DNA of 64,000 bases from the NCBI RefSeq assembly GCF_009900745.1, contig NZ_WXVU01000004.1:203267-267266 (forward strand), written 5' to 3'. A program made the position numbers and the translations under genes. Positions 1 through 64,000 of the stretch are shown here, piece by piece. The notes beneath the pieces were generated by a model, which saw only the letters and a program-made list of their open reading frames with translations, searched no databases and was not told where the DNA came from. Each line of letters starts with the position of its first letter. Position 1 is the stretch's first letter. The DNA comes from Chryseobacterium sp. c4a (GTDB taxonomy: Bacteria; Bacteroidota; Bacteroidia; Flavobacteriales; Weeksellaceae).

Positions 1-26
1 TCCAGCCTCCAACTCCCCTCTAAAAT

Positions 27-275
27 ATGCTACTACATTCACAACTTTCAGCCTCTACCCTAAGAAGCAAAATCCGAAACCAGGAAATTCGTCTGAGTGG
101 AAATAAAAAACTGAAAATCTATGGATTATTGGGTTGTAAGTCAGGGAAAAGAATGAAAAAAGAGAATCGAATATTCTTTAGTGATAAAGCAGAAGCCTTA
201 CAAAACGGATATCGACCTTGTGGTCATTGTATGAGAGAAGAGTACCAACAATGGAAATTTGATCAGCAATGTTAA
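27..275 (+). CDS. Ada-type metal-binding domain protein
   Basis: An 82-residue protein resembling the zinc-binding N-terminal module of the Ada DNA-repair protein. Visible are the motif GLLGCKSGKRMKKENRIFF and the downstream RPCGHCMREEY, giving the expected Cys, Cys-x2-Cys ligand set (C37, C65, C68). No methyltransferase or AraC domain follows, so this is a stand-alone module, known in flavobacteria but of unproven function; DNA or phosphotriester binding is inference only. An in-frame stop lies just upstream (21-23), so the start at 27 is plausible although it sits near the window edge. Confidence 0.75.
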   Translation: MLLHSQLSASTLRSKIRNQEIRLSGNKKLKIYGLLGCKSGKRMKKENRIFFSDKAEALQNGYRPCGHCMREEYQQWKFDQQC

Positions 276-336
276 ACAAAAATGTAAATTTTATGTAAAT
301 TAGTAGTTTTCAAATCATTAAAAACTAATTTACAAA

Positions 337-1143
337 ATGAATCCGGAAAACAATTATATAGATATCAACAGAAACTCATGGAACAATAGAACAGAAACAC
401 ATATAAATTCTGAATTTTATGATGTTGATGGCTTTTTAAAAGGGAAAAGCTCGCTAAATGATATTGAACTAGGTCTCTTAGGTGATTTACAAGGAAAATC
501 AGTATTACACTTGCAATGTCATTTTGGGCAGGACTCTATTTCGCTAAGCCGATTGGGAGCAGAAGTTACAGGAGCTGACTTATCTGATAAAGCCATCGAA
601 AGTGCTCAACAACTGGCACATGATACAAATTCAAACGCCCAGTTTATCTGCAGTGATATTTATGATCTTCCTAATCATTTGAATAAGCAATTTGATATTG
701 TTTTTACCAGCTACGGAACTATTGGCTGGCTTCCGGATCTGGACAAATGGGCAAAAGTAATTTCTCATTTTCTAAAGCCTAATGGGAAGTTTGTTTTTGT
801 TGAATTTCATCCTGTGGTTTGGATGTTTGATGACAATTTTGAAACGGTAGGATACAGATACTTTAATTCAGGGGCTATCGTAGAAACTGTAAGCGGTACT
901 TATGCTGACAGAGAGGCCGATATCTCAGCATCCACCGTTACCTGGAACCACGGGCTAGGTGAAGTAATGAACAGTCTTATCAAAAACGGACTTGAAATCA
1001 ACAACCTGGATGAGTTTGATTATTCACCCTACAACTGTTTCAATGGAACGGTTGAATTTGAGCCTAAAAAATATAGGATAGCTCGTTTGGAAGATAAAAT
1101 TCCTATGGTTTATTCTGTAGTGGCAACTAAGAAAAGTCACTAA
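337..1143 (+). CDS. Class I SAM-dependent methyltransferase
   Basis: A 268-residue cytosolic protein with a Rossmann-type methyltransferase core. Motif I is seen as VLHLQCHFGQDSISL at about residues 56-70, an acidic strand end GADLSDKAIE near 90, and FDIVFTSYGTIGWL as the post-motif region. The C-terminal FEPKKYRIARLEDKIPMVYS resembles small-molecule methyltransferases of the UbiE/COQ5-like group. The substrate cannot be read from the sequence. It stands alone between the Ada-like gene and the tRNA cluster. Confidence 0.85.
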   Translation: MNPENNYIDINRNSWNNRTETHINSEFYDVDGFLKGKSSLNDIELGLLGDLQGKSVLHLQCHFGQDSISLSRLGAEVTGADLSDKAIESAQQLAHDTNSNAQFICSDIYDLPNHLNKQFDIVFTSYGTIGWLPDLDKWAKVISHFLKPNGKFVFVEFHPVVWMFDDNFETVGYRYFNSGAIVETVSGTYADREADISASTVTWNHGLGEVMNSLIKNGLEINNLDEFDYSPYNCFNGTVEFEPKKYRIARLEDKIPMVYSVVATKKSH

Positions 1144-1477
1144 TTTACCTTTTCTAAGACCTGCAAGAGCTCTTGTAGAAAACGCAATGACACAAAGTGC
1201 TAAAAATACAGAGTTTTTTTAAAAAGTTCTCAAGTTATCTTTAGCTTATAACATTCTATGTATCTATGTGGCTCTAAATTATTAACCACATAGGCACATA
1301 GATTTATATATAACTAGAATTATTCGTGCATTAGTGGCTAATTAGCACACAATTTTATCGGAGATAAAATCCTTACGTCTTAAAAATAACAGAATTGTAC
1401 ATGACCTTGCGCCCTTTGCAATTTCTAACTTATCAGATTGTATTTCAAAAGTGAGATTTGTTGGTAACAACAGGAAA
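1144..1477. repeat. Gene-free stretch with degenerate palindromic repeats
   Basis: No gene is supported here. The stretch holds an imperfect inverted repeat at 1256-1271 and 1286-1301 (16-bp arms with 14 matches, of the CTATGTGG / CCACATAG type), a shorter palindrome CTGCAAGAG/CTCTTGTAG near 1160, and phrases such as attcgtgcattagtggct that look like the degenerate dispersed repeats common between genes in this group. Their dispersal is from memory, not shown in this window. Confidence 0.4.
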
Positions 1478-1512
1478 TAAAAAAAGAGAAGCAACCTAAA
1501 GTTACTTCTCTC
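1478..1512 (-). terminator. Terminator of the tRNA-fMet array
   Basis: On the minus strand GAGAAG and CTTCTC form a stem that extends inward through AAC/GTT with one mismatch, followed by a run of seven T. It lies directly after the last tRNA, so it should end the whole tRNA transcript. Confidence 0.75.
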
Positions 1513-1518
1513 GTTGAG

Positions 1519-1591
<73 letters not shown>

Positions 1592-1629
1592 GTATATTTT
1601 TAGAGTGTTTACCGAAAACACTTGCTTAG

Positions 1630-1702
<73 letters not shown>

Positions 1703-1740
1703 GTGTATTTTTAGAGTGCTTACCGAAAGCACTTGCTTAG

Positions 1741-1813
<73 letters not shown>

Positions 1814-1851
1814 GTGTATTTTTAGAGTGTTTACCGAAAACACTTACTTAG

Positions 1852-1924
<73 letters not shown>

Positions 1925-1962
1925 GTGTATTTTTAGAGTGTTTACCGAAAACACTTGCTTAG

Positions 1963-2035
<73 letters not shown>

Positions 2036-2046
2036 ATATTGGATTG

Positions 2047-2054
2047 CAAAGGTA
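2047..2054 (-). promoter_or_regulatory. -7 element of the tRNA-fMet array
   Basis: TACCTTTG on the minus strand matches the Bacteroidetes TAnnTTTG -7 consensus and lies 11 nt before the first tRNA. No clear -33 TTG at standard spacing was seen. Confidence 0.6.
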
Positions 2055-2124
2055 CGAATATTTTTCACAAATCCTAATTTTTCTTTTAAATAAAGGACTT
2101 TTATGAAAACTATTTTATTATTTG

Positions 2125-2132
2125 TATCTTTG
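2125..2132 (+). promoter_or_regulatory. -7 element for the TsaC-like gene
   Basis: TATCTTTG fits TAnnTTTG and lies only 4 nt before the ATG at 2137. This implies a leaderless or nearly leaderless mRNA and argues against any start upstream of 2137. Confidence 0.5.
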
Positions 2133-2136
2133 TTTT

Positions 2137-2748
2137 ATGGCAAAGATATTAAAAATTTATCCCGACAACCCACAGGAAAATCTTGTGAATGAAGTCATTA
2201 AAACATTAAATAATGGCGGATTGATTATCTATCCTTCCGATACAATTTATGCACTTGGCTGTAATATTTTTGATATAAAAGCCATGGAAAAGTTGGCTCA
2301 ATTGAAAAAATTAAAGCTTGAAAAGTCAAAATTCTCAATTATTTGTAATGATCTGAGTCACCTTTCCGACTTTACAAGACCTATTGATACTTCAGTGTTC
2401 AGGTTTCTGAAAAGTCATCTTCCGGGGCCGTTTACTTTTATTCTTGAAGCGAACAAAAGTTTACCTTTAGCTTATAAAGGGCATAAAACAATTGGTATTC
2501 GTGTTCCGGATCATCCGATTCCACAACTTATTGTAGAAAAATTAGGACATCCCATTGCTTCAACCTCTATTAGAGATGATGATGAAATTATCGAATACTC
2601 TACCGATCCTGAACTCATCGCTGAAAAATATGATCATCTGGTAGACATCGTTATTGATTCAGGCTATGGTGATAATGTGGCTTCCACTATTGTAGACCTT
2701 ACTTCTGGTGAGCCGGAAGTTATTCGTCAGGGAAAAGGAATTATTTAA
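2137..2748 (+). CDS. L-threonylcarbamoyladenylate synthase, TsaC/Sua5/YrdC family
   Basis: A 203-residue cytosolic enzyme of the YrdC fold. The family makes threonylcarbamoyl-AMP from threonine, bicarbonate and ATP, the first step of t6A formation in tRNAs reading ANN codons. The N-terminal GGLIIYPSDTIYALGCN, the central KHLPGPFTF-like segment (SHLPGPFTFILEA) and IASTSIRDDDE with STIVDLTSGEPEVIRQGKG are typical. The ATG at 2137 is chosen because a TTG five codons upstream falls inside the promoter. Its position beside initiator tRNAs is probably coincidental. Confidence 0.9.
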   Translation: MAKILKIYPDNPQENLVNEVIKTLNNGGLIIYPSDTIYALGCNIFDIKAMEKLAQLKKLKLEKSKFSIICNDLSHLSDFTRPIDTSVFRFLKSHLPGPFTFILEANKSLPLAYKGHKTIGIRVPDHPIPQLIVEKLGHPIASTSIRDDDEIIEYSTDPELIAEKYDHLVDIVIDSGYGDNVASTIVDLTSGEPEVIRQGKGII

Positions 2749-2802
2749 TTCAAAGTTTTGACGTTTAAAATTCAAGGTTAAGAATTACGGTTGATAGGTT
2801 GT

Positions 2803-3504
2803 ATGGGGCTTAATGGAAAATATTCTTTAGGAATTCTGCTCACATTTGTGCTTTTAGGTATAGTGATGCTATATGTATTCCCTGTTATCAGTATGATTAC
2901 AGGGGCAAAAGTCGTTACAGGCAATACATTCTTTCTTAGCAGACTTGCTATATGGGCTGTTTTACTCATTCTATTTCTGTACAGTCTCTTTATTGAAAAG
3001 GGTTCTTTTTTACTTCAACAAGAAAAGAAGTTCTCTACTGCCTTCAATATAAAATCTGTCATCGGTTTATATCTTATCTGCGTTTTTGGAGGAGCCATTC
3101 TGAATGTATTGATTCAGTTTTTCATCCATAAAGAAGACAGCAGTAAAATTCTGCAATTCACGACCATTTTTAAAAATGATTATTTTTTAATTATTTTTAC
3201 ATGCCTTACAGCAGGCATTGTTGAAGAGCTTCTGATGCGAGGTTATATACAACCCAGGGTTGAGAAAATATATAACAGCCCTCTTTTGGGGATCTTAGTT
3301 TCTGCTGCTTTATTTGGAATTCTGCACAGCACTTACGGAACCATTGGTCAGGTGGTAGTACCTTTCTTTATTGGAGTCGTTTTTGCTATGTTTTATAAAA
3401 AATATTCAAACATTAAAATTCTGATAGTCTGTCATTTTATGATTGATCTGATCTCATTGATGGCCATGAATTTTATTGATTTTAAACATTTATCTGTATT
3501 TTAA
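2803..3504 (+). CDS. CPBP family intramembrane metalloprotease
   Basis: About 233 residues with several hydrophobic segments. The three CPBP (Abi/CAAX-like) motifs are visible: EELLMR (E141, E142, R146), FGILHS, and a late HFMIDL. Family members are glutamate-type intramembrane endopeptidases; the substrate here is unknown. A TTG at 2791 could add four residues. It is followed directly by yaaA on the same strand. Confidence 0.85.
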   Translation: MGLNGKYSLGILLTFVLLGIVMLYVFPVISMITGAKVVTGNTFFLSRLAIWAVLLILFLYSLFIEKGSFLLQQEKKFSTAFNIKSVIGLYLICVFGGAILNVLIQFFIHKEDSSKILQFTTIFKNDYFLIIFTCLTAGIVEELLMRGYIQPRVEKIYNSPLLGILVSAALFGILHSTYGTIGQVVVPFFIGVVFAMFYKKYSNIKILIVCHFMIDLISLMAMNFIDFKHLSVF

Positions 3505-3508
3505 CATT

Positions 3509-4267
3509 ATGAAAATTGTAACATCACCTGCCAAATTAATGAATGTAGAAAATTCAACGGATCTGTTGAAACCCACTACTCCTAAATTCATTGAAGATGC
3601 AGCTTTTATACAAACTTATTTAAAAGAAAAATCACCCAAATATCTTTCTGAGCTTATGGAGATTTCGCCAAAGCTTGCTGATGAAAATTGGGAAAGAAAT
3701 CAAAAGTGGAAATCAAAACCTACTGCCAAAGAATCTACTGCTGCTATGTTTGCTTTTACAGGTGAAGTGTACAGAGGATTGGATGCTAAAACACTTGATA
3801 AAGATGCGGTAGATTACCTTCAAAAAAACTACAGAATACTTTCCGGATTGTATGGCCTTCTAAAGCCTTCTGATAAAGTAATGCTTTACAGATTGGAAAT
3901 GGGACGGCCTTTTGAATTCGATCAGTACAAAAATTTGTATGAGTTCTGGAGAGAAAAAATCACAGAACAGCTGAATTCTGAAATGAAAAAAGGAGAAATT
4001 CTGCTTCACCTTGCCAGCAATGAATATGGAAAGGTTATTGATCGAAAAAAACTGAATCATAAGGTTATTGATTTTGATTTTTATGAATTAAGAGAGGGTA
4101 AACTGAAAACCATTGTAGTCTACACAAAACATGCAAGAGGTCTCGTGGTAAGATTCTGTGCAGAAACCAATGCCCAAACCCTGGAAGATGTAAAAGCTTT
4201 CAACTATGAAGGGTACAGAATTGATGAAGAAAAATCTACAGACACTAAACTTGTTTTCACGAGATAA
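3509..4267 (+). CDS. yaaA: Peroxide stress protein YaaA (DUF328/UPF0246)
   Basis: A 252-residue protein that begins MKIVTSPAKLMN, the family's typical start; an upstream in-frame start at 3476 would overlap the CPBP gene and is not needed. Family members lower intracellular iron damage under peroxide stress in E. coli. The conserved YGLLKPSDKVMLYRLEMG and NLYEFWREKIT segments are visible, with LASNEYGKVID later. The stop codon abuts the ATG of prmC, so the two are probably cotranscribed. Confidence 0.9.
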   Translation: MKIVTSPAKLMNVENSTDLLKPTTPKFIEDAAFIQTYLKEKSPKYLSELMEISPKLADENWERNQKWKSKPTAKESTAAMFAFTGEVYRGLDAKTLDKDAVDYLQKNYRILSGLYGLLKPSDKVMLYRLEMGRPFEFDQYKNLYEFWREKITEQLNSEMKKGEILLHLASNEYGKVIDRKKLNHKVIDFDFYELREGKLKTIVVYTKHARGLVVRFCAETNAQTLEDVKAFNYEGYRIDEEKSTDTKLVFTR

Positions 4268-5110
4268 ATGACAATTTCAACATTTAAAAAATATTTCAAA
4301 GCAGAACTTTCCGACCTTTATACTGAGTCGGAAAGCGCTTTTTTAGCCTCAATATTTATCCAGAAAATTACGGGCTTTGATTCTTTTGAGCAAAGAAGAT
4401 TTTCAGAGCAGGAGCTTCTGACAGATGATGAGCAAAAGCTTAGTGAATTGATTTCAATTTTAAAAACAGGAAGACCTTATCAACAAATTCTTGGTGAGAC
4501 AGAGTTTTACGGAATGAAATTTCTAGTGGATGAAAATGTATTGATTCCCCGCCCGGAAACAGAAGAGCTGCTTGAAATAGCCATTCAGGAAATCAAAAAT
4601 TTAGAATCTAAGACCTTAAAGATTCTTGATATTGGTACCGGAAGCGGAGTGATTCCTTTGGTTTTAAAGAAACATTTTCCTGACGCTGAAGTATCATCAA
4701 TAGATTTTTCTGAAAAAGCACTTGAAACAGCCAAGCGAAATGCAGCATATCATCAGCTTGACATTCAATTTATTCATGCTGATTATCTTAATACTAAACT
4801 GACTAAAGAATATGACGTTATTATTTCAAATCCGCCCTATATAGGTATTGAAGAAGAGACAGAAATTGCCGATTCGGTAAAAGGATTTGAGCCTACAATG
4901 GCGCTTTTCTCTCCTACATCTGATGCTTTGATTTTTTACAGAAAGATTGCTGAGGATTCCAAAAATCATTTGAAAAGTAACGGACTTTTATTTTTAGAGA
5001 TCAATCAAAAGCTGGGGCCTGAAACATTGGAACTATATCACTATTTCTCCAACGCACAGTTATTAAAAGACTTATCTGAAAATGATCGGTTTATTTACGG
5101 AAGAAAATAA
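4268..5110 (+). CDS. prmC: Peptide chain release factor N5-glutamine methyltransferase PrmC
   Basis: A 280-residue SAM-dependent methyltransferase that methylates the GGQ glutamine of class 1 release factors. The N-terminal helical domain, the motif LDIGTGSGVIPLVL near residues 119-132 and the catalytic NPPY (188-191) are all present. The ATG follows the yaaA stop codon with no gap, which suggests translational coupling. Confidence 0.95.
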   Translation: MTISTFKKYFKAELSDLYTESESAFLASIFIQKITGFDSFEQRRFSEQELLTDDEQKLSELISILKTGRPYQQILGETEFYGMKFLVDENVLIPRPETEELLEIAIQEIKNLESKTLKILDIGTGSGVIPLVLKKHFPDAEVSSIDFSEKALETAKRNAAYHQLDIQFIHADYLNTKLTKEYDVIISNPPYIGIEEETEIADSVKGFEPTMALFSPTSDALIFYRKIAEDSKNHLKSNGLLFLEINQKLGPETLELYHYFSNAQLLKDLSENDRFIYGRK

Positions 5111-5150
5111 GTAATTTTATCCTCTATAATCACCATATATCACAGAAATC

Positions 5151-5510
5151 ATGGTCATCAAACCGCACAATGTCGGAAACAGGCAAATTGCAGAAGTAAC
5201 TTCGGAGCAAATCATTATTCAATCAGCAGAAGATGGATTGGATCTTATGGGAAACATCTATTATCAAGGATTTGATAAAGTAGTTCTCTATGAAAAAAAT
5301 ATCACTCCCGATTTCTTTGATCTGAAAACCAAAATTGCAGGAGAAATTCTGCAAAAGTTTTCCAATTACCGTATTGGATTGGCTATTGTTGGAGATTTTA
5401 GCAAATATGAAAGCAAAAGCATGAAGGATTTTATCTTTGAGAGTAATAAAACAAAGCACGTTAATTTTGTAGAAACACTGGAACAAGCTTTGGAGAATTT
5501 TTCAGGATAA
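5151..5510 (+). CDS. DUF4180 domain-containing protein
   Basis: A 119-residue soluble protein with segments (SAEDGLDLMGNIYYQGFDKV, LAIVGDFSKYESKSMKDFI) that match my recollection of the DUF4180 family, whose biochemical role is not known. The fold is probably SpoIIAA/STAS-like, but that is inference. It lies 40 nt after prmC on the same strand. The 115 bp after it hold only degenerate repeat-like sequence. Confidence 0.75.
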   Translation: MVIKPHNVGNRQIAEVTSEQIIIQSAEDGLDLMGNIYYQGFDKVVLYEKNITPDFFDLKTKIAGEILQKFSNYRIGLAIVGDFSKYESKSMKDFIFESNKTKHVNFVETLEQALENFSG

Positions 5511-5625
5511 ATTACTCCCTGTATTTCCTCTGTTATGGTGAGCGAAGGGAAGCAATCTCATCGTTGAAATGCCCTGGAATTTCTAGATTGGTTAAGAATT
5601 TGCGAATGGTTTTCTATACATATTT

Positions 5626-6606
5626 CTATTTAGAGATTCCTCTCTTTTTAGTCTTAAAATACTGAATAGCTTCTTCTATTGCTGTATCAATCGGTTGATA
5701 TTGAATATCCAGTTCCTCTACTGACTTTTGATTAGAATAATAATTATAAATCTGAAATGCTTTCATATTAGGAGTATTAAGATTGGTTTTTATTTTTAAT
5801 TTTCTAAGAACATCTCCTTTCCAACCTAGAATATTCAACAATATATTGGGAATAGGAATCATAAAAGGGTTTTGGTTCGTGATTTTGTTTACTTTTTCAA
5901 AAAATTGCTTGTAGCTTAGATTCTCGTTCGCTAATAAGTATTTTTCTCCGTCTTTTCCTTTTTCCATTGCTTTCACTACTCCACGAGCGGCATCTTCTGC
6001 ATGTACAAAATTCTTTCCTCCTTTAGGATAGAAAACAAGTTTCTTTTTCCAAACCCAAAAAATTAGCTTTCCTGAGCTTGGCTTTGCGTCATAGGCTCCA
6101 ATCATAAAGGTAGGATTCAAAATGATGATTTCCATCTTATTATTGTTTTCCAAAAGATCATTTTCGGTCTCCAGTTTGCTTTGGGCATACAGAGAATGGG
6201 TAAAAGGATATTTTTGAGCTTCCTGCTCATTGCCAGGAGCGTTTTTGGTTCCGTATCCCAAGGTATTCGCTGAACTTACAAATAAAAATCGTTTTACACC
6301 ATAAGTTTCTGACTCATAGAAAAGATGCATTGTCATGCTATAGTTTATTTTTCTATACTCTTCGTAATGGATCAGGTTCTGATTTGTTTCTGCAGCTATA
6401 TGAATAACACAATCTACCTCTGTAAGGTATGATGAAAGGTCTGACATAAGCTCTCCTTCAACCAACATTAGGTTTTTATTTTCTTCACCCAGATATTTGC
6501 TTTTCTGGCGCACCAGAGCAATAACAGAATAACCATCTTTTAATAATTTAAGGATAACATTGGCTCCCAGAAGCCCTGTAGCTCCGGTTACAAAAACTTT
6601 TTTCAT
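5626..6606 (-). CDS. NAD-dependent epimerase/dehydratase family protein (extended SDR)
   Basis: A 326-residue protein with the extended-SDR nucleotide motif VTGATGLLGAN at the N-terminus, a VIHIAAETN stretch and a YAQSK catalytic motif (YxxxK). Lengths and motifs fit dihydroflavonol reductase-like or sterol dehydrogenase-like enzymes; the substrate is unknown. Its ATG overlaps the stop of the upstream SDR gene by 4 bp, so the two form an operon. Confidence 0.85.
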   Translation of the reverse strand: MKKVFVTGATGLLGANVILKLLKDGYSVIALVRQKSKYLGEENKNLMLVEGELMSDLSSYLTEVDCVIHIAAETNQNLIHYEEYRKINYSMTMHLFYESETYGVKRFLFVSSANTLGYGTKNAPGNEQEAQKYPFTHSLYAQSKLETENDLLENNNKMEIIILNPTFMIGAYDAKPSSGKLIFWVWKKKLVFYPKGGKNFVHAEDAARGVVKAMEKGKDGEKYLLANENLSYKQFFEKVNKITNQNPFMIPIPNILLNILGWKGDVLRKLKIKTNLNTPNMKAFQIYNYYSNQKSVEELDIQYQPIDTAIEEAIQYFKTKKRGISK

Positions 6607-7388
6607 GCTTCGATCTCTCTTTTAATGGCCTGGGTCATAAGAGGAAGTTTTATCCATATCGGAAGAATCTTCATCATCAGCCAGCTTATTGGGTTGACCA
6701 TAATTACGGAATCTTTTTTAAATAACCGCTGAATACATCGTGCTGCTACTTTATCAGGATTTAAAAGCGTCAATCTGCCAAAGAAACCTTGTTTTTCAAT
6801 TCTTTTGCAGACATCTTCGTTGGTTTTCATGGCACCGGGATTCACCACACTTACAAAAACGCTGGTATCTTTTAATTCTTCATGTAGACCTCTTGAAAAG
6901 GAATGGATAAAACTTTTAGAAGCAGGATATACGGTTTTAAACCCTATCGGAGAAAATGCTGCCATACTTGAAACATTTAAAATATAGGCTTTGGGCTGTT
7001 TTAAAAGATTAGGAAGCAGCTGATGGGTAATTAATGATGTAGCAGCTACATTGACCTGCAGAATGGTATTGATATAATCAGAACTTACTTCAGTGAATTT
7101 TCTCGTACCTCCAAGTCCTGCATTATTAATCAAAATATGAATTTGAAAAGATGAATTAAGCCATTCTGTAAGCTTCATCACATTTTCATTAACGGAAAGA
7201 TCCACTTCATAATAATGAGCTTTTATATGGTATATTTCTTCAAGCCTATGAGCAAGTTCTTTTAAGTTTTGGTGGGGAAGACTTACCAGAATGACATTGA
7301 TATTTTTCCGGGCTAGATTTTCAGCAAAGGCTTTTCCAAGTCCTTGGCTGGCTCCTGTTATCACAGCGTATGATTCTTTAGTATCCAT
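6603..7388 (-). CDS. SDR family NAD(P)-dependent oxidoreductase
   Basis: A 261-residue classical SDR: TGASQGLGKAFA cofactor loop, NNAGLGG, SSMAAFSP and YPASKSF catalytic motif. The C-terminal LMMKILPIWIKLP is hydrophobic and may attach the protein to the membrane. It is the first gene of a two-gene unit with the overlapping epimerase-like gene, suggesting a shared lipid- or ketone-reducing pathway (inference). Confidence 0.85.
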   Translation of the reverse strand: MDTKESYAVITGASQGLGKAFAENLARKNINVILVSLPHQNLKELAHRLEEIYHIKAHYYEVDLSVNENVMKLTEWLNSSFQIHILINNAGLGGTRKFTEVSSDYINTILQVNVAATSLITHQLLPNLLKQPKAYILNVSSMAAFSPIGFKTVYPASKSFIHSFSRGLHEELKDTSVFVSVVNPGAMKTNEDVCKRIEKQGFFGRLTLLNPDKVAARCIQRLFKKDSVIMVNPISWLMMKILPIWIKLPLMTQAIKREIEA

Positions 7389-7541
7389 AAGATTAAATTT
7401 TACAGTACAAAGCTATGATGGAAGTTACTTTTGAATGTTCCGAGTTATCTGAACGAACTTATTTTAAGCAAAAAGGCGAAATATATTTAAATAATTAAAA
7501 ATCAACAACATAAATACCTTACAAAAGTAAAAGTTTATAAA

Positions 7542-8636
7542 TCAGAACCTATTTTTAAACTCAGAAGGGGTCTGTCCGGTTAATTTTTTAAAGGTGGTAT
7601 TAAAAGATGTCTTTGAATTGAACCCTGATTCGTAAGCAATTCCAAGAATGGATAGTTTGCTGTTGGAATCCTTCAGAAGAGTTTGAGCATATTCCACTCT
7701 GTACTCGTTTACATATTGGAAAAAGTTCTTTTGGAAGCCAGTATTAATCACATACGATACATGGTGGGTAGAAACGGATACCATTTCTGCAAGCTTGATA
7801 AGATTCAGCTCACTATCCAAGTAAGGTTTCTGAATTTCCATAATGCTTTCCAGCTGTGCTTTGATCTTGATAAGGTCTTCATCAGGGATCAGTTTCTTTT
7901 TTACTTCTTCCGAATCCGTATTATCCTCAATAGAAATCAACTCTTCCCGTTGTTTTTCTTCTAGCGGATAAATTTCTTTTTGCTTCAAAGAATAATATCC
8001 CACACAATAAATGACCAATAGAAATACAACATTGATAAAAAAGTTTAACGATTTAGGATCATAAAATAGATTATAAACGGCATAGATAATGTTCACTACA
8101 AGAATTACCAGAATAATGTATTCGAGCCAATTCAGGTTGATTCCTTCTGTATTGGAAGAGAACTGCTGAATTTTCTGTTGATGTTTTCTGATCGTAATGT
8201 AAGAAAGTACGGTATAGAATAACGCCTGAACCAGGATCAGGATGATACTCAGGAATTCAAAAGGAGTGGTATACCCAAGACTTGACAATACAAGACAGGT
8301 CAGGAATGCCGTCGGAAACAACAAAAACTTGAGATCTGTAAGTTTAAAGGAAAAAGAAGGATTCGTATAAAATAATACACTGAAGTAAAAAAAGATAGGA
8401 GTAGAATATTGTATAATACGAACCAGAAAAAGGGAATGAAATTCTACCATTGAACCTGTTATCAAAACAAGAACTTCATCCATCCAGAAGGTAGACCAGA
8501 GAAAAAGAAAGATTCCGAACCAGAAGTTTGCTTTTCGGTTTACTTTTAAAGGATTCGCAATGTTCAGTAGAGAAAGCAAAACCAATGAACCATAGATAAG
8601 TATCACGATGAAACTGTTGAATTCTGATGTGTTCAT
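7542..8636 (-). CDS. Membrane-anchored AraC family transcriptional regulator
   Basis: A 364-residue protein. Residues about 1-235 are strongly hydrophobic with roughly seven or eight membrane spans, a charged linker follows, and the last 100 residues form an AraC-type double helix-turn-helix (AEMVSVSTHHVSYVINTGF, then LGIAYESGFNSKTSFNTTFK and TGQTPSEFK). This architecture suggests signal sensing in the inner membrane. It ends the parE-parC block, 31 nt after the rhomboid gene. Confidence 0.85.
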   Translation of the reverse strand: MNTSEFNSFIVILIYGSLVLLSLLNIANPLKVNRKANFWFGIFLFLWSTFWMDEVLVLITGSMVEFHSLFLVRIIQYSTPIFFYFSVLFYTNPSFSFKLTDLKFLLFPTAFLTCLVLSSLGYTTPFEFLSIILILVQALFYTVLSYITIRKHQQKIQQFSSNTEGINLNWLEYIILVILVVNIIYAVYNLFYDPKSLNFFINVVFLLVIYCVGYYSLKQKEIYPLEEKQREELISIEDNTDSEEVKKKLIPDEDLIKIKAQLESIMEIQKPYLDSELNLIKLAEMVSVSTHHVSYVINTGFQKNFFQYVNEYRVEYAQTLLKDSNSKLSILGIAYESGFNSKTSFNTTFKKLTGQTPSEFKNRF

Positions 8637-8667
8637 TGGTTTTGATATTTTAGATTAAAGATAAGCT

Positions 8668-9309
8668 TTATCTTATTCTCTTCCTGACGAAAATCTGATA
8701 TCCCAGATAAATTAATGGTAATGACATTACTCCAAGATAGAGAATATTATGCATTGCCAGCTGCGGATGCAGTACAACAGAGTAAACAAGCCCAAAAAAT
8801 GCTCCTCCAAGGTGGGCAGCATGTCCCAGATTATCCCATTGCTTAGGGTTTAGCATCATGTATACGGAATATCCGAAATACAATGTTCCAAACAGCCATC
8901 CCGGTAAGAAATTAACACTGATCTCATTGGGTGCCATAGCTATGGAAGCAAAAATGATTCCCGAAACAGCCCCGGATGCTCCGATAGCTGAATACCATGG
9001 TTGTTTCTGGTAAATCTGCAAACTGAATAGGTTTCCAAGGATCATCGATCCAAAATAGATAATCAAAAATCCTATTTCTCCAAACATTTGAACCACCACA
9101 CCCTGAAAAAAGTACAAGGAAAGCATATTAAAAAACAAATGCATAAAGTCTGCATGTAAAAATGCAGAACTGATAAGCCTTATATATTCTTTACGGTTAA
9201 CAATCGCTCCAACATTGAATTTATATTTCTCAAATAAACTCGTATTGTTGAATCCCATGTAACTGAATACACAAGTGATTGCAATAATAATGATAACCAA
9301 TATATCCAT
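8668..9309 (-). CDS. Rhomboid family intramembrane serine protease
   Basis: A 213-residue multi-span membrane protein. The catalytic dyad is visible as S112 in GASGAVSG and H166 in HAAHLGG; HADFMHLFFNM supplies the conserved loop 1/TM2 His and Asn. Length matches the minimal six-TM rhomboids. Substrates are unknown. It follows the parC-linked lipoprotein with a 10-nt gap. Confidence 0.9.
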   Translation of the reverse strand: MDILVIIIIAITCVFSYMGFNNTSLFEKYKFNVGAIVNRKEYIRLISSAFLHADFMHLFFNMLSLYFFQGVVVQMFGEIGFLIIYFGSMILGNLFSLQIYQKQPWYSAIGASGAVSGIIFASIAMAPNEISVNFLPGWLFGTLYFGYSVYMMLNPKQWDNLGHAAHLGGAFFGLVYSVVLHPQLAMHNILYLGVMSLPLIYLGYQIFVRKRIR

Positions 9310-9319
9310 CTGATGTTTT

Positions 9320-9871
9320 TTATTTTATTTTTTGAATAGGAAGCAACTCTATCACTCCATTTTCAGAAGGGATCATCCCGGATTTTATATAGAATTTATT
9401 GTTTTTTTCATATAAAAAATAATCTTTCTCCATCCCTCGACCCTCTCCAGCCTCCACTTCCGGTAAGAATTTAATTTTGGTATTCGTATGATCTGCTTTT
9501 CCTAAGCCTCCAAACATACTGATTGTATCAGAATTCTTTTCATTAGGGGCTTCCCACCAGATCCAAATATTATTGAACTCGGGTTCATTCAGATCTACTT
9601 TTACCTTAATTACGGAGTTTCCTTCACCTGCATAGTCATGATATTCAAGGAAATATTTTCCTTTCCACTTTTTAAAACTGTTCTCGTCAATCTTTTCATA
9701 CTCCGTATCATCTTTTGCAAAATCGGCTTCATCTTCTACCGGGGTATTAGCATGCTGAGCGACCGGAAGCTTGGGAGTAGTTACCACTTTTGTTTCTACA
9801 GTCTTCTTTTCTTTACATGAAAAACTTAATAAGCCTATCAGTAAGAGTGTGGGAAATATTATTTTCTTCAT
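9320..9871 (-). CDS. Predicted lipoprotein, paralogue of the effector-linked lipoprotein at 44.7 kb
   Basis: A 183-residue protein with a signal peptide ending in the lipobox LSFSC (C19). After a low-complexity linker it has a conserved domain starting FKKWKGKY and ending NGVIELLPIQK. The same frame is found in the lipoprotein at 44673-45251 (FQKWKGLY ... NGIIEMPIQK), so the two are paralogues. It lies 12 nt after parC and 10 nt before the rhomboid gene. The function is unknown; an immunity-like or envelope-protective role is inferred from the paralogue. Confidence 0.75.
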   Translation of the reverse strand: MKKIIFPTLLLIGLLSFSCKEKKTVETKVVTTPKLPVAQHANTPVEDEADFAKDDTEYEKIDENSFKKWKGKYFLEYHDYAGEGNSVIKVKVDLNEPEFNNIWIWWEAPNEKNSDTISMFGGLGKADHTNTKIKFLPEVEAGEGRGMEKDYFLYEKNNKFYIKSGMIPSENGVIELLPIQKIK

Positions 9872-9883
9872 GCTTCGGTGTTT

Positions 9884-12475
9884 CTATTCGGTTTCGTTGT
9901 TTCCTTCTTCATGAAACAGATCACCAATAACGCCACCGTCCTCATCCATATCTCCTGTTGGCTCCGGATCTTCGTATACTTCCAACTCCTCTTCTACAGG
10001 TTCGGGAATAGTAATATTGATTGCTTTTACTTTAAATTTAGTAAATTGATTACCAATTGCTTTTATTCCTTTTACAGCAATAAATTCATCGATATTAATG
10101 GTTTCAGAATCGCGTTCTTTGCCTTTATCTTTCGCAAAAATAATTTCTGCTGTGGCATCATTGGCCACAATTACATTTTCTATGAAGGATTTCGGATGTT
10201 CGGATGGCATAAAGATCTGTACATTCACCGTATTCTCTAACAAGAATCTCTTGATGAAATAAATATCTTTTTCGCCATCATAGTAGATACATGTAATAGG
10301 CTGTTCTGGCTTCCATTTTTCCAATACCAGATACTCATCATCAAAACGGTTTCCAAGATCAAATGAAACTAATTTCACTTCACCATTGGTATTGATGGTT
10401 AATATTCTGTCATCTCCTTTGAAGTTTCCTAGCAAAGTACCTCTTGCATCAGCATTCAGTCTTCTTACTGTATCATCAAACCAGATTTTTCTTGGAGCCA
10501 GTGTAGACACACCTTCTTCTTTAAGATCAACTTTCTTCACAGCATATTTGGTCACCAGATTTCCTTTGGAATCACGTCCTTTAATCGCCAGATCAGAGAA
10601 ATTGATCTCCATCTTATTCTTTCTGATTCTTGGGTTGGGTTTTAAAAGAACTGTAACCGTTTCCGCCTCACCATTCGGATTGGCTGAAAAGTACAATGTT
10701 TCTGAACCTTTTTTATCTGAAGCTAACGGATAATCTGTATTCCTTGTGACTCCTGTTACAGAGAAACGTTTCATATAATAAGGGCCTTCTCTACCTTCAC
10801 GATAGATCATGTTGTATACCGTTCTCTTATCATTTTTCTTCCATACAGCAACGTGGAGAATATCTTTTCCGATAAATGTCTTAGCCTCCACTTTTACCAC
10901 CTTCATGCTTCCGTCTTTTCTGAAGGTAATGATATCATCAATATCCGAGCAGTCAAACATATACTGATCTTTCTTCAAGGATGTTCCGATAAAACCTTCT
11001 TCAAAATTGGCATAGAACTTCTCATTCGCCACTGCTACTTTTGTTGCATCAATGGTATCGAAGATTCTTAATTCAGTTTTTCTCTGCTTATCTTTTCCGT
11101 ATTTCTTCTGGATATTCAGATAATACTCAATAGCATAGGCTATCAGATTGGCAAGGTGGTGTTTTACCTGTTCTATTTTACCTTCAAGAGAGGCAATATT
11201 TTCTTTAAATTTATCTAAATCGAATCTTGAAATTCTCTTGATTCTGATCTCTGTTAATTTTAGAATATCTTCTTCCGTTACAGCTCTTAGAAGATGCTTG
11301 GTATGAGGTTTTAATCCTTTATCGATGGTTTTCAAAACATCATCCCAGGTCTTCACTTCTTCAATATCGTGATAGATTCTGTTTTCGATAAAGATTCTTT
11401 CCAATGAAGAGAAATGCCAGCTTTCCTGAAGCTCGTGAAGCTCTATTTCAAGCTCTTTTTTCAACAAGGAAACGGTATGATCCGTATTGGTTTTAAGAAT
11501 ATCGGAAACATTCATGAACATTGGTTTGTCACCAACAATCACACAAGCATTCGGAGAAATCGTTACCTGGCAGTCTGTGAAAGCGTATAATGCATCAATC
11601 GTTTTATCCGGAGAAACATCATTATGAATATGGATCAGGATCTCTACTTTATCAGACGTATTGTCTTCAATTTTTTTGATCTTGATTTTTCCTTTCTCAT
11701 TCGCTTTCAAGATAGAATCGATCAGGTCGCTAGTTGTTTTAGAATAAGGGAGTTCAGAGATCACCAGCATATGTTTATCCGTTTGCGTGATCTTTGCTCT
11801 TGCTCTTACTTTTCCGCCTCTATGCCCATCATTATATTCTGATACATCAAGATAACCGGCAGTTAAAAAGTCCGGATAGATCTCAAATTTCTTTCCTTTC
11901 AAATACGCTACAGAAGCATTAATCAACTCATTGAAGTTGTGTGGAAGGATCTTTGTGGAAAGTCCTACCCCAATTCCTTCTACTCCCTGAGCCAAAAGCA
12001 ACGGGAATTTTACAGGAAGATCAATGGGTTCATTATTTCTACCGTCATAGGATTTTGTCCATTCTGTAGTTTTTGGATTAAAGACTACATCCAAAGCAAA
12101 GGGAGTCAATCTCGCTTCAATATATCTGGCGGCAGCTGCAGAATCTCCGGTATAGATATTTCCCCAGTTTCCCTGAGTATCTATTAGGAGTTCTTTTTGC
12201 CCGATCTGCACCATGGCATCTGTAATGGAGGCATCCCCGTGAGGGTGATATTTCATGGTATTTCCCACGATATTGGCCACTTTATTGTAACGGCCATCTT
12301 CCAGTTCCCGCATAGAGTGCATAATTCTTCGCTGAACAGGCTTCAGCCCGTCAAATATCGAAGGAATAGCCCTATCCAAAATTACATAGGAAGCATAATC
12401 TAGAAACCAGTCTTTATAGAGACCGGAAACCTTCTTTAAGCTTTCACCCTCATGCGAATATTCTTCTGTCGTCAT
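9884..12475 (-). CDS. parC: DNA topoisomerase IV subunit A (GyrA/ParC family)
   Basis: An 863-residue type IIA topoisomerase A subunit that breaks and rejoins DNA during decatenation. The active-site tyrosine is Y118 in AARYIEARLTPFA; the quinolone-region motif YHPHGDASITDAMV precedes it. A long coiled-coil segment and a beta-propeller C-terminal domain follow, ending in an acidic tail. Pairing with the ParE-type B subunit upstream, not a gyrB, supports topoisomerase IV. It is 8 nt after the small membrane protein gene. Confidence 0.95.
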   Translation of the reverse strand: MTTEEYSHEGESLKKVSGLYKDWFLDYASYVILDRAIPSIFDGLKPVQRRIMHSMRELEDGRYNKVANIVGNTMKYHPHGDASITDAMVQIGQKELLIDTQGNWGNIYTGDSAAAARYIEARLTPFALDVVFNPKTTEWTKSYDGRNNEPIDLPVKFPLLLAQGVEGIGVGLSTKILPHNFNELINASVAYLKGKKFEIYPDFLTAGYLDVSEYNDGHRGGKVRARAKITQTDKHMLVISELPYSKTTSDLIDSILKANEKGKIKIKKIEDNTSDKVEILIHIHNDVSPDKTIDALYAFTDCQVTISPNACVIVGDKPMFMNVSDILKTNTDHTVSLLKKELEIELHELQESWHFSSLERIFIENRIYHDIEEVKTWDDVLKTIDKGLKPHTKHLLRAVTEEDILKLTEIRIKRISRFDLDKFKENIASLEGKIEQVKHHLANLIAYAIEYYLNIQKKYGKDKQRKTELRIFDTIDATKVAVANEKFYANFEEGFIGTSLKKDQYMFDCSDIDDIITFRKDGSMKVVKVEAKTFIGKDILHVAVWKKNDKRTVYNMIYREGREGPYYMKRFSVTGVTRNTDYPLASDKKGSETLYFSANPNGEAETVTVLLKPNPRIRKNKMEINFSDLAIKGRDSKGNLVTKYAVKKVDLKEEGVSTLAPRKIWFDDTVRRLNADARGTLLGNFKGDDRILTINTNGEVKLVSFDLGNRFDDEYLVLEKWKPEQPITCIYYDGEKDIYFIKRFLLENTVNVQIFMPSEHPKSFIENVIVANDATAEIIFAKDKGKERDSETINIDEFIAVKGIKAIGNQFTKFKVKAINITIPEPVEEELEVYEDPEPTGDMDEDGGVIGDLFHEEGNNETE

Positions 12476-12483
12476 CTGTTATA

Positions 12484-12960
12484 TTAATCTTTTTTCTCTT
12501 TATTGGCTTTCACCACTTTATTCAGAGAGAGTTTTAAATCATTTACTTCTTTTCCGGTCAAATAAGAGATCTGATACTTCAGAATGGTAGATCCATTATT
12601 CTTACTTGAAACGGTAATATATAATCTTTTGATAAAGAATATACTGATCACATCATATTTTACCAGCTTATACTTTGGAAACTCATCGTGAAGAGGTTTG
12701 TTTAAAAAGGGAATAATATTCCTGTTTTTAAAATGCAGCGCTTCTCCATCACTGTCGTATTCAAAGATTTGTCGTCCGTTAAGATAAAAGATTATCAGTA
12801 ATAATAGGGGAACAAGAACCATCAGATAGCTTTCGCTTCCTAGGATATGAAACCTGTACTTATTGACTAAAAATCCTGCTATTCCAAACACCACTACCAT
12901 CATCAATAGCGTGTTTATAAAGTTGTAAACTGGTGCTTTACTTCGGTTACTTAATCTCAT
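12484..12960 (-). CDS. Small membrane protein between parE and parC
   Basis: A 158-residue protein with two N-terminal membrane spans (about residues 15-32 and 43-60) and a soluble remainder that ends in a lysine-rich helix. I do not recognise a named family. It is packed 27 nt after parE and 8 nt before parC, so it must be cotranscribed with the topoisomerase genes. Its hydrophobic layout resembles PH-like membrane-anchored proteins, but that is only an impression. Confidence 0.7.
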   Translation of the reverse strand: MRLSNRSKAPVYNFINTLLMMVVVFGIAGFLVNKYRFHILGSESYLMVLVPLLLLIIFYLNGRQIFEYDSDGEALHFKNRNIIPFLNKPLHDEFPKYKLVKYDVISIFFIKRLYITVSSKNNGSTILKYQISYLTGKEVNDLKLSLNKVVKANKEKKD

Positions 12961-12987
12961 TTTGATTCTTTGGTGTCATGAACAATG

Positions 12988-14874
12988 TTAAATGTTTACT
13001 CCATCAAGAATGTGTTTTTTATCAATATCAGAATCGTCTTCCACCACCAAGTTCTCAAGGATGAAAGTCTGTCTGTCTGGTGTATTTTTACCCATATAAA
13101 ACTCCAGTAACTGGTCTATGGTTTGATCTTTTCCTACGACTACCGGTTCTAAACGGATATCTTTACCAATGAAATGTTTAAATTCATCCGGTGAAATTTC
13201 TCCTAATCCTTTGAATCGGGTAATTTCAGGATTCTTTCCAAGATCATTTAGAGCTTTTACTCTTTCCGCTTCTGAATAGCAATATCTGGTTTCTTTTTTA
13301 TTTCTCACTCTGAATAACGGAGTTTGAAGAATATAAAGGTGTCCATTTTTAATCAGATCCGGGAAGAATTGCAGGAAGAATGTAATCATCAGCAAACGGA
13401 TGTGCATCCCATCTACATCGGCATCGGTTGCAATGATTACCTGGTTGTATCTTAGGTCTTCTAAACTTTCCTCAATATTTAAAGCGGCCTGAAGAAGGTT
13501 GAACTCTTCATTCTCATACACTACTTTCTTCGTTAGACCATAGCAATTCAATGGTTTTCCTTTTAATGAGAATACGGCTTGAGTTTCTACGTCCCTTGAT
13601 TTGGTGATAGATCCGGATGCGGAGTCTCCCTCGGTAATAAAGATCTGTGTATCACCTTTTCTTTCGGCTTTTTGATCATTATAATGTTGTCTACAGTCAC
13701 GTAGTTTTTTATTATGGAGAGATACTTTTTTAGCTCTTTCTCTGGCCAGTTTCTGGATTCCGGAAAGTTCTTTTCTCTCTCTCTCAGAGATCAGAATCTT
13801 TCTTTGAATCGCTTCTGCTATTTCTGGATTTTTGTGTAGGAAATTATCGAGTTTGCTTTTTAGAAAATCAATGATAAAAGTTCTTACTGTTGGCCCATTA
13901 GGCCCCATATCATTAGATCCTAATTTGGTTTTGGTCTGAGATTCGAAAACCGGCTCTTCTACATTGATGGAAATCGCTGCAATAATTGATTTTCTGATAT
14001 CAGAAGCATCAAAACTTTTATTAAAAAACTCACGGATTGTTTTCACATACGCTTCACGGAAAGCATTAAGGTGAGTACCACCCTGGGTAGTATTCTGTCC
14101 GTTAACGAATGAAAAATAGGTTTCCGTTTGTGATTTATCGGAATGAGTAATGGCAACTTCAATATCATCATCTTTTAAGTGGACGATCGGATAAAGAATA
14201 TCGCTTTCCAATTCTTCTTCCAAGAGATCTTTAAGACCATTTTCAGAAAAATAGGTTTCTCCGTTGAATAATATTTTCAGTCCCGGATTCAGATACGCAT
14301 AGTTGCGGAGCATTCTTTCGATATACTCTTTTCTGTATTTGAAGTGTAGGAAGATTTCTCCATCGGGAATAAATGAAATTTCAGTTCCGTTTCTGTCTGA
14401 GGTTTCTTTTTCATCAAAGTTTTCTTTGATCATACCGCGGGAAAATTCCGCCACCTTCATTTTTCCATCACGGAAAGAACGTACTCTGAAATAGTCTGAA
14501 AGGGCATTTACAGCTTTGGTACCCACCCCATTCAGTCCGACAGATTTTTTGAACGCCTTACTATCGTACTTACCTCCGGTATTCATTTTGGAAACGGCAT
14601 CTACGACTTTCCCCAGCGGAATTCCACGACCAAAGTCACGGATCGTAACCTTGCCGTCATCCAGCTTTATTTCAATTCTTTTACCAGATCTCATCCTAAA
14701 CTCATCAATGGAGTTATCCAGGATTTCTTTAAGTAAAATGTAAATACCGTCATCGGCAGATGAACCATCACCGAGCTTCCCGATGTACATGCCGGGGCGC
14801 AGACGGATATGTTCCTGCCAATCGAGGGTTCTGATATTATCTTCGGAGTAGGTTGGATTTATTTCTTGTGACAT
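12988..14874 (-). CDS. parE: DNA topoisomerase IV subunit B
   Basis: About 628 residues with GHKL ATPase motifs ([10 protein letters not shown], then [15 protein letters not shown]), a transducer domain and a TOPRIM domain ([10 protein letters not shown] and [12 protein letters not shown]). It supplies ATP-driven strand passage with ParC. The start [13 protein letters not shown] at 14874 is preferred to a codon five positions upstream because it follows the promoter at a normal distance. It heads the six-gene minus-strand block. Confidence 0.95.
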
Positions 14875-14886
14875 ATATGATTTCAG

Positions 14887-14917
14887 CAAACATACAAAAG
14901 TACGAAATTGTCCAAAA
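14887..14917 (-). promoter_or_regulatory. Promoter of the parE-parC block
   Basis: On the minus strand TTTTGG (14912-14917) and TATGTTTG (14887-14894) are about 18 nt apart, a good fit to the Bacteroidetes -33/-7 consensus. A second overlapping TACTTTTG gives an alternative start. The -7 element lies 12 nt upstream of the chosen parE ATG. Confidence 0.7.
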
Positions 14918-15010
14918 TTATCCGAATTTTCAGCTTCATTTTTTTATCAACATTCTTCCTGAAATCAGGATTTACATCTCAAAAAAGTAGACTTAATTAA
15001 GTAAAGAATA

Positions 15011-15044
15011 AAGGGTAAATGTCTATTTTCCAACATTTACCCTT
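15011..15044 (-). terminator. Hairpin after the DUF2867 gene
   Basis: A perfect 12-bp stem, AAGGGTAAATGT with ACATTTACCCTT, lies 8 nt past the stop of the minus-strand gene. The following T-run is weak (TTTATTCTTT), so termination strength is uncertain. Confidence 0.55.
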
Positions 15045-15052
15045 ACAAGTTA

Positions 15053-15598
15053 TTATTGAGTGCGTTCCAGCTTGCCTATGATATTTTTAAGCATAGCAGG
15101 AACAATAAGTTTATGAAAAGGACGTACGGGTAAAAAGTATAACACACCCAGCCAGTTATGAAATTTCACCGTTGTGGAAATTGTTAAAGAATTTTCATCC
15201 TGCCCACCTTGGTTTTTATCAAATAAAAGAGAAATTCTGAAGTCCAGATGTTTATCATCTTCCCCTATAATAAGTTCATTGTTGGTTTTATTAAAGACTT
15301 TAAAAAGCCCTACACGCTCTCCTACTTCACAGGTAAAACGATCAGATTCCTTTATAGGATCATTGCTTTCACCTGTTTTTAATCCGAATAATCCCACCAC
15401 TTTATTTCTGAGTGCAAACATTTTCTTTCCCCATGTAGGCCCGCTTGTAAAAAAAGCTTTTCCAACCTGTGTAATGTCAAAATTTTGTCCATTACCCACC
15501 AAACCTCCTTCAAAGCTATCAGCATAATCAAACTTTTCATTTCCTTGAGACAAAATAGATTTTGCTGGAAATTCGATCCTCTTAATTTTCATTGTCAT
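15053..15598 (-). CDS. DUF2867 domain-containing protein
   Basis: About 181 residues beginning MTMKIKRIEFPAKS; a longer reading frame starting at 15646 is unlikely because it runs into the promoter area. FFTSGPTWGKKMFALRNKVV and HNWLGVLYFLPVRPFHKLIV match DUF2867, a family often fused to or found beside SDR epimerases; function unknown. A 12-bp palindrome about 75 nt upstream could be an operator. Confidence 0.75.
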   Translation of the reverse strand: MTMKIKRIEFPAKSILSQGNEKFDYADSFEGGLVGNGQNFDITQVGKAFFTSGPTWGKKMFALRNKVVGLFGLKTGESNDPIKESDRFTCEVGERVGLFKVFNKTNNELIIGEDDKHLDFRISLLFDKNQGGQDENSLTISTTVKFHNWLGVLYFLPVRPFHKLIVPAMLKNIIGKLERTQ

Positions 15599-15673
15599 TG
15601 GTTTTAAATTATTTTTAGCATAACAAATGTAAGTATCACCGAGCATATTAAAAAGGAAAAACTTGTTTTTTTC

Positions 15674-15685
15674 AAACGATCGTTT
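15674..15685. promoter_or_regulatory. Perfect palindrome AAACGATCGTTT, possible operator
   Basis: A 12-bp perfect palindrome in the upstream region of the DUF2867 gene. Its size and symmetry suit a dimeric repressor such as a TetR-type protein, but no such gene is adjacent. Confidence 0.3.
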
Positions 15686-15899
15686 AAAACATTTGTTTAA
15701 TTAACAAAAACATAGTTAAAATCGTCTTCATAATACACTTTAAACTATAAACCAATCTCTTAGTCAGGATCAAAATAAATGAAAACAGATTTTTATTTCA
15801 AACTTTCACTTATAAAACATCAAAATCAATAGATTAAACACAGAGATTTTTCTCATGGTCATTTGAATATTGCAAATACAAATAGAGAGGTTAATTTTA

Positions 15900-15975
15900 G
15901 GCTAAAGCCAATGGATTTATTTTATTTATTGAGCGGCCAGGCTAAAGCCCGCCCCTATTGATGTTGATATCCGCA
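15900..15975. repeat. GGCTAAAGCC dispersed-repeat-like element
   Basis: GGCTAAAGCC occurs twice 40 bp apart (15900 and 15940), the second continuing as CGCCCCTATTGATG. This resembles a repeat type I recall between genes in Chryseobacterium and relatives. The rest of 15690-15998 shows no gene. Confidence 0.4.
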
Positions 15976-15998
15976 TGTTTTAGTTGTTTAACGACAAG

Positions 15999-16195
15999 AT
16001 CTTTTATCTTTTATCTTTTATCTTTTATCTTTTATCTTTTATCTTTTATCTTTTATCTTTTATCTTTTATCTTTTATCTTTTATCTTTTATCTTTTATCT
16101 TTTATCTTTTATCTTTTATCTTTTATCTTTTATCTTTTATCTTTTATCTTTTATCTTTTATCTTTTATCTTTTATCTTTTATCTTTTATCTTTTT
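15999..16195. repeat. Heptanucleotide tandem repeat, about 28 copies of ATCTTTT
   Basis: An essentially perfect array of a 7-bp unit spans 197 bp and ends 44 bp before the aminotransferase ATG. Every unit contains TATCTTTT, one base from the -7 consensus TAnnTTTG. Seven is not a multiple of three, so copy changes would shift any frame that reads through; all three plus frames are open across the array. Confidence 0.95.
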
Positions 16196-16239
16196 CAAAT
16201 AATTCATTAAATTCGGTATTAATAAAATTCGTTCTTTTT

Positions 16240-17388
16240 ATGATACAACTTCCTTTATCAAAGCTTTCCAATGTAGGAACTACTATTTTCAGTCAGATGA
16301 CACAACTCGCCAATGAAAATGAAGCGATTAACCTATCGCAGGGATTCCCGGATTTCATGCCGGATTCTGAATTACTAGACTATGTAGATCACTTTGTGAA
16401 AAAAGGGTTCAATCAATATGCACCATTGGGAGGAATGATTGGTCTAAAGGAAGAAATCGCTAGAAAAATTGAGAACAGCCACCAAACCAGTTATCATCCG
16501 GACTCAGAAATAACCGTTACTGCAGGTGGAACTCAGGCTATTTTCACCGCCATTGCTGCTTTTATCAAGAAAGAGGATGAAGTGATCATTTTTGAACCGG
16601 CCTATGATTGCTACGAGCCTACCGTTGAGCTTTTCGGAGGTATTGTAAAACGATTCGAAATGAAGGCACCGGATTATCAAATCGATTGGACTGCTGTAAA
16701 GAGCCTGATCAGCGAGAAAACAAAAATGATAATCCTTAATAATCCGAATAACCCTTCAGGAAAAATATTAAGAGAGGAAGATATTCAAGCGCTTATTCAG
16801 TTGGTAAAGGATACTTCTATTCTTATTTTAAGTGACGAAGTATATGAAAATATTGTCTTTGACGGAAAGCAACATTTAAGCACTTGTAAATATCCTGAAC
16901 TTAAAGAAAGATGTCTTCTTGTTGCTTCGTTTGGAAAGCTATTTCATGTTACAGGCTGGAAAGTCGGGTATTGTGCAGCTCCTAAAGCTTTAACCGATGA
17001 GTTCCGAAAGGTACATCAATTTAATGTTTTCTGTGTCAATACGCCTATTCAGCTTGCTTTAGCAGAATATATGAAAAACGACGAGCATTACATTCACCTT
17101 AACCAGTTCTTTCAGGAGAAAAGAGATTTTCTGAGAAAAGGGCTTGCCGGAACTTCATTTGAACTTTTAGATTGCGAAGGAACCTATTTCCAGGCTGTGA
17201 GGTATTCCAGGATTTCGGATAAAAATGATTTCGATTTTGCCAGTGAGCTTACCATTACTCATAAGGTGGCCAGTGTCCCTTTTTCTTCGTTTTACAAAAA
17301 CAAGCTGAATGAAAATGTGATCCGATTATGTTTTGCCAAAAAGCAGGAAACATTAGAGAGAGCAATAGAAAATCTTTCAAAACTGTAA
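16240..17388 (+). CDS. Methionine aminotransferase-type PLP enzyme
   Basis: A 382-residue fold-type I aminotransferase. The N-terminal INLSQGFPDF, the central NNPNNPSGKI and the PLP-lysine region SFGKLFHVTGWKVGY are seen. This pattern matches the YbdL/KAT II branch, which transaminates methionine and aromatic amino acids. The ATG at 16240 fits the family's start; the same frame stays open upstream through the heptanucleotide repeat to 15958, giving a hydrophobic repeat extension that is probably not translated. Confidence 0.9.
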   Translation: MIQLPLSKLSNVGTTIFSQMTQLANENEAINLSQGFPDFMPDSELLDYVDHFVKKGFNQYAPLGGMIGLKEEIARKIENSHQTSYHPDSEITVTAGGTQAIFTAIAAFIKKEDEVIIFEPAYDCYEPTVELFGGIVKRFEMKAPDYQIDWTAVKSLISEKTKMIILNNPNNPSGKILREEDIQALIQLVKDTSILILSDEVYENIVFDGKQHLSTCKYPELKERCLLVASFGKLFHVTGWKVGYCAAPKALTDEFRKVHQFNVFCVNTPIQLALAEYMKNDEHYIHLNQFFQEKRDFLRKGLAGTSFELLDCEGTYFQAVRYSRISDKNDFDFASELTITHKVASVPFSSFYKNKLNENVIRLCFAKKQETLERAIENLSKL

Positions 17389-17483
17389 TCCTTATACTTT
17401 ATAGAAATATTTTGCACTATCCTTGGCGAATCAATGCATTTTTACAACAAATAGAATCAAACTATTTAATATTTTTCATCAAT

Positions 17484-17517
17484 AAGTGATTTACTATTGA
17501 AACTTTTCATATATTCG
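17484..17517 (+). promoter_or_regulatory. Conserved upstream element of peptide cluster 1
   Basis: AAGTGATTTAC (17484-17494), nine bases, then TTTTCA (17504-17509) and TATATTCG, 63 bp before the first ATG. The same words with the same 9-bp gap occur before cluster 2 (20120-20145). TATATTCG is one base off the -7 consensus. Confidence 0.5.
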
Positions 17518-17546
17518 CAATAACTAACTCATTAAAAATCAGAATC

Positions 17547-17717
17547 ATGAAAAGCGAAAAATCATTAAAGGCTAAAAAATTAAATAAAAAAGAGCTCCGA
17601 ACAATTAACGGAGGACTGCTAATGTGCCTTGATCCTTCTTTAAGATGCAGACAGTATCATCCTAAATGTGCAGAAGATCAATGCAAGCCAGATCAACCAG
17701 AACAGCCTTGGAATTAA
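17547..17717 (+). CDS. Double-glycine-leader Cys4 peptide (bacteriocin-like), cluster 1 gene 1
   Basis: A 56-residue peptide. The leader is basic (KKLNKKELRTINGG) and ends in Gly-Gly at residues 22-23, the usual cut site of C39-peptidase exporters. The core has four cysteines (C27, C34, C41, C46), the last pair spaced C-x4-C. I recall such genes being annotated as bacteriocin-like proteins in Chryseobacterium; activity is unproven. No exporter or modification enzyme is adjacent. Confidence 0.8.
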   Translation: MKSEKSLKAKKLNKKELRTINGGLLMCLDPSLRCRQYHPKCAEDQCKPDQPEQPWN

Positions 17718-17735
17718 AATCAAAATATTACCGTT

Positions 17736-17936
17736 ATGAAAAAACAAACTTTTCTACAAGCAAAGAAACTCAGTAAAAAGGAATTAAAAACAATTGCAGG
17801 AGGCATGCTTAATTGTATGCAGCCAAGTGTTCCTTGTGAAGGCCCAGACTGTCCACCGATTAATATTCCCAAAGAACCGAGAGATTATTGTACGATCATC
17901 TCGCCACATTGTGGCCAAATAGTTTGCAGACCTTAA
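17736..17936 (+). CDS. Double-glycine-leader Cys peptide, cluster 1 gene 2
   Basis: A 66-residue peptide. The leader KKLSKKELKTIAGG matches its neighbours; the core MLNCMQPSVPCEGPDCPP continues to a final HCGQIVC, so the C-x4-C end is kept and there are six cysteines in all. An 18-bp gap separates it from the first gene, so both are cotranscribed. Confidence 0.8.
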   Translation: MKKQTFLQAKKLSKKELKTIAGGMLNCMQPSVPCEGPDCPPINIPKEPRDYCTIISPHCGQIVCRP

Positions 17937-17962
17937 ATTAAATCTTCATACAAAATAATACC

Positions 17963-18163
17963 ATGAAAAATACGAACTTAAACAAAGGAAAAAAATTAGC
18001 AAAGTCTGAGCTGAAGGCTATACACGGCGGTTTGGGCAGCTATCCATGTGCTCCTAACGGCTACTGTAAATATTATGGCCCCGGATGTAGAGAACAAAAA
18101 TGTCAGCTACCGGGAGAACCTCTAGAACCAATAGACCCGGATGGTCCTATCGTACTTCCTTAA
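17963..18163 (+). CDS. Double-glycine-leader Cys4 peptide, cluster 1 gene 3
   Basis: A 66-residue peptide with leader KKLAKSELKAIHGG and a core that contains YPCAPNGYCKYYGPGCREQKC, so four cysteines with the C-x4-C end. It has a proline- and acid-rich tail unlike its siblings. It is followed by a strong terminator. Confidence 0.8.
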   Translation: MKNTNLNKGKKLAKSELKAIHGGLGSYPCAPNGYCKYYGPGCREQKCQLPGEPLEPIDPDGPIVLP

Positions 18164-18185
18164 ACAATAGACTTATAATGATAAA

Positions 18186-18219
18186 AAGAACCAACTTGAT
18201 ACAGGTTGGTTCTTTTGTT
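18186..18219 (+). terminator. Bidirectional terminator between peptide cluster 1 and the SDR gene
   Basis: A 10-bp perfect stem, AAGAACCAAC with GTTGGTTCTT, with T-rich tails on both strands. It separates the convergent peptide cluster and SDR gene. Confidence 0.8.
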
Positions 18220-18248
18220 TTTTTGATAAAAATTTTTTCTTGATTATT

Positions 18249-19013
18249 TTATAGAAACATTCCCCCTGAAGCTTCAATTCTTTGTCCGTTAATCCATCTG
18301 GCATCTTCCGTACATAGAAAAGCAACAACTCCACCAATATCGTCAGGAAGCCCTACTCTGCCTAAGGCTGTAGATCCGGCTACCATATCATTGATCTCTT
18401 TATTATCTCTTACTCTTCCGCCGCCGAAATCCGTTTCAATGGCTCCCGGAGCAATTACATTGGCTTTTATTTTTCTTGATCCTAATTCTTTAGCCATATA
18501 TTTGGTAAGCATTTCTACTCCTGCTTTTATGGATCCATACACAGAAGAACCTGGTGTGGCAAATCTTGCCAATCCTGAAGAAATATTAATAATTCCTCCT
18601 CCTTCATTGATGAAAGGCAATAGTTTTTGGGTAAGGAAAAATACGCCTTTAAAATGAATATCCACCATATCATCCATCTGTTCTTCCGTCACCTCAGTAA
18701 TGGGTGAATACAAAGCTGTTCCTGCATTGTTAACAAGATAATCGATATCTGAACTTCCAGTTTCTTTCTCTAAATGCTCCGTTACATTTTTTACGAATCC
18801 GTCAAAGGTTTTACGGTCTTTGGTGTCCAGCTGAAACGCCACTGCATTTCTGCCCAAAGCTTTTATTTCTTTAACCACTTCTTCAGCCTCTTCTTGATTG
18901 CTTCTATAAGTAATGATTACATCAAGTCCCTTTTGAGCAATTTTAAGAGCTGAATTTTTTCCCAAACCTCTGTTCCCTCCGGTTACCAATGCTACTTTTG
19001 TCTTTGCTTTCAT
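18249..19013 (-). CDS. SDR family oxidoreductase
   Basis: A 254-residue classical SDR that starts MKAKTKVALVTGGNRGLGKN. NNAGTALYSP, INISSGLARF and YGSIKAG (YxxxK) are in the expected order, and the C-terminus VAFLCTEDARWINGQRIEA is typical. The frame's upstream ATG at 19049 is less likely. It lies 87 nt downstream of an AraC-type regulator on the same strand, which probably controls it. Confidence 0.85.
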   Translation of the reverse strand: MKAKTKVALVTGGNRGLGKNSALKIAQKGLDVIITYRSNQEEAEEVVKEIKALGRNAVAFQLDTKDRKTFDGFVKNVTEHLEKETGSSDIDYLVNNAGTALYSPITEVTEEQMDDMVDIHFKGVFFLTQKLLPFINEGGGIINISSGLARFATPGSSVYGSIKAGVEMLTKYMAKELGSRKIKANVIAPGAIETDFGGGRVRDNKEINDMVAGSTALGRVGLPDDIGGVVAFLCTEDARWINGQRIEASGGMFL

Positions 19014-19100
19014 ATTTTTTGTTATTTTAATACGACAAAGTTGGTTCATTTATAGCAGAAAGTATTTACCTCAATCAATCCAAAATTTGTAAAATTCAAA

Positions 19101-20039
19101 TCAAGAACGAAATTCCAAAGGGGTAAACGCTGTTTTTCTTTTGAAAAAGTTTGAAAAATGAGCTATTTCTTCAAAACCTAATGCATAGGATATTTCTGAA
19201 ACAGTCCATTGGGTTTGCTTTAAAAGGATCTTAGCTTCCTGAGCAATACGGTCACTAATTAATTCCGTGGTAGTTTTTCCGGTATTTTCTTTTAATCTTC
19301 TATTGAGATAATTAACGTGTACTGAAAGCCTTTCTGCAAAGTCGTTTGCTGTTTTCAGCTGTATCCTTTGCTCCCTTGATTCAATAGGAAACTGTCTTTC
19401 CAGTAATTCTATAAATAGAGAGACTACTCTCAGGGAGGCATCTTTTGTCATTGAGATTTTGGTGGCAGGCTGCAGCTTTTGTCCGAAATGAATCAATTCC
19501 CACACATAATTCCTGATCAGGTCGTATTTATATATATAGTCTGAAGCAATTTCCTTTTTAATTTTTTTAAAAAGAAACTCTATTTCATCCGCCAGTTCAT
19601 CCTCAATCTCGAATATAGGAACAGCTCCAGGCTGAAAAATAGGCAGACTTTCCAAATTGCTGTAGGATGCATTTTTAATAAAAAAGTCTTCTGTAAATAC
19701 ACAAAAACTCCCGGATTGGTTATCATCTTCAGGTACCCAATGATAAGGAACTTTAGGGGTAGCAAACAAAAGTGCATTTTTTTCTATGGAAATGGTCTTA
19801 TCGGCATATTCTGCCCTATTCTTACCTCTGATCAGGCTGATCTTATAATATTTTCGTCTATTATAAGGCATTTCAGATGTTGTTTTTGCTCTTTCGAGAG
19901 TTTGTGCAATATCAAACACATTAAAGTGTCCAATATCTTTGTGAAGCCCCTTAGGAAAAAGTTCTTCCAGGTTCTTGCCTAATTTGGCAGTCATTTCGCT
20001 ATAAAAATCTTCCAATGAAGCGTGGACTATTTTTTCCAT
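19101..20039 (-). CDS. AraC family transcriptional regulator
   Basis: A 312-residue protein with an N-terminal cupin-like sensor region (YNRRKYYKISLIRGKNRAEY ... FATPKVPYHW) and a C-terminal AraC helix-turn-helix (FAERLSVHVNYLNRRLKENT and YALGFEEIAHFSNFFKRK). It is a paralogue of the regulator at 57279-58190 along its whole length. It sits upstream of the SDR gene on the same strand and divergent from peptide cluster 2. Confidence 0.85.
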   Translation of the reverse strand: MEKIVHASLEDFYSEMTAKLGKNLEELFPKGLHKDIGHFNVFDIAQTLERAKTTSEMPYNRRKYYKISLIRGKNRAEYADKTISIEKNALLFATPKVPYHWVPEDDNQSGSFCVFTEDFFIKNASYSNLESLPIFQPGAVPIFEIEDELADEIEFLFKKIKKEIASDYIYKYDLIRNYVWELIHFGQKLQPATKISMTKDASLRVVSLFIELLERQFPIESREQRIQLKTANDFAERLSVHVNYLNRRLKENTGKTTTELISDRIAQEAKILLKQTQWTVSEISYALGFEEIAHFSNFFKRKTAFTPLEFRS

Positions 20040-20119
20040 CCCTAATTATTTGTAAAATTCAAAGATACAAAGTTGATTTTTAATCTGAATAAAATACTTA
20101 TCTAATTTTTTTCTACACC

Positions 20120-20154
20120 AAGTGATATACATATCATTATTTTCACTACATTAG
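20120..20154 (+). promoter_or_regulatory. Conserved upstream element of peptide cluster 2
   Basis: AAGTGATATAC (20120-20130), a 9-base gap and TTTTCA (20140-20145), then TACATTAG, 64 bp before the ATG. Layout matches that before cluster 1, so both clusters probably share a promoter type. Confidence 0.5.
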
Positions 20155-20183
20155 TATTTAATAACTTACTAAAAATCAAAACC

Positions 20184-20375
20184 ATGGAAAGCCAAACCCT
20201 ACCATTTGGAAAAAAATTGAACAAAAAACAATTAAAAACAATTCAGGGTGGAATGCTTAATTGCTTTGATCATCAATTGTGTGAAAACCCACCATGCGAG
20301 TCCAGTGGTTCTCGTTGTACGATTACATCTTCGTTCTGTGCCCAGGAAGAATGCAGACCAAAGCACCCTTATTAA
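20184..20375 (+). CDS. Double-glycine-leader Cys peptide, cluster 2 gene 1
   Basis: A 63-residue peptide with leader KKLNKKQLKTIQGG and a core with MLNCFDHQLCENPPCESSG, RCTITSS and a final CAQEEC. It has six cysteines and resembles cluster 1 gene 2 (both keep CTI before the end), so these two are the closest pair between clusters. Confidence 0.8.
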   Translation: MESQTLPFGKKLNKKQLKTIQGGMLNCFDHQLCENPPCESSGSRCTITSSFCAQEECRPKHPY

Positions 20376-20406
20376 ATTTTATTACATCTAATTTAAAATC
20401 TATACT

Positions 20407-20595
20407 ATGAAAAATGCAAAAAAATTAAACAAAAGAGAATTAAAGACGATTAGAGGAGGATTACTTGACTGTATACGACCTGTATTATGTCCGATTCAGC
20501 CATGCGAACCTTCATCTGATCCTTATGGCTGTACTATTATTTCACCTGCTTGTGCTCAAAAAGAATGCAGACCAGGGCCAATTCTTATAGATTAA
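20407..20595 (+). CDS. Double-glycine-leader Cys peptide, cluster 2 gene 2
   Basis: A 62-residue peptide with leader KKLNKRELKTIRGG and a core LLDCIRPVLCPIQPCEPSSD followed by GCTIISPACAQKEC. It is closely similar to the preceding gene, which suggests recent tandem duplication. Confidence 0.8.
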   Translation: MKNAKKLNKRELKTIRGGLLDCIRPVLCPIQPCEPSSDPYGCTIISPACAQKECRPGPILID

Positions 20596-20622
20596 TCATC
20601 AATTTCATTAAAATATAATGCT

Positions 20623-20778
20623 ATGAAAAATATAAAAAAACTAAACAAGAAAGAGCTAAAGTCCATTAAAGGAGGATTACAAATGTGTCTTGATCCTGAA
20701 ACAAGACGCTGTATAGATACAGGAATAAGATGCGCTGAAAGAGAGTGCAGATACGTTCCTGAACCTCGATATGATTAA
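20623..20778 (+). CDS. Double-glycine-leader Cys4 peptide, cluster 2 gene 3
   Basis: A 51-residue peptide; it is short, so it is easily missed by gene callers. The leader KKLNKKELKSIKGG is followed by LQMCLDPETRRC, then RCAEREC. Four cysteines with the C-x4-C end. The core CLDP matches cluster 1 gene 1 and the next gene. Confidence 0.75.
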   Translation: MKNIKKLNKKELKSIKGGLQMCLDPETRRCIDTGIRCAERECRYVPEPRYD

Positions 20779-20800
20779 TATCCATTAAAATAGAAAAACC

Positions 20801-20971
20801 ATGAAAAAACAAAACTTAAACAAGGGAAAGAAACTGAACAAAAAAGAATTAAGATCAGTCACCGGTGGTCTCATGAGATGCCTTGATCCAGCAACAGGCT
20901 TATGTACCTCTATTGGTCTAGGCTGTTTCGAAAGACAATGCAGAATCATCATAGATCCACCCATAGAATAA
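20801..20971 (+). CDS. Double-glycine-leader Cys4 peptide, cluster 2 gene 4
   Basis: A 56-residue peptide with leader KKLNKKELRSVTGG and a core LMRCLDPATGLC, then LGCFERQC. Four cysteines with C-x4-C. The N-terminal MKKQNLNKGKK resembles cluster 1 gene 3. A terminator follows 30 nt later. Confidence 0.75.
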   Translation: MKKQNLNKGKKLNKKELRSVTGGLMRCLDPATGLCTSIGLGCFERQCRIIIDPPIE

Positions 20972-21001
20972 ACATATACCTTATGTTATTTTTATAATTT
21001 G

Positions 21002-21031
21002 AGCGCTTTCATTCATTTGAAAGTGCTTTTT
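21002..21031 (+). terminator. Terminator of peptide cluster 2
   Basis: AGCGCTTTC pairs with GAAAGTGCT (one G:T pair) across an 8-nt loop, followed by TTTTT. Confidence 0.75.
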
Positions 21032-21059
21032 ATATGAATAAACAGGCTACCTTATCAAT

Positions 21060-22136
21060 TTATATAATATATCCGCCAATCACTTTAAGTACCCAATTTT
21101 CATTTTCATAGTCTGCAGAATAATCATTTTTAAAATAGCTTCCTACTTTATAAATATAAAAACTGTCTGGATTCTTCTCATTCTTCTGTATTGGAGAGAT
21201 CACTTCATCGATAATATCTGACACACTGGTATAATAAGTCTGCTTATTTTTATCCTCGGGTATAAATAGTACCTTCTGTACTGGATTAATCTGATGGAAA
21301 TAGTCACAATCACTTTTATACACCTGAAATTCAAAGTTCCTTTTTTCAGAATCTATGGAAGGATTAGGTAACAATGACTCATACAGACGAGTAAACTTAC
21401 CCTTTGATGATGTAAACATAGGATTCATATCCTCAAAATCGTTGATTCCATCACCATCTGTATCTTTCCGGTTGGGATTTAACCCAAAACTATTCTCAAA
21501 AATATCATTATAACCATCCTGATCGGAATCCAGCATCAGATCTTTTAATTTGATTGTAAACAATTTGCCGTCTTCAATCACTGAATAATCTTTATAATTA
21601 CTAGGATCTTTTGATTTTCTCGGACTCACCAAGCTTCCTTTAACCTGGAGGTAGCCTCCCAGAACAAATAGATTCTGCTGAGTTCTATTAACATAATACT
21701 GGTTGGGACTTAATCCTAAAAAATAGGCAAAGGTCTTATTATTTTCTATCTTCAACAACCAATATCCGAGTTTGTTAAACCCGAGCCCATATATAATATT
21801 TCCAACTTGTTGTTGAGCAAAACATAAAAACTGATTGGAAAATCTTTCATTGAGTATCGTAAAGTTATTTCCTGATGTCTCCCCTTCTTTTTGTGAGTTT
21901 TCTGGTTGTTTAAGAAATTCAGCTCTATCTGTTACAAAATCCCGGTATGCTGTAAGATTGTTAATTTCAAGATACTTAGGTTTTTCTGCTAGGATTTGTT
22001 TTAGAGTATAAGGTTGGAAAGTCTTATTCACCATTACAACATTTTCTGCATTCATCTTATCGACGAAACACTTATCTTCAATAGATTTTGAACATGAAAA
22101 AAGGAAAGCTATGATGAAAAAATAAGAGACTCTCAT
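21060..22136 (-). CDS. Lipoprotein with thrombospondin type 3-like calcium repeats
   Basis: About 358 residues. Signal peptide with lipobox near LFSC (C15) when started at MRVSYFFIIAF. Around the middle it has LDSDQDGYNDIFENSFGLNP and KDTDGDGINDFEDMNPMF, Asp-rich calcium-binding repeats of the thrombospondin type 3 kind. The flanking parts are not recognised. It is probably attached to the cell surface or periplasmic face. It is convergent with peptide cluster 2, and no functional link can be shown. Confidence 0.7.
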   Translation of the reverse strand: MRVSYFFIIAFLFSCSKSIEDKCFVDKMNAENVVMVNKTFQPYTLKQILAEKPKYLEINNLTAYRDFVTDRAEFLKQPENSQKEGETSGNNFTILNERFSNQFLCFAQQQVGNIIYGLGFNKLGYWLLKIENNKTFAYFLGLSPNQYYVNRTQQNLFVLGGYLQVKGSLVSPRKSKDPSNYKDYSVIEDGKLFTIKLKDLMLDSDQDGYNDIFENSFGLNPNRKDTDGDGINDFEDMNPMFTSSKGKFTRLYESLLPNPSIDSEKRNFEFQVYKSDCDYFHQINPVQKVLFIPEDKNKQTYYTSVSDIIDEVISPIQKNEKNPDSFYIYKVGSYFKNDYSADYENENWVLKVIGGYII

Positions 22137-22160
22137 GGGTATCATTTTACACATCAATGC

Positions 22161-22200
22161 AAAAAACGCTCCCAAATTATATTATGGAAGCGCTTTTTTA
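22161..22200 (-). terminator. Terminator after ychF
   Basis: GCGCTTCC and GGGAGCG form a stem with a small internal mismatch on the minus strand, then TTTTTT. It lies 24 nt past the ychF stop. Confidence 0.6.
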
Positions 22201-22223
22201 TAAACTAACTTTAATATTTTTTC

Positions 22224-23315
22224 TTATACGTTGAATCTAAAGTGCATGATGTCACCATCCTGAACGATATATTCTTTACCTTCTACAGAAAGTTTTCCGG
22301 CTTCTTTTACTTTTGCTTCAGTACCGTAAGTCATATAATCATTATACTTGATTACTTCTGCACGGATGAACCCTTTTTCAAAGTCTGTGTGAATTACTCC
22401 GGCAGCCTGAGGAGCCGTCCATCCTTGTCCGATAGTCCAAGCTCTTACTTCTTTTACTCCGGCAGTGAAATAAGTCTGTAGTTTTAAAAGATCATATGCT
22501 TTTCTGATCAAACGGTTTACTCCTGGTTCTGTAAGCCCTAGTTCATCAAGGAAAATTTCTCTTTCTTCAAAAGTCTCCAGTTCATTGATGTCAGCTTCAA
22601 TCTGAGCAGCAAGTACCACAACTTCCGCTCCTTCATTTTTAGCCATTTCCTCGATCTTAGCAATCCAATCGTTTCCGTTTTTAATAGAATTTTCATCTAC
22701 GTTACAAACGTAAAGCACCGGCTTGTTTGTTAAAAGCTGAACTTCACCAATGATAGAAGCTGTCAAATCATTGGTTGCAAATTCTCTTGCATTTTTTCCA
22801 TCTTCAAGGAATTTTTGCAAATTCTGAAGGGTTTCGTAAGTAAGGATATCTTCTTTCTTACCAGATTTGATGAATTTTTTAGCTTTTTCAACTGCTTTTC
22901 CTACTGTTTCAAGGTCTTTCAATTGAAGTTCGATATCAATAATTTCTTTATCTCTTAACGGATCTACCGAACCTTCTACGTGAACGATATTTCCATTATC
23001 AAAACATCTTAAAACGTGGATGATCGCCTCACACTCACGGATATTTGCTAAGAACTGGTTCCCCAATCCTTCTCCTTTGCTGGCACCTTTTACAAGACCT
23101 GCAATATCAACGATTTCAACTACAGCTGGTAAAACTCTCTCAGGTTTTACGATTTTCTCCAATTCAAATAATCTCTGATCTGGTACAGATACTGTTCCCA
23201 GGTTTGGCTCAATCGTACAGAAAGGATAGTTTGCTGATTGAGCTTTTGCGTTGCTCAGACAGTTAAAAAGAGTTGATTTACCTACATTCGGTAAGCCTAC
23301 GATTCCACATTTCAT
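22224..23315 (-). CDS. ychF: Redox-regulated ATPase YchF
   Basis: A 363-residue Obg-related P-loop ATPase that binds the ribosome. G1 is GLPNVGKST at the N-terminus, the G3 region is VDIAGLVKGASKGEGLGNQF, and NVDE replaces the usual NKxD, which explains ATP preference in the family. The C-terminal TGS domain (FTAGVKEVRAWTI ... VQDGDIMHFRFNV) is intact. Confidence 0.97.
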   Translation of the reverse strand: MKCGIVGLPNVGKSTLFNCLSNAKAQSANYPFCTIEPNLGTVSVPDQRLFELEKIVKPERVLPAVVEIVDIAGLVKGASKGEGLGNQFLANIRECEAIIHVLRCFDNGNIVHVEGSVDPLRDKEIIDIELQLKDLETVGKAVEKAKKFIKSGKKEDILTYETLQNLQKFLEDGKNAREFATNDLTASIIGEVQLLTNKPVLYVCNVDENSIKNGNDWIAKIEEMAKNEGAEVVVLAAQIEADINELETFEEREIFLDELGLTEPGVNRLIRKAYDLLKLQTYFTAGVKEVRAWTIGQGWTAPQAAGVIHTDFEKGFIRAEVIKYNDYMTYGTEAKVKEAGKLSVEGKEYIVQDGDIMHFRFNV

Positions 23316-23410
23316 ATTGTAAAATTCAAAGTTTAAGGTTTAAAGTTGGAAGTTCAAAGTATAAGGTTCAATATTTTCACCTTATTGTTGATTCCTGAAC
23401 TTTCAGCGTG

Positions 23411-23418
23411 CAAAGATA
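23411..23418 (-). promoter_or_regulatory. -7 element upstream of ychF
   Basis: TATCTTTG on the minus strand, about 96 nt before the ATG. The leader between them contains degenerate AAAGTTCAAGGTT-like repeats. Confidence 0.45.
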
Positions 23419-23443
23419 GTGAATTTTAAGGGAGTTTCATAAT

Positions 23444-23474
23444 AAAAAAATCTGTCAGCATTCTGACAGATTTT
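23444..23474 (-). terminator. Ferritin gene terminator
   Basis: A perfect 12-bp stem, AAAATCTGTCAG with CTGACAGATTTT, with a 4-nt loop and a T-run on the minus strand, 28 nt after the ferritin stop. Confidence 0.85.
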
Positions 23475-23502
23475 CAAGCAGTTTTTGCTTCACCGATAAC
23501 TT

Positions 23503-24054
23503 TTACGGATTACTGCCCGTAGCTTCCTGAGCCAGTGGCACATCATTCGGTGCTTCTTGTAAAGTTTTATCTAAAGTAAATAAAGACTCATCTGTAGCTC
23601 TGTCGCCGCCTGCAATTTTTAATTTATCAATCAGGTTCTGAGCTAATGTTTCTTCTTCGATCTGTTCTTGTACAAACCACTGCATGAAATTCCATGTGGC
23701 CCAGTCTTTCTCTGCCATGGAAAGATCTACAATTTTGTAGATAGCGGTTGTATTATCCACTTCATGTTTGAAGACACCATCAAAGCAAGCTGTCAGTGTT
23801 TTGGGATCGGCTGGAGGAGCCGGAATGGCAGTCACTTTGGGTTTTCCGCCTCTGTTTAAAATGTACTCCATGAATTTGATGGAATGGTTTCTTTCTTCCT
23901 GGGCATGGCGATACAGAAAATTAGCAATTCCCTGATAGCCTTTGTCATCTGCCCAAATTCCATACGATAGAAAAATGTGTGATGCATGAATCTCCTTGTT
24001 CATCTGATCACTAAGTGCTTTTTCCACATTTGCGGAAAGTCTGTTAGTATTCAT
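23503..24054 (-). CDS. Ferritin
   Basis: A 183-residue four-helix iron-storage protein of the bacterial FtnA kind. The diiron ligands lie in the helices MNKEIHASHIFLSYGIW, YRHAQEERNHSIKFMEYI and FVQEQIEEETLAQNLID. It forms a 24-mer that oxidises and stores ferrous iron in the cytosol. The C-terminal tail is longer than in E. coli FtnA. The 370-bp upstream region holds no other gene. Confidence 0.93.
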   Translation of the reverse strand: MNTNRLSANVEKALSDQMNKEIHASHIFLSYGIWADDKGYQGIANFLYRHAQEERNHSIKFMEYILNRGGKPKVTAIPAPPADPKTLTACFDGVFKHEVDNTTAIYKIVDLSMAEKDWATWNFMQWFVQEQIEEETLAQNLIDKLKIAGGDRATDESLFTLDKTLQEAPNDVPLAQEATGSNP

Positions 24055-24349
24055 AATGTTATATTTTGGTGATTATGAGAGTATTCATGCAAAAATGATT
24101 CCGTGAAAGTTTTTATTTTACTTAAAAATGGAATATTTAATTTACAACATGCTGATTTTTATCATTTTAAATCAATAATTTATAGTTGTTCTAAAATAAA
24201 AGGTAGGGAAAGCATGGTGGAATTTTTGAACATTTCTATAGTTTATTTGAAGTAACAATTAGGTATAGATTCTTCCAGAATGAAAAGGTGCATGGATAAG
24301 CTAAGTGCTAAGACTTTCTCTCCGTAAGAATTAAAATAACAGAATAAAA

Positions 24350-24376
24350 AAGGGTTCAACTAAAAGTTAAACCCTT
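24350..24376 (-). terminator. Terminator of the GHL10 gene
   Basis: AAGGGTT-AACT pairs with AGTT-AACCCTT, followed by TTTTTT on the minus strand. It lies 50 nt after the stop. The rest of 24061-24425 shows no gene. Confidence 0.75.
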
Positions 24377-24425
24377 ATTATTTATTAAAACTTAACGGTG
24401 TTTACAACATCCTTATTAGTTTTTT

Positions 24426-26042
24426 TTATTTGACTTTTTTCGCCATGTAATCACTTTCGTTTCCTAGTCTATCGATGGCTTTAATGGCTACTCCACTTAA
24501 TTTTTTACCATTTTTGAATTTAGGAATATCTTTGAAAAGGGTATCTAGTGGTAAGATTTCCGTTTGCCACACTCCGTCATATTGACTGAAAAGCACCCAT
24601 TGGAACACCTCTGAAGCATTTTTTGTACTCCATCTTGTTTGTGCAAAACTACCGTTATCTGAAATGAATAAAGTTGGAGCCTGTAATGGAACTGTTTTGA
24701 TCCATGGAGATTTAGGAATTAATGCTTTCTCACTGTATGGCCCACTTTTCAGAGCCGGAAGCATTCCCGGATTTTTAGTAAGACCGGCAATACTCCAGTG
24801 AATTTCTCCGGCATCATTTTTCAAAATCTTTCTGGAAATTTCAATCTGGTTTTTAATTTCTGTAGGACGATCATAGGTTTTGATCTCTACGGTATTTAGA
24901 CCTGGCCACAAGTGGCGTTTCATTGTATTTTCTGATTGCCACCAGTTTAACAATGCTTCAAAACCTTGGCCTTTAGAATCAATAGGCCAATATAATTGTG
25001 GGGAGAAATAATCTACCCAACCTCTGTTTAACCATAATTTAGCATCTGCATACAGCTCATCAAACTGAGAAGAACCTACAATTCCTGCCGGATATCCCGG
25101 TTTCCAGATTCCGAATGGACTGATTCCAAATCTCACATTGTTTTTTTCTGCATGAATTTCTTTATAGATACGTTCTACAAATTTATTCACATTATCTCTT
25201 CTCCAGTCTGCTCTGGATAAATTTCCGCCACTGTTTACGTAAGCATTCCATGTTGCATGATCCGGAAAATCAGCTCCTTTGTTGTACGTAGCATAAGGAT
25301 AGAAATAATCATCAAAGTGAATCGCATCAATATCATATCTTTTTACGATATCTTTTACTACATTGGATACATGATCCTGGGTTTTTGGATTTGCCGGATC
25401 AAACCAGTACATTCCATTTTTTAATCTCACTACAAGATCAGACATCCTGTTGGCCATCGACATCTTGTTCACATTTCCACCATTGGTATGATGAGCACGG
25501 TAAGGATTTAGCCAAACATGCAGTTCCAGCCCTCTTTTGTGAGCTTCTTCAATCCAAAATAATAAAGGATCATAATTAGGATAAGGTGCAGTTCCTGTTT
25601 CTCCTGTCAGAAAGTAAGACCAAGGTTCGATATTACTGGTATATAAAGCATCTGCGGAAGGTCTGATCTGAAAAATAGCTGCATTGAAGTTATTTTCTTT
25701 CAGCATATCCAGCATGGAGATTGCTTCTGCTTTCTGTTGTTCAACGGTAAGGTTGTTTTTTGAAGGCCAGTTGATATTGGCAACACTGGCAATCCATGCG
25801 CCACGGAACTCTCTTTTGATCTCCGGAAGATTGGTTCTGAAAGTCTCTTCCGTTGAAGTTCCCGGTGTAGGTTTAGTTACAACTACAGGAGGCTTTGGCT
25901 GAGAGGTATTATTATTGGTATTAGGTTTTGTTGTATTTTTAACAGGCGGAGTCTTTGTTACATTGTTCTGAGTAGAACATGAGGTGCTGTAAGACGCTAG
26001 AACTCCCAATAAAACGATAAGTTTTAGTTTACTCATTTTCAT
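24426..26042 (-). CDS. Lipoprotein glycoside hydrolase, GHL10 (family 10-like) type
   Basis: A 538-residue surface or periplasmic lipoprotein with lipobox STSC (C22) and a Thr/Pro-rich linker to about residue 65. The TIM-barrel domain has the GHL10 marks REFRGAWIASVANINWPSKN, LHVWLNPYRAHHTNGG and IDAIHFDDYFYPY. GHL10 proteins cleave denuded peptidoglycan glycan or other glycans; the substrate here is not proven. The C-terminal 80 residues look like a fibronectin-type or bacterial Ig domain. Confidence 0.88.
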   Translation of the reverse strand: MKMSKLKLIVLLGVLASYSTSCSTQNNVTKTPPVKNTTKPNTNNNTSQPKPPVVVTKPTPGTSTEETFRTNLPEIKREFRGAWIASVANINWPSKNNLTVEQQKAEAISMLDMLKENNFNAAIFQIRPSADALYTSNIEPWSYFLTGETGTAPYPNYDPLLFWIEEAHKRGLELHVWLNPYRAHHTNGGNVNKMSMANRMSDLVVRLKNGMYWFDPANPKTQDHVSNVVKDIVKRYDIDAIHFDDYFYPYATYNKGADFPDHATWNAYVNSGGNLSRADWRRDNVNKFVERIYKEIHAEKNNVRFGISPFGIWKPGYPAGIVGSSQFDELYADAKLWLNRGWVDYFSPQLYWPIDSKGQGFEALLNWWQSENTMKRHLWPGLNTVEIKTYDRPTEIKNQIEISRKILKNDAGEIHWSIAGLTKNPGMLPALKSGPYSEKALIPKSPWIKTVPLQAPTLFISDNGSFAQTRWSTKNASEVFQWVLFSQYDGVWQTEILPLDTLFKDIPKFKNGKKLSGVAIKAIDRLGNESDYMAKKVK

Positions 26043-26047
26043 AGCCG

Positions 26048-26055
26048 CAAAACTA
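26048..26055 (-). promoter_or_regulatory. -7 element of the GHL10 gene
   Basis: TAGTTTTG on the minus strand fits TAnnTTTG and lies 5 nt before the start codon, so the mRNA leader would be very short or absent. Confidence 0.45.
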
Positions 26056-26125
26056 CTTTAAATTAAATTTTAATATTTTGGATTTCCTTTTGAAAAAATA
26101 AACAATTTTTCCAATTGTTTAGAAA

Positions 26126-26152
26126 AAAAGCCCCGAAAAATTCGAGGCTTTT
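26126..26152 (-). terminator. typA terminator
   Basis: AAAAGCC-CGAA with TTCG-GGCTTTT, one mismatch, with T-runs on the minus strand. Confidence 0.75.
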
Positions 26153-26182
26153 CTATATGATATTGATTTTGAATTGAAATGA

Positions 26183-27988
26183 TTATGCTTTCGCTGATCT
26201 TTCAAGTCTTTTTCTTTCTTCTTCAGAAAGGATTTTCTTTCTCATTCTAATGAAGTTTGGAGTTACCTCGATTGCTTCATCAGCCTGGATGTATTCCATA
26301 CATTCTTCAAGAGAGAATAAGATTTTTGGTGCAACACCTGTATCTTTATCTTTTCCAGAAGCTCTCATGTTGTTCAACTGTTTTGCTTCCACGATGTTTA
26401 CGACAAGATCTCCAGGTTTGTTTTGCTCACCAATGATCATCCCTGTGTAGATTTCCTCACCCGGATCAACGAAGAACTTACCTCTATCTTGTAGTTTAGC
26501 AATTGAGTATTCTGTAGCAGGCCCCGTAGTTTTGCTGATCAATACTCCGTTGTTTCTTCCCGGAATAGCTCCTTTGAAAGGCTTGTATTCTGTGAAACGG
26601 TGTGCCATAATAGCTTCACCTGCAGTAGCTGTCAACATTTGAGAACGTAATCCGATCAAACCTCTTGAAGGAATTTCGAATTCCATGTGCTGCATCTCCC
26701 CTTTAGTTTCCATAATGTGAAGATCCCCTTTTCTCTGAGTTGCTAAGTCGATTACTCTTGAAGCATATTCTTCAGGTACATCAACTACTAAAGATTCGTA
26801 AGGCTCACAGCTTACTCCGTCAACTTCTCTTAGGATAACCTGTGGCTGACCGATAGTCATTTCGTATCCTTCTCTTCTCATTGTTTCGATCAAAACAGAT
26901 AAGTGAAGAATACCTCTACCGAATACTAAGAAAGTATTCGCATCATCAGTTTGTTGAACTCTTAATGCTAAGTTTTTCTCTAATTCTTTAGTTAATCTTT
27001 CTTTAAGGTGGTTAGAAGTAACATATTTACCATCTTTACCGAAGAAAGGTGAATTGTTGATAGAGAACGTCATGTTCAATGTAGGCTCATCAATAGCCGT
27101 TCTTTCCAATGGCTCCGGGTTTTCAAGATCCACGAAAGAATCACCGATTTGGAAGGCATCGAAACCTACTACAGCACAGATATCTCCAGCTTGTACTTCA
27201 GTTACTTTTTTCTTTCCTAATCCTTCGAAAACGTAAAGTTCTTTTACTTTACCTTTCAACACTTTACCATCAGCTTGTGCAAGACCAATCCATTGAGATT
27301 CTTTGATCTCTCCTCTTGTTACTTTCCCGATAGCAATTCTTCCTAAGAAAGAAGAGAAATCTAGAGAAGTAATCTGCATCTGAAGGTTACCTTCAGTTAC
27401 TTTTGGAGCTGGAACGTGCTCTAAGATACCATCCAATAATGGTAAAATATCTTCAGTTTGCTCTAATGAAGTGTTGAACCAACCTTGCTTAGAAGAACCG
27501 TAGAATGTTGGGAAATCCAATTGCTCTTCAGTTGCTTCAAGGTTGAAGAATAAATCAAATACCTGATCGTGAACTTCGTCCGGACGACAGTTTGGCTTAT
27601 CTACTTTATTGATAACCACTAATGGTCTCAACCCTAATTCTAAAGCTTTCTGAAGTACGAATCTTGTCTGTGGCATTGGCCCTTCAAACGCATCCACTAA
27701 CAAAATAACCCCATCAGCCATTTTTAATACTCTCTCTACTTCTCCACCGAAATCCGCGTGACCAGGAGTATCAATTACGTTAATTTTTGTGTCTTTATAA
27801 GTAACAGAAATATTCTTGGATAAGATCGTGATCCCTCTTTCTCTTTCAAGATCATTGTTATCCATAATTAATTCTCCACTCTCCTGATTTTCTCTGAAAA
27901 TATTGGTAGCGTGAATGATTTTGTCAACCAAAGTCGTCTTCCCGTGGTCAACGTGTGCGATAATCGCAATATTTCTAATGTTTTGCAT
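26183..27988 (-). CDS. typA: Translational GTPase TypA/BipA
   Basis: A 601-residue ribosome-associated GTPase. G1 is AHVDHGKTT near residue 11, followed by switch I ERERGITILSKN, DTPGHADFG and NKVDKPNC. Domains II, III, V and the TypA-specific C-terminal domain (RGLIGLRSQMLTATAGEAIM, then GVLISKTTGPATEYSI) are complete. Linked to ribosome assembly and stress adaptation in other bacteria. Confidence 0.97.
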   Translation of the reverse strand: MQNIRNIAIIAHVDHGKTTLVDKIIHATNIFRENQESGELIMDNNDLERERGITILSKNISVTYKDTKINVIDTPGHADFGGEVERVLKMADGVILLVDAFEGPMPQTRFVLQKALELGLRPLVVINKVDKPNCRPDEVHDQVFDLFFNLEATEEQLDFPTFYGSSKQGWFNTSLEQTEDILPLLDGILEHVPAPKVTEGNLQMQITSLDFSSFLGRIAIGKVTRGEIKESQWIGLAQADGKVLKGKVKELYVFEGLGKKKVTEVQAGDICAVVGFDAFQIGDSFVDLENPEPLERTAIDEPTLNMTFSINNSPFFGKDGKYVTSNHLKERLTKELEKNLALRVQQTDDANTFLVFGRGILHLSVLIETMRREGYEMTIGQPQVILREVDGVSCEPYESLVVDVPEEYASRVIDLATQRKGDLHIMETKGEMQHMEFEIPSRGLIGLRSQMLTATAGEAIMAHRFTEYKPFKGAIPGRNNGVLISKTTGPATEYSIAKLQDRGKFFVDPGEEIYTGMIIGEQNKPGDLVVNIVEAKQLNNMRASGKDKDTGVAPKILFSLEECMEYIQADEAIEVTPNFIRMRKKILSEEERKRLERSAKA

Positions 27989-28006
27989 ATAGGATTTTTA
28001 CGGGTG

Positions 28007-28014
28007 CAAAAATA
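28007..28014 (-). promoter_or_regulatory. -7 element of typA
   Basis: TATTTTTG on the minus strand, 18 nt before the ATG. The plus-strand region 28020-28329 beyond it contains no gene I can support. Confidence 0.5.
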
Positions 28015-28329
28015 GTGATTTTAAATGAATTAATTAAAATCTTTATGCAATATTTAACAATTTCATAATGAGAAATTTAGATAAATTCCTTTTACAATCC
28101 CTAAAAAACATACGGTATCAGAGGTTCAGTTATTTCATTGTTTTCACTTTTATTCTAATCAATTTCCTGAGGTATATTGACCCTTTTATTCAAAACATCC
28201 TATTGGCAGGTCTTCGAATGTCTCTTATCATAAGATTGGGATTCAGGAATAAAAAGAGTGATTTTGTATTCTTGAGCTGAATGATAAATGTGGGAAAACA
28301 CTTTTTAGCGCTCAATGAATTCATATATA

Positions 28330-28581
28330 TCAATGTCTTATCAATCGATATAGCAACACAACATCAATTAAAACGACAATAAAAAATTTCACAAGAAAAG
28401 ATTTTTTGGAAACTTTATGATGAAAAATGATCATTCCTGAAGCTGCACCAATAATTCCAATTAATGAAAGCCCTAAAAGAGCATTCTCGGAAATCCGCCA
28501 TTGGTGTTTTTTGGCTTGCCATTTATCAAACCCAAAGACCCCGAATGTAATAAGGTTAGCGATCAGTAGAAAAGGAATCAT
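28330..28581 (-). CDS. DUF1294 domain membrane protein
   Basis: An 83-residue protein with three membrane spans. The motif GFDKWQAKKHQWRISENALL followed by GIIGAASGMIIFHHKV is the DUF1294 signature. Function is unknown. A -7 element TATTTTTG lies at 28601-28608, 19 nt upstream of the ATG. Confidence 0.85.
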   Translation of the reverse strand: MIPFLLIANLITFGVFGFDKWQAKKHQWRISENALLGLSLIGIIGAASGMIIFHHKVSKKSFLVKFFIVVLIDVVLLYRLIRH

Positions 28582-28694
28582 TTTTTAAATTAATTTGCTG
28601 CAAAAATAAAGTTTAATTTATAGATTACAGGAATATTCAAGCTTTAATACCCAGGTTTGCAAAATATTTATAGCAGCATCAGGATAAGATTTTT

Positions 28695-28702
28695 TAAATT
28701 TG
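28695..28702 (+). promoter_or_regulatory. -7 element of the 28725 gene
   Basis: TAAATTTG lies 22 nt before the ATG and is followed by an A-rich leader, typical of flavobacterial genes. Confidence 0.45.
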
Positions 28703-28724
28703 CCACCCATAAAAAAATAAATAA

Positions 28725-29081
<357 letters not shown>

Positions 29082-29142
29082 TACCATTTCATTAATGATC
29101 ATTGCATAAAAGTCTGAAAATAAGCTCTCATTTCTATAAAAA

Positions 29143-29178
29143 AGCCTGGAATCTTGAAGTTCCAGGCTCTATTTTTTT
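29143..29178. terminator. Bidirectional terminator between convergent genes
   Basis: AGCCTGGAA pairs with TTCCAGGCT, with A/T runs on both sides. It serves the plus-strand 28725 gene and the minus-strand PfpI-like gene. Confidence 0.8.
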
Positions 29179-29185
29179 ATAAAAG

Positions 29186-29734
29186 CTATAGCGCATGTCC
29201 CACGTGCTTTCCTTCTTTAAATTCTTCTACCATTTTAGCATTAAATGCAGGGAGATCCTTTGGAGTTCTGCTGGTTACAAGTCCATTGTCCACTACAACT
29301 TCACGATCTTCCCAATGAGCTCCGGCATTGATCAGATCTTTACTGATTGATTTTACGGAAGTCATATTTCTTCCATTAACCACTTTAGCGTTGATGAGGA
29401 TCTGTGGCCCATGGCAAATGGCTGCAACAGGCTTATTTTGAATAAAAAAGTCCCTTACAAATGCCAAAGCCTGCCCGTTTGTCCTTAATTGATCAGGATT
29501 TATCACTCCGCCAGGTAAAACCAAAGCATCATAATCAGACGCGTTTACTTCATCAAGTGTTTTATCTACAGCATAATCTTTTCCCCAGTTTCTCTCTGCC
29601 CATGATTTGATGGTTCCTTTTTCAGGGCTTACAACATGTGCCGTCCATCCCTGCTGCTCTAAATATTCTTTAGGTGATTGAAGTTCACTTTCTTCAAAAC
29701 CATGAGTTGCCAGAATTGCAATTTTTTTTGACAT
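29186..29734 (-). CDS. DJ-1/PfpI family protein (type 1 glutamine amidotransferase-like)
   Basis: About 182 residues from MSKKIAILATHGFEE. The nucleophile elbow AAICHGPQ has C107 followed by H108, and E14 or E15 occupies the conserved acidic position, as in PfpI/YhbO proteins. These act as stress-linked chaperones or glyoxalase/deglycase-like enzymes. The ten extra upstream codons are unlikely to be used. Confidence 0.9.
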   Translation of the reverse strand: MSKKIAILATHGFEESELQSPKEYLEQQGWTAHVVSPEKGTIKSWAERNWGKDYAVDKTLDEVNASDYDALVLPGGVINPDQLRTNGQALAFVRDFFIQNKPVAAICHGPQILINAKVVNGRNMTSVKSISKDLINAGAHWEDREVVVDNGLVTSRTPKDLPAFNAKMVEEFKEGKHVGHAL

Positions 29735-29883
29735 GATATGATGATTTTGGGTGTTATCTTTCATTGAGTGAAAAAATAATGCCGTTGGGCTGTTATCAAG
29801 TTCTAAAAAAAGTTAAAGATCCTTTATCAAAGTAAAAAAGGATTCCACATCAAAAAAAGAAATGCTACCCTTCCCTATACCAC

Positions 29884-29911
29884 AAAAAAAGCTGTCTTCA
29901 TGAAGACAGCT
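29884..29911 (-). terminator. YceI gene terminator
   Basis: A perfect 10-bp stem, AGCTGTCTTC and GAAGACAGCT, with a 2-nt centre and a T-run of seven on the minus strand. Confidence 0.85.
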
Positions 29912-29936
29912 CTTGATTTATATAAAGTGTAATACC

Positions 29937-30611
29937 TTATTTTTTTGCTTTTACATCAATAGCGATTTCGATGTCTTTGCTAATCATCCATTCAGCAGGA
30001 TCAGCTTCTGAAGTCCCAAATTTGATTCCCCAATCTGTTCTGTTTACTGTAAATTTAGCCTGAATAGCTGCAGTATTATCTACGACATCTACTTTAGCAG
30101 GGAAAGTAACATTCATCGTTTTCCCCATTAATGTAAGGTTTCCGCTTACTGTTTTATTAGCTCCTGCTACTGCATCTTTTGGTGCCTCTTTCAGATCTGC
30201 TACACTTGTAATTTTGAAGTCTGAAGTAGGGTTTTTCTCTACGTCAAAGAAATCAGGGTTTTTAAGGTGAGCTTCAAGATCTGCAGGTTTTTTATCTTTT
30301 TCAGTTACTGAAGCAGGGTCAACTTTAATAGAAGTCATATCAATATTGAAGTTTCCAGCTACTACTTGTCCACCTTCAATGTTTAGATCTCCAGATTTTA
30401 CAGTAAGCGTTCCCCAACGAGGAGCAAAACCTCCTTTGTGGAAAGCTTTCCAGTTAACTACAGAAGCAGCTGCATCTACTGTTAATGCTTCTCCTTTACC
30501 TTCAGCCACTGTTTGCTCAGTAGCCACTGCTGTATCTGTTTTTTCTTTATTAGTACATGATGCTGCCAGTAATCCTACTGCTACTAATGCAATTACGCTA
30601 ATTTTTTTCAT
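29937..30611 (-). CDS. YceI family lipoprotein
   Basis: A 224-residue protein that starts MKKISVIALVAVGLLAASC, a lipoprotein signal with C19. The YceI lipocalin-like domain follows: VNWKAFHKGGFAPRWGTL, FNIDMTSIKVDPASV, then a C-terminal FTVNRTDWGIKFGTSE. YceI proteins bind isoprenoid-like lipids in the periplasm. The -7 element TATTTTTG is at 30651-30658. Confidence 0.92.
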   Translation of the reverse strand: MKKISVIALVAVGLLAASCTNKEKTDTAVATEQTVAEGKGEALTVDAAASVVNWKAFHKGGFAPRWGTLTVKSGDLNIEGGQVVAGNFNIDMTSIKVDPASVTEKDKKPADLEAHLKNPDFFDVEKNPTSDFKITSVADLKEAPKDAVAGANKTVSGNLTLMGKTMNVTFPAKVDVVDNTAAIQAKFTVNRTDWGIKFGTSEADPAEWMISKDIEIAIDVKAKK

Positions 30612-30650
30612 ATTATTGAACTGTTTAAAAAAGTTTATTGTTTTCGGATA

Positions 30651-30658
30651 CAAAAATA
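30651..30658 (-). promoter_or_regulatory. -7 element of the YceI gene
   Basis: TATTTTTG on the minus strand, 39 nt before the ATG at 30611. Between here and the CRISPR array there is only about 100 bp without a gene. Confidence 0.5.
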
Positions 30659-30780
30659 GAAAAACCTTATGGGTCTTCTCTTATCATACATCAAGAAATG
30701 TAAATTTTGCTACCCGTGTTAGGAATTGTAACATGGGAAGCATTAAATGAGAGGTGGAAATATTTTGTATTACTGCCTAA

Positions 30781-33700
30781 TTTATTATCTTCGTGATTAG
30801 TCACAGCCATGTAAGTTTCACAAAACATAATCCTACGTTGTGAATTGCTTTCAAAAATTATTATCTTCGTGATTAGTCACAGCTGGTTCCTTGTACCAGG
30901 CGGATCAATTCTAGTTGTGAATTGCTTTCAAAAATTATTATCTTCGTGATTAGTCACAGCGAGACTAAAAAACAGATTTAAGAACCGGTTGTTGTGAATT
31001 GCTTTCAAAAATTATTATCTTCGTGATTAGTCACAGCCATGTCATCATAGATCTTTCTTTGTGCTGTGTTGTGAATTGCTTTCAAAAATTATTATCTTCG
31101 TGATTAGTCACAGCAATATGATCATATCTTCATTTTGAATTATGGTTGTGAATTGCTTTCAAAAATTATTATCTTCGTGATTAGTCACAGCAAAGTCACC
31201 TTCAGCAATTTTCCCTACCGGGTTGTGAATTGCTTTCAAAAATTATTATCTTCGTGATTAGTCACAGCCTTCTTTGTAATCTGAGCTGTTTCGTCAATGT
31301 TGTGAATTGCTTTCAAAAATTATTATCTTCGTGATTAGTCACAGCTTCCCAGTAGTTTATACCTGCTAACGGCTGGTTGTGAATTGCTTTCAAAAATTAT
31401 TATCTTCGTGATTAGTCACAGCTTTGATCTTTCATGTCCATGTCCTTTACCTGTTGTGAATTGCTTTCAAAAATTATTATCTTCGTGATTAGTCACAGCG
31501 GCAGCTACATCAAAGTCCACTACAGTGGCGTTGTGAATTGCTTTCAAAAATTATTATCTTCGTGATTAGTCACAGCAGTGAACTCACGGTGATCATTATG
31601 CTTACTGTTGTGAATTGCTTTCAAAAATTATTATCTTCGTGATTAGTCACAGCTTATCTGGTATTAAGCCGGACTAATTCAACGTTGTGAATTGCTTTCA
31701 AAAATTATTATCTTCGTGATTAGTCACAGCAAGAATATTCTGTAGATGGTATTAACGAGCGTTGTGAATTGCTTTCAAAAATTATTATCTTCGTGATTAG
31801 TCACAGCAATTCCAGTCTGGTTCTGAAGCTCTCTTCAGTTGTGAATTGCTTTCAAAAATTATTATCTTCGTGATTAGTCACAGCAAGCTCCTATTCTAAA
31901 CGAATGCTGCGATTGTTGTGAATTGCTTTCAAAAATTATTATCTTCGTGATTAGTCACAGCCTTAAAAATGGAGGGATGAGCTCTACAGCAGTTGTGAAT
32001 TGCTTTCAAAAATTATTATCTTCGTGATTAGTCACAGCATTAATAATATCTTTTCTTTCAACTTCATAGTTGTGAATTGCTTTCAAAAATTATTATCTTC
32101 GTGATTAGTCACAGCCAAAAACGAAAAGGGCTTAACAAACACTGAGTTGTGAATTGCTTTCAAAAATTATTATCTTCGTGATTAGTCACAGCTATACTTT
32201 TTAAGATCCTCTAAAAGACCTTGTTGTGAATTGCTTTCAAAAATTATTATCTTCGTGATTAGTCACAGCGGCAATTGTTGAGTTAGATCTATTAGTTAAG
32301 TTGTGAATTGCTTTCAAAAATTATTATCTTCGTGATTAGTCACAGCAAGAGTATTCAGTAGATGGTATAAATGAATGTTGTGAATTGCTTTCAAAAATTA
32401 TTATCTTCGTGATTAGTCACAGCAATATTACCTGATAACATTAGAGGCTTCGAGTTGTGAATTGCTTTCAAAAATTATTATCTTCGTGATTAGTCACAGC
32501 ATCTGCTGTTGTATTAATATTTCTAGCCTCGTTGTGAATTGCTTTCAAAAATTATTATCTTCGTGATTAGTCACAGCCTGTGACTTCGTCTCCATAGTGA
32601 ACAATGCGTTGTGAATTGCTTTCAAAAATTATTATCTTCGTGATTAGTCACAGCCTTGGCGATTAACAGGAGATGAAGAACCTAGTTGTGAATTGCTTTC
32701 AAAAATTATTATCTTCGTGATTAGTCACAGCCTGTGACTTCGTCTCCATAGTGAACAATGCGTTGTGAATTGCTTTCAAAAATTATTATCTTCGTGATTA
32801 GTCACAGCTTTTATTTTATCAGAAATAGCCTTTAGACGGTTGTGAATTGCTTTCAAAAATTATTATCTTCGTGATTAGTCACAGCAATAGGCTTGTTCTT
32901 CAGAATTAATAAACGGTTGTGAATTGCTTTCAAAAATTATTATCTTCGTGATTAGTCACAGCTGAAGCAGGTGTCTGGGTTTGGCTCGGAGTGTTGTGAA
33001 TTGCTTTCAAAAATTATTATCTTCGTGATTAGTCACAGCGTTAAGCCTTTCATATTCTAGCATTAAACCGTTGTGAATTGCTTTCAAAAATTATTATCTT
33101 CGTGATTAGTCACAGCCATAAATATTACCTACCCATCCAGTATTATGTTGTGAATTGCTTTCAAAAATTATTATCTTCGTGATTAGTCACAGCTAACCAA
33201 CTTTCATCAGTTCTGTATTTATAGTTGTGAATTGCTTTCAAAAATTATTATCTTCGTGATTAGTCACAGCTGATGTTTAAAAGTGAATTCACAGGCTTTT
33301 GTTGTGAATTGCTTTCAAAAATTATTATCTTCGTGATTAGTCACAGCGGAAAAAAGAAACATAACCAATAACCGGCGGTTGTGAATTGCTTTCAAAAATT
33401 ATTATCTTCGTGATTAGTCACAGCGAAAGCAGTACATTTTAAGCCTGAATTAGAGTTGTGAATTGCTTTCAAAAATTATTATCTTCGTGATTAGTCACAG
33501 CTACGGCCCGCTTTTCCCAGGCGTTGTAACAGTTGTGAATTGCTTTCAAAAATTATTATCTTCGTGATTAGTCACAGCTTGAAGGAATTCTATATAACGT
33601 ATCCTGTAGTTGTGAATTGCTTTCAAAAATTATTATCTTCGTGATTAGTCACAGCCAAAGCAACGTTTGTCCCCTTTGCCACATTGTTGTGAATTGCTTT

Positions 33701-35580
33701 CAAAAATTATTATCTTCGTGATTAGTCACAGCTCATTCCAGGATGATATAAAGAACGAAAGCGTTGTGAATTGCTTTCAAAAATTATTATCTTCGTGATT
33801 AGTCACAGCATTAAAAAAATTAAGTCCGTGCATCTTGTAGTTGTGAATTGCTTTCAAAAATTATTATCTTCGTGATTAGTCACAGCCATCTCGCCAAAAA
33901 CCAATCGACTCATTAAGTTGTGAATTGCTTTCAAAAATTATTATCTTCGTGATTAGTCACAGCCAAATTCCACTTTAGGCTTTTTATTTCCTTGTTGTGA
34001 ATTGCTTTCAAAAATTATTATCTTCGTGATTAGTCACAGCTATCCAGAGGTTTCATTGTAGGATGCTCTGGTTGTGAATTGCTTTCAAAAATTATTATCT
34101 TCGTGATTAGTCACAGCTCTCTTGAATTTTATCCGATATCATGGCCAGTTGTGAATTGCTTTCAAAAATTATTATCTTCGTGATTAGTCACAGCACATGA
34201 AACTGTATGAATATCGTTTTCGCTGTTGTGAATTGCTTTCAAAAATTATTATCTTCGTGATTAGTCACAGCTCTGATTCCTTTTTGTCTGCAGTATTCCT
34301 TGTTGTGAATTGCTTTCAAAAATTATTATCTTCGTGATTAGTCACAGCAAAGAAATCCTGGACTTCTTTTCCTGGATCGTTGTGAATTGCTTTCAAAAAT
34401 TATTATCTTCGTGATTAGTCACAGCTGAAGCTGAAAGAATAAATGAATCAAACAGGTTGTGAATTGCTTTCAAAAATTATTATCTTCGTGATTAGTCACA
34501 GCAAAGACGACTGATATACGCTTTCAGACATTGTTGTGAATTGCTTTCAAAAATTATTATCTTCGTGATTAGTCACAGCTGATGGATCTGTTGGAATAGC
34601 AATTCAGCAGTTGTGAATTGCTTTCAAAAATTATTATCTTCGTGATTAGTCACAGCGTTGCTCTGGGTGTGGACGAGCTGTCCGCTGTTGTGAATTGCTT
34701 TCAAAAATTATTATCTTCGTGATTAGTCACAGCTTCCTCTTCAACGGGGGAAAGTGTTACAGAGTTGTGAATTGCTTTCAAAAATTATTATCTTCGTGAT
34801 TAGTCACAGCTAATCTACATAAATTAACTCAAAATGTACCGTTGTGAATTGCTTTCAAAAATTATTATCTTCGTGATTAGTCACAGCGAATTATCAATTG
34901 GCGAGAGAATTATACGGGTTGTGAATTGCTTTCAAAAATTATTATCTTCGTGATTAGTCACAGCATGGAAAGGAGCAACATCTGCCGGTTTAAAGTTGTG
35001 AATTGCTTTCAAAAATTATTATCTTCGTGATTAGTCACAGCAAGAGATAAGGTGATTATCAGAGACGAACAGTTGTGAATTGCTTTCAAAAATTATTATC
35101 TTCGTGATTAGTCACAGCAATACCTTCACAGACAATTGGCTTATATCAGTTGTGAATTGCTTTCAAAAATTATTATCTTCGTGATTAGTCACAGCGGTTT
35201 AATTGCTTTATCTCTATCATCTACGGTTGTGAATTGCTTTCAAAAATTATTATCTTCGTGATTAGTCACAGCTTGGTCGTATCATTGGCCTTTATAGGTC
35301 TGGTTGTGAATTGCTTTCAAAAATTATTATCTTCGTGATTAGTCACAGCGACGGAATGTTTAGGCAAAGACGCTACTAAGTTGTGAATTGCTTTCAAAAA
35401 TTATTATCTTCGTGATTAGTCACAGCTTCCGGGTTCAATTCAATAAGCCCCTTTGTGTTGTGAATTGCTTTCAAAAATTATTATCTTCGTGATTAGTCAC
35501 AGCAGTATTGATTATGGCCCAGCAGCCACACTAGTTGTGAATTGCTTTCAAAAATTATTATCTTCGTGATTAGTCACAGC
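30781..35580 (+). CRISPR. Type II-C CRISPR array, 62 spacers
   Basis: Sixty-two identical 47-nt repeats run from 30837 to 35580 with a constant period of 77 bp (30-nt spacers). One degenerate repeat ends at 30807 and keeps only its 3' half; the first spacer is 29 nt. The repeat begins GTTGTGAATTGCTTTC and ends GATTAGTCACAGC. The tracrRNA anti-repeat pairs with the plus-strand repeat, so crRNAs are transcribed toward cas2. Each repeat contains TTG, 21 bases, then TATCTTCG, near the Bacteroidetes promoter consensus. One spacer is present twice (32577 and 32731); spacers at 31731 and 32347 are synonymous variants. Confidence 0.99.
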
Positions 35581-35583
35581 CTC

Positions 35584-35625
35584 AAAAAACAATCCACTGA
35601 AAATCAGTAGATTGTTTTTGTTTTT
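35584..35625. terminator. Bidirectional terminator between the CRISPR array and cas2
   Basis: CAATC-ACTGA pairs with TCAGT-GATTG around a short A loop (35590-35614). Six A on the left and a T-rich run on the right let it end both the array transcript and the minus-strand cas transcript. Confidence 0.8.
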
Positions 35626-35637
35626 AGGATTTAAATT

Positions 35638-36866
<1,229 letters not shown>

Positions 36867-36871
36867 AGTTA

Positions 36872-39800
36872 TTATTCTCCTATTTTGGTAATTTCTCCTA
36901 AATGATTCAATCTGACTTTTATTGGATTTAAAGAAAATAAAGAGCCTAAACTTCTAATATTATAAAGTCTTTTGCTTTCTTTAGCTCCATCAGTTTTCTT
37001 TAAATCAGAATTTTTAGTTTCTAAATGATGCCTGAACCAATAATTATTTTCAGAAATACTCCATACCAAATACAAGTATTTACTCAATAAAGATTTATCA
37101 TTATTTTTTATTGCTTCATCAAATTCATCTTGTGATAAACCCAGAATAAACATTTCATTTTGCTGCATACTGAACTTTAAATTGAGTTTATCGGCTGGTA
37201 ATTTATTCAAAAATGATCCTGGAAGTTCTTTATCTAATAATTGGCTCCAAACATCTGATGAATTTCCAATAACAGCAGAAATATTATATTTTTTTCTCTC
37301 TACAGCGTGCCAGAATGTACAACTGTGCTGAACAAGCTTATTGTCTTTATCCTCATAAATGGCGATATGATGATTATTTCCTGTAAGAACAAAGCCTATA
37401 TCTTTACCATCTTTGTCTTTCTTAATTGTCTGTAAATTATTAGCATCGGGGCGGGCAAACAAACGAACTGTTATAATCGGAATTTGTTTTTCTTCATTAA
37501 ACCAAAGGGTATCCTTGAAAGCTTCTTTTTCTTTGTTTCCAAATTGAGCAAGTCTTTCTTTTACCAAAAATTTTACTCTTTCATCAACAATATCATCGGC
37601 TTGACTTGCTTTTAAATTTTGTAATTTATATTTCAATACCGTTGCATCATTGTAACAAGATGCTTTTTCTAGAATTTCAGATTTTTCTTCGTTTAAAAAG
37701 ATTGGATTTTTCTTTAATGTTGACAAAGCCTTTTTAGAATTATTTTCATTTTCTGAAAGCCTTGTTTCAACAAGATTTTTAATCCCCGGATTTACAATTT
37801 TATCTGAGTTTTCAAATAAATATTTTAAAGGTTTATCATTCTCAATTACTTTTATTTTCCCATAAACAGATTGTTCATGTAAAGCTCCTCTTGGAACAAT
37901 CACACCTGTCGCTTTATTTTTTCCTGTCGCTTTAAATTTGGTTATGGTTGCTACTTTTTTACCCGCTTTAAAAGAAATTAAAACCCTGTCTGCTTCTTGC
38001 ATCACTTCTTGTGTACTAAAAGGTTTCTGAGTTTTTAGATATTTTTCTAAAAGTGTGGTCTTTTCATTAAATTCTATTTTAGCTTCCTCAACTTCTTTTA
38101 CCATTAAATCTTTTGTTTCACTCGAATTCAAAGTATTTATCCTATGAATAAAACTTTGTCTTGTACAGGCGATTACCAAAGCATCAATCGCGTGATGACG
38201 GTGATCATCTCTTTTTGTCCAGTTTTCGATTTCTTCTTTTTGATGTTTTCTTTTTCCGTGTTCGCTTGTCCACTCTTTGGTGACGGTTTGTCCTAATTCT
38301 TTGTATTTAGGCATTTGAAGATTCATTAAAACATCATCCCAACCCCATAAATTACGGAGTTTTGCAGTCACTCCACCTTCTGTTGTTGTTACATTATTGC
38401 ATATTTTCTGTAAAATATCCCTTGATTTGCGGGAAATATATTGAGTATCTCTCAATTGCCTGTCGATGAAATTTTCCCAAAGTTTTTTATCCGTTTCCGT
38501 TTCTTTTCCAAGTTTCTTTCTTTCAAGATATTCTTTATGTGAAACTTTCAGCCTTTGCATTTTATTGTAAGAGATAATTCCTCTCTTGAACCAGTCATCT
38601 ATCCGTTCTGAATATACCCTAACCTGTTCATCGCCTTTTGTGGCAATGTAATCGTACGCAGTTTGATTCGTTTTTGTCGAGTTACACTTTCGGTGAACCA
38701 AAACTTTGTTGGTCTGAGAGTCGTCAAACAATAAAGCTTTCGGTACAATATGGTCAACATCATAAGCATCTCCACTTAAAGCTTCTGTTAAATTGAAGGT
38801 TTCTCCACAATAAATACATTGATTATTGACGTGAGCATCTTTCAGATTTTTACTAAGTGATGGAAATATGAATTTATATTTTTGAATATATCGCTTGGTT
38901 ACCGGCAGTTCCAATTCTGCTAATCTTTTTCCGATTTCTTCATTCAATTTTTTATTTTTAGAATTTTGTAAATCGGTCTCGTTTCGCTCGTCTTTACTTT
39001 GTTTAAGCTCACGGGCAAGTTCAACTCTAATTTCAGATGGTTTTCCGTATTGCTCAAGAATTGCGTTAACCACATTAATCATCTGGTTCAGAATTTTCTC
39101 AACAATAGGTTGTCTCAAACTATTTTTAGGAAGAAGTTCCAATCGGTCTAAAGTAATTTGTTGTTCTTTTTCTTCTTTTGTCAGAGAATTAGAATGATTA
39201 TAACCCGCTAAACTACAGGATTGAGAATAATCATAGCCTTCCATCAGAAAAGGAAGAATTTTTCTCATTGATTTATTCGATTTATTTCCGAAAGCCTGCT
39301 TATTAAAATCTATACCAGATAACTTTTCGGCAATGTCTTCATCAAAACCAAACCTTTTAATCAAAGCATTTTTACATTCATCTAAATCTTTCAGAGAATA
39401 AATGGTATGCCACAGTTGATACAACGGTTCTCTTTCCAATGATGCATCAAGTTCAAGACCTGCTCTTTCTTCAAGAATTTCACCTGTTTTCTTATCTACT
39501 AATATGGCAGTATGATTTGAAGTAATGATAGATACATCAAAATTCAAAAGTTCATTATAGCCTAAAACACTATGAAGAGCTGCATATGTTTCATTTCCTT
39601 TAATGCCTTTCAGGATTTGCTTGTTCACATATACATCTTCTCTTTTTAATTCTAAAATTTCGAGAAGTTTAGTAAAGCTTAAACTTTCATTTTTAAATAA
39701 ATAATCTGCTAAAATTTCTTTCTCCTTTAAATCCGGAATTTTTTCACCCCATTTATATTTGCTTCCTTCTGGATTTTTTATTTTTAGAGTAATCGTATTA

Positions 39801-40678
39801 ACAACTTCCCAGATTCGGCAAAGCTGAAACAATGGAGATGTTTTAGGAGCAACTTTTGGCCCGACAAATACCACTTTATTTTTGTTTTTTTCCTTATCAA
39901 AAACAGTTTTCTCAAAGCCTTCAAATTCACAGATACTCACTAACCCTTTTTGAGATTTCAATTTCCTTTGAAAATAAATGATTTCATTTCTTAATTGATG
40001 AACCACTTTATCTGTAAGAAAATCGTGTTTGTCTTTTTGAGCATTAATAATAGTATCAAACTCTTCTATATAAGCTTCTCTTGGATAAACTTCTTCTTTG
40101 ATTCTGAAATACTGCTGATTATTTTTGTCTGAAAATGCGTTAGAAAGTCCTTCATAAAAATACTGCCCAATCGTCTGATTTCTGTCTTTTAACTGAGCAT
40201 AACGTCCTTTTACCGCCTGCACGTAATCTGTATCTTTTTTATCAGAATTAGCCTCACTTCTGGCAGACTTATAACCTCTTTTCTGATTAAGCATATAGAG
40301 AATACGTCCTAATTGTTCTGCAGAAATATATTCATTAGAATTAGCAGAATCACTTCTCAGTTTCCATAAATCAAGCATTGGAAGTTTTAACAATTCTTCT
40401 GATGGGAAAATATTGTATTTTTTTAGAATTTTCTTTAAATCATTTTTCTTTAATTGTTTTCTATCATAACCTTTTCGCTGAGTACGGCTTATTGTTCTAC
40501 TTTGATTTTTTGTGATTGACAAACCTCTTTGAAATTCTTCTTTATCACTTGTTGACAAAGGGATTATTCTGGAGCCCATTGCAATAATGCGAACAGGAAT
40601 ATTATTTTCACTAACCTCTACCAATGCCCAACCAATGGAATTGGTTCCCAAATCTAATCCAAGTATATTTTTAGTCAT
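36872..40678 (-). CDS. cas9: CRISPR-associated endonuclease Cas9 (type II-C)
   Basis: A 1268-residue RNA-guided nuclease, in the larger range for II-C proteins. RuvC-I is LGLDLGTNSIGWALVE with the catalytic Asp about residue 9; the Arg-rich bridge helix RTISRTQRKGYDRKQLKK follows. RuvC-II is IRVELAREL (E about 553), HNH is YDVDHIVPKALLFDDSQTNK (H about 643), framed by CIYCGETF and a later Cys that may bind zinc, and RuvC-III is HRHHAIDALVIAC (D about 832). No catalytic residue is missing. A second ATG codon at 40681 could add one Met. The C-terminal PAM-reading domain is intact, but the PAM cannot be read here. Confidence 0.98.
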   Translation of the reverse strand: MTKNILGLDLGTNSIGWALVEVSENNIPVRIIAMGSRIIPLSTSDKEEFQRGLSITKNQSRTISRTQRKGYDRKQLKKNDLKKILKKYNIFPSEELLKLPMLDLWKLRSDSANSNEYISAEQLGRILYMLNQKRGYKSARSEANSDKKDTDYVQAVKGRYAQLKDRNQTIGQYFYEGLSNAFSDKNNQQYFRIKEEVYPREAYIEEFDTIINAQKDKHDFLTDKVVHQLRNEIIYFQRKLKSQKGLVSICEFEGFEKTVFDKEKNKNKVVFVGPKVAPKTSPLFQLCRIWEVVNTITLKIKNPEGSKYKWGEKIPDLKEKEILADYLFKNESLSFTKLLEILELKREDVYVNKQILKGIKGNETYAALHSVLGYNELLNFDVSIITSNHTAILVDKKTGEILEERAGLELDASLEREPLYQLWHTIYSLKDLDECKNALIKRFGFDEDIAEKLSGIDFNKQAFGNKSNKSMRKILPFLMEGYDYSQSCSLAGYNHSNSLTKEEKEQQITLDRLELLPKNSLRQPIVEKILNQMINVVNAILEQYGKPSEIRVELARELKQSKDERNETDLQNSKNKKLNEEIGKRLAELELPVTKRYIQKYKFIFPSLSKNLKDAHVNNQCIYCGETFNLTEALSGDAYDVDHIVPKALLFDDSQTNKVLVHRKCNSTKTNQTAYDYIATKGDEQVRVYSERIDDWFKRGIISYNKMQRLKVSHKEYLERKKLGKETETDKKLWENFIDRQLRDTQYISRKSRDILQKICNNVTTTEGGVTAKLRNLWGWDDVLMNLQMPKYKELGQTVTKEWTSEHGKRKHQKEEIENWTKRDDHRHHAIDALVIACTRQSFIHRINTLNSSETKDLMVKEVEEAKIEFNEKTTLLEKYLKTQKPFSTQEVMQEADRVLISFKAGKKVATITKFKATGKNKATGVIVPRGALHEQSVYGKIKVIENDKPLKYLFENSDKIVNPGIKNLVETRLSENENNSKKALSTLKKNPIFLNEEKSEILEKASCYNDATVLKYKLQNLKASQADDIVDERVKFLVKERLAQFGNKEKEAFKDTLWFNEEKQIPIITVRLFARPDANNLQTIKKDKDGKDIGFVLTGNNHHIAIYEDKDNKLVQHSCTFWHAVERKKYNISAVIGNSSDVWSQLLDKELPGSFLNKLPADKLNLKFSMQQNEMFILGLSQDEFDEAIKNNDKSLLSKYLYLVWSISENNYWFRHHLETKNSDLKKTDGAKESKRLYNIRSLGSLFSLNPIKVRLNHLGEITKIGE

Positions 40679-40769
40679 CATTATTAATTTTTATATACCT
40701 TATAAAAATAGAAATAAAAAAAATATTTAAAATGAGGATTCCCGTAATCACCTAAAAGATTTTTTCTCC

Positions 40770-40777
40770 TATATTTG
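40770..40777 (+). promoter_or_regulatory. tracrRNA promoter -7 element
   Basis: TATATTTG is a perfect TAnnTTTG match. It ends 3 nt before the anti-repeat, so the transcript should start at about 40782-40786. No good -33 was seen. Confidence 0.65.
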
Positions 40778-40780
40778 TCT

Positions 40781-41606
<826 letters not shown>

Positions 41607-41632
41607 ATTATAATTCAAAGGAAAAATTATTC

Positions 41633-41657
41633 AAGGCGGGGGCAACTCGCCTTTTTT
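41633..41657 (+). terminator. O-methyltransferase terminator
   Basis: AAGGCG and CGCCTT stem followed by TTTTTT. Confidence 0.75.
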
Positions 41658-41696
41658 CGTTTTAAAACCCTATTTTAGCTATTCGAAAACAGAACA

Positions 41697-43820
41697 ATGA
41701 CGACCGTAGAATTTATACAGAAGCAGCTCGATATTTCTGAGAAGAGCATCAACAATACTTTACAATTATTAGCCGAAGACTGTACCATTCCTTTTATTTC
41801 CCGTTACCGTAAGGATAAAACCGGAAACCTGGATGAAATACAGATTGAGCAGATCGCCAAGATCAGCAAACAGTTTGATGAGATTGTTAAAAGAAAGGAA
41901 TCTATTTTAAAATCTATAGAAGAACAGGATGCTTTAACGCCTGAACTGAGACAAAGAATTGAAGAAAGCTTTGATATGCAGGAGTTGGAGGACTTATATC
42001 TTCCTTTTAAAAAACGTAAGAAGACTAAAGCAGATGCGGCCAAGGAAAAAGGATTAGAACCTTTAGCCAAAATCATAATGAGCCAGAAAAACAATGATGT
42101 ACAATTTTTGGCCTCCAAATATCTGAATAACGATGTTACATCAGAGGAAGAAGCTCTTCAGGGAGCAAGAGACATCATGGCGGAATGGATTAATGAAAAT
42201 ATGTATGTCCGTAAGAACCTTCGTCGTTTATTCCAGCGTAAAGCAGTAGTGACTTCTAAAGTGGTGAAGGCTAAAAAGGAGGAAGAAGATGCTCAAAAGT
42301 TTTCTCAGTATTTTGAATGGGAGGAAAACCTCAGCAGAACTCCTTCTCACAGGCTTTTGGCAATGCTGAGAGCAGAAGCTGAAGGCTTTGTAAAAACCAA
42401 TGTAGGAATTGACAAAGAAGAGGCGATTGATTTTATTGAAAAAGCCATCATCAAATCTAATAATGAAAGTTCTGATCAGATTGCTTTAGCGATTAAAGAC
42501 AGTTATAAAAGACTTCTGGAGCCTGCTATTTCCAATGAAGCATTGCAGGAGGCTAAGGAAAAAGCAGATAAAAAAGCGATTGAGATTTTCTCTGAGAATC
42601 TGAGTCAATTACTTTTGGCTCCGCCATTGGGAGAAAAAAGAATTCTGGCTATTGATCCTGGATACAGAAGCGGCTGTAAAGTGGTTTGTTTAGATGAAAA
42701 AGGAGATTTGCTGCATAATGAAACCCTCTACCCTCACGCTCCACAGAATGAATCGGGAATGGCGATGAAAAAGATCCGTTCTATGGTAAATGCTTATAAT
42801 ATTGAAGCCATTTCTATCGGAAACGGAACAGCAAGCCGTGAAACGGAGTTTTTCATCAAGAAAATTGCTTTTGATAAACCTTTACAGGTATTTGTGGTTT
42901 CGGAAGCAGGTGCCTCGGTGTATTCTGCCAGCAAAATTGCAAGGGATGAGTTTCCAATCTATGATGTAACGGTACGTGGTGCGGTTTCTATTGGAAGAAG
43001 ACTTTCTGATCCGTTGGCGGAATTGGTAAAAATCGATCCAAAATCTATTGGAGTCGGACAATATCAGCATGATGTGGATCAGACTCAATTGAAAAATGAG
43101 TTGGATTCTACCGTGATGAAGTGTGTAAACTCTGTAGGAATTAACCTGAACACAGCCAGCAAATCTTTATTAAGCTATGTTTCCGGAATTGGAGAAAAAA
43201 TGGCTGAAAACATTGTGAATTACAGGGCTGAAAACGGTGCTTTTGAGGATAGAAAACAGCTTAAAAAAGTTCCAAGACTTGGCGAAAAAGCATTTCAACA
43301 GGCAGCAGCATTTGTAAAGATTACCAATTCAAAAAATCCACTGGACAATTCTGCGGTACATCCTGAAGCCTATAAAACTGTAGAAAAAATGGCTAAAGAT
43401 TTAGGGATCAAAACCGATGAACTGATTGCCAACAAGGAAAAAATTGCTCAGATAAAACCGGAAAACTATATCACCGAAGATATCGGAATTCTGGGAATTA
43501 AAGATATTTTAAAGGAACTTGAAAAACCTGGTTTGGATCCGAGGAAAGCGGCCAAAGTATTTGAGTTCGATCCTAGTGTAAAAAGCATTAAGGATTTAAA
43601 AACAGGCATGATCCTTCCGGGAATCGTTAACAATATTACAGCTTTCGGATGTTTTGTAGATCTTGGAATTAAAGAAAGCGGATTGGTTCACATTTCACAG
43701 CTTAAAGACGGCTTTGTTTCGGATGTGAATGAAGTAGTAAAATTGCATCAGCATGTAAGAGTAAAGGTAACGGAAGTGAATGAGGCAAGGAAAAGAGTGC
43801 AACTGAGTATGATTTTATAA
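41697..43820 (+). CDS. Tex family RNA-binding transcription accessory protein
   Basis: A 707-residue protein with the full Tex layout: N-terminal helical region, YqgF/RNase H-like domain (ILAIDPGYRSGCKVVCLD near residue 317), helix-hairpin-helix domain (GIGEKMAENIVNYRAENG) and a C-terminal S1 RNA-binding domain (PGIVNNITAFGCFVDLG ... ESGLVHISQL). It probably acts on RNA or the transcription complex in the cytosol. Confidence 0.95.
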   Translation: MTTVEFIQKQLDISEKSINNTLQLLAEDCTIPFISRYRKDKTGNLDEIQIEQIAKISKQFDEIVKRKESILKSIEEQDALTPELRQRIEESFDMQELEDLYLPFKKRKKTKADAAKEKGLEPLAKIIMSQKNNDVQFLASKYLNNDVTSEEEALQGARDIMAEWINENMYVRKNLRRLFQRKAVVTSKVVKAKKEEEDAQKFSQYFEWEENLSRTPSHRLLAMLRAEAEGFVKTNVGIDKEEAIDFIEKAIIKSNNESSDQIALAIKDSYKRLLEPAISNEALQEAKEKADKKAIEIFSENLSQLLLAPPLGEKRILAIDPGYRSGCKVVCLDEKGDLLHNETLYPHAPQNESGMAMKKIRSMVNAYNIEAISIGNGTASRETEFFIKKIAFDKPLQVFVVSEAGASVYSASKIARDEFPIYDVTVRGAVSIGRRLSDPLAELVKIDPKSIGVGQYQHDVDQTQLKNELDSTVMKCVNSVGINLNTASKSLLSYVSGIGEKMAENIVNYRAENGAFEDRKQLKKVPRLGEKAFQQAAAFVKITNSKNPLDNSAVHPEAYKTVEKMAKDLGIKTDELIANKEKIAQIKPENYITEDIGILGIKDILKELEKPGLDPRKAAKVFEFDPSVKSIKDLKTGMILPGIVNNITAFGCFVDLGIKESGLVHISQLKDGFVSDVNEVVKLHQHVRVKVTEVNEARKRVQLSMIL

Positions 43821-43835
43821 GGCTGTTTCATTTTC

Positions 43836-43947
43836 TAACCATTAAGATGTGGTAAGGGATTTAGAATAACAAGTTAAGCTTCGCTTTAAGATTTTTTGCT
43901 TACGTTTTGTTAATCAAACTTAACTTCTAAACTCACCTTAATGGTTA
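43836..43947. repeat. Nested palindromic intergenic element
   Basis: Outer arms TAACCATTAAGATG (43836-43849) and CACCTTAATGGTTA (43934-43947) pair with one mismatch; inner arms AAGTTAAG (43871-43878) and CTTAACTT (43919-43926) pair perfectly. The 112-bp element has no coding content and looks like a small REP- or MITE-type repeat. Confidence 0.6.
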
Positions 43948-44000
43948 CATAATTACTTCATAAAATTTGAAAAAAACAATTATTCATTATCATTAAATAA

Positions 44001-44639
<639 letters not shown>

Positions 44640-44642
44640 ATA

Positions 44643-44679
44643 AAAGCCGGTTTACAGTTTTGTGAGCCGGCTTTATTTT
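44643..44679 (+). terminator. Terminator between the HAD gene and the effector cassette
   Basis: AAAGCCGG and CCGGCTTT stem followed by ATTTT. It overlaps the 3' end of the minus-strand lipoprotein gene and separates two convergent genes. Confidence 0.6.
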
Positions 44680-45251
44680 GATGTGACCTTTTGTATTGGC
44701 ATTTCAATAATCCCATTATGAGGAGGAGAGGTAATAAAACTAGATATAAAATACTCATTCTTTCTTTTAATCAATGTTAATAGAGGTGAGAGATTCTCAT
44801 TTCCGCCTTCTATTATTTTTTTTGTAAAAAATTCAATGGAATCATTATTGGCAGTAGCATATATTCCTCCAATATATTCTTGATAGTTATCATGCTTATT
44901 ATACCTTTTACCATTATTATCCGCCAACCAACTTTTAAATATGCAACTATCTGGATTTACCATATTTAGTTCTGCATAAGAAATAGATTCTCTCCCCCAA
45001 CCATCAATTACATCATTATTTTCCATAATATATAAGCCTTTCCACTTTTGAAATAATTTTTTAGAAATAAATTCATCTTCTCCTTCTAATTCATTTTCCA
45101 ACTTCAACGTATCTCTGTTTTCTGAATTAATATTATTAACTTCTGGGGCTAATAAGGGTATAGAATCCTTTGCTCTATCATTTTTTACTGTTCTATCTTT
45201 TACACATGAAAGCATTCCTAATGCCATCAATATATAGAGGTACTTTATCAT
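44673..45251 (-). CDS. Predicted lipoprotein, candidate immunity protein
   Basis: A 192-residue protein with lipobox MLSC (C16). It has a conserved domain opening FQKWKGLY and ending NGIIEMPIQK. It is a paralogue of the parC-linked lipoprotein at 9320-9871. Its ATG overlaps the stop of the 852-aa cell-wall hydrolase by 4 bp. A periplasm-facing lipoprotein translated together with a peptidoglycan hydrolase is the usual arrangement of an immunity protein; that role is inference. Confidence 0.7.
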   Translation of the reverse strand: MIKYLYILMALGMLSCVKDRTVKNDRAKDSIPLLAPEVNNINSENRDTLKLENELEGEDEFISKKLFQKWKGLYIMENNDVIDGWGRESISYAELNMVNPDSCIFKSWLADNNGKRYNKHDNYQEYIGGIYATANNDSIEFFTKKIIEGGNENLSPLLTLIKRKNEYFISSFITSPPHNGIIEMPIQKVTSK

Positions 45252-47806
45252 CTTTTATTATTTTCTTGCCTATTTTTATTAGGAGCCTTAAGCCTTACAT
45301 AAAATGCAGGGTTTTCTCTATTATTTAGACCTTCACCTGCAGTCTTTGCATCAGTAATCTCAAAATGTAAATGTCTTGCCTTGATATTTTGTTTAGATGC
45401 ATTACCAGTATTCCCACTTTTTCCAATTTCCATACCTGCTGTAACTTCCTGTTTATTTTCCACACTTATTTCACTGAGATGTCCATATCTTAAAAAACGT
45501 TTATCAGAATCCCCAAAGCTAGGCCCCTTTTCTTTTTCACCTTGATATTGTAGTTTATAATCCATTCTTGCTTTATCTAAATCACCCTTATCTACTTCTA
45601 TTACCACAAGCTTCCCAAATGCACCTGCATTTTCTGAGACCAAAACAACAGTTCCTTTTAAACAAGCTTTTACTGGAGTTCCTTTTGGTGCAAAAATATC
45701 TAAGCCTTGATGGTTTTTTAGTGTTCCATTCGGATGTGTTCTAACAAGGCCAAAAGAAGAGCCTTTGGGTTTTTCAATTCCGCTGAAATTAAACAATGCT
45801 ATTTCTGGATTATCAATAGGATCGTGCCATTTAGAATCTTTTTTATTTTCAATTTTATCTTCATGATCTTTTTGACATTGAAAATCGATGGCTTTATTAA
45901 GCGCACCTTTTCTATACCATCCTTCTATTTCTTTAGCTATTTCCCATACATATGTTTTTCCATCTTCTTCGCTTCCTTCTTTGTGAAAAACAGGATTTTT
46001 AGCATAACCTTTTTTTCTTATCCATTTAGTATTTTTAATAACATCACCTTTAGAATTATAATCTAGAATTAAATATTTATCGAATACAACATAATGATCT
46101 TGATTTCCTTTTCCGCAATCAACGGGCATTAAGATTGCTAAATAAAAATCAACCAGAGTGTTTAATTTTGCTCTAAAAGGCTCAAGATAATACTCTACAT
46201 AAGTAAGCTGTTCAAACTTTTTCATATTTTTTAGGTTCCCTTTCTTACCAGCTTCTATATTTGTCCCTTTTCTTCTATTAATATCATGTGCAGCATCACT
46301 TCCAATTTGAACTAATCCTGTATACCCTAAGTCATTAACCAAACTTGGATCAAACTTACCTCCTGTTTCCAATGCCATAGCAGAAGTCAAATGATTTGGG
46401 TCACATAACAACCTTTTTGAAATTTCTATGATTTTCTTGCGTTCCAGACATGTAAAATGTTTGCCCCAATACAATTTACTTTCTTCACAAATACAAACTT
46501 TCCTTTCTTCCCTTTTCTCCTTAATCACCGCAACAGAATCATTAGCATCCACTTTCATCGGCTCCGCATCCGGGCTTACAGGGATCACTTGAGAGGTTAC
46601 AGAAGTATTGAGATGTTCAACTTCTATGAAATACTCCCTTTCGTTGCCTTCTCCCCATTCGTAGCTTTTGATGTACATATCTTTGGTAAGGATAATACCG
46701 TTGATAAAGTTGGTCATGTCAAAAGCCAGTGTTACTGATTTTTCATATACCAGATCATTGCTATACCTTGAAAAGTCCTCTTCCCAGATTCTGACCTTTA
46801 CATTTTTCCCTTTCATACTTTGAGTGACGATTTTAATAGATATGACATCACCTGTTTTAGCATTTCCCAAAGGTTTTCCTGTAGCATCTGTAAAGGCTGC
46901 ACTTATGATTTTCCCTTCAGGATCAACCTGTTTTTTGGCGGCTGGAGTTTGAGGAAATTTTGGAGTATTGTCTTTAGGTTTGGGTTTATCAGGCTTTACT
47001 TCTTTTTCTCTGGTTGCAACGGGAGATGTCTTTTGAGGAGGGTTAGTTTCTTTAGTTTTTTGCTTTTTAGGAGATTCCGGACTATGAGTAGGATTAGCAA
47101 TATTTACATTGGAACTGGCCTTTAGAATATGTTTGGAAGTCATTTCTGCAGTTACGTAATATTCATGGGTTCTACCCTCACTTTTATCTCCTCTGGCAAC
47201 CTGAGCATTGGCTATCTGCACTGCCATTGTATAGCTTGGCAGCCTGAAAATAACTTTAGCCACACCTTCATGATCCACTTCGCCAACCAGAGGTACAGGA
47301 TTAATTCTATTCATCATGTTAATCATCGGATCATGGCCTTTACCTAATGCGTCATCCTCCCATAAGGTAAAAGCCACTTTATATCCAAACATTCCCACAC
47401 AATGAGCCTTAGCTATTAAAGTATCTGTATAATGAAGTATCTTTCCTTTCTGTAACCTCTGAGAATTAATATCTAATAAATCTACACGGAGTATTTTAGG
47501 TTCTTCAGCCTGTCTTGGCTTTATATACAGCTCCCCACGATCCTTCCCTCTTATGACTTCAATCTTTAGAGATCTATATTTTAAACTTTTAAGGGTAAAT
47601 TTATAAGTAATATGTTCTCCTTCTTTGATATTCCCATGGGTAACCCGCCATCCTTTCCGATCTTGTACATGAACATTCCATTGTATTTTGGGAGGAGGAA
47701 AAGAAAAGGAATTGGAAGAGATCAGATTATCAAATACCGAAAGTGAATAAGCCTCCGTATTTCCAACAACAGGTTGGGTACTGCCTGTAATAGTCAATTT
47801 TGCCAT
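45248..47806 (-). CDS. Ig-like / lytic transglycosylase-like / M23 peptidase effector candidate
   Basis: An 852-residue protein without a signal peptide. Residues about 1-225 and 300-430 are Ig-like beta domains joined by a Pro/Lys-rich linker (about 230-300). About 455-620 has SAMALETGGKFDPS with a candidate catalytic E480, like a lytic transglycosylase or muramidase. The C-terminus is an M23 endopeptidase with H699 and D703 (HQGLDIFAPKG) and H812/H814 (HLHFEI). It could cleave both glycan and peptide parts of peptidoglycan. The lack of a secretion signal and the PAAR-like neighbour suggest delivery by an injection machine. Confidence 0.8.
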   Translation of the reverse strand: MAKLTITGSTQPVVGNTEAYSLSVFDNLISSNSFSFPPPKIQWNVHVQDRKGWRVTHGNIKEGEHITYKFTLKSLKYRSLKIEVIRGKDRGELYIKPRQAEEPKILRVDLLDINSQRLQKGKILHYTDTLIAKAHCVGMFGYKVAFTLWEDDALGKGHDPMINMMNRINPVPLVGEVDHEGVAKVIFRLPSYTMAVQIANAQVARGDKSEGRTHEYYVTAEMTSKHILKASSNVNIANPTHSPESPKKQKTKETNPPQKTSPVATREKEVKPDKPKPKDNTPKFPQTPAAKKQVDPEGKIISAAFTDATGKPLGNAKTGDVISIKIVTQSMKGKNVKVRIWEEDFSRYSNDLVYEKSVTLAFDMTNFINGIILTKDMYIKSYEWGEGNEREYFIEVEHLNTSVTSQVIPVSPDAEPMKVDANDSVAVIKEKREERKVCICEESKLYWGKHFTCLERKKIIEISKRLLCDPNHLTSAMALETGGKFDPSLVNDLGYTGLVQIGSDAAHDINRRKGTNIEAGKKGNLKNMKKFEQLTYVEYYLEPFRAKLNTLVDFYLAILMPVDCGKGNQDHYVVFDKYLILDYNSKGDVIKNTKWIRKKGYAKNPVFHKEGSEEDGKTYVWEIAKEIEGWYRKGALNKAIDFQCQKDHEDKIENKKDSKWHDPIDNPEIALFNFSGIEKPKGSSFGLVRTHPNGTLKNHQGLDIFAPKGTPVKACLKGTVVLVSENAGAFGKLVVIEVDKGDLDKARMDYKLQYQGEKEKGPSFGDSDKRFLRYGHLSEISVENKQEVTAGMEIGKSGNTGNASKQNIKARHLHFEITDAKTAGEGLNNRENPAFYVRLKAPNKNRQENNKR

Positions 47807-47829
47807 ATCTGCTAGTTTTGAAACGTTTT

Positions 47830-48333
47830 CTACTCATAGATAGGATCAGGTTCTTCCCATTCTTCCTGAGATTCTTTCAGATCCATAAACGGATTAATAA
47901 AATGATAGCTTTTTACATCGGCCAAGGTTATATTCTGTCTGTTCATCGTAGAAGTCTGGCCATGTTCCTTTACTGTAATGAGTCCACCTGTAGTGCACAT
48001 CAGTTCAGAAATTTCAGACAGACAGCTATTGCCCATTACTTTTACCTTTTCATAGACTTTCTGCCATTTTCCTGCAGGAGCATAAGTGCAAGGTAAGTAG
48101 CCGCCAGATGTTGGTTTTAGTTTGCATTTCCCAAAACTTGAACCGGAAGGATTAAACTGTATATCTTCCTCTGTCACGGCAAGATAATCTGCTGTAGTTT
48201 CTTTATGATTCCAGTAATGTTTCTGATGAGCATTCACTTTAAACTGAGGAAAAACATCGCCCTGATTACAACAGGCTTTGCCCTTTTGCACAACAAAGTG
48301 CTTCCCGTCATGTGGTGATACATTTTTTGACAT
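47830..48333 (-). CDS. DUF4280 (PAAR-like) protein
   Basis: A 167-residue protein. HFVVQKGKACCNQGDVFPQF and the later FGKCKLKPTSGGYLPCTYAP with GNSCLSEISELMCTTGG match DUF4280, which I recall as a PAAR-like spike-tip family. Such proteins cap the spike of type VI or phage-like secretion devices and carry effectors. It lies 23 nt upstream of the effector gene on the same strand. Confidence 0.85.
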   Translation of the reverse strand: MSKNVSPHDGKHFVVQKGKACCNQGDVFPQFKVNAHQKHYWNHKETTADYLAVTEEDIQFNPSGSSFGKCKLKPTSGGYLPCTYAPAGKWQKVYEKVKVMGNSCLSEISELMCTTGGLITVKEHGQTSTMNRQNITLADVKSYHFINPFMDLKESQEEWEEPDPIYE

Positions 48334-48366
48334 AATTTTTGTGTTGGTTGATACAATTTTGATCTT

Positions 48367-49494
48367 TTATCCTGCTAATTTTTCTAAATCAAAGGTCATT
48401 GACTTCTCATAGTCAGCAATTTGAATTTGAAATGCTGCTTTGATTTTCTGAACAGAAAAATTCTCTGCATTTAATGTATAAACTGCAGTATGACTGGCTA
48501 TCAGAGACTTCAGATTCTGCCTAGTGTGTTCATCATTATTCCTTTCCTCTTCATATAACTCCTCAACCGTTCGGTAATCTGCCGATTTTCCTGTCTGTAC
48601 AACTTCTATGAATTGAGGATCTTTCTCCGGCAATGTATTGTTCAGCAGTTCCATTTTAATCGGTGAAGCTGGAGCCATCCATGAAAACCGGGATATATAA
48701 GGAGAAGCTACCCCTTGTATGTTATAATGAGCCTGATAAAAACAACTGAAAAGCAATTGTATGGGTAATAGCTTTTTAAGACTAGCATCCATACTCTTTG
48801 AATTGGCCATTTTATCTTTCAGCTGATCGATGTGTAAAGAGGCATACTTGCCCTGATAATATTTTTTTAATGCTTCAATCTCACCAATGATCTCTGAGAT
48901 CTCTTTATCCGTCTCTGCAGTTAGCAGACCTCCCGAATGATCTATAATCAAAGTTATTGGATAAATGATTTTCACAAATGCAGAAGCCAGACTATTGATT
49001 TTTTCCTCCAGTTCTTCACCATCTTTTTTAAAACCACTCATTGAAAAATGGAGATGATGATCCTTTTCTTTCTTTATATACTTAAAATGCAGCGAATAGG
49101 CATATTCACTTTTCTGAACACCATCATCACTTTCAGTCTGTATAACTTTATAATCTCCTGAAAAAGCATTAGCATTAAAAGGGATTCTTCCGTTCAAAAA
49201 GTGTTTGTATAAGCCTTCTCCCTGTTGCCGGATGAGAAAATTCATTCTTGCCACCTCCTCCGAAGTGGGAATACAAAGTTTCTGTAGAAATCTTAATCTT
49301 CCATTTTCAGGAATAATATCCAGAAAGCTGCATCTTTGATTATGGTATTCGTAAAGGTAACGAGGGTTCTCTAGCATCAAATCTTGGGAAATACTTTCCA
49401 GGGTCTCACCAGATTTTACAACATAAAAATTCTGTTTTTCAATGGGATTGGTTCCATAAGCCAAACCTTTCCCATCCGGAATATCTTTTTTCAT
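48367..49494 (-). CDS. LysM-like domain protein, candidate injection-system adaptor
   Basis: A 375-residue protein without a signal peptide. The N-terminal FYVVKSGETLESISQDLMLE is LysM-like and continues to LQKLCIP near residue 72. The rest is mostly helical and not recognised. LysM proteins of this kind occur as tail or hub adaptors in contractile injection systems. It is the first gene of a four-gene minus-strand unit, 33 nt before the DUF4280 gene. Confidence 0.7.
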   Translation of the reverse strand: MKKDIPDGKGLAYGTNPIEKQNFYVVKSGETLESISQDLMLENPRYLYEYHNQRCSFLDIIPENGRLRFLQKLCIPTSEEVARMNFLIRQQGEGLYKHFLNGRIPFNANAFSGDYKVIQTESDDGVQKSEYAYSLHFKYIKKEKDHHLHFSMSGFKKDGEELEEKINSLASAFVKIIYPITLIIDHSGGLLTAETDKEISEIIGEIEALKKYYQGKYASLHIDQLKDKMANSKSMDASLKKLLPIQLLFSCFYQAHYNIQGVASPYISRFSWMAPASPIKMELLNNTLPEKDPQFIEVVQTGKSADYRTVEELYEEERNNDEHTRQNLKSLIASHTAVYTLNAENFSVQKIKAAFQIQIADYEKSMTFDLEKLAG

Positions 49495-49851
49495 AATGTG
49501 TGTTTTTTATTTCTGAAGATTTTTAAAATTAAAAATCCCCACTTTACATTATTTTATAATCACATGTTTTTTTATTGCAAATAACCGGGATAACTTGTAC
49601 AAGAAAAAATGGATACAAAATCAAGAGACAGTTAAAATAAAAAGACTGCATTTAGGAGGTGTAGCTATGTTTTTATTGATAATAAAAGCCCCTTTATAAA
49701 TCAATACATTATTATTTTTTCAACAGTAGAAACTCATAATTTGCATACAACCTCTTTACACATTTATGTATTTATGCAAAGTCTTATAGATCATAGAAAA
49801 ATTCAAAGCCCATTATTTCAATAATAGGTGAAGTAAAACCGATAAAAAACA
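49495..49851. other. Gene-free upstream region of the effector cassette
   Basis: About 360 bp of AT-rich sequence between the LysM gene start and the M28 gene terminator. It must hold the cassette promoter. A short ORF of ten codons with a strong purine-rich site (49654-49700) is visible but not credible as a gene. Confidence 0.5.
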
Positions 49852-49881
49852 AAAAAGGCCACCCTTTCAGGTAACCTTTTT
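49852..49881 (-). terminator. M28 peptidase gene terminator
   Basis: AAAAAGG-ACC pairs with GGT-CCTTTTT with a 2x2 internal loop and T-rich tail on the minus strand. Confidence 0.6.
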
Positions 49882-49915
49882 CAATGAAAAATTCTACTAG
49901 AAAATAGAATCTTTA

Positions 49916-51487
49916 TTATTTATAATCTTTAGAACTTCTTTTGGGTTCTTTGGCTTCCGGCCATAGTATCGGATTTCCTTTATCATCCTTAGGCATTACT
50001 CTTTTTTCTCTGTTGGTAAATTCCGGATCTTCAGAAGCCATATAAGCCAATGCTGCTGTTAAGATCACATTATTCTTCACCTCATCAAAAACAATCTTGT
50101 CATACGTATCTTTTGTAGTATGCCATGTATACCCGAAATATCCCCAGTTCAAAGAACTTAAAGAAAATCCCGGTACACCAGCTGCTACAAATGAAGCATG
50201 GTCGGATCCGCCACCACCAGGCATTCCAGGGAAATCAGTCTTAATGTGAGTTCTTACTGCTTTTGGAACACCATCCAGCCATTTTCCGATATAATCGTAT
50301 GCTTTTATAAATCCTTGCCCACTGATATTGATAACACGTCCTGTACCATTATCCTGGTTAAAGGCAGCCTGTGTCCCTTTAATAATCTGAGGATTATCTG
50401 CAACAAATCCTCTGGAACCATTAAGCCCTTGCTCTTCACTTCCCCAAAGTCCGATAACAATTGTTCTCTTATTATTAGGATAGTATTTTTTAAGGATTCT
50501 CATCGTTTCAAGCATCGTAAGTGTTCCTGTTCCGTTGTCTGTAGCTCCCTGAGCACCATCCCATGAATCAAGGTGAGCAGAAAGAATAACATACTCATCC
50601 GGTTTTTCTTTCCCTTTAATCATACCTATTGTATTAAAGCTTTTAGCATCAGGAAGAACCTTAGATTGAGCATCGATCTTAATTTTAGGCTGAGCACCTT
50701 TCTCAGCCATTCTATAAAGCATGCCATAATCTTCTACGTCAATATCGATCATCGGAATTTTGGACGTTTTTGCTCCAAAGATTCTGTTTGCGCCCATAAT
50801 TCCTGTCCAGTTTGAAATGGCAATCCCTACAGCTCCTGCATTTTCCAGTGCTTCCGGAAGGGTATTATTATCATAACCGATATTCTTTACATACGCAGCA
50901 AAGTCTTTGGCAGCCTGGTCTTTTTCAGCTTTAAGCTTTTCATAAAGTTCGGGAGTAGCAAACTCTTTGATCTGTTCATCGGAACGGCCAATCTTCTGGT
51001 ATTGTGCCATCAAAACGATTTTGCCTTTTGCAGCTGGAAGCCATTTATCAAACTCTGCTTTGGATGATACTTTCGGAAGAATTACTACTTCTGCTTCAAC
51101 TGCTTTTTTAGTAGCCGGACTCCACGCCAGCTGAGTTGCTGATAATGACTTTACTCTTGGAAATACCATATCTACATGGGTAGTTCCTCTCTGCCATCCT
51201 TTCCAGGTTCCAAATTGCTGAAGATTGGCATCTATTCCCCATGAACGAAGCTTTCCCACACTCCATTCATTAGCAGCAAGCATTTCCGGAGTTCCTACAA
51301 GGCGGGGGCCTATACCATCCAGAAGTTCGTATGCCATTCCTTCAAGCTGGGAATTGTTATTCACTTCATCTACGAAACTTTTTACGATTGGATTAAGGTT
51401 CTCTTTGGGGTCAACCTTTACCTGAGCCCATGAAAATTGGGCAGCCAACATGACAGCCGGTACTGCAAAAAATCTATTTATCCTCAT
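49916..51487 (-). CDS. Secreted M28 family (aminopeptidase/carboxypeptidase-like) metallopeptidase
   Basis: About 523 residues from MRINRFFAVPAVML, a signal peptide ending near SWAQ. A PA domain is inserted (AGAVGIAISNWTGI region), followed by the zinc catalytic domain: ILSAHLDSWDGAQGATDNG, GSEEQGLNGSRGF and GGGSDHASFVAAG. It probably digests peptides in the periplasm or outside. The frame extends upstream to 51565, but the signal peptide fixes the start. Confidence 0.9.
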   Translation of the reverse strand: MRINRFFAVPAVMLAAQFSWAQVKVDPKENLNPIVKSFVDEVNNNSQLEGMAYELLDGIGPRLVGTPEMLAANEWSVGKLRSWGIDANLQQFGTWKGWQRGTTHVDMVFPRVKSLSATQLAWSPATKKAVEAEVVILPKVSSKAEFDKWLPAAKGKIVLMAQYQKIGRSDEQIKEFATPELYEKLKAEKDQAAKDFAAYVKNIGYDNNTLPEALENAGAVGIAISNWTGIMGANRIFGAKTSKIPMIDIDVEDYGMLYRMAEKGAQPKIKIDAQSKVLPDAKSFNTIGMIKGKEKPDEYVILSAHLDSWDGAQGATDNGTGTLTMLETMRILKKYYPNNKRTIVIGLWGSEEQGLNGSRGFVADNPQIIKGTQAAFNQDNGTGRVINISGQGFIKAYDYIGKWLDGVPKAVRTHIKTDFPGMPGGGGSDHASFVAAGVPGFSLSSLNWGYFGYTWHTTKDTYDKIVFDEVKNNVILTAALAYMASEDPEFTNREKRVMPKDDKGNPILWPEAKEPKRSSKDYK

Positions 51488-51640
51488 AATGTATATTGAT
51501 TGCACTAAAGATAGAAGAAATTGCGGAGATGCTAAAGGAATTAACGAAAAAAAGTCTTTATACATCAGTATTTAAATCCATTTTTGAAGAAAATGAAATG
51601 ATTATCTTAATATATTAATTCAACGGTATGATTTTATCGG

Positions 51641-52801
51641 CTATTTTGCCCCGAAGTCCGGTACATTTCTATTGATAAAAGCCTGTTCCTCCGTAGTCAG
51701 TAAAATGGTATTATTTTTATTTTCCTTTACCGAAGTATTATCCCAGATATTTTTATCAAAATTCACCCTCGGAACGAGCTCTTTTTCATCCGATTTCTTA
51801 AAGGTGTTATAAATAAGCTCTCTGCTGATTTTCCTTTCATGTTTAACACCTTTATAATAAGCAATATATTTATTACCTTCAACCCGGCTCATAGCAGGAA
51901 CATATACTCCTCCGCTTTTGTAGAAATCAAAAACGAGTATAGCATTTCCCAATTGATAATCAAACACTTCCCCTTCTCCTGTCTTTCTTTTAACCATTGG
52001 ATATTTGTCCTGTAAATAATGAATTTCAAAATATGTGATCACCTTATCAACCTTATTATATTTCAATTCTCCTTCCATTTCAATTCCTACTCCTGACTTG
52101 ATGTTAAAGGTGATTAATTGCTCATCCCCTTGTTCAAAAATCATCCAGCCGGAATATTTAGATGCTTTATTTTCTAGGTGTGCCAAGGTTCTGTTCAGCT
52201 CAAAATTAAAGAAGTAGTTTCCCATATATTCATCAGAAAACTTCTTTATTCCTTTTACAAAAATGCTGTCCGACTTTAGATCTTTAAAATATTTCACATT
52301 ATTCAGCTGCATCTGGAGGTTATTATCAAAAGATTTGTTAGGATTATAAAAATTAGTTTTACTCCATAACTTTGTTTCTGCAATGACTAAGAAATGAATT
52401 TGGTTATTATCACTCCGTTTTTCTTTATAGGTGACATCATAAAGGGAGGGTTTATTATAATATCTTTTTTTGTAATGACTGGAGACCTCTTCAAAGATTT
52501 TTTTCAGATCTACCTTTATCATTTTTACTTCATCAATTTTTTTATATCCTCTTTTCAGCTTTATTGGGGAATAAAATTGGGGGATGACTGTCTTTTGAAA
52601 TCCTGATGCAGAAATTTCACCGTTTACCGAACTATCATCTACAGGCGCAAACCCCTCTTCGTTAGTATAAACAACATGATTCTGCCAAAGAATTCTTGCA
52701 TTAGGAATCGGCTTCCCATTCTCAGCATCTATTACCTGAATGTTTTGGGCTGAAAAGAAATTAAAAATTAGAATAAACAACAAATAGGAATATTTCATCA
52801 T
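51641..52801 (-). CDS. Secreted protein with carboxypeptidase-like regulatory domain
   Basis: A 386-residue protein with signal peptide MMKYSYLLFILIFNFFSAQ. Residues about 20-80 (IQVIDAENGKPIPNARILW) resemble the CarboxypepD_reg / TonB-plug-linked beta domain. The remainder is beta-rich and unrecognised. It lies upstream of the M28 gene on the same strand. Confidence 0.7.
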   Translation of the reverse strand: MMKYSYLLFILIFNFFSAQNIQVIDAENGKPIPNARILWQNHVVYTNEEGFAPVDDSSVNGEISASGFQKTVIPQFYSPIKLKRGYKKIDEVKMIKVDLKKIFEEVSSHYKKRYYNKPSLYDVTYKEKRSDNNQIHFLVIAETKLWSKTNFYNPNKSFDNNLQMQLNNVKYFKDLKSDSIFVKGIKKFSDEYMGNYFFNFELNRTLAHLENKASKYSGWMIFEQGDEQLITFNIKSGVGIEMEGELKYNKVDKVITYFEIHYLQDKYPMVKRKTGEGEVFDYQLGNAILVFDFYKSGGVYVPAMSRVEGNKYIAYYKGVKHERKISRELIYNTFKKSDEKELVPRVNFDKNIWDNTSVKENKNNTILLTTEEQAFINRNVPDFGAK

Positions 52802-52980
52802 TTGTTTAATTGATATTTCTAAAATACAAATTATATGATGACAAACTTTCAGTAAAGGAAAATTTAATATTTAAACCTAAAAAATCAATTTCCGGTTTTT
52901 GAATATCGATTACAGTGAATTTTTTTTGATATTTTGAGAAATCATGACAACCATAAGAAGAAGGCTGCGATAAGGGTATA

Positions 52981-53003
52981 AAAAAACCGGCTTCAAAAGC
53001 CGG
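52981..53003 (-). terminator. Histone H1-like gene terminator
   Basis: CCGGCTT pairs with AAGCCGG, followed by a T-run of seven on the minus strand. Confidence 0.85.
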
Positions 53004-53017
53004 CTAAAGGTTGAGAA

Positions 53018-53194
53018 TTACTTCTTAGCTTCTTCTACAGAAACTTTTCTGAATTCTTTGAACAATTTGCTAAGTTCTAAAGCTGATTTACGAGCTCTTG
53101 TACCAGCAGCTTTGTTTCCTTTTTCCGCTTGTTGGTTTGCCTCAGTTGTGAACGCCTCAAATTCTGCGTTGATTTTTTCAATTAGTTCTTTCAT
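53018..53194 (-). CDS. Histone H1-like protein
   Basis: A 58-residue basic helical protein, MKELIEKINAEFEAFTTEAN, then NKAAGTRARKSALELSKLFK. It matches the Hc1-like histone H1 family found in many Bacteroidetes and probably binds DNA. The start is fixed by a promoter -7 TATATTTG at 53216-53223 and an A-rich leader. The upstream codons to 53218 are unlikely. Confidence 0.88.
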   Translation of the reverse strand: MKELIEKINAEFEAFTTEANQQAEKGNKAAGTRARKSALELSKLFKEFRKVSVEEAKK

Positions 53195-53215
53195 TATATT
53201 TAAAAATTTAGGCTG

Positions 53216-53223
53216 CAAATATA
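53216..53223 (-). promoter_or_regulatory. -7 element of the histone H1-like gene
   Basis: TATATTTG, a perfect TAnnTTTG match, 21 nt before the ATG. The remaining sequence to 53527 shows no other gene. Confidence 0.55.
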
Positions 53224-53502
53224 GGTTTTATGGTGATTCCAGCCTAGTAGCAGTGAAAAAAGTTTGGGTAAAAAGACTGATTTTTTAACATATTTCTACT
53301 CTTGAACCGATTTTTATCGATTTTCGCCCTGCAATTTTGATAAAAAAGCCGTTGTAACCGTTCATAAGTTAAATTTCGTCACCTAATTTCACATGTATTT
53401 TCCAATCAAATTTTCGTTGATTCTGGCAGCAAGTTCTGATTGTTTTAAAATAACTCTTTCAAAACGAATGATTCACCATCTTCAGCATTTGGATTTTTAT
53501 AT

Positions 53503-53510
53503 TAAATTTG
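53503..53510 (+). promoter_or_regulatory. -7 element of the M1-like peptidase gene
   Basis: TAAATTTG lies 17 nt upstream of the ATG at 53528. Confidence 0.45.
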
Positions 53511-53527
53511 GAAAAACGACTTAATCC

Positions 53528-55012
53528 ATGTTCAAAAAACTAATTTTTCTGACATTTATCCTTCCGTTTATTGCTTATTCTCAAAATAAAATCAGATATA
53601 AGGTATATTATGACGAAGATCTTGCTAAGAATGGCTTAAAAGTGCGGGTAGATTATACATTAAAAAAAGCATCAGACACTTTATCCTTCTATTATGCAAA
53701 TGAAAACTGGGGCGAGAATGAGCTTTTTAAAAATCTTATTTTGTTAAAGGAGGATAATCCTGATATTAAATTGGAGAGTAAACCTGAAAACAACAAAATA
53801 AAGATCTATCAGAAAAAAGGAACTCACTTTTCTCTGGTCTATCATATTAAACAGGATTTTACAGATCCCAACTATAAAATCTTTAACAGACCGAGAATCA
53901 ACAATACTTTCTTTCATGTTTTAGGGAAGAACCTTTTTATGGTACCGGTTTCTTTCGCAGAGATGCCCGATGAGCAGGAATTTCAATTTATTATTGACTG
54001 GATAGGCTTCCCCGAAAAATTCAAACTCCATAATAATTTTGCTTCACAGGTTAAGCAACAGAAAATCAAGACCGTCCTTTGGGATGGCTTTTATAATTCT
54101 TTATTTATTGGTGGGGATTACAGATTTTATTTTTTTACAATACACGATAAGCCCATCTATTTTGCTTTGAGAGAAGAGTGGAATAACGGTTTCACTGATG
54201 ATTTTTTATTTTCTAATCTGAAAAAAGCCATACAGTCTCAAAGGGATTTCTGGAAAGATTACGATCAGGATTATTTTACGGTTACCATGACGCCCACTGT
54301 TTCACAAAAAGACAGTTTATATAAGGGTTACAGTACTACAGGTTCCGCTATTAAAAATGCATTTATAATCCAGGGAACCAATAATCCTTTCAATAACAAG
54401 AATTCTTATCTGTATCTCTTTCATCATGAATTAATGCATGAGTGGATCGGAAATACAATTCAAAACAAACATGAGGAACTGAATTATTGGTTCAGTGAAG
54501 GCTTTACCGATTATTATACTTACAAAAACAGGTTAAGAATAAAGGATATCTCAATGGATGAGTGGCAAAAATTGTTTAACACGGAGATCCTTAAAGCCCA
54601 TTGGAAGAATCCTGAGAGAAATATTCCTAATTATAAAATAAAGGATGATTTCTGGAAAAGCAGAAATGTAGAAAAAGTTCCTTACAGACGAGGTGCCATT
54701 TTTGCCCTATGGCTGGATAATCAAATCATGCTGAAAACCCATTATAAAAAATCTTTGGATGATTTGATGCGGGATTTGCTGAGAACCTGCAAGGAGAAGA
54801 AAATAAAATTTACCGATGAATTTTTTATTGAGTTTATTCAAAAGTATCTGGATCAGGATGTCTCTTATTTCTTCCAGAAACATATTCTTAATGGTGAAGA
54901 TATTGATCTTTTGAAAGAAAAATGGATAGAAGGTTTTTCTTTTCAGGTTATTGATGGGGTTCCACAGTTGGAGATTGATAAAACTAAAAATAATAAGTAT
55001 CTGATTGAATAA
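53528..55012 (+). CDS. Secreted M1-like (gluzincin) metallopeptidase
   Basis: A 494-residue protein with signal peptide MFKKLIFLTFILPFIAYSQ. The zinc-binding HELMHEW followed 19 residues later by YWFSEGFTDYY gives the HExxH-x18-E pattern of M1 aminopeptidases. The GxMEN motif of typical M1 enzymes is not evident, so it may be a divergent or inactive member. Probably periplasmic. Confidence 0.85.
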   Translation: MFKKLIFLTFILPFIAYSQNKIRYKVYYDEDLAKNGLKVRVDYTLKKASDTLSFYYANENWGENELFKNLILLKEDNPDIKLESKPENNKIKIYQKKGTHFSLVYHIKQDFTDPNYKIFNRPRINNTFFHVLGKNLFMVPVSFAEMPDEQEFQFIIDWIGFPEKFKLHNNFASQVKQQKIKTVLWDGFYNSLFIGGDYRFYFFTIHDKPIYFALREEWNNGFTDDFLFSNLKKAIQSQRDFWKDYDQDYFTVTMTPTVSQKDSLYKGYSTTGSAIKNAFIIQGTNNPFNNKNSYLYLFHHELMHEWIGNTIQNKHEELNYWFSEGFTDYYTYKNRLRIKDISMDEWQKLFNTEILKAHWKNPERNIPNYKIKDDFWKSRNVEKVPYRRGAIFALWLDNQIMLKTHYKKSLDDLMRDLLRTCKEKKIKFTDEFFIEFIQKYLDQDVSYFFQKHILNGEDIDLLKEKWIEGFSFQVIDGVPQLEIDKTKNNKYLIE

Positions 55013-55142
55013 GGTGAGGATATAAAATCACCCCGTCAACTCATAGATTTGCCCCCCTTCAGAGGAAGGGGATATGAAACCCTTCAATTGTATTATAAGT
55101 CTGACAGCCTTTTTGTATTTCTTTACACACCTCTTTTTTCAT
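55013..55142. repeat. Intergenic region with short hairpin
   Basis: Convergent genes are separated by 130 bp with a CCCCTTC/GAAGGGG hairpin near 55060. It looks like the short inverted repeats seen in other gaps; terminator function is uncertain because no long T-run follows. Confidence 0.3.
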
Positions 55143-56552
55143 CTACATAAATTCACGAGCTTTTATCCCTGCTTGTTCTAATAGATGAAGGCTTTCAGGA
55201 GTAATTCTTTCTGCAAATACAACCCGGAAATGGTCATCATATTTATCTGTAAAGGAAAATGTATTTCCTGGTGTGAATAATACTTTATGCTCTTCGCAAT
55301 ACTGATATAATTTTTTAATATCCATATTTTCAGGCATCTGTGCCCAAATACTGTATCCTCCCTGAGGTCTGTGGAAATAAGAGCCTTCCGGAAAACTTCT
55401 CCTTAAAACCTCTAAAAGGAGATTGGCCTGTTGGTTTAGTTTCTTGCGAAATGATCGTAAATGCCTTTCATAGCTATTTTCCTGCAAAAGTTTCAGAATA
55501 AGTTCCTGATAAAGAGGAGAAACGGATCTTCCTAATACAAATTTTGCCCTTTCTGCTTTTGCATAAAAACGTCCTGCGTATAACCATCCTAAACGAATTC
55601 CCGGTGCCAATGTCTTTGAAAATGAAGAATAAGTCATCACCCATCCTTTTTCATCAAAGCTTTTTATACTGGATGGTCTTTTTTCTTCAAAATAAAGGTC
55701 AGAATACATCTCGTTTTCAATAATACATACCTGATGATCTTCTGCAATCGCTAATACTTCTTTCTTGGTATCATCACTCATCATAATCCCTGTTGGATTA
55801 TGAAAATTTGGAGTTACAATAAGAGCACGAATATCATTTTCAGCACAAACCTTTCGAAAGTAATCAGTATCAAAACCACTACGATAATGAACCGGGATCT
55901 CAATAACTTTTACCTCCAAATTGGCAATCACTTCCAATATAGAAAATACACAAGGGCTGTCTACCGCTACAATATCACCAGCCTTTGTTACAGAACTTAA
56001 TGCAATGGTTAATGCCTGTAGAGCACCATCTGTAATAATAAGCTCATCAGGATTGAATCTACAGCCATATATTCCCATTTGTTTTGTGATTTGCTTTCTC
56101 AATTCTTCAAGCCCGTTGGAAGGATAATACCTCAGCAGAGCTGCTCCTTTTTTTCTGATCACTTCCTGCATCGTTCTTAAAATCAGCTTTTGTGGAATCA
56201 AAAGATCTCCGGGTACAGTGGTATTAAAAGAACTTGATTCTGAAATTCTTTTGGATGTCAATGCTATATTTTTCATAAACGCCTCATCCCTTACCACCTC
56301 AGAAAGTTTTGTTTTGATTTCAGGAATATTCTCGTCCCTTTTTTCTACCACAAAATAGCCTGAGCGTGGACTACTTTCCACCAAACCTTTAATCATCAAA
56401 TATTCAAACCCATTTTGTACAGAACTTATACTGAGGTTATATCTTTCCTTTATGTTCCGGATAGAGGGTAGTTTATCACCACTTTGTAAAATTCCATTTC
56501 GGATCTGTTCTTCAATAACAGCTGTGAAAGCTTCATATTTATAGGTTTTCAT
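55143..56552 (-). CDS. MocR/PdxR-type GntR regulator with aminotransferase domain
   Basis: A 469-residue fusion. N-terminal GntR winged helix (GDKLPSIRNIKERYNLSISS near residues 23-42), then a fold-type I aminotransferase domain with TPNFHNPTGIMM and YSSFSKTLAPGIRLGW, containing the PLP lysine. MocR proteins sense amino compounds or PLP. It is divergent from the GNAT gene, and may control it and perhaps its own gene. Confidence 0.9.
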   Translation of the reverse strand: MKTYKYEAFTAVIEEQIRNGILQSGDKLPSIRNIKERYNLSISSVQNGFEYLMIKGLVESSPRSGYFVVEKRDENIPEIKTKLSEVVRDEAFMKNIALTSKRISESSSFNTTVPGDLLIPQKLILRTMQEVIRKKGAALLRYYPSNGLEELRKQITKQMGIYGCRFNPDELIITDGALQALTIALSSVTKAGDIVAVDSPCVFSILEVIANLEVKVIEIPVHYRSGFDTDYFRKVCAENDIRALIVTPNFHNPTGIMMSDDTKKEVLAIAEDHQVCIIENEMYSDLYFEEKRPSSIKSFDEKGWVMTYSSFSKTLAPGIRLGWLYAGRFYAKAERAKFVLGRSVSPLYQELILKLLQENSYERHLRSFRKKLNQQANLLLEVLRRSFPEGSYFHRPQGGYSIWAQMPENMDIKKLYQYCEEHKVLFTPGNTFSFTDKYDDHFRVVFAERITPESLHLLEQAGIKAREFM

Positions 56553-56669
56553 TGTCTTTACTCAATCTGTACTGAACAAATTTACAAAATTAAAATCTGT
56601 ACTGGTTGTATTTTAATCATCTGTATCCTTTCCGAAGGAATTAATCTTATAATTTTGATAAAAAAAAGA

Positions 56670-57182
56670 ATGGAAATCATTTCAAAATTCACCATAGGTT
56701 CTGATGAGGGCGTTGATGATCTTTTTACAGTTATTAAATCTTCCGTCAATACTACTTATCAAGAATTAATTTCAGCGGAAGAGATCAAACAATATATTGA
56801 AGGTTGGGATCCAAGAAAAATGATCAATGAGCTCAATGATTTGTCTAACCAGCTTATTATAACATATGCTGATCACAAACCTGTAGGATATGGTATTTTA
56901 AGAAGCGGCTCCGTATATCCGGGATCTTCGGAAGAGAAAAGACTTACAGAGCTCAATTTTGTTATCCTAAAAGAATATGACAACGCCGAAACCCGTGAGT
57001 CTCTATGGAAAAAATGCCGGGCAGCTGCTTCATTCACTGATATTATATGGACTAATATTCTTACAGAAGATCCTTTGTTGGAGTTTTTAAAAGAAATTGG
57101 ATTCTCTATTAAAGAAAATACTCAATCTACACCTTTTCAGCTTCCTTCCTATATTATAGAAATGCAGGTCGGCAAGAAATAA
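56670..57182 (+). CDS. GNAT-like N-acetyltransferase
   Basis: A 170-residue protein. LSNQLIITYADHKPVGYGIL and LTELNFVILKEYDNAETRESLWKKC with a late FLKEIGF fit a divergent GNAT fold, although the Q/RxxGxG/A motif is weak. The ATG at 56670 is preferred to a TTG at 56655. Divergent from the MocR gene with a 117-bp shared control region. Confidence 0.6.
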   Translation: MEIISKFTIGSDEGVDDLFTVIKSSVNTTYQELISAEEIKQYIEGWDPRKMINELNDLSNQLIITYADHKPVGYGILRSGSVYPGSSEEKRLTELNFVILKEYDNAETRESLWKKCRAAASFTDIIWTNILTEDPLLEFLKEIGFSIKENTQSTPFQLPSYIIEMQVGKK

Positions 57183-57278
57183 TAAAGATCTTAGATCAAA
57201 ACAAATTATAAAAACTATTAAAGGCAAATCTGAACATCTCAAGATTTGCCTATCTTTGATTTTTATAATTATTGAACA

Positions 57279-58190
57279 ATGAGTGATCAACTGGAAACCA
57301 TAAAAGATTATTACAAACGCACCCGAAAAACAGTTCTGGAGGTATCTGATGCGGATCTCGAGACCGGAAAATCCCACTTCAATATTATCCCAAGAAAGTA
57401 TTGCAGTTTTAAAAGTCCTTATAACCGACGTGATTACTACAAGATTTGCTTTATCATAGGGAAAGGAACAGCCCATTACGCTTCTCATAAATTGTATGTT
57501 GACCGTCCTGTTTTATTTTTCCCATCTCCTAACATCCCTTATACATGGGAATGTGAGGATGATTTTCAGGAAGGTTTTTCATGTCTGTTTAACCAGGAAT
57601 TCTTTAATGTAAATTCTGAGTTCAATTTGTTTAAAAAGACCTCCTTGTTTAAGGAATGGAGTAAACCTTTTATATTTCTTACTGAGGAACAGATCCAGTT
57701 GACGACAATGTATTTTGAACAGATGTACAAGCTGAATCACTCTTCTTACCCTTTCCGTTGCAGCGGTATTAAGAGTAATCTAGCCTCCGTTTTACACCTT
57801 GCATTGGAAAACCGTGTTGAAGATGTGAGTCTTAATGAACTTCCTGCGAATGTTCGTTTATACAAGCTTTTTGATGAACTTTTGAACAAACAATTTCCTT
57901 TAGATTCTCCAGCCTATCCTCTGTCTTTAAAAACAGCCTCTGATTTTGCAGATCATCTGAATGTACATGTCAATCATTTGAATTCATCCGTAAAATCAGT
58001 TACAAGCCTTACCACAACACAAATCATTAAAGAAAAGATATTTGAGGAATCTAAAAACCTGTTGAAGTATACCAACTGGGATATTGCTCAGGTGGGCTAC
58101 ACCCTTGGTTTTGAGCAGCCTTCCCATTTTAACAATTTCTTTAAAAAGCATGCCCAGACTTCTCCGTTGAAATTTAAGAATTCATACTAA
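57279..58190 (+). CDS. AraC family transcriptional regulator
   Basis: A 303-residue regulator with a cupin-like N-terminal region and C-terminal AraC helix-turn-helix (FADHLNVHVNHLNSSVKSVT and YTLGFEQPSHFNNFFKKH). It is a full-length paralogue of the regulator at 19101-20039. The MFS gene 83 bp downstream is the likely target. Confidence 0.88.
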   Translation: MSDQLETIKDYYKRTRKTVLEVSDADLETGKSHFNIIPRKYCSFKSPYNRRDYYKICFIIGKGTAHYASHKLYVDRPVLFFPSPNIPYTWECEDDFQEGFSCLFNQEFFNVNSEFNLFKKTSLFKEWSKPFIFLTEEQIQLTTMYFEQMYKLNHSSYPFRCSGIKSNLASVLHLALENRVEDVSLNELPANVRLYKLFDELLNKQFPLDSPAYPLSLKTASDFADHLNVHVNHLNSSVKSVTSLTTTQIIKEKIFEESKNLLKYTNWDIAQVGYTLGFEQPSHFNNFFKKHAQTSPLKFKNSY

Positions 58191-58273
58191 ATATTTGAAT
58201 TTTGTAATTTTTACTTTGTCTTTTAAAACTCAATTTTCTATTCTTGAAGTATTTTTGCATTGTAAAAAAATGA

Positions 58274-59485
58274 ATGAATATGTTGAGAGAAGCATCTGAG
58301 AAACGCATCAGATTAATAACCATTATGGCCTTTGTGTCTATCCCGCTTTCGGGGTTTGTCACTGATATTTACCTACCCTCCTTTCCTTCTATGGCTAAGG
58401 AAATGATGGTCTCGGAAAAAGATATACAAATCACTTTAACGTCTTATCTATTGAGCTATGGAGTTTCCCAGTTGTTTGTAGGAGGAATTCTGGACAGCAT
58501 TGGGCGTTATCGTCCTAAGTTACTGGCTTTATTTATTTTGATACTGAGCAGTCTTTTTATTACAATGACCGACAGTATTCTGTTAATATGTCTGCTTCGT
58601 ATCCTTCAGGGTATTGCTGTTTCTGTACTGGTTGTAGCTACGCGGGCAATTTTTGTTGATATTTATGATGCTGAACGGGTAAAACATTATCTGAGCTATT
58701 TTACAATTGCCTGGTCTTGCGGCCCTATTCTGGCTCCTTTTCTGGGAGGTTATCTTGAAAAGCTTTTTAATTGGCATGCTAACTTTTATTTCTTAGCTTT
58801 TTATGCAGGCTTTTTATTTCTGTTTGAATGGTTTTTCAGTGGCGAAAGCCTTCCCCAGAAAAAGAAACTGGATCTTTCGGAGAATATCAGACTGTATTCC
58901 ATGATGCTTAAAAATAAAATTTTCATGCTGGGCATCATCATTTTGGGATTAAGCTACTCTATTGTTATGCTATTCAATATCACCGGGCCATTTATTATTG
59001 AAAATACATTCCACTTTACGCCTGTAGTGATTGGATATTGTACATTGATTTTAGGATTTTCCTGGATGATCGGCGGTTTTATCGGAAAACGCAGATTATC
59101 TCTGGAATTTAAACCCAGAATTCTATTCCCTATTATCCTTCAATTGATCCTTATTGCAGGGTTGATCACTACCAGCTATTTTGCGGAAAGCCTTTATATT
59201 ATGATTCCTTTTGCCTTTTTTATTCACATCTGCTCAGGAGTTTTATTTACCTCATTTTTTACAACAAGTATGCTGTACTTCCCTAAAAATGCAGGAACAG
59301 CCGGAGGTTTGATGGGAGGTTTGGTATATGTAATTACGTCTGTAACCAGTTTTATTATTTCTGTAAGCGGAACAGTAGCGGAGCAAAAAGATCTTTCCTG
59401 GCGTTACCTGATCATTGCTATTTTATTATTGGGAGTGATCCTTATTATGCATCAGGCAGTTAAAAAAGAAAAAGCAGAGAATTGA
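58274..59485 (+). CDS. MFS transporter, Bcr/CflA-like drug efflux type
   Basis: A 403-residue protein with about twelve membrane spans. The N-terminal GFVTDIYLPSFPSMAKEM and the loop 2-3 FVGGILDSIGRYRPKL (variant of the GxxSDRxGRR signature) match the Bcr/CflA drug transporter group. The substrate is unknown. It follows an AraC regulator and ends inside a terminator. Confidence 0.88.
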   Translation: MNMLREASEKRIRLITIMAFVSIPLSGFVTDIYLPSFPSMAKEMMVSEKDIQITLTSYLLSYGVSQLFVGGILDSIGRYRPKLLALFILILSSLFITMTDSILLICLLRILQGIAVSVLVVATRAIFVDIYDAERVKHYLSYFTIAWSCGPILAPFLGGYLEKLFNWHANFYFLAFYAGFLFLFEWFFSGESLPQKKKLDLSENIRLYSMMLKNKIFMLGIIILGLSYSIVMLFNITGPFIIENTFHFTPVVIGYCTLILGFSWMIGGFIGKRRLSLEFKPRILFPIILQLILIAGLITTSYFAESLYIMIPFAFFIHICSGVLFTSFFTTSMLYFPKNAGTAGGLMGGLVYVITSVTSFIISVSGTVAEQKDLSWRYLIIAILLLGVILIMHQAVKKEKAEN

Positions 59486-59499
59486 TCTCTGCTTTTTTT
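59470..59499 (+). terminator. MFS gene terminator
   Basis: AAAGCAGAGA pairs with TCTCTGCTTT, then a long T-run. The stem includes the last codons of the MFS gene. Confidence 0.85.
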
Positions 59500-59523
59500 A
59501 TTTCTATTACCAACAATGGAAAG

Positions 59524-60645
59524 CTAATACTTTCTGATTTGTACAGTAGAAACTCCGTTCAGTTTTACTTCCCGGCCTGCTTTTTTCAGCAATCCAGTTT
59601 CTGCATTTCGTTTAAAAACAACAGCTGTTCCACTTACCGGATGTGCTACAATTAAAAATTTTCCGGTACTGTCTATCGTAAAGGTTCTTGGGTGGTTGCC
59701 TTTTGTGGATTGATATCCTACTGTTTTTAGAGTACCATCATTCAAAATTGAAAATATGGCGATATTATTTTCATGGCCACGATTTGAAGCATACAGATAA
59801 CGGCCATCCGGAGAAATATGGATATCCGAACTCTCAAAATCGTCTTTAAACTGATCAGAATGAGTATTGATTCTCTGGATAGGCTCCAGTTTTCCGTTAT
59901 CATACTTGTAGACACTTACCGCTCCACCCATCTCTTCAATACAGTAGGCTAATTTTCCGTTGGGATGGAAGGTAAAATGTCTCGGCCCACTTCCTAAATT
60001 TGTTGAAGTAAAAGGTCTTTCAGCTTCCGCCATGGGTTCTTTTTGATCATTTTGAAATCGATATGCTCTGATTTTATCAGCTCCCAGATCCTGTAAAAAC
60101 ACATAATTAAAATCGGGAGAAAACACGGTAGAATGAATGTGAGCCCTATCCTGTCTATCCGGATTTACACTACCTTCTGAAAATTGAAAATTCTGAACAC
60201 TCGGTTGTATCCGGCCATTTTCAGAAATAGGATAAACGGAGACACTTCCTTCCGTATAGTTTCCATTAATTAGCCATTTTCCATTTTTATGTGTTGACAA
60301 ATACACGGGGTTTTCACCGCCGCTTTTCTGGCTATTGATAAAAGTAAGGGATTTTTTTTCCGGATTAAACTCAAAACTGCTCACACTTCCTGCATTTTTT
60401 GTTTTGCTTTCAGTACAGGCAAAAACATATTTACCATCTTGTGATAAGGTCAAAAATGATGGGTTTAAAACTCCTTTTACGGATGTTACTTTAGAGAGCT
60501 TTCCTTTGAGTGTATCCAATTCATAGACATAGATTCCTTCGGTTTGTTTATCATGATTAAATGACCCGAAAAACACATAGGTATTTTGTGCACACAATTT
60601 TAAGCTTGCTAAAATGACAAGCGTTGTGCTTAGTATTTTCTTCAA
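59524..60645 (-). CDS. Secreted lactonase family protein (6-phosphogluconolactonase-like propeller)
   Basis: A 373-residue protein with signal peptide ending near LCAQ. Repeated NPSFLTLSQDGKYVFACTE, SDIHISPDGRYLYASNRG and HPRTFTIDSTGKFLIVAHP units form a seven-bladed beta-propeller like YbhE/Pgl lactonases. A signal peptide is unusual for a pentose-phosphate enzyme, so the substrate may be an extracellular sugar lactone. Confidence 0.88.
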   Translation of the reverse strand: MKKILSTTLVILASLKLCAQNTYVFFGSFNHDKQTEGIYVYELDTLKGKLSKVTSVKGVLNPSFLTLSQDGKYVFACTESKTKNAGSVSSFEFNPEKKSLTFINSQKSGGENPVYLSTHKNGKWLINGNYTEGSVSVYPISENGRIQPSVQNFQFSEGSVNPDRQDRAHIHSTVFSPDFNYVFLQDLGADKIRAYRFQNDQKEPMAEAERPFTSTNLGSGPRHFTFHPNGKLAYCIEEMGGAVSVYKYDNGKLEPIQRINTHSDQFKDDFESSDIHISPDGRYLYASNRGHENNIAIFSILNDGTLKTVGYQSTKGNHPRTFTIDSTGKFLIVAHPVSGTAVVFKRNAETGLLKKAGREVKLNGVSTVQIRKY

Positions 60646-60966
60646 TTTTTTTTATTAGTTTTTTGAATGTTTTGGAAAAATCGTGAGAGCTATAAATTTA
60701 AATATTTTCTTTGGTATTAAATATTTAAATCAAAAAATATTTTTAAATATCCTTACAGCAAAGTAATTCTTAGCTTTATTGCACATCCCAAGTAGGTATT
60801 AATACATTATATTTACTCTTCTCATACTTTTTTATCAATAAAAAACTTTATCTTTACTCATTCATTTCAATCACAGATAACGTATTATCATGATTAGAGG
60901 AATGATCTATTAACAAGGCTTTATTATTATATAATTAAGTCTATCTTTACTAAAATTTAAATTATA
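60646..60966. other. Gene-free AT-rich region
   Basis: About 320 bp upstream of two divergent genes. No gene, tRNA or repeat was recognised; it has a TATCTTTA near 60941 that may serve the 60967 gene. Confidence 0.4.
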
Positions 60967-61326
60967 ATGAATTATAAGCTCGAGCTCAATACTCAAGAGC
61001 CTAACTCTAAAATTGTTTTTCACAACATCATATTTGATACATTCAAAATCAATATTGTTGAAAGATATATCGGGGCTATGAATTTCCGTCCAAAACTATC
61101 TAATGTTTTATTTAAAGTAAGAACTTTAGACAATGAACTTATTAACAGAAAGGATGGTAACATAAGGGTAAAAATCAAGGATGACAATTTTGAGACATAT
61201 CAGAAATTAACACAGGCTTTAAATTCTTACGAGTACAAAAACAAACTGATCAACAGACAAGAAACAGATCAGAATTATGTACATTTTATATTGAGTCTGG
61301 TAATTGCAAATTATAATCTTAATTAA
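60967..61326 (+). CDS. Hypothetical protein
   Basis: A 119-residue soluble protein that opens MNYKLELNTQEPNSKIVFHN. It has mixed charged and hydrophobic segments, no signal peptide and no motif I recognise. It stands alone between long non-coding regions, so it may be accessory. Confidence 0.55.
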   Translation: MNYKLELNTQEPNSKIVFHNIIFDTFKINIVERYIGAMNFRPKLSNVLFKVRTLDNELINRKDGNIRVKIKDDNFETYQKLTQALNSYEYKNKLINRQETDQNYVHFILSLVIANYNLN

Positions 61327-61507
61327 TATTTTTTGCAATTGATTTCCTCGTTGACACCAACATCTCTTTTGGGGTCAATCTGAATAAATTTATCTATATT
61401 TTTCATCATTGGAATGCTTATCATACTTTCCAATGACGGAAAAGTATTTTCCTAATAAATTTACTTCATTTCATCACTGAAATCATTTGAGACAATCATA
61501 TATAGTA

Positions 61508-61535
61508 AGCCTGGAAGCTTTAAAATTTCCAGGCT
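61508..61535 (-). terminator. Hairpin after the heparin lyase-like gene
   Basis: AGCCTGGAA and TTCCAGGCT stem; the same stem sequence is used by the terminator at 29143. The T-run is weak on both strands. Confidence 0.45.
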
Positions 61536-61559
61536 GTATCATAGTTTAAATGATTTATT

Positions 61560-62438
61560 TCAAGGTAAATGAGTCTTACTGGCATATACTATTTCGGCAG
61601 GTTTCTGTTCAAAAGATGGAACAGCCGGGCCACCCAGATAAATAACCTTTATATCATCATGATAAACAATACGTGTAATATCCGGAGGTGTTACATATAC
61701 TCCCCATTTAATATATCCGTGATCTCCACCCACCGGACCTTTATTATAGGTTGTGTAATTTGTTTTATCATCTACCAAAACATAGTTAATTTGATTAGGC
61801 AGTTTCATATAAGTCTTCATATATCCGATAGCAGTATCTGCCCATTTCACATCAATTCTGAAGTGAATCCATTGGTTAACATAGGGTCTTACATCTGGTA
61901 TGATATCTACAGGAGGGACATTATTATCTATTGCAAATCTTAGTCGCATAGCATTTCGCTGTGTTCTTACCTGGAGTGGCACTCCTGCCCCACCAGACAT
62001 TTTCAGCTGAAAAATATTTGTTTCATTGGTTGGATCTCCCGATTTCCAAGGTGTCCAGTCTTTTAACAACACACTAAATTCATAACGGCGCTCATCACCA
62101 GGATAGAAGTTGGCTATTCTATATTGATTGGTTGAACTTTCACTTCTCCAGTTTTCATTGGAATAATAGCCTGAATCACCATACACCACTTTGTGAGCAA
62201 TGGCATGATTACCGGTTGCTCCTGGCTGCACTATATAAGCGGCATCTGCTGCTGTAGCATTGGTTACATTCAATCCTGTAATTCCAGAATCAGGAGTACC
62301 ATTTTCATAGTTAATATTCAGTAGTACATCTCCAACAGATTGAGCGTTTGTATAACTTCCAGACAACATAGTGGCAAGAAGTAAAAAAGCTCTCTTTCTG
62401 CCTGCATGAGACCAATTGAGTTTAATAGGGTTTATCAT
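61560..62438 (-). CDS. Heparin lyase I family (polysaccharide lyase) protein
   Basis: A 292-residue secreted protein with an N-terminal signal peptide (to about residue 33, ending SYTNAQ). VLLNINYENG, ERRYEFSVLLKDWTPWK, QWIHFRIDVKWAD and YIKWGVYVTP fit the jelly-roll fold shared by heparin lyase I and PL20-type glucuronan lyases. No SusC/SusD or sulfatase lies beside it. Confidence 0.7.
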   Translation of the reverse strand: MINPIKLNWSHAGRKRAFLLLATMLSGSYTNAQSVGDVLLNINYENGTPDSGITGLNVTNATAADAAYIVQPGATGNHAIAHKVVYGDSGYYSNENWRSESSTNQYRIANFYPGDERRYEFSVLLKDWTPWKSGDPTNETNIFQLKMSGGAGVPLQVRTQRNAMRLRFAIDNNVPPVDIIPDVRPYVNQWIHFRIDVKWADTAIGYMKTYMKLPNQINYVLVDDKTNYTTYNKGPVGGDHGYIKWGVYVTPPDITRIVYHDDIKVIYLGGPAVPSFEQKPAEIVYASKTHLP

Positions 62439-62771
62439 TTTTTTTATTTAACAAATAGATATTAAAAGCTGTTCTGCTTTTTTAGCATAGATGTAAAGTT
62501 GTTTTGGAAGTTAAATGGTTACAAGGCATTTTTATTACCTGAAAATACATTCTTATTATATAGTGTTTTCCATCTGCTACGTCTTTTTAGTAAGAATCAA
62601 TTTTCTGTTATTCTTCTAAAAATAAAAAAATTATCACATAATACCATTTAGACAATATTAAATTCAAAAATAAACAATATTAATATATCTTAATTTTAAT
62701 TTAACCTCTATCTACTTAATTATTTTTTAAAAGCAAATCAAATTCACAATATGAGTCATTGATAACTACAA

Positions 62772-62802
62772 TTGCCCATTAAATTAATTTGTATTAAATT
62801 TG
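62772..62802 (+). promoter_or_regulatory. Promoter of candidate small RNA
   Basis: TTG (62772-62774), 20 bases, TAAATTTG (62795-62802): a very good fit to the Bacteroidetes -33/-7 consensus, with no gene start close by. Confidence 0.6.
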
Positions 62803-62807
62803 CACCC

Positions 62808-62878
62808 GATTCTCATATTTAATTTGAGTTTTCATGGTTATTAGTTTTTATCCTCGAAGTCATTCGAGGATTTTTTTT
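62808..62878 (+). ncRNA. Candidate small RNA
   Basis: About 70 nt from the predicted start to a strong terminator. The terminator has perfect arms ATCCTCGAA and TTCGAGGAT around a 3-nt loop (62850-62871), followed by T8. The body (CACCCGATTCTCAT and following) matches no tRNA or known RNA that I recognise. A 38-codon frame crosses the terminator and is not credible. Confidence 0.45.
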
Positions 62879-63140
62879 GATATTTGGAAAAATACCAGTA
62901 TCGCTCTTAGATACACTCTTATATTAAATACAAATAATAACCATTCCTGATACAGCCGCTTTATAATAATTCAAGGTACAGCTTCTATCAGCAATACGAA
63001 AAGATAATTTTTCAGGATCTATTTTTCATTCACCTTTCATAAAAATACCTTATCAATAAGAGTAAAAATTTATTTTTTTACACAAATTCATCACTACTAT
63101 TAGAATTATTTTTTTTAAATTTATCGTACACCTAATTGGT

Positions 63141-63171
63141 AAAACCGCATTTGCTTTCCCTATGTGGTTTT
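63141..63171 (+). promoter_or_regulatory. Hairpin upstream of the nuclease-like gene
   Basis: AAAACCGCAT pairs with ATGTGGTTTT (one G:T pair) around an 11-nt loop, ending 27 nt before the ATG. No T-run follows, so a 5'-leader structure is more likely than a terminator. Otherwise 62880-63198 is gene-free. Confidence 0.4.
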
Positions 63172-63198
63172 ATAATTATAAATAAAAACACAGAACAA

Positions 63199-64000
63199 AT
63201 GAGCTACATTGATTTTAATTATGAAAAAAATTCTATCCTGGTTTGTAAAGGAGATTCACGGAATCGTTCTAAAATAACAGAATCATATTCTACAAATCAC
63301 TATAATGTCTTTGACCACGAAAACAAATTTAACGGTATTGAGATTCTTAACTTTTTATCCTCTACTGAGCAAGACGGGCTTAGAGGGGAACTCCGGTTCA
63401 AAGAGCTTCTCGAAAAGAATAACATCCCCTATTTATATATTGGACAAGGTCCTTTTGGTATAGAGCGCTCAGGAATATTATTAGAAAAAACAAAATCAAA
63501 GAGAGCCGATTATCTTGTTAATATAAAAGATATGGGAACCATTTTGTTTGATGTTAAATGTCGTAAAAAAATTGCTTTTCATAATAATGAGGACACTTTT
63601 TTTTCAATTTATATAAGTGAATTAGAAGCATTAAGCAATCTTCAAAATTCTATTCTTATGCCTGTCTGGCTAGCCTATATCGAAAGGGATAAGCTGAATG
63701 AGGATCCCAAGTTCCATTTTATATCCATTTCTTCACTTATGAAGTTTTGGTCGGGGTTATTTGATTACTATCCAGATGAAAATGAATTCAATGAAATAAG
63801 CGTTCTGCGAATCCCCAATGAATTGTTTACAAAAATTGAAGATAAAATTATTTTTGAAGTAGGGTATAAAAATATCGACGAAAAATTATTGAACGACTTT
63901 GCAAAGTTAAATATTGGACTCAACAGGTTATTAAAGGATAAGATTAAAGAAATCATCAGAAATACCGCTTGCTTCAAAACCAAAGTATATGATGAATTAC
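63199..64000 (+). CDS. PD-(D/E)XK nuclease-like protein, truncated by the window edge
   Basis: At least 267 residues, open to the end of the window. GELRFKELL (E64), KRADYLVNI (D104) and TILFDVKCRKK (D118, K120) give the E-D-D-x-K core of PD-(D/E)XK nucleases, in the style of Hjc or restriction enzymes. The C-terminal part seen so far is helical. An A-rich leader supports the ATG at 63199. Function is unknown; a DNA-repair or defence role is possible. Confidence 0.65.
   Translation, partial: MSYIDFNYEKNSILVCKGDSRNRSKITESYSTNHYNVFDHENKFNGIEILNFLSSTEQDGLRGELRFKELLEKNNIPYLYIGQGPFGIERSGILLEKTKSKRADYLVNIKDMGTILFDVKCRKKIAFHNNEDTFFSIYISELEALSNLQNSILMPVWLAYIERDKLNEDPKFHFISISSLMKFWSGLFDYYPDENEFNEISVLRIPNELFTKIEDKIIFEVGYKNIDEKLLNDFAKLNIGLNRLLKDKIKEIIRNTACFKTKVYDEL

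Follow-up and report, generated by a model that had tools for sequence, protein, structure and literature searches.

Sampling of one mobile element by several spacers of a CRISPR system has been described for Legionella pneumophila, where several spacers are directed against LME-1, an element of about 30 kb (PMC5071653). There, two spacer pairs lie on overlapping regions of LME-1, changes in PAM or seed weakened the older spacers, and priming after escape is offered as one interpretation, for CRISPR types other than the one analyzed here (PMC5071653). This is the nearest published description that we found. Its pairs are described there as overlapping, not as base-exact and silent, whereas those reported below belong to type II-C, lie in register and occur in several species. 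Within the Flavobacteriia, the type II-C locus C1 of Flavobacterium columnare has repeats of 36 bp and the PAM NNNNNTAAA, as compared to 47 bp and an inferred PAM NNTTNC here; furthermore, in F. columnare the phage protospacer changes of highest specificity, four in number, were non-synonymous, whereas the differences between the two spacers examined below are silent. The titles and beginnings of abstracts found by searches of open PMC text contained no announcement of base-exact silent spacers at one site.

A stretch of 64,000 nucleotides from Chryseobacterium sp. c4a (contig NZ_WXVU01000004.1, positions 203,267 to 267,266), referred to as the window, was analyzed. The CRISPR array extends from 30837 to 35580 on the plus strand and consists of 62 complete, identical 47-bp repeats and 62 spacers, all of 30 bp except for the first one (29 bp). 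A degenerate partial repeat at 30779-30807 (plus strand) was taken as the old, leader-distal end of the array. Between the array and cas2, a hairpin followed by a T-rich run (35585-35619, plus strand; -14.6 kcal/mol, z -3.46) is likely to terminate array transcription. The genes cas2 (35638-35976; TIGR01573, PF09827) and type II cas1 (35973-36866; TIGR03639, PF01867) adjoin cas9 (36872-40681), all on the minus strand; cas9 codes for a protein of 1269 aa carrying HNH and RuvC domains (TIGR01865, E = 1.3e-144; HNH_4, RuvC_III). A probable tracrRNA is predicted on the plus strand at 40781-40867, comprising an anti-repeat (40781-40806) and a terminator-like GC hairpin with a T-run (40838-40867); in the region 28000-44000, no Rfam family matched at gathering scores. 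The check for additional adaptation genes (csn2, cas4) covered the interval from cas9 to the array, which held no other ORF of at least 100 aa, and the neighboring ORF at 40941-41606, which showed weak methyltransferase matches below the cut-offs. By its gene content and repeat type, the locus is assigned to type II-C. Spacers 24 (32578-32607) and 26 (32732-32761), separated by one other spacer, are identical, and the searches made revealed no target for them.

Spacers 13 (31731-31760) and 21 (32347-32376), both on the plus strand, match at 24 of 30 bases in register, and the identical pair 24/26 is the only closer one in the array. A sequence-only reading of the window had claimed that both encode the same peptide with synonymous changes only, and its coordinates, sequences and frame proved exact: translation from the third base onward yields EYSVDGINE for both. 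In the frame (E)EYSVDGINE(L), none of the six differences changes an amino acid. Five are third-position changes, and the sixth, C or T at the last base, is likewise consistent with a silent change, since the homologous gene continues with a Leu codon. Shuffling the 61 full-length spacers 300 times never gave a pair with more than 20 matches in 30, and of 200,000 trials with six random substitutions placed in spacer 13, only 83 left a reading frame in which every change was silent. Four of the six differences are located within 8 bases of the PAM (positions 1, 2, 5 and 8 from it). In II-C arrays, transcription is directed toward the leader and the variable end (PMC8092290). Given this polarity and the position of the degenerate repeat, at the low-coordinate end, spacer 13 appears to be older than spacer 21.

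A codon-degenerate peptide search of 173 genomes of the genus located EYSVDGINE, outside the host array, at exactly one place, namely in parA of the Chryseobacterium joostei plasmid NZ_CP033927.1. The homologous site lies on the predicted strand and in the predicted frame, exactly midway between the two spacers and in the same register for both: it differs from spacer 13 at positions 11, 29 and 30 and from spacer 21 at positions 5, 23 and 26, hence by three silent mismatches in each case. The claim that the host had sampled the same protein segment twice is thus supported, and both spacers point to one gene instead of to unrelated genes or opposite frames. That both protospacers share one homologous site, with the same register and inferred PAM, was demonstrated on homologues, as searches of phage, plasmid, IMG/VR and genome collections did not recover the exact donors. 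The variant EYSIDGINE (Ile for Val) occurs in parA of two other genomes among the 173, again with the strand and frame predicted. Other candidates were rejected: in nine genomes matching the peptide pattern at two mismatches (EYSVDGINW in five, EYSVVGIND, EYAVDGIND and, twice, EYSVDGIKD), and in five Chitinophaga genomes with EYTVDGINE, the sites belong to other, unrelated-looking proteins.

The plasmid NZ_CP033927.1 (30,209 bp) carries genes for a relaxase, MobC, Rep, TraG and a coupling protein, and PLSDB types it as non-mobilizable despite these conjugation genes. The target gene is annotated as encoding a ParA family protein with Pfam matches to AAA_31 and CbiA; the likeness to ParA-type plasmid partition ATPases concerns the target gene only and lies outside the immune system. 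The host genome contains no ParA match at E 1e-40. Spacer 12 (31654-31683, plus strand) matches the same plasmid at 13873-13902 with three mismatches, on the minus strand in a hypothetical gene with the PAM GGTTAC. With 1656 NNTTNC sites on both strands of the plasmid, a random coincidence of a pair among three spacers on it would be expected at about 3/1656 = 0.002, an optimistic figure since more of the 62 spacers may target the plasmid family unseen. The sequence-only reading had proposed phages or other elements as source; the searches favor the elements, in the form of a plasmid parA. A search with the joined spacers yielded the C. joostei plasmid as sole match in the plasmid collection and only three chance-level records (E 8) in the phage collection. 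Single-spacer phage searches gave partial matches only, the best being to a Vibrio phage (21 of 30 bases, E 0.01) and, for spacer 21, one at E 0.6. Phage ParA matches all remained below 60% identity, and nothing was confirmed in IMG/VR for the peptide pattern or the ParA protein. As far as the searches reach, a plasmid gene and not a phage gene is supported as the source. C. joostei itself (G059) possesses, besides this plasmid (L034), an array of the same repeat type with 25 repeats (L162); a scan allowing up to four mismatches placed none of the 24 spacers extracted from this array on the plasmid of the same species.

Additional observations concern phages and prophages. Spacers 39-43 and 46 match nearby genes of a prophage-like element found in three genomes (L071, G054:C106; L072, G044:C1; L078, G069:C1); the L071 element encodes a head protease, a primase, an amidoligase and a DNA methyltransferase, and in several of these matches the peptide is kept and the DNA differs. 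Furthermore, the Riemerella phages RAP44 (L218, NC_019490.1, about 31649-31745) and CRP19 (L219, OR089151.1) carry small CRISPR arrays with a related repeat, with one and three spacers, respectively, and a terminator-like hairpin adjoining a dinD gene. The 2.2 kb fetched around these arrays contained no annotated cas gene, and other phage records match this array stretch by BLAST.

The PAM of the window array was inferred as NNTTNC, or loosely NNYTNC, 3' of the protospacer. It was derived from 17 target sites, with spacers 13 and 21 counted once and five sites at 4-5 mismatches. T was present at +3 in 13, T at +4 in 14 and C at +6 in 12 of them; NNTTNC was found at 10 and NNYTNC at 11 of the 17 sites, and six misfit YTNC. 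Because the common motif lies 3' of the protospacers in plus orientation, the plus strand was taken as the guide strand. A PAM tally from all arrays (1730 distinct spacers against the fetched loci) was contaminated by array-bearing loci and discarded, and only the rows of the window array were used; in this contaminated scan, spacers of other arrays often had other, A-rich flanks.

At the parA site, positions +3 to +5 form a Leu codon and +6 is the first base of a Pro codon. Leu-Pro forces YTN followed by C whatever the codons, and does not force TTNC. Leu-Leu-Pro was present in 11 of 16 ParA loci, two of which (L022 and L035) have an identical site sequence, and YTNC was found in all 11 (TTNC in four, CTNC in seven). 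Four of the 16 loci lack both Leu-Pro at the site and YTNC, and one is truncated. CTNC as a PAM is supported by one window target (spacer 41). Five of the 63 YTNC sites of C. joostei parA were kept in all nine homologues of 52-81% identity; the 13/21 site is among these five and ranks second among them by protein conservation.

The 33-base repeat core was detected in 69 of 173 genomes, host included. Besides the host, 57 genomes contained at least 7 repeats; 55 were fetched (G072 and G081 were omitted, and G015 is represented by one of two contigs), so that window and genomes gave 56 arrays with 1749 spacers. A single copy of the core occurs in G002, G023, G046, G099, G100, G151, G156, G158 and G171, and two copies in G008; such copies may be either remnants or repeats carried by mobile elements. 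Within arrays, 48 pairs showed at least 20 matches, 19 of them being identical, and 25 pairs in the 56 arrays showed at least two differences. Amino-acid conservation was significant at p < 0.05 in 11 and at p < 0.01 in 9 of these 25 pairs, with a combined p of 1e-14 in which same-site pairs are not independent; the other 14 pairs gave p ≥ 0.05, several of them because they differ at few bases. Altogether, repeated in-register sampling with differences, many of them silent, was seen at 18 sites, distributed over 10 arrays. Array L155 (genome G040, G040:C32) supplies four of the 18; one of its sites was sampled four times, by spacers 5, 27, 37 and 39, all readable as TAIALTKAK. The 173 genomes contained no full-length target of these four spacers, and a comparison of 24 of the 152 spacers of L155 and L156 with the same genomes yielded, besides their own arrays, two partial matches of 20-21 bases; conceivably, the repeated sites of these two arrays are due to a fixed codon phase.

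In-register and off-register pairs stood at 18:4 and 15:6 (power-matched 18-base windows), and reversed controls gave 0 or 1 each. PAM density predicts a ratio of about 1:1.35, as calculated from the plus-strand sites of one plasmid and the window PAM; the PAMs of other arrays may differ. With the fourfold L155 site collapsed, the first of these counts fell to 14 sites against 4, or 13 without the duplicated block of L189. Fewer off-register overlaps were present than would be expected from the density of PAMs. Between L155 and L156, which belong to different species, four homologous pairs were in register and one was off register; these shared sites imply that a preference for certain sites can arise without memory in the array itself.

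Differences between spacers of one site were concentrated at the PAM side. Of the 85 differences at the 18 sites of the 10 arrays, 45 fell into the 10 PAM-side bases, where 29.4 were expected (p = 1e-4), and no pair lacked a PAM-side difference, where 3.5 were expected (p = 0.0095). For this count one pair per site was used, leaving out L189 13/15 (segment duplication), L156 25/46 (no frame support) and L150 16/21 (shifted by one base at the PAM side); the 10-base seed length was chosen after the differences had been seen, so that the p-values are not pre-set. Without the window pair the count was 41 of 79 (p = 6e-4), and a chained version gave 50 of 99 (p = 0.0014). With all within-array pairs matching at least at 22 of 29 bases, a set that contains L189 and, from L155, several pairs sharing a site, 48 of 85 differences were on the PAM side (29.3 expected) and none of 20 pairs lacked a seed difference (4.6 expected). 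Pairs between arrays served as a natural control. The three that passed the strict threshold had 6 of 17 differences on the PAM side (5.9 expected), one of the three having none there, and a fourth, weaker pair raised the count to 12 of 25. With only three to four such pairs, the control cannot demonstrate a filter by older spacers, and the PAM-side excess may be independent of the array's own memory.

How did two silent variants of one site enter the same array? Chance resemblance of two unrelated spacers is practically negligible, as shuffling never produced more than 20 matches, against 24 observed, and both spacers fit one gene in one register. Duplicated spacers do occur in arrays of the genus, as shown by the identical within-array pairs and by L189 13/15, located in a duplicated block with one change; for spacers 13 and 21, an internal duplication with later mutation of either copy is highly improbable, because all 62 repeats are identical, random substitutions hardly ever give an all-silent outcome, and a third variant outside the array, on the plasmid, uses the same frame. 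The sequence-only reading had offered two origins, diverged elements or silent escape with renewed sampling, and the former is better supported. Escape would mean that the plasmid recognized by spacer 13 acquired silent seed mutations, returned and was recaptured at the same site. The position of differences near the PAM, both in the 13/21 pair and across the 18 sites, fits such a course, as do L165 12/22 and L177 19/23, whose sole differences occupy base 1 or 2 counted from the PAM. For spacers 13 and 21 we nevertheless regard it as unlikely: six silent differences and a natural plasmid midway, three silent changes from either spacer, exceed what a one-step escape needs and resemble the divergence of lineages.

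A possible, though doubtful, account of the pair is that acquisition simply prefers certain PAM sites and samples related elements there regardless of memory. The in-register pairs shared by L155 and L156 speak for it, as does the scarcity of off-register overlaps, seen within arrays too. Taken alone, it leaves the PAM-side excess within arrays unexplained, although the few between-array pairs are not clearly different in this respect. The same evidence bears on a priming-type dependence on the older spacer: the excess is found within arrays, yet arrays of different species share same-site pairs as well, and the numbers between arrays are small. Very probably, spacers 13 and 21 are independent captures from related but diverged elements, made at a site with a conserved PAM and probably subject to a filter by the older spacer. 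The locked PAM together with site preference likely explains the common register, and the seed mismatch likely explains the second guide.

Such independent captures could have proceeded as follows. Two related, C. joostei-like plasmids would have been captured separately, the first by spacer 13 and the second, later, by spacer 21. Their DNA would have drifted under the constraint of the ParA protein, leaving silent differences only. The PAM is placed on conserved Leu-Pro codons (TTR CC or CTN CC), and the motif would thus largely outlast silent drift; sites with a locked PAM would remain available in variants and appear to be preferred for capture, which would lead to the same base-exact site. 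Cas9 guides usually tolerate mismatches least beside the PAM. An older spacer would clear elements with a matching seed, and an element with an unmatched seed would be captured again; the older spacer probably filters targets that it still matches, provided that this Cas9 has the usual seed sensitivity. With four differences among the 8 bases next to the PAM, spacer 13 was probably unable to stop the second plasmid, which would have made a second guide worth keeping.

Extended to the genus, we tentatively suggest that II-C arrays of Chryseobacterium keep sets of near-synonymous guides, silent seed drift or escape being answered by recapture at the same site where the PAM is fixed by amino acids. 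If so, an array would accumulate several codon variants of one protein segment from essential genes of mobile elements, and a curiosity of a single array would become a countable signal. Same-site spacer pairs may preserve a trace of elements that got past an older guide and of the positions at which it was mismatched, which would make the seed sensitivity of Cas9 and the drift of its targets readable from genome sequences only. One could then ask whether re-sampling in type II systems is driven by memory or by a favored site; furthermore, codon-locked PAM sites in essential plasmid genes would be durable targets.
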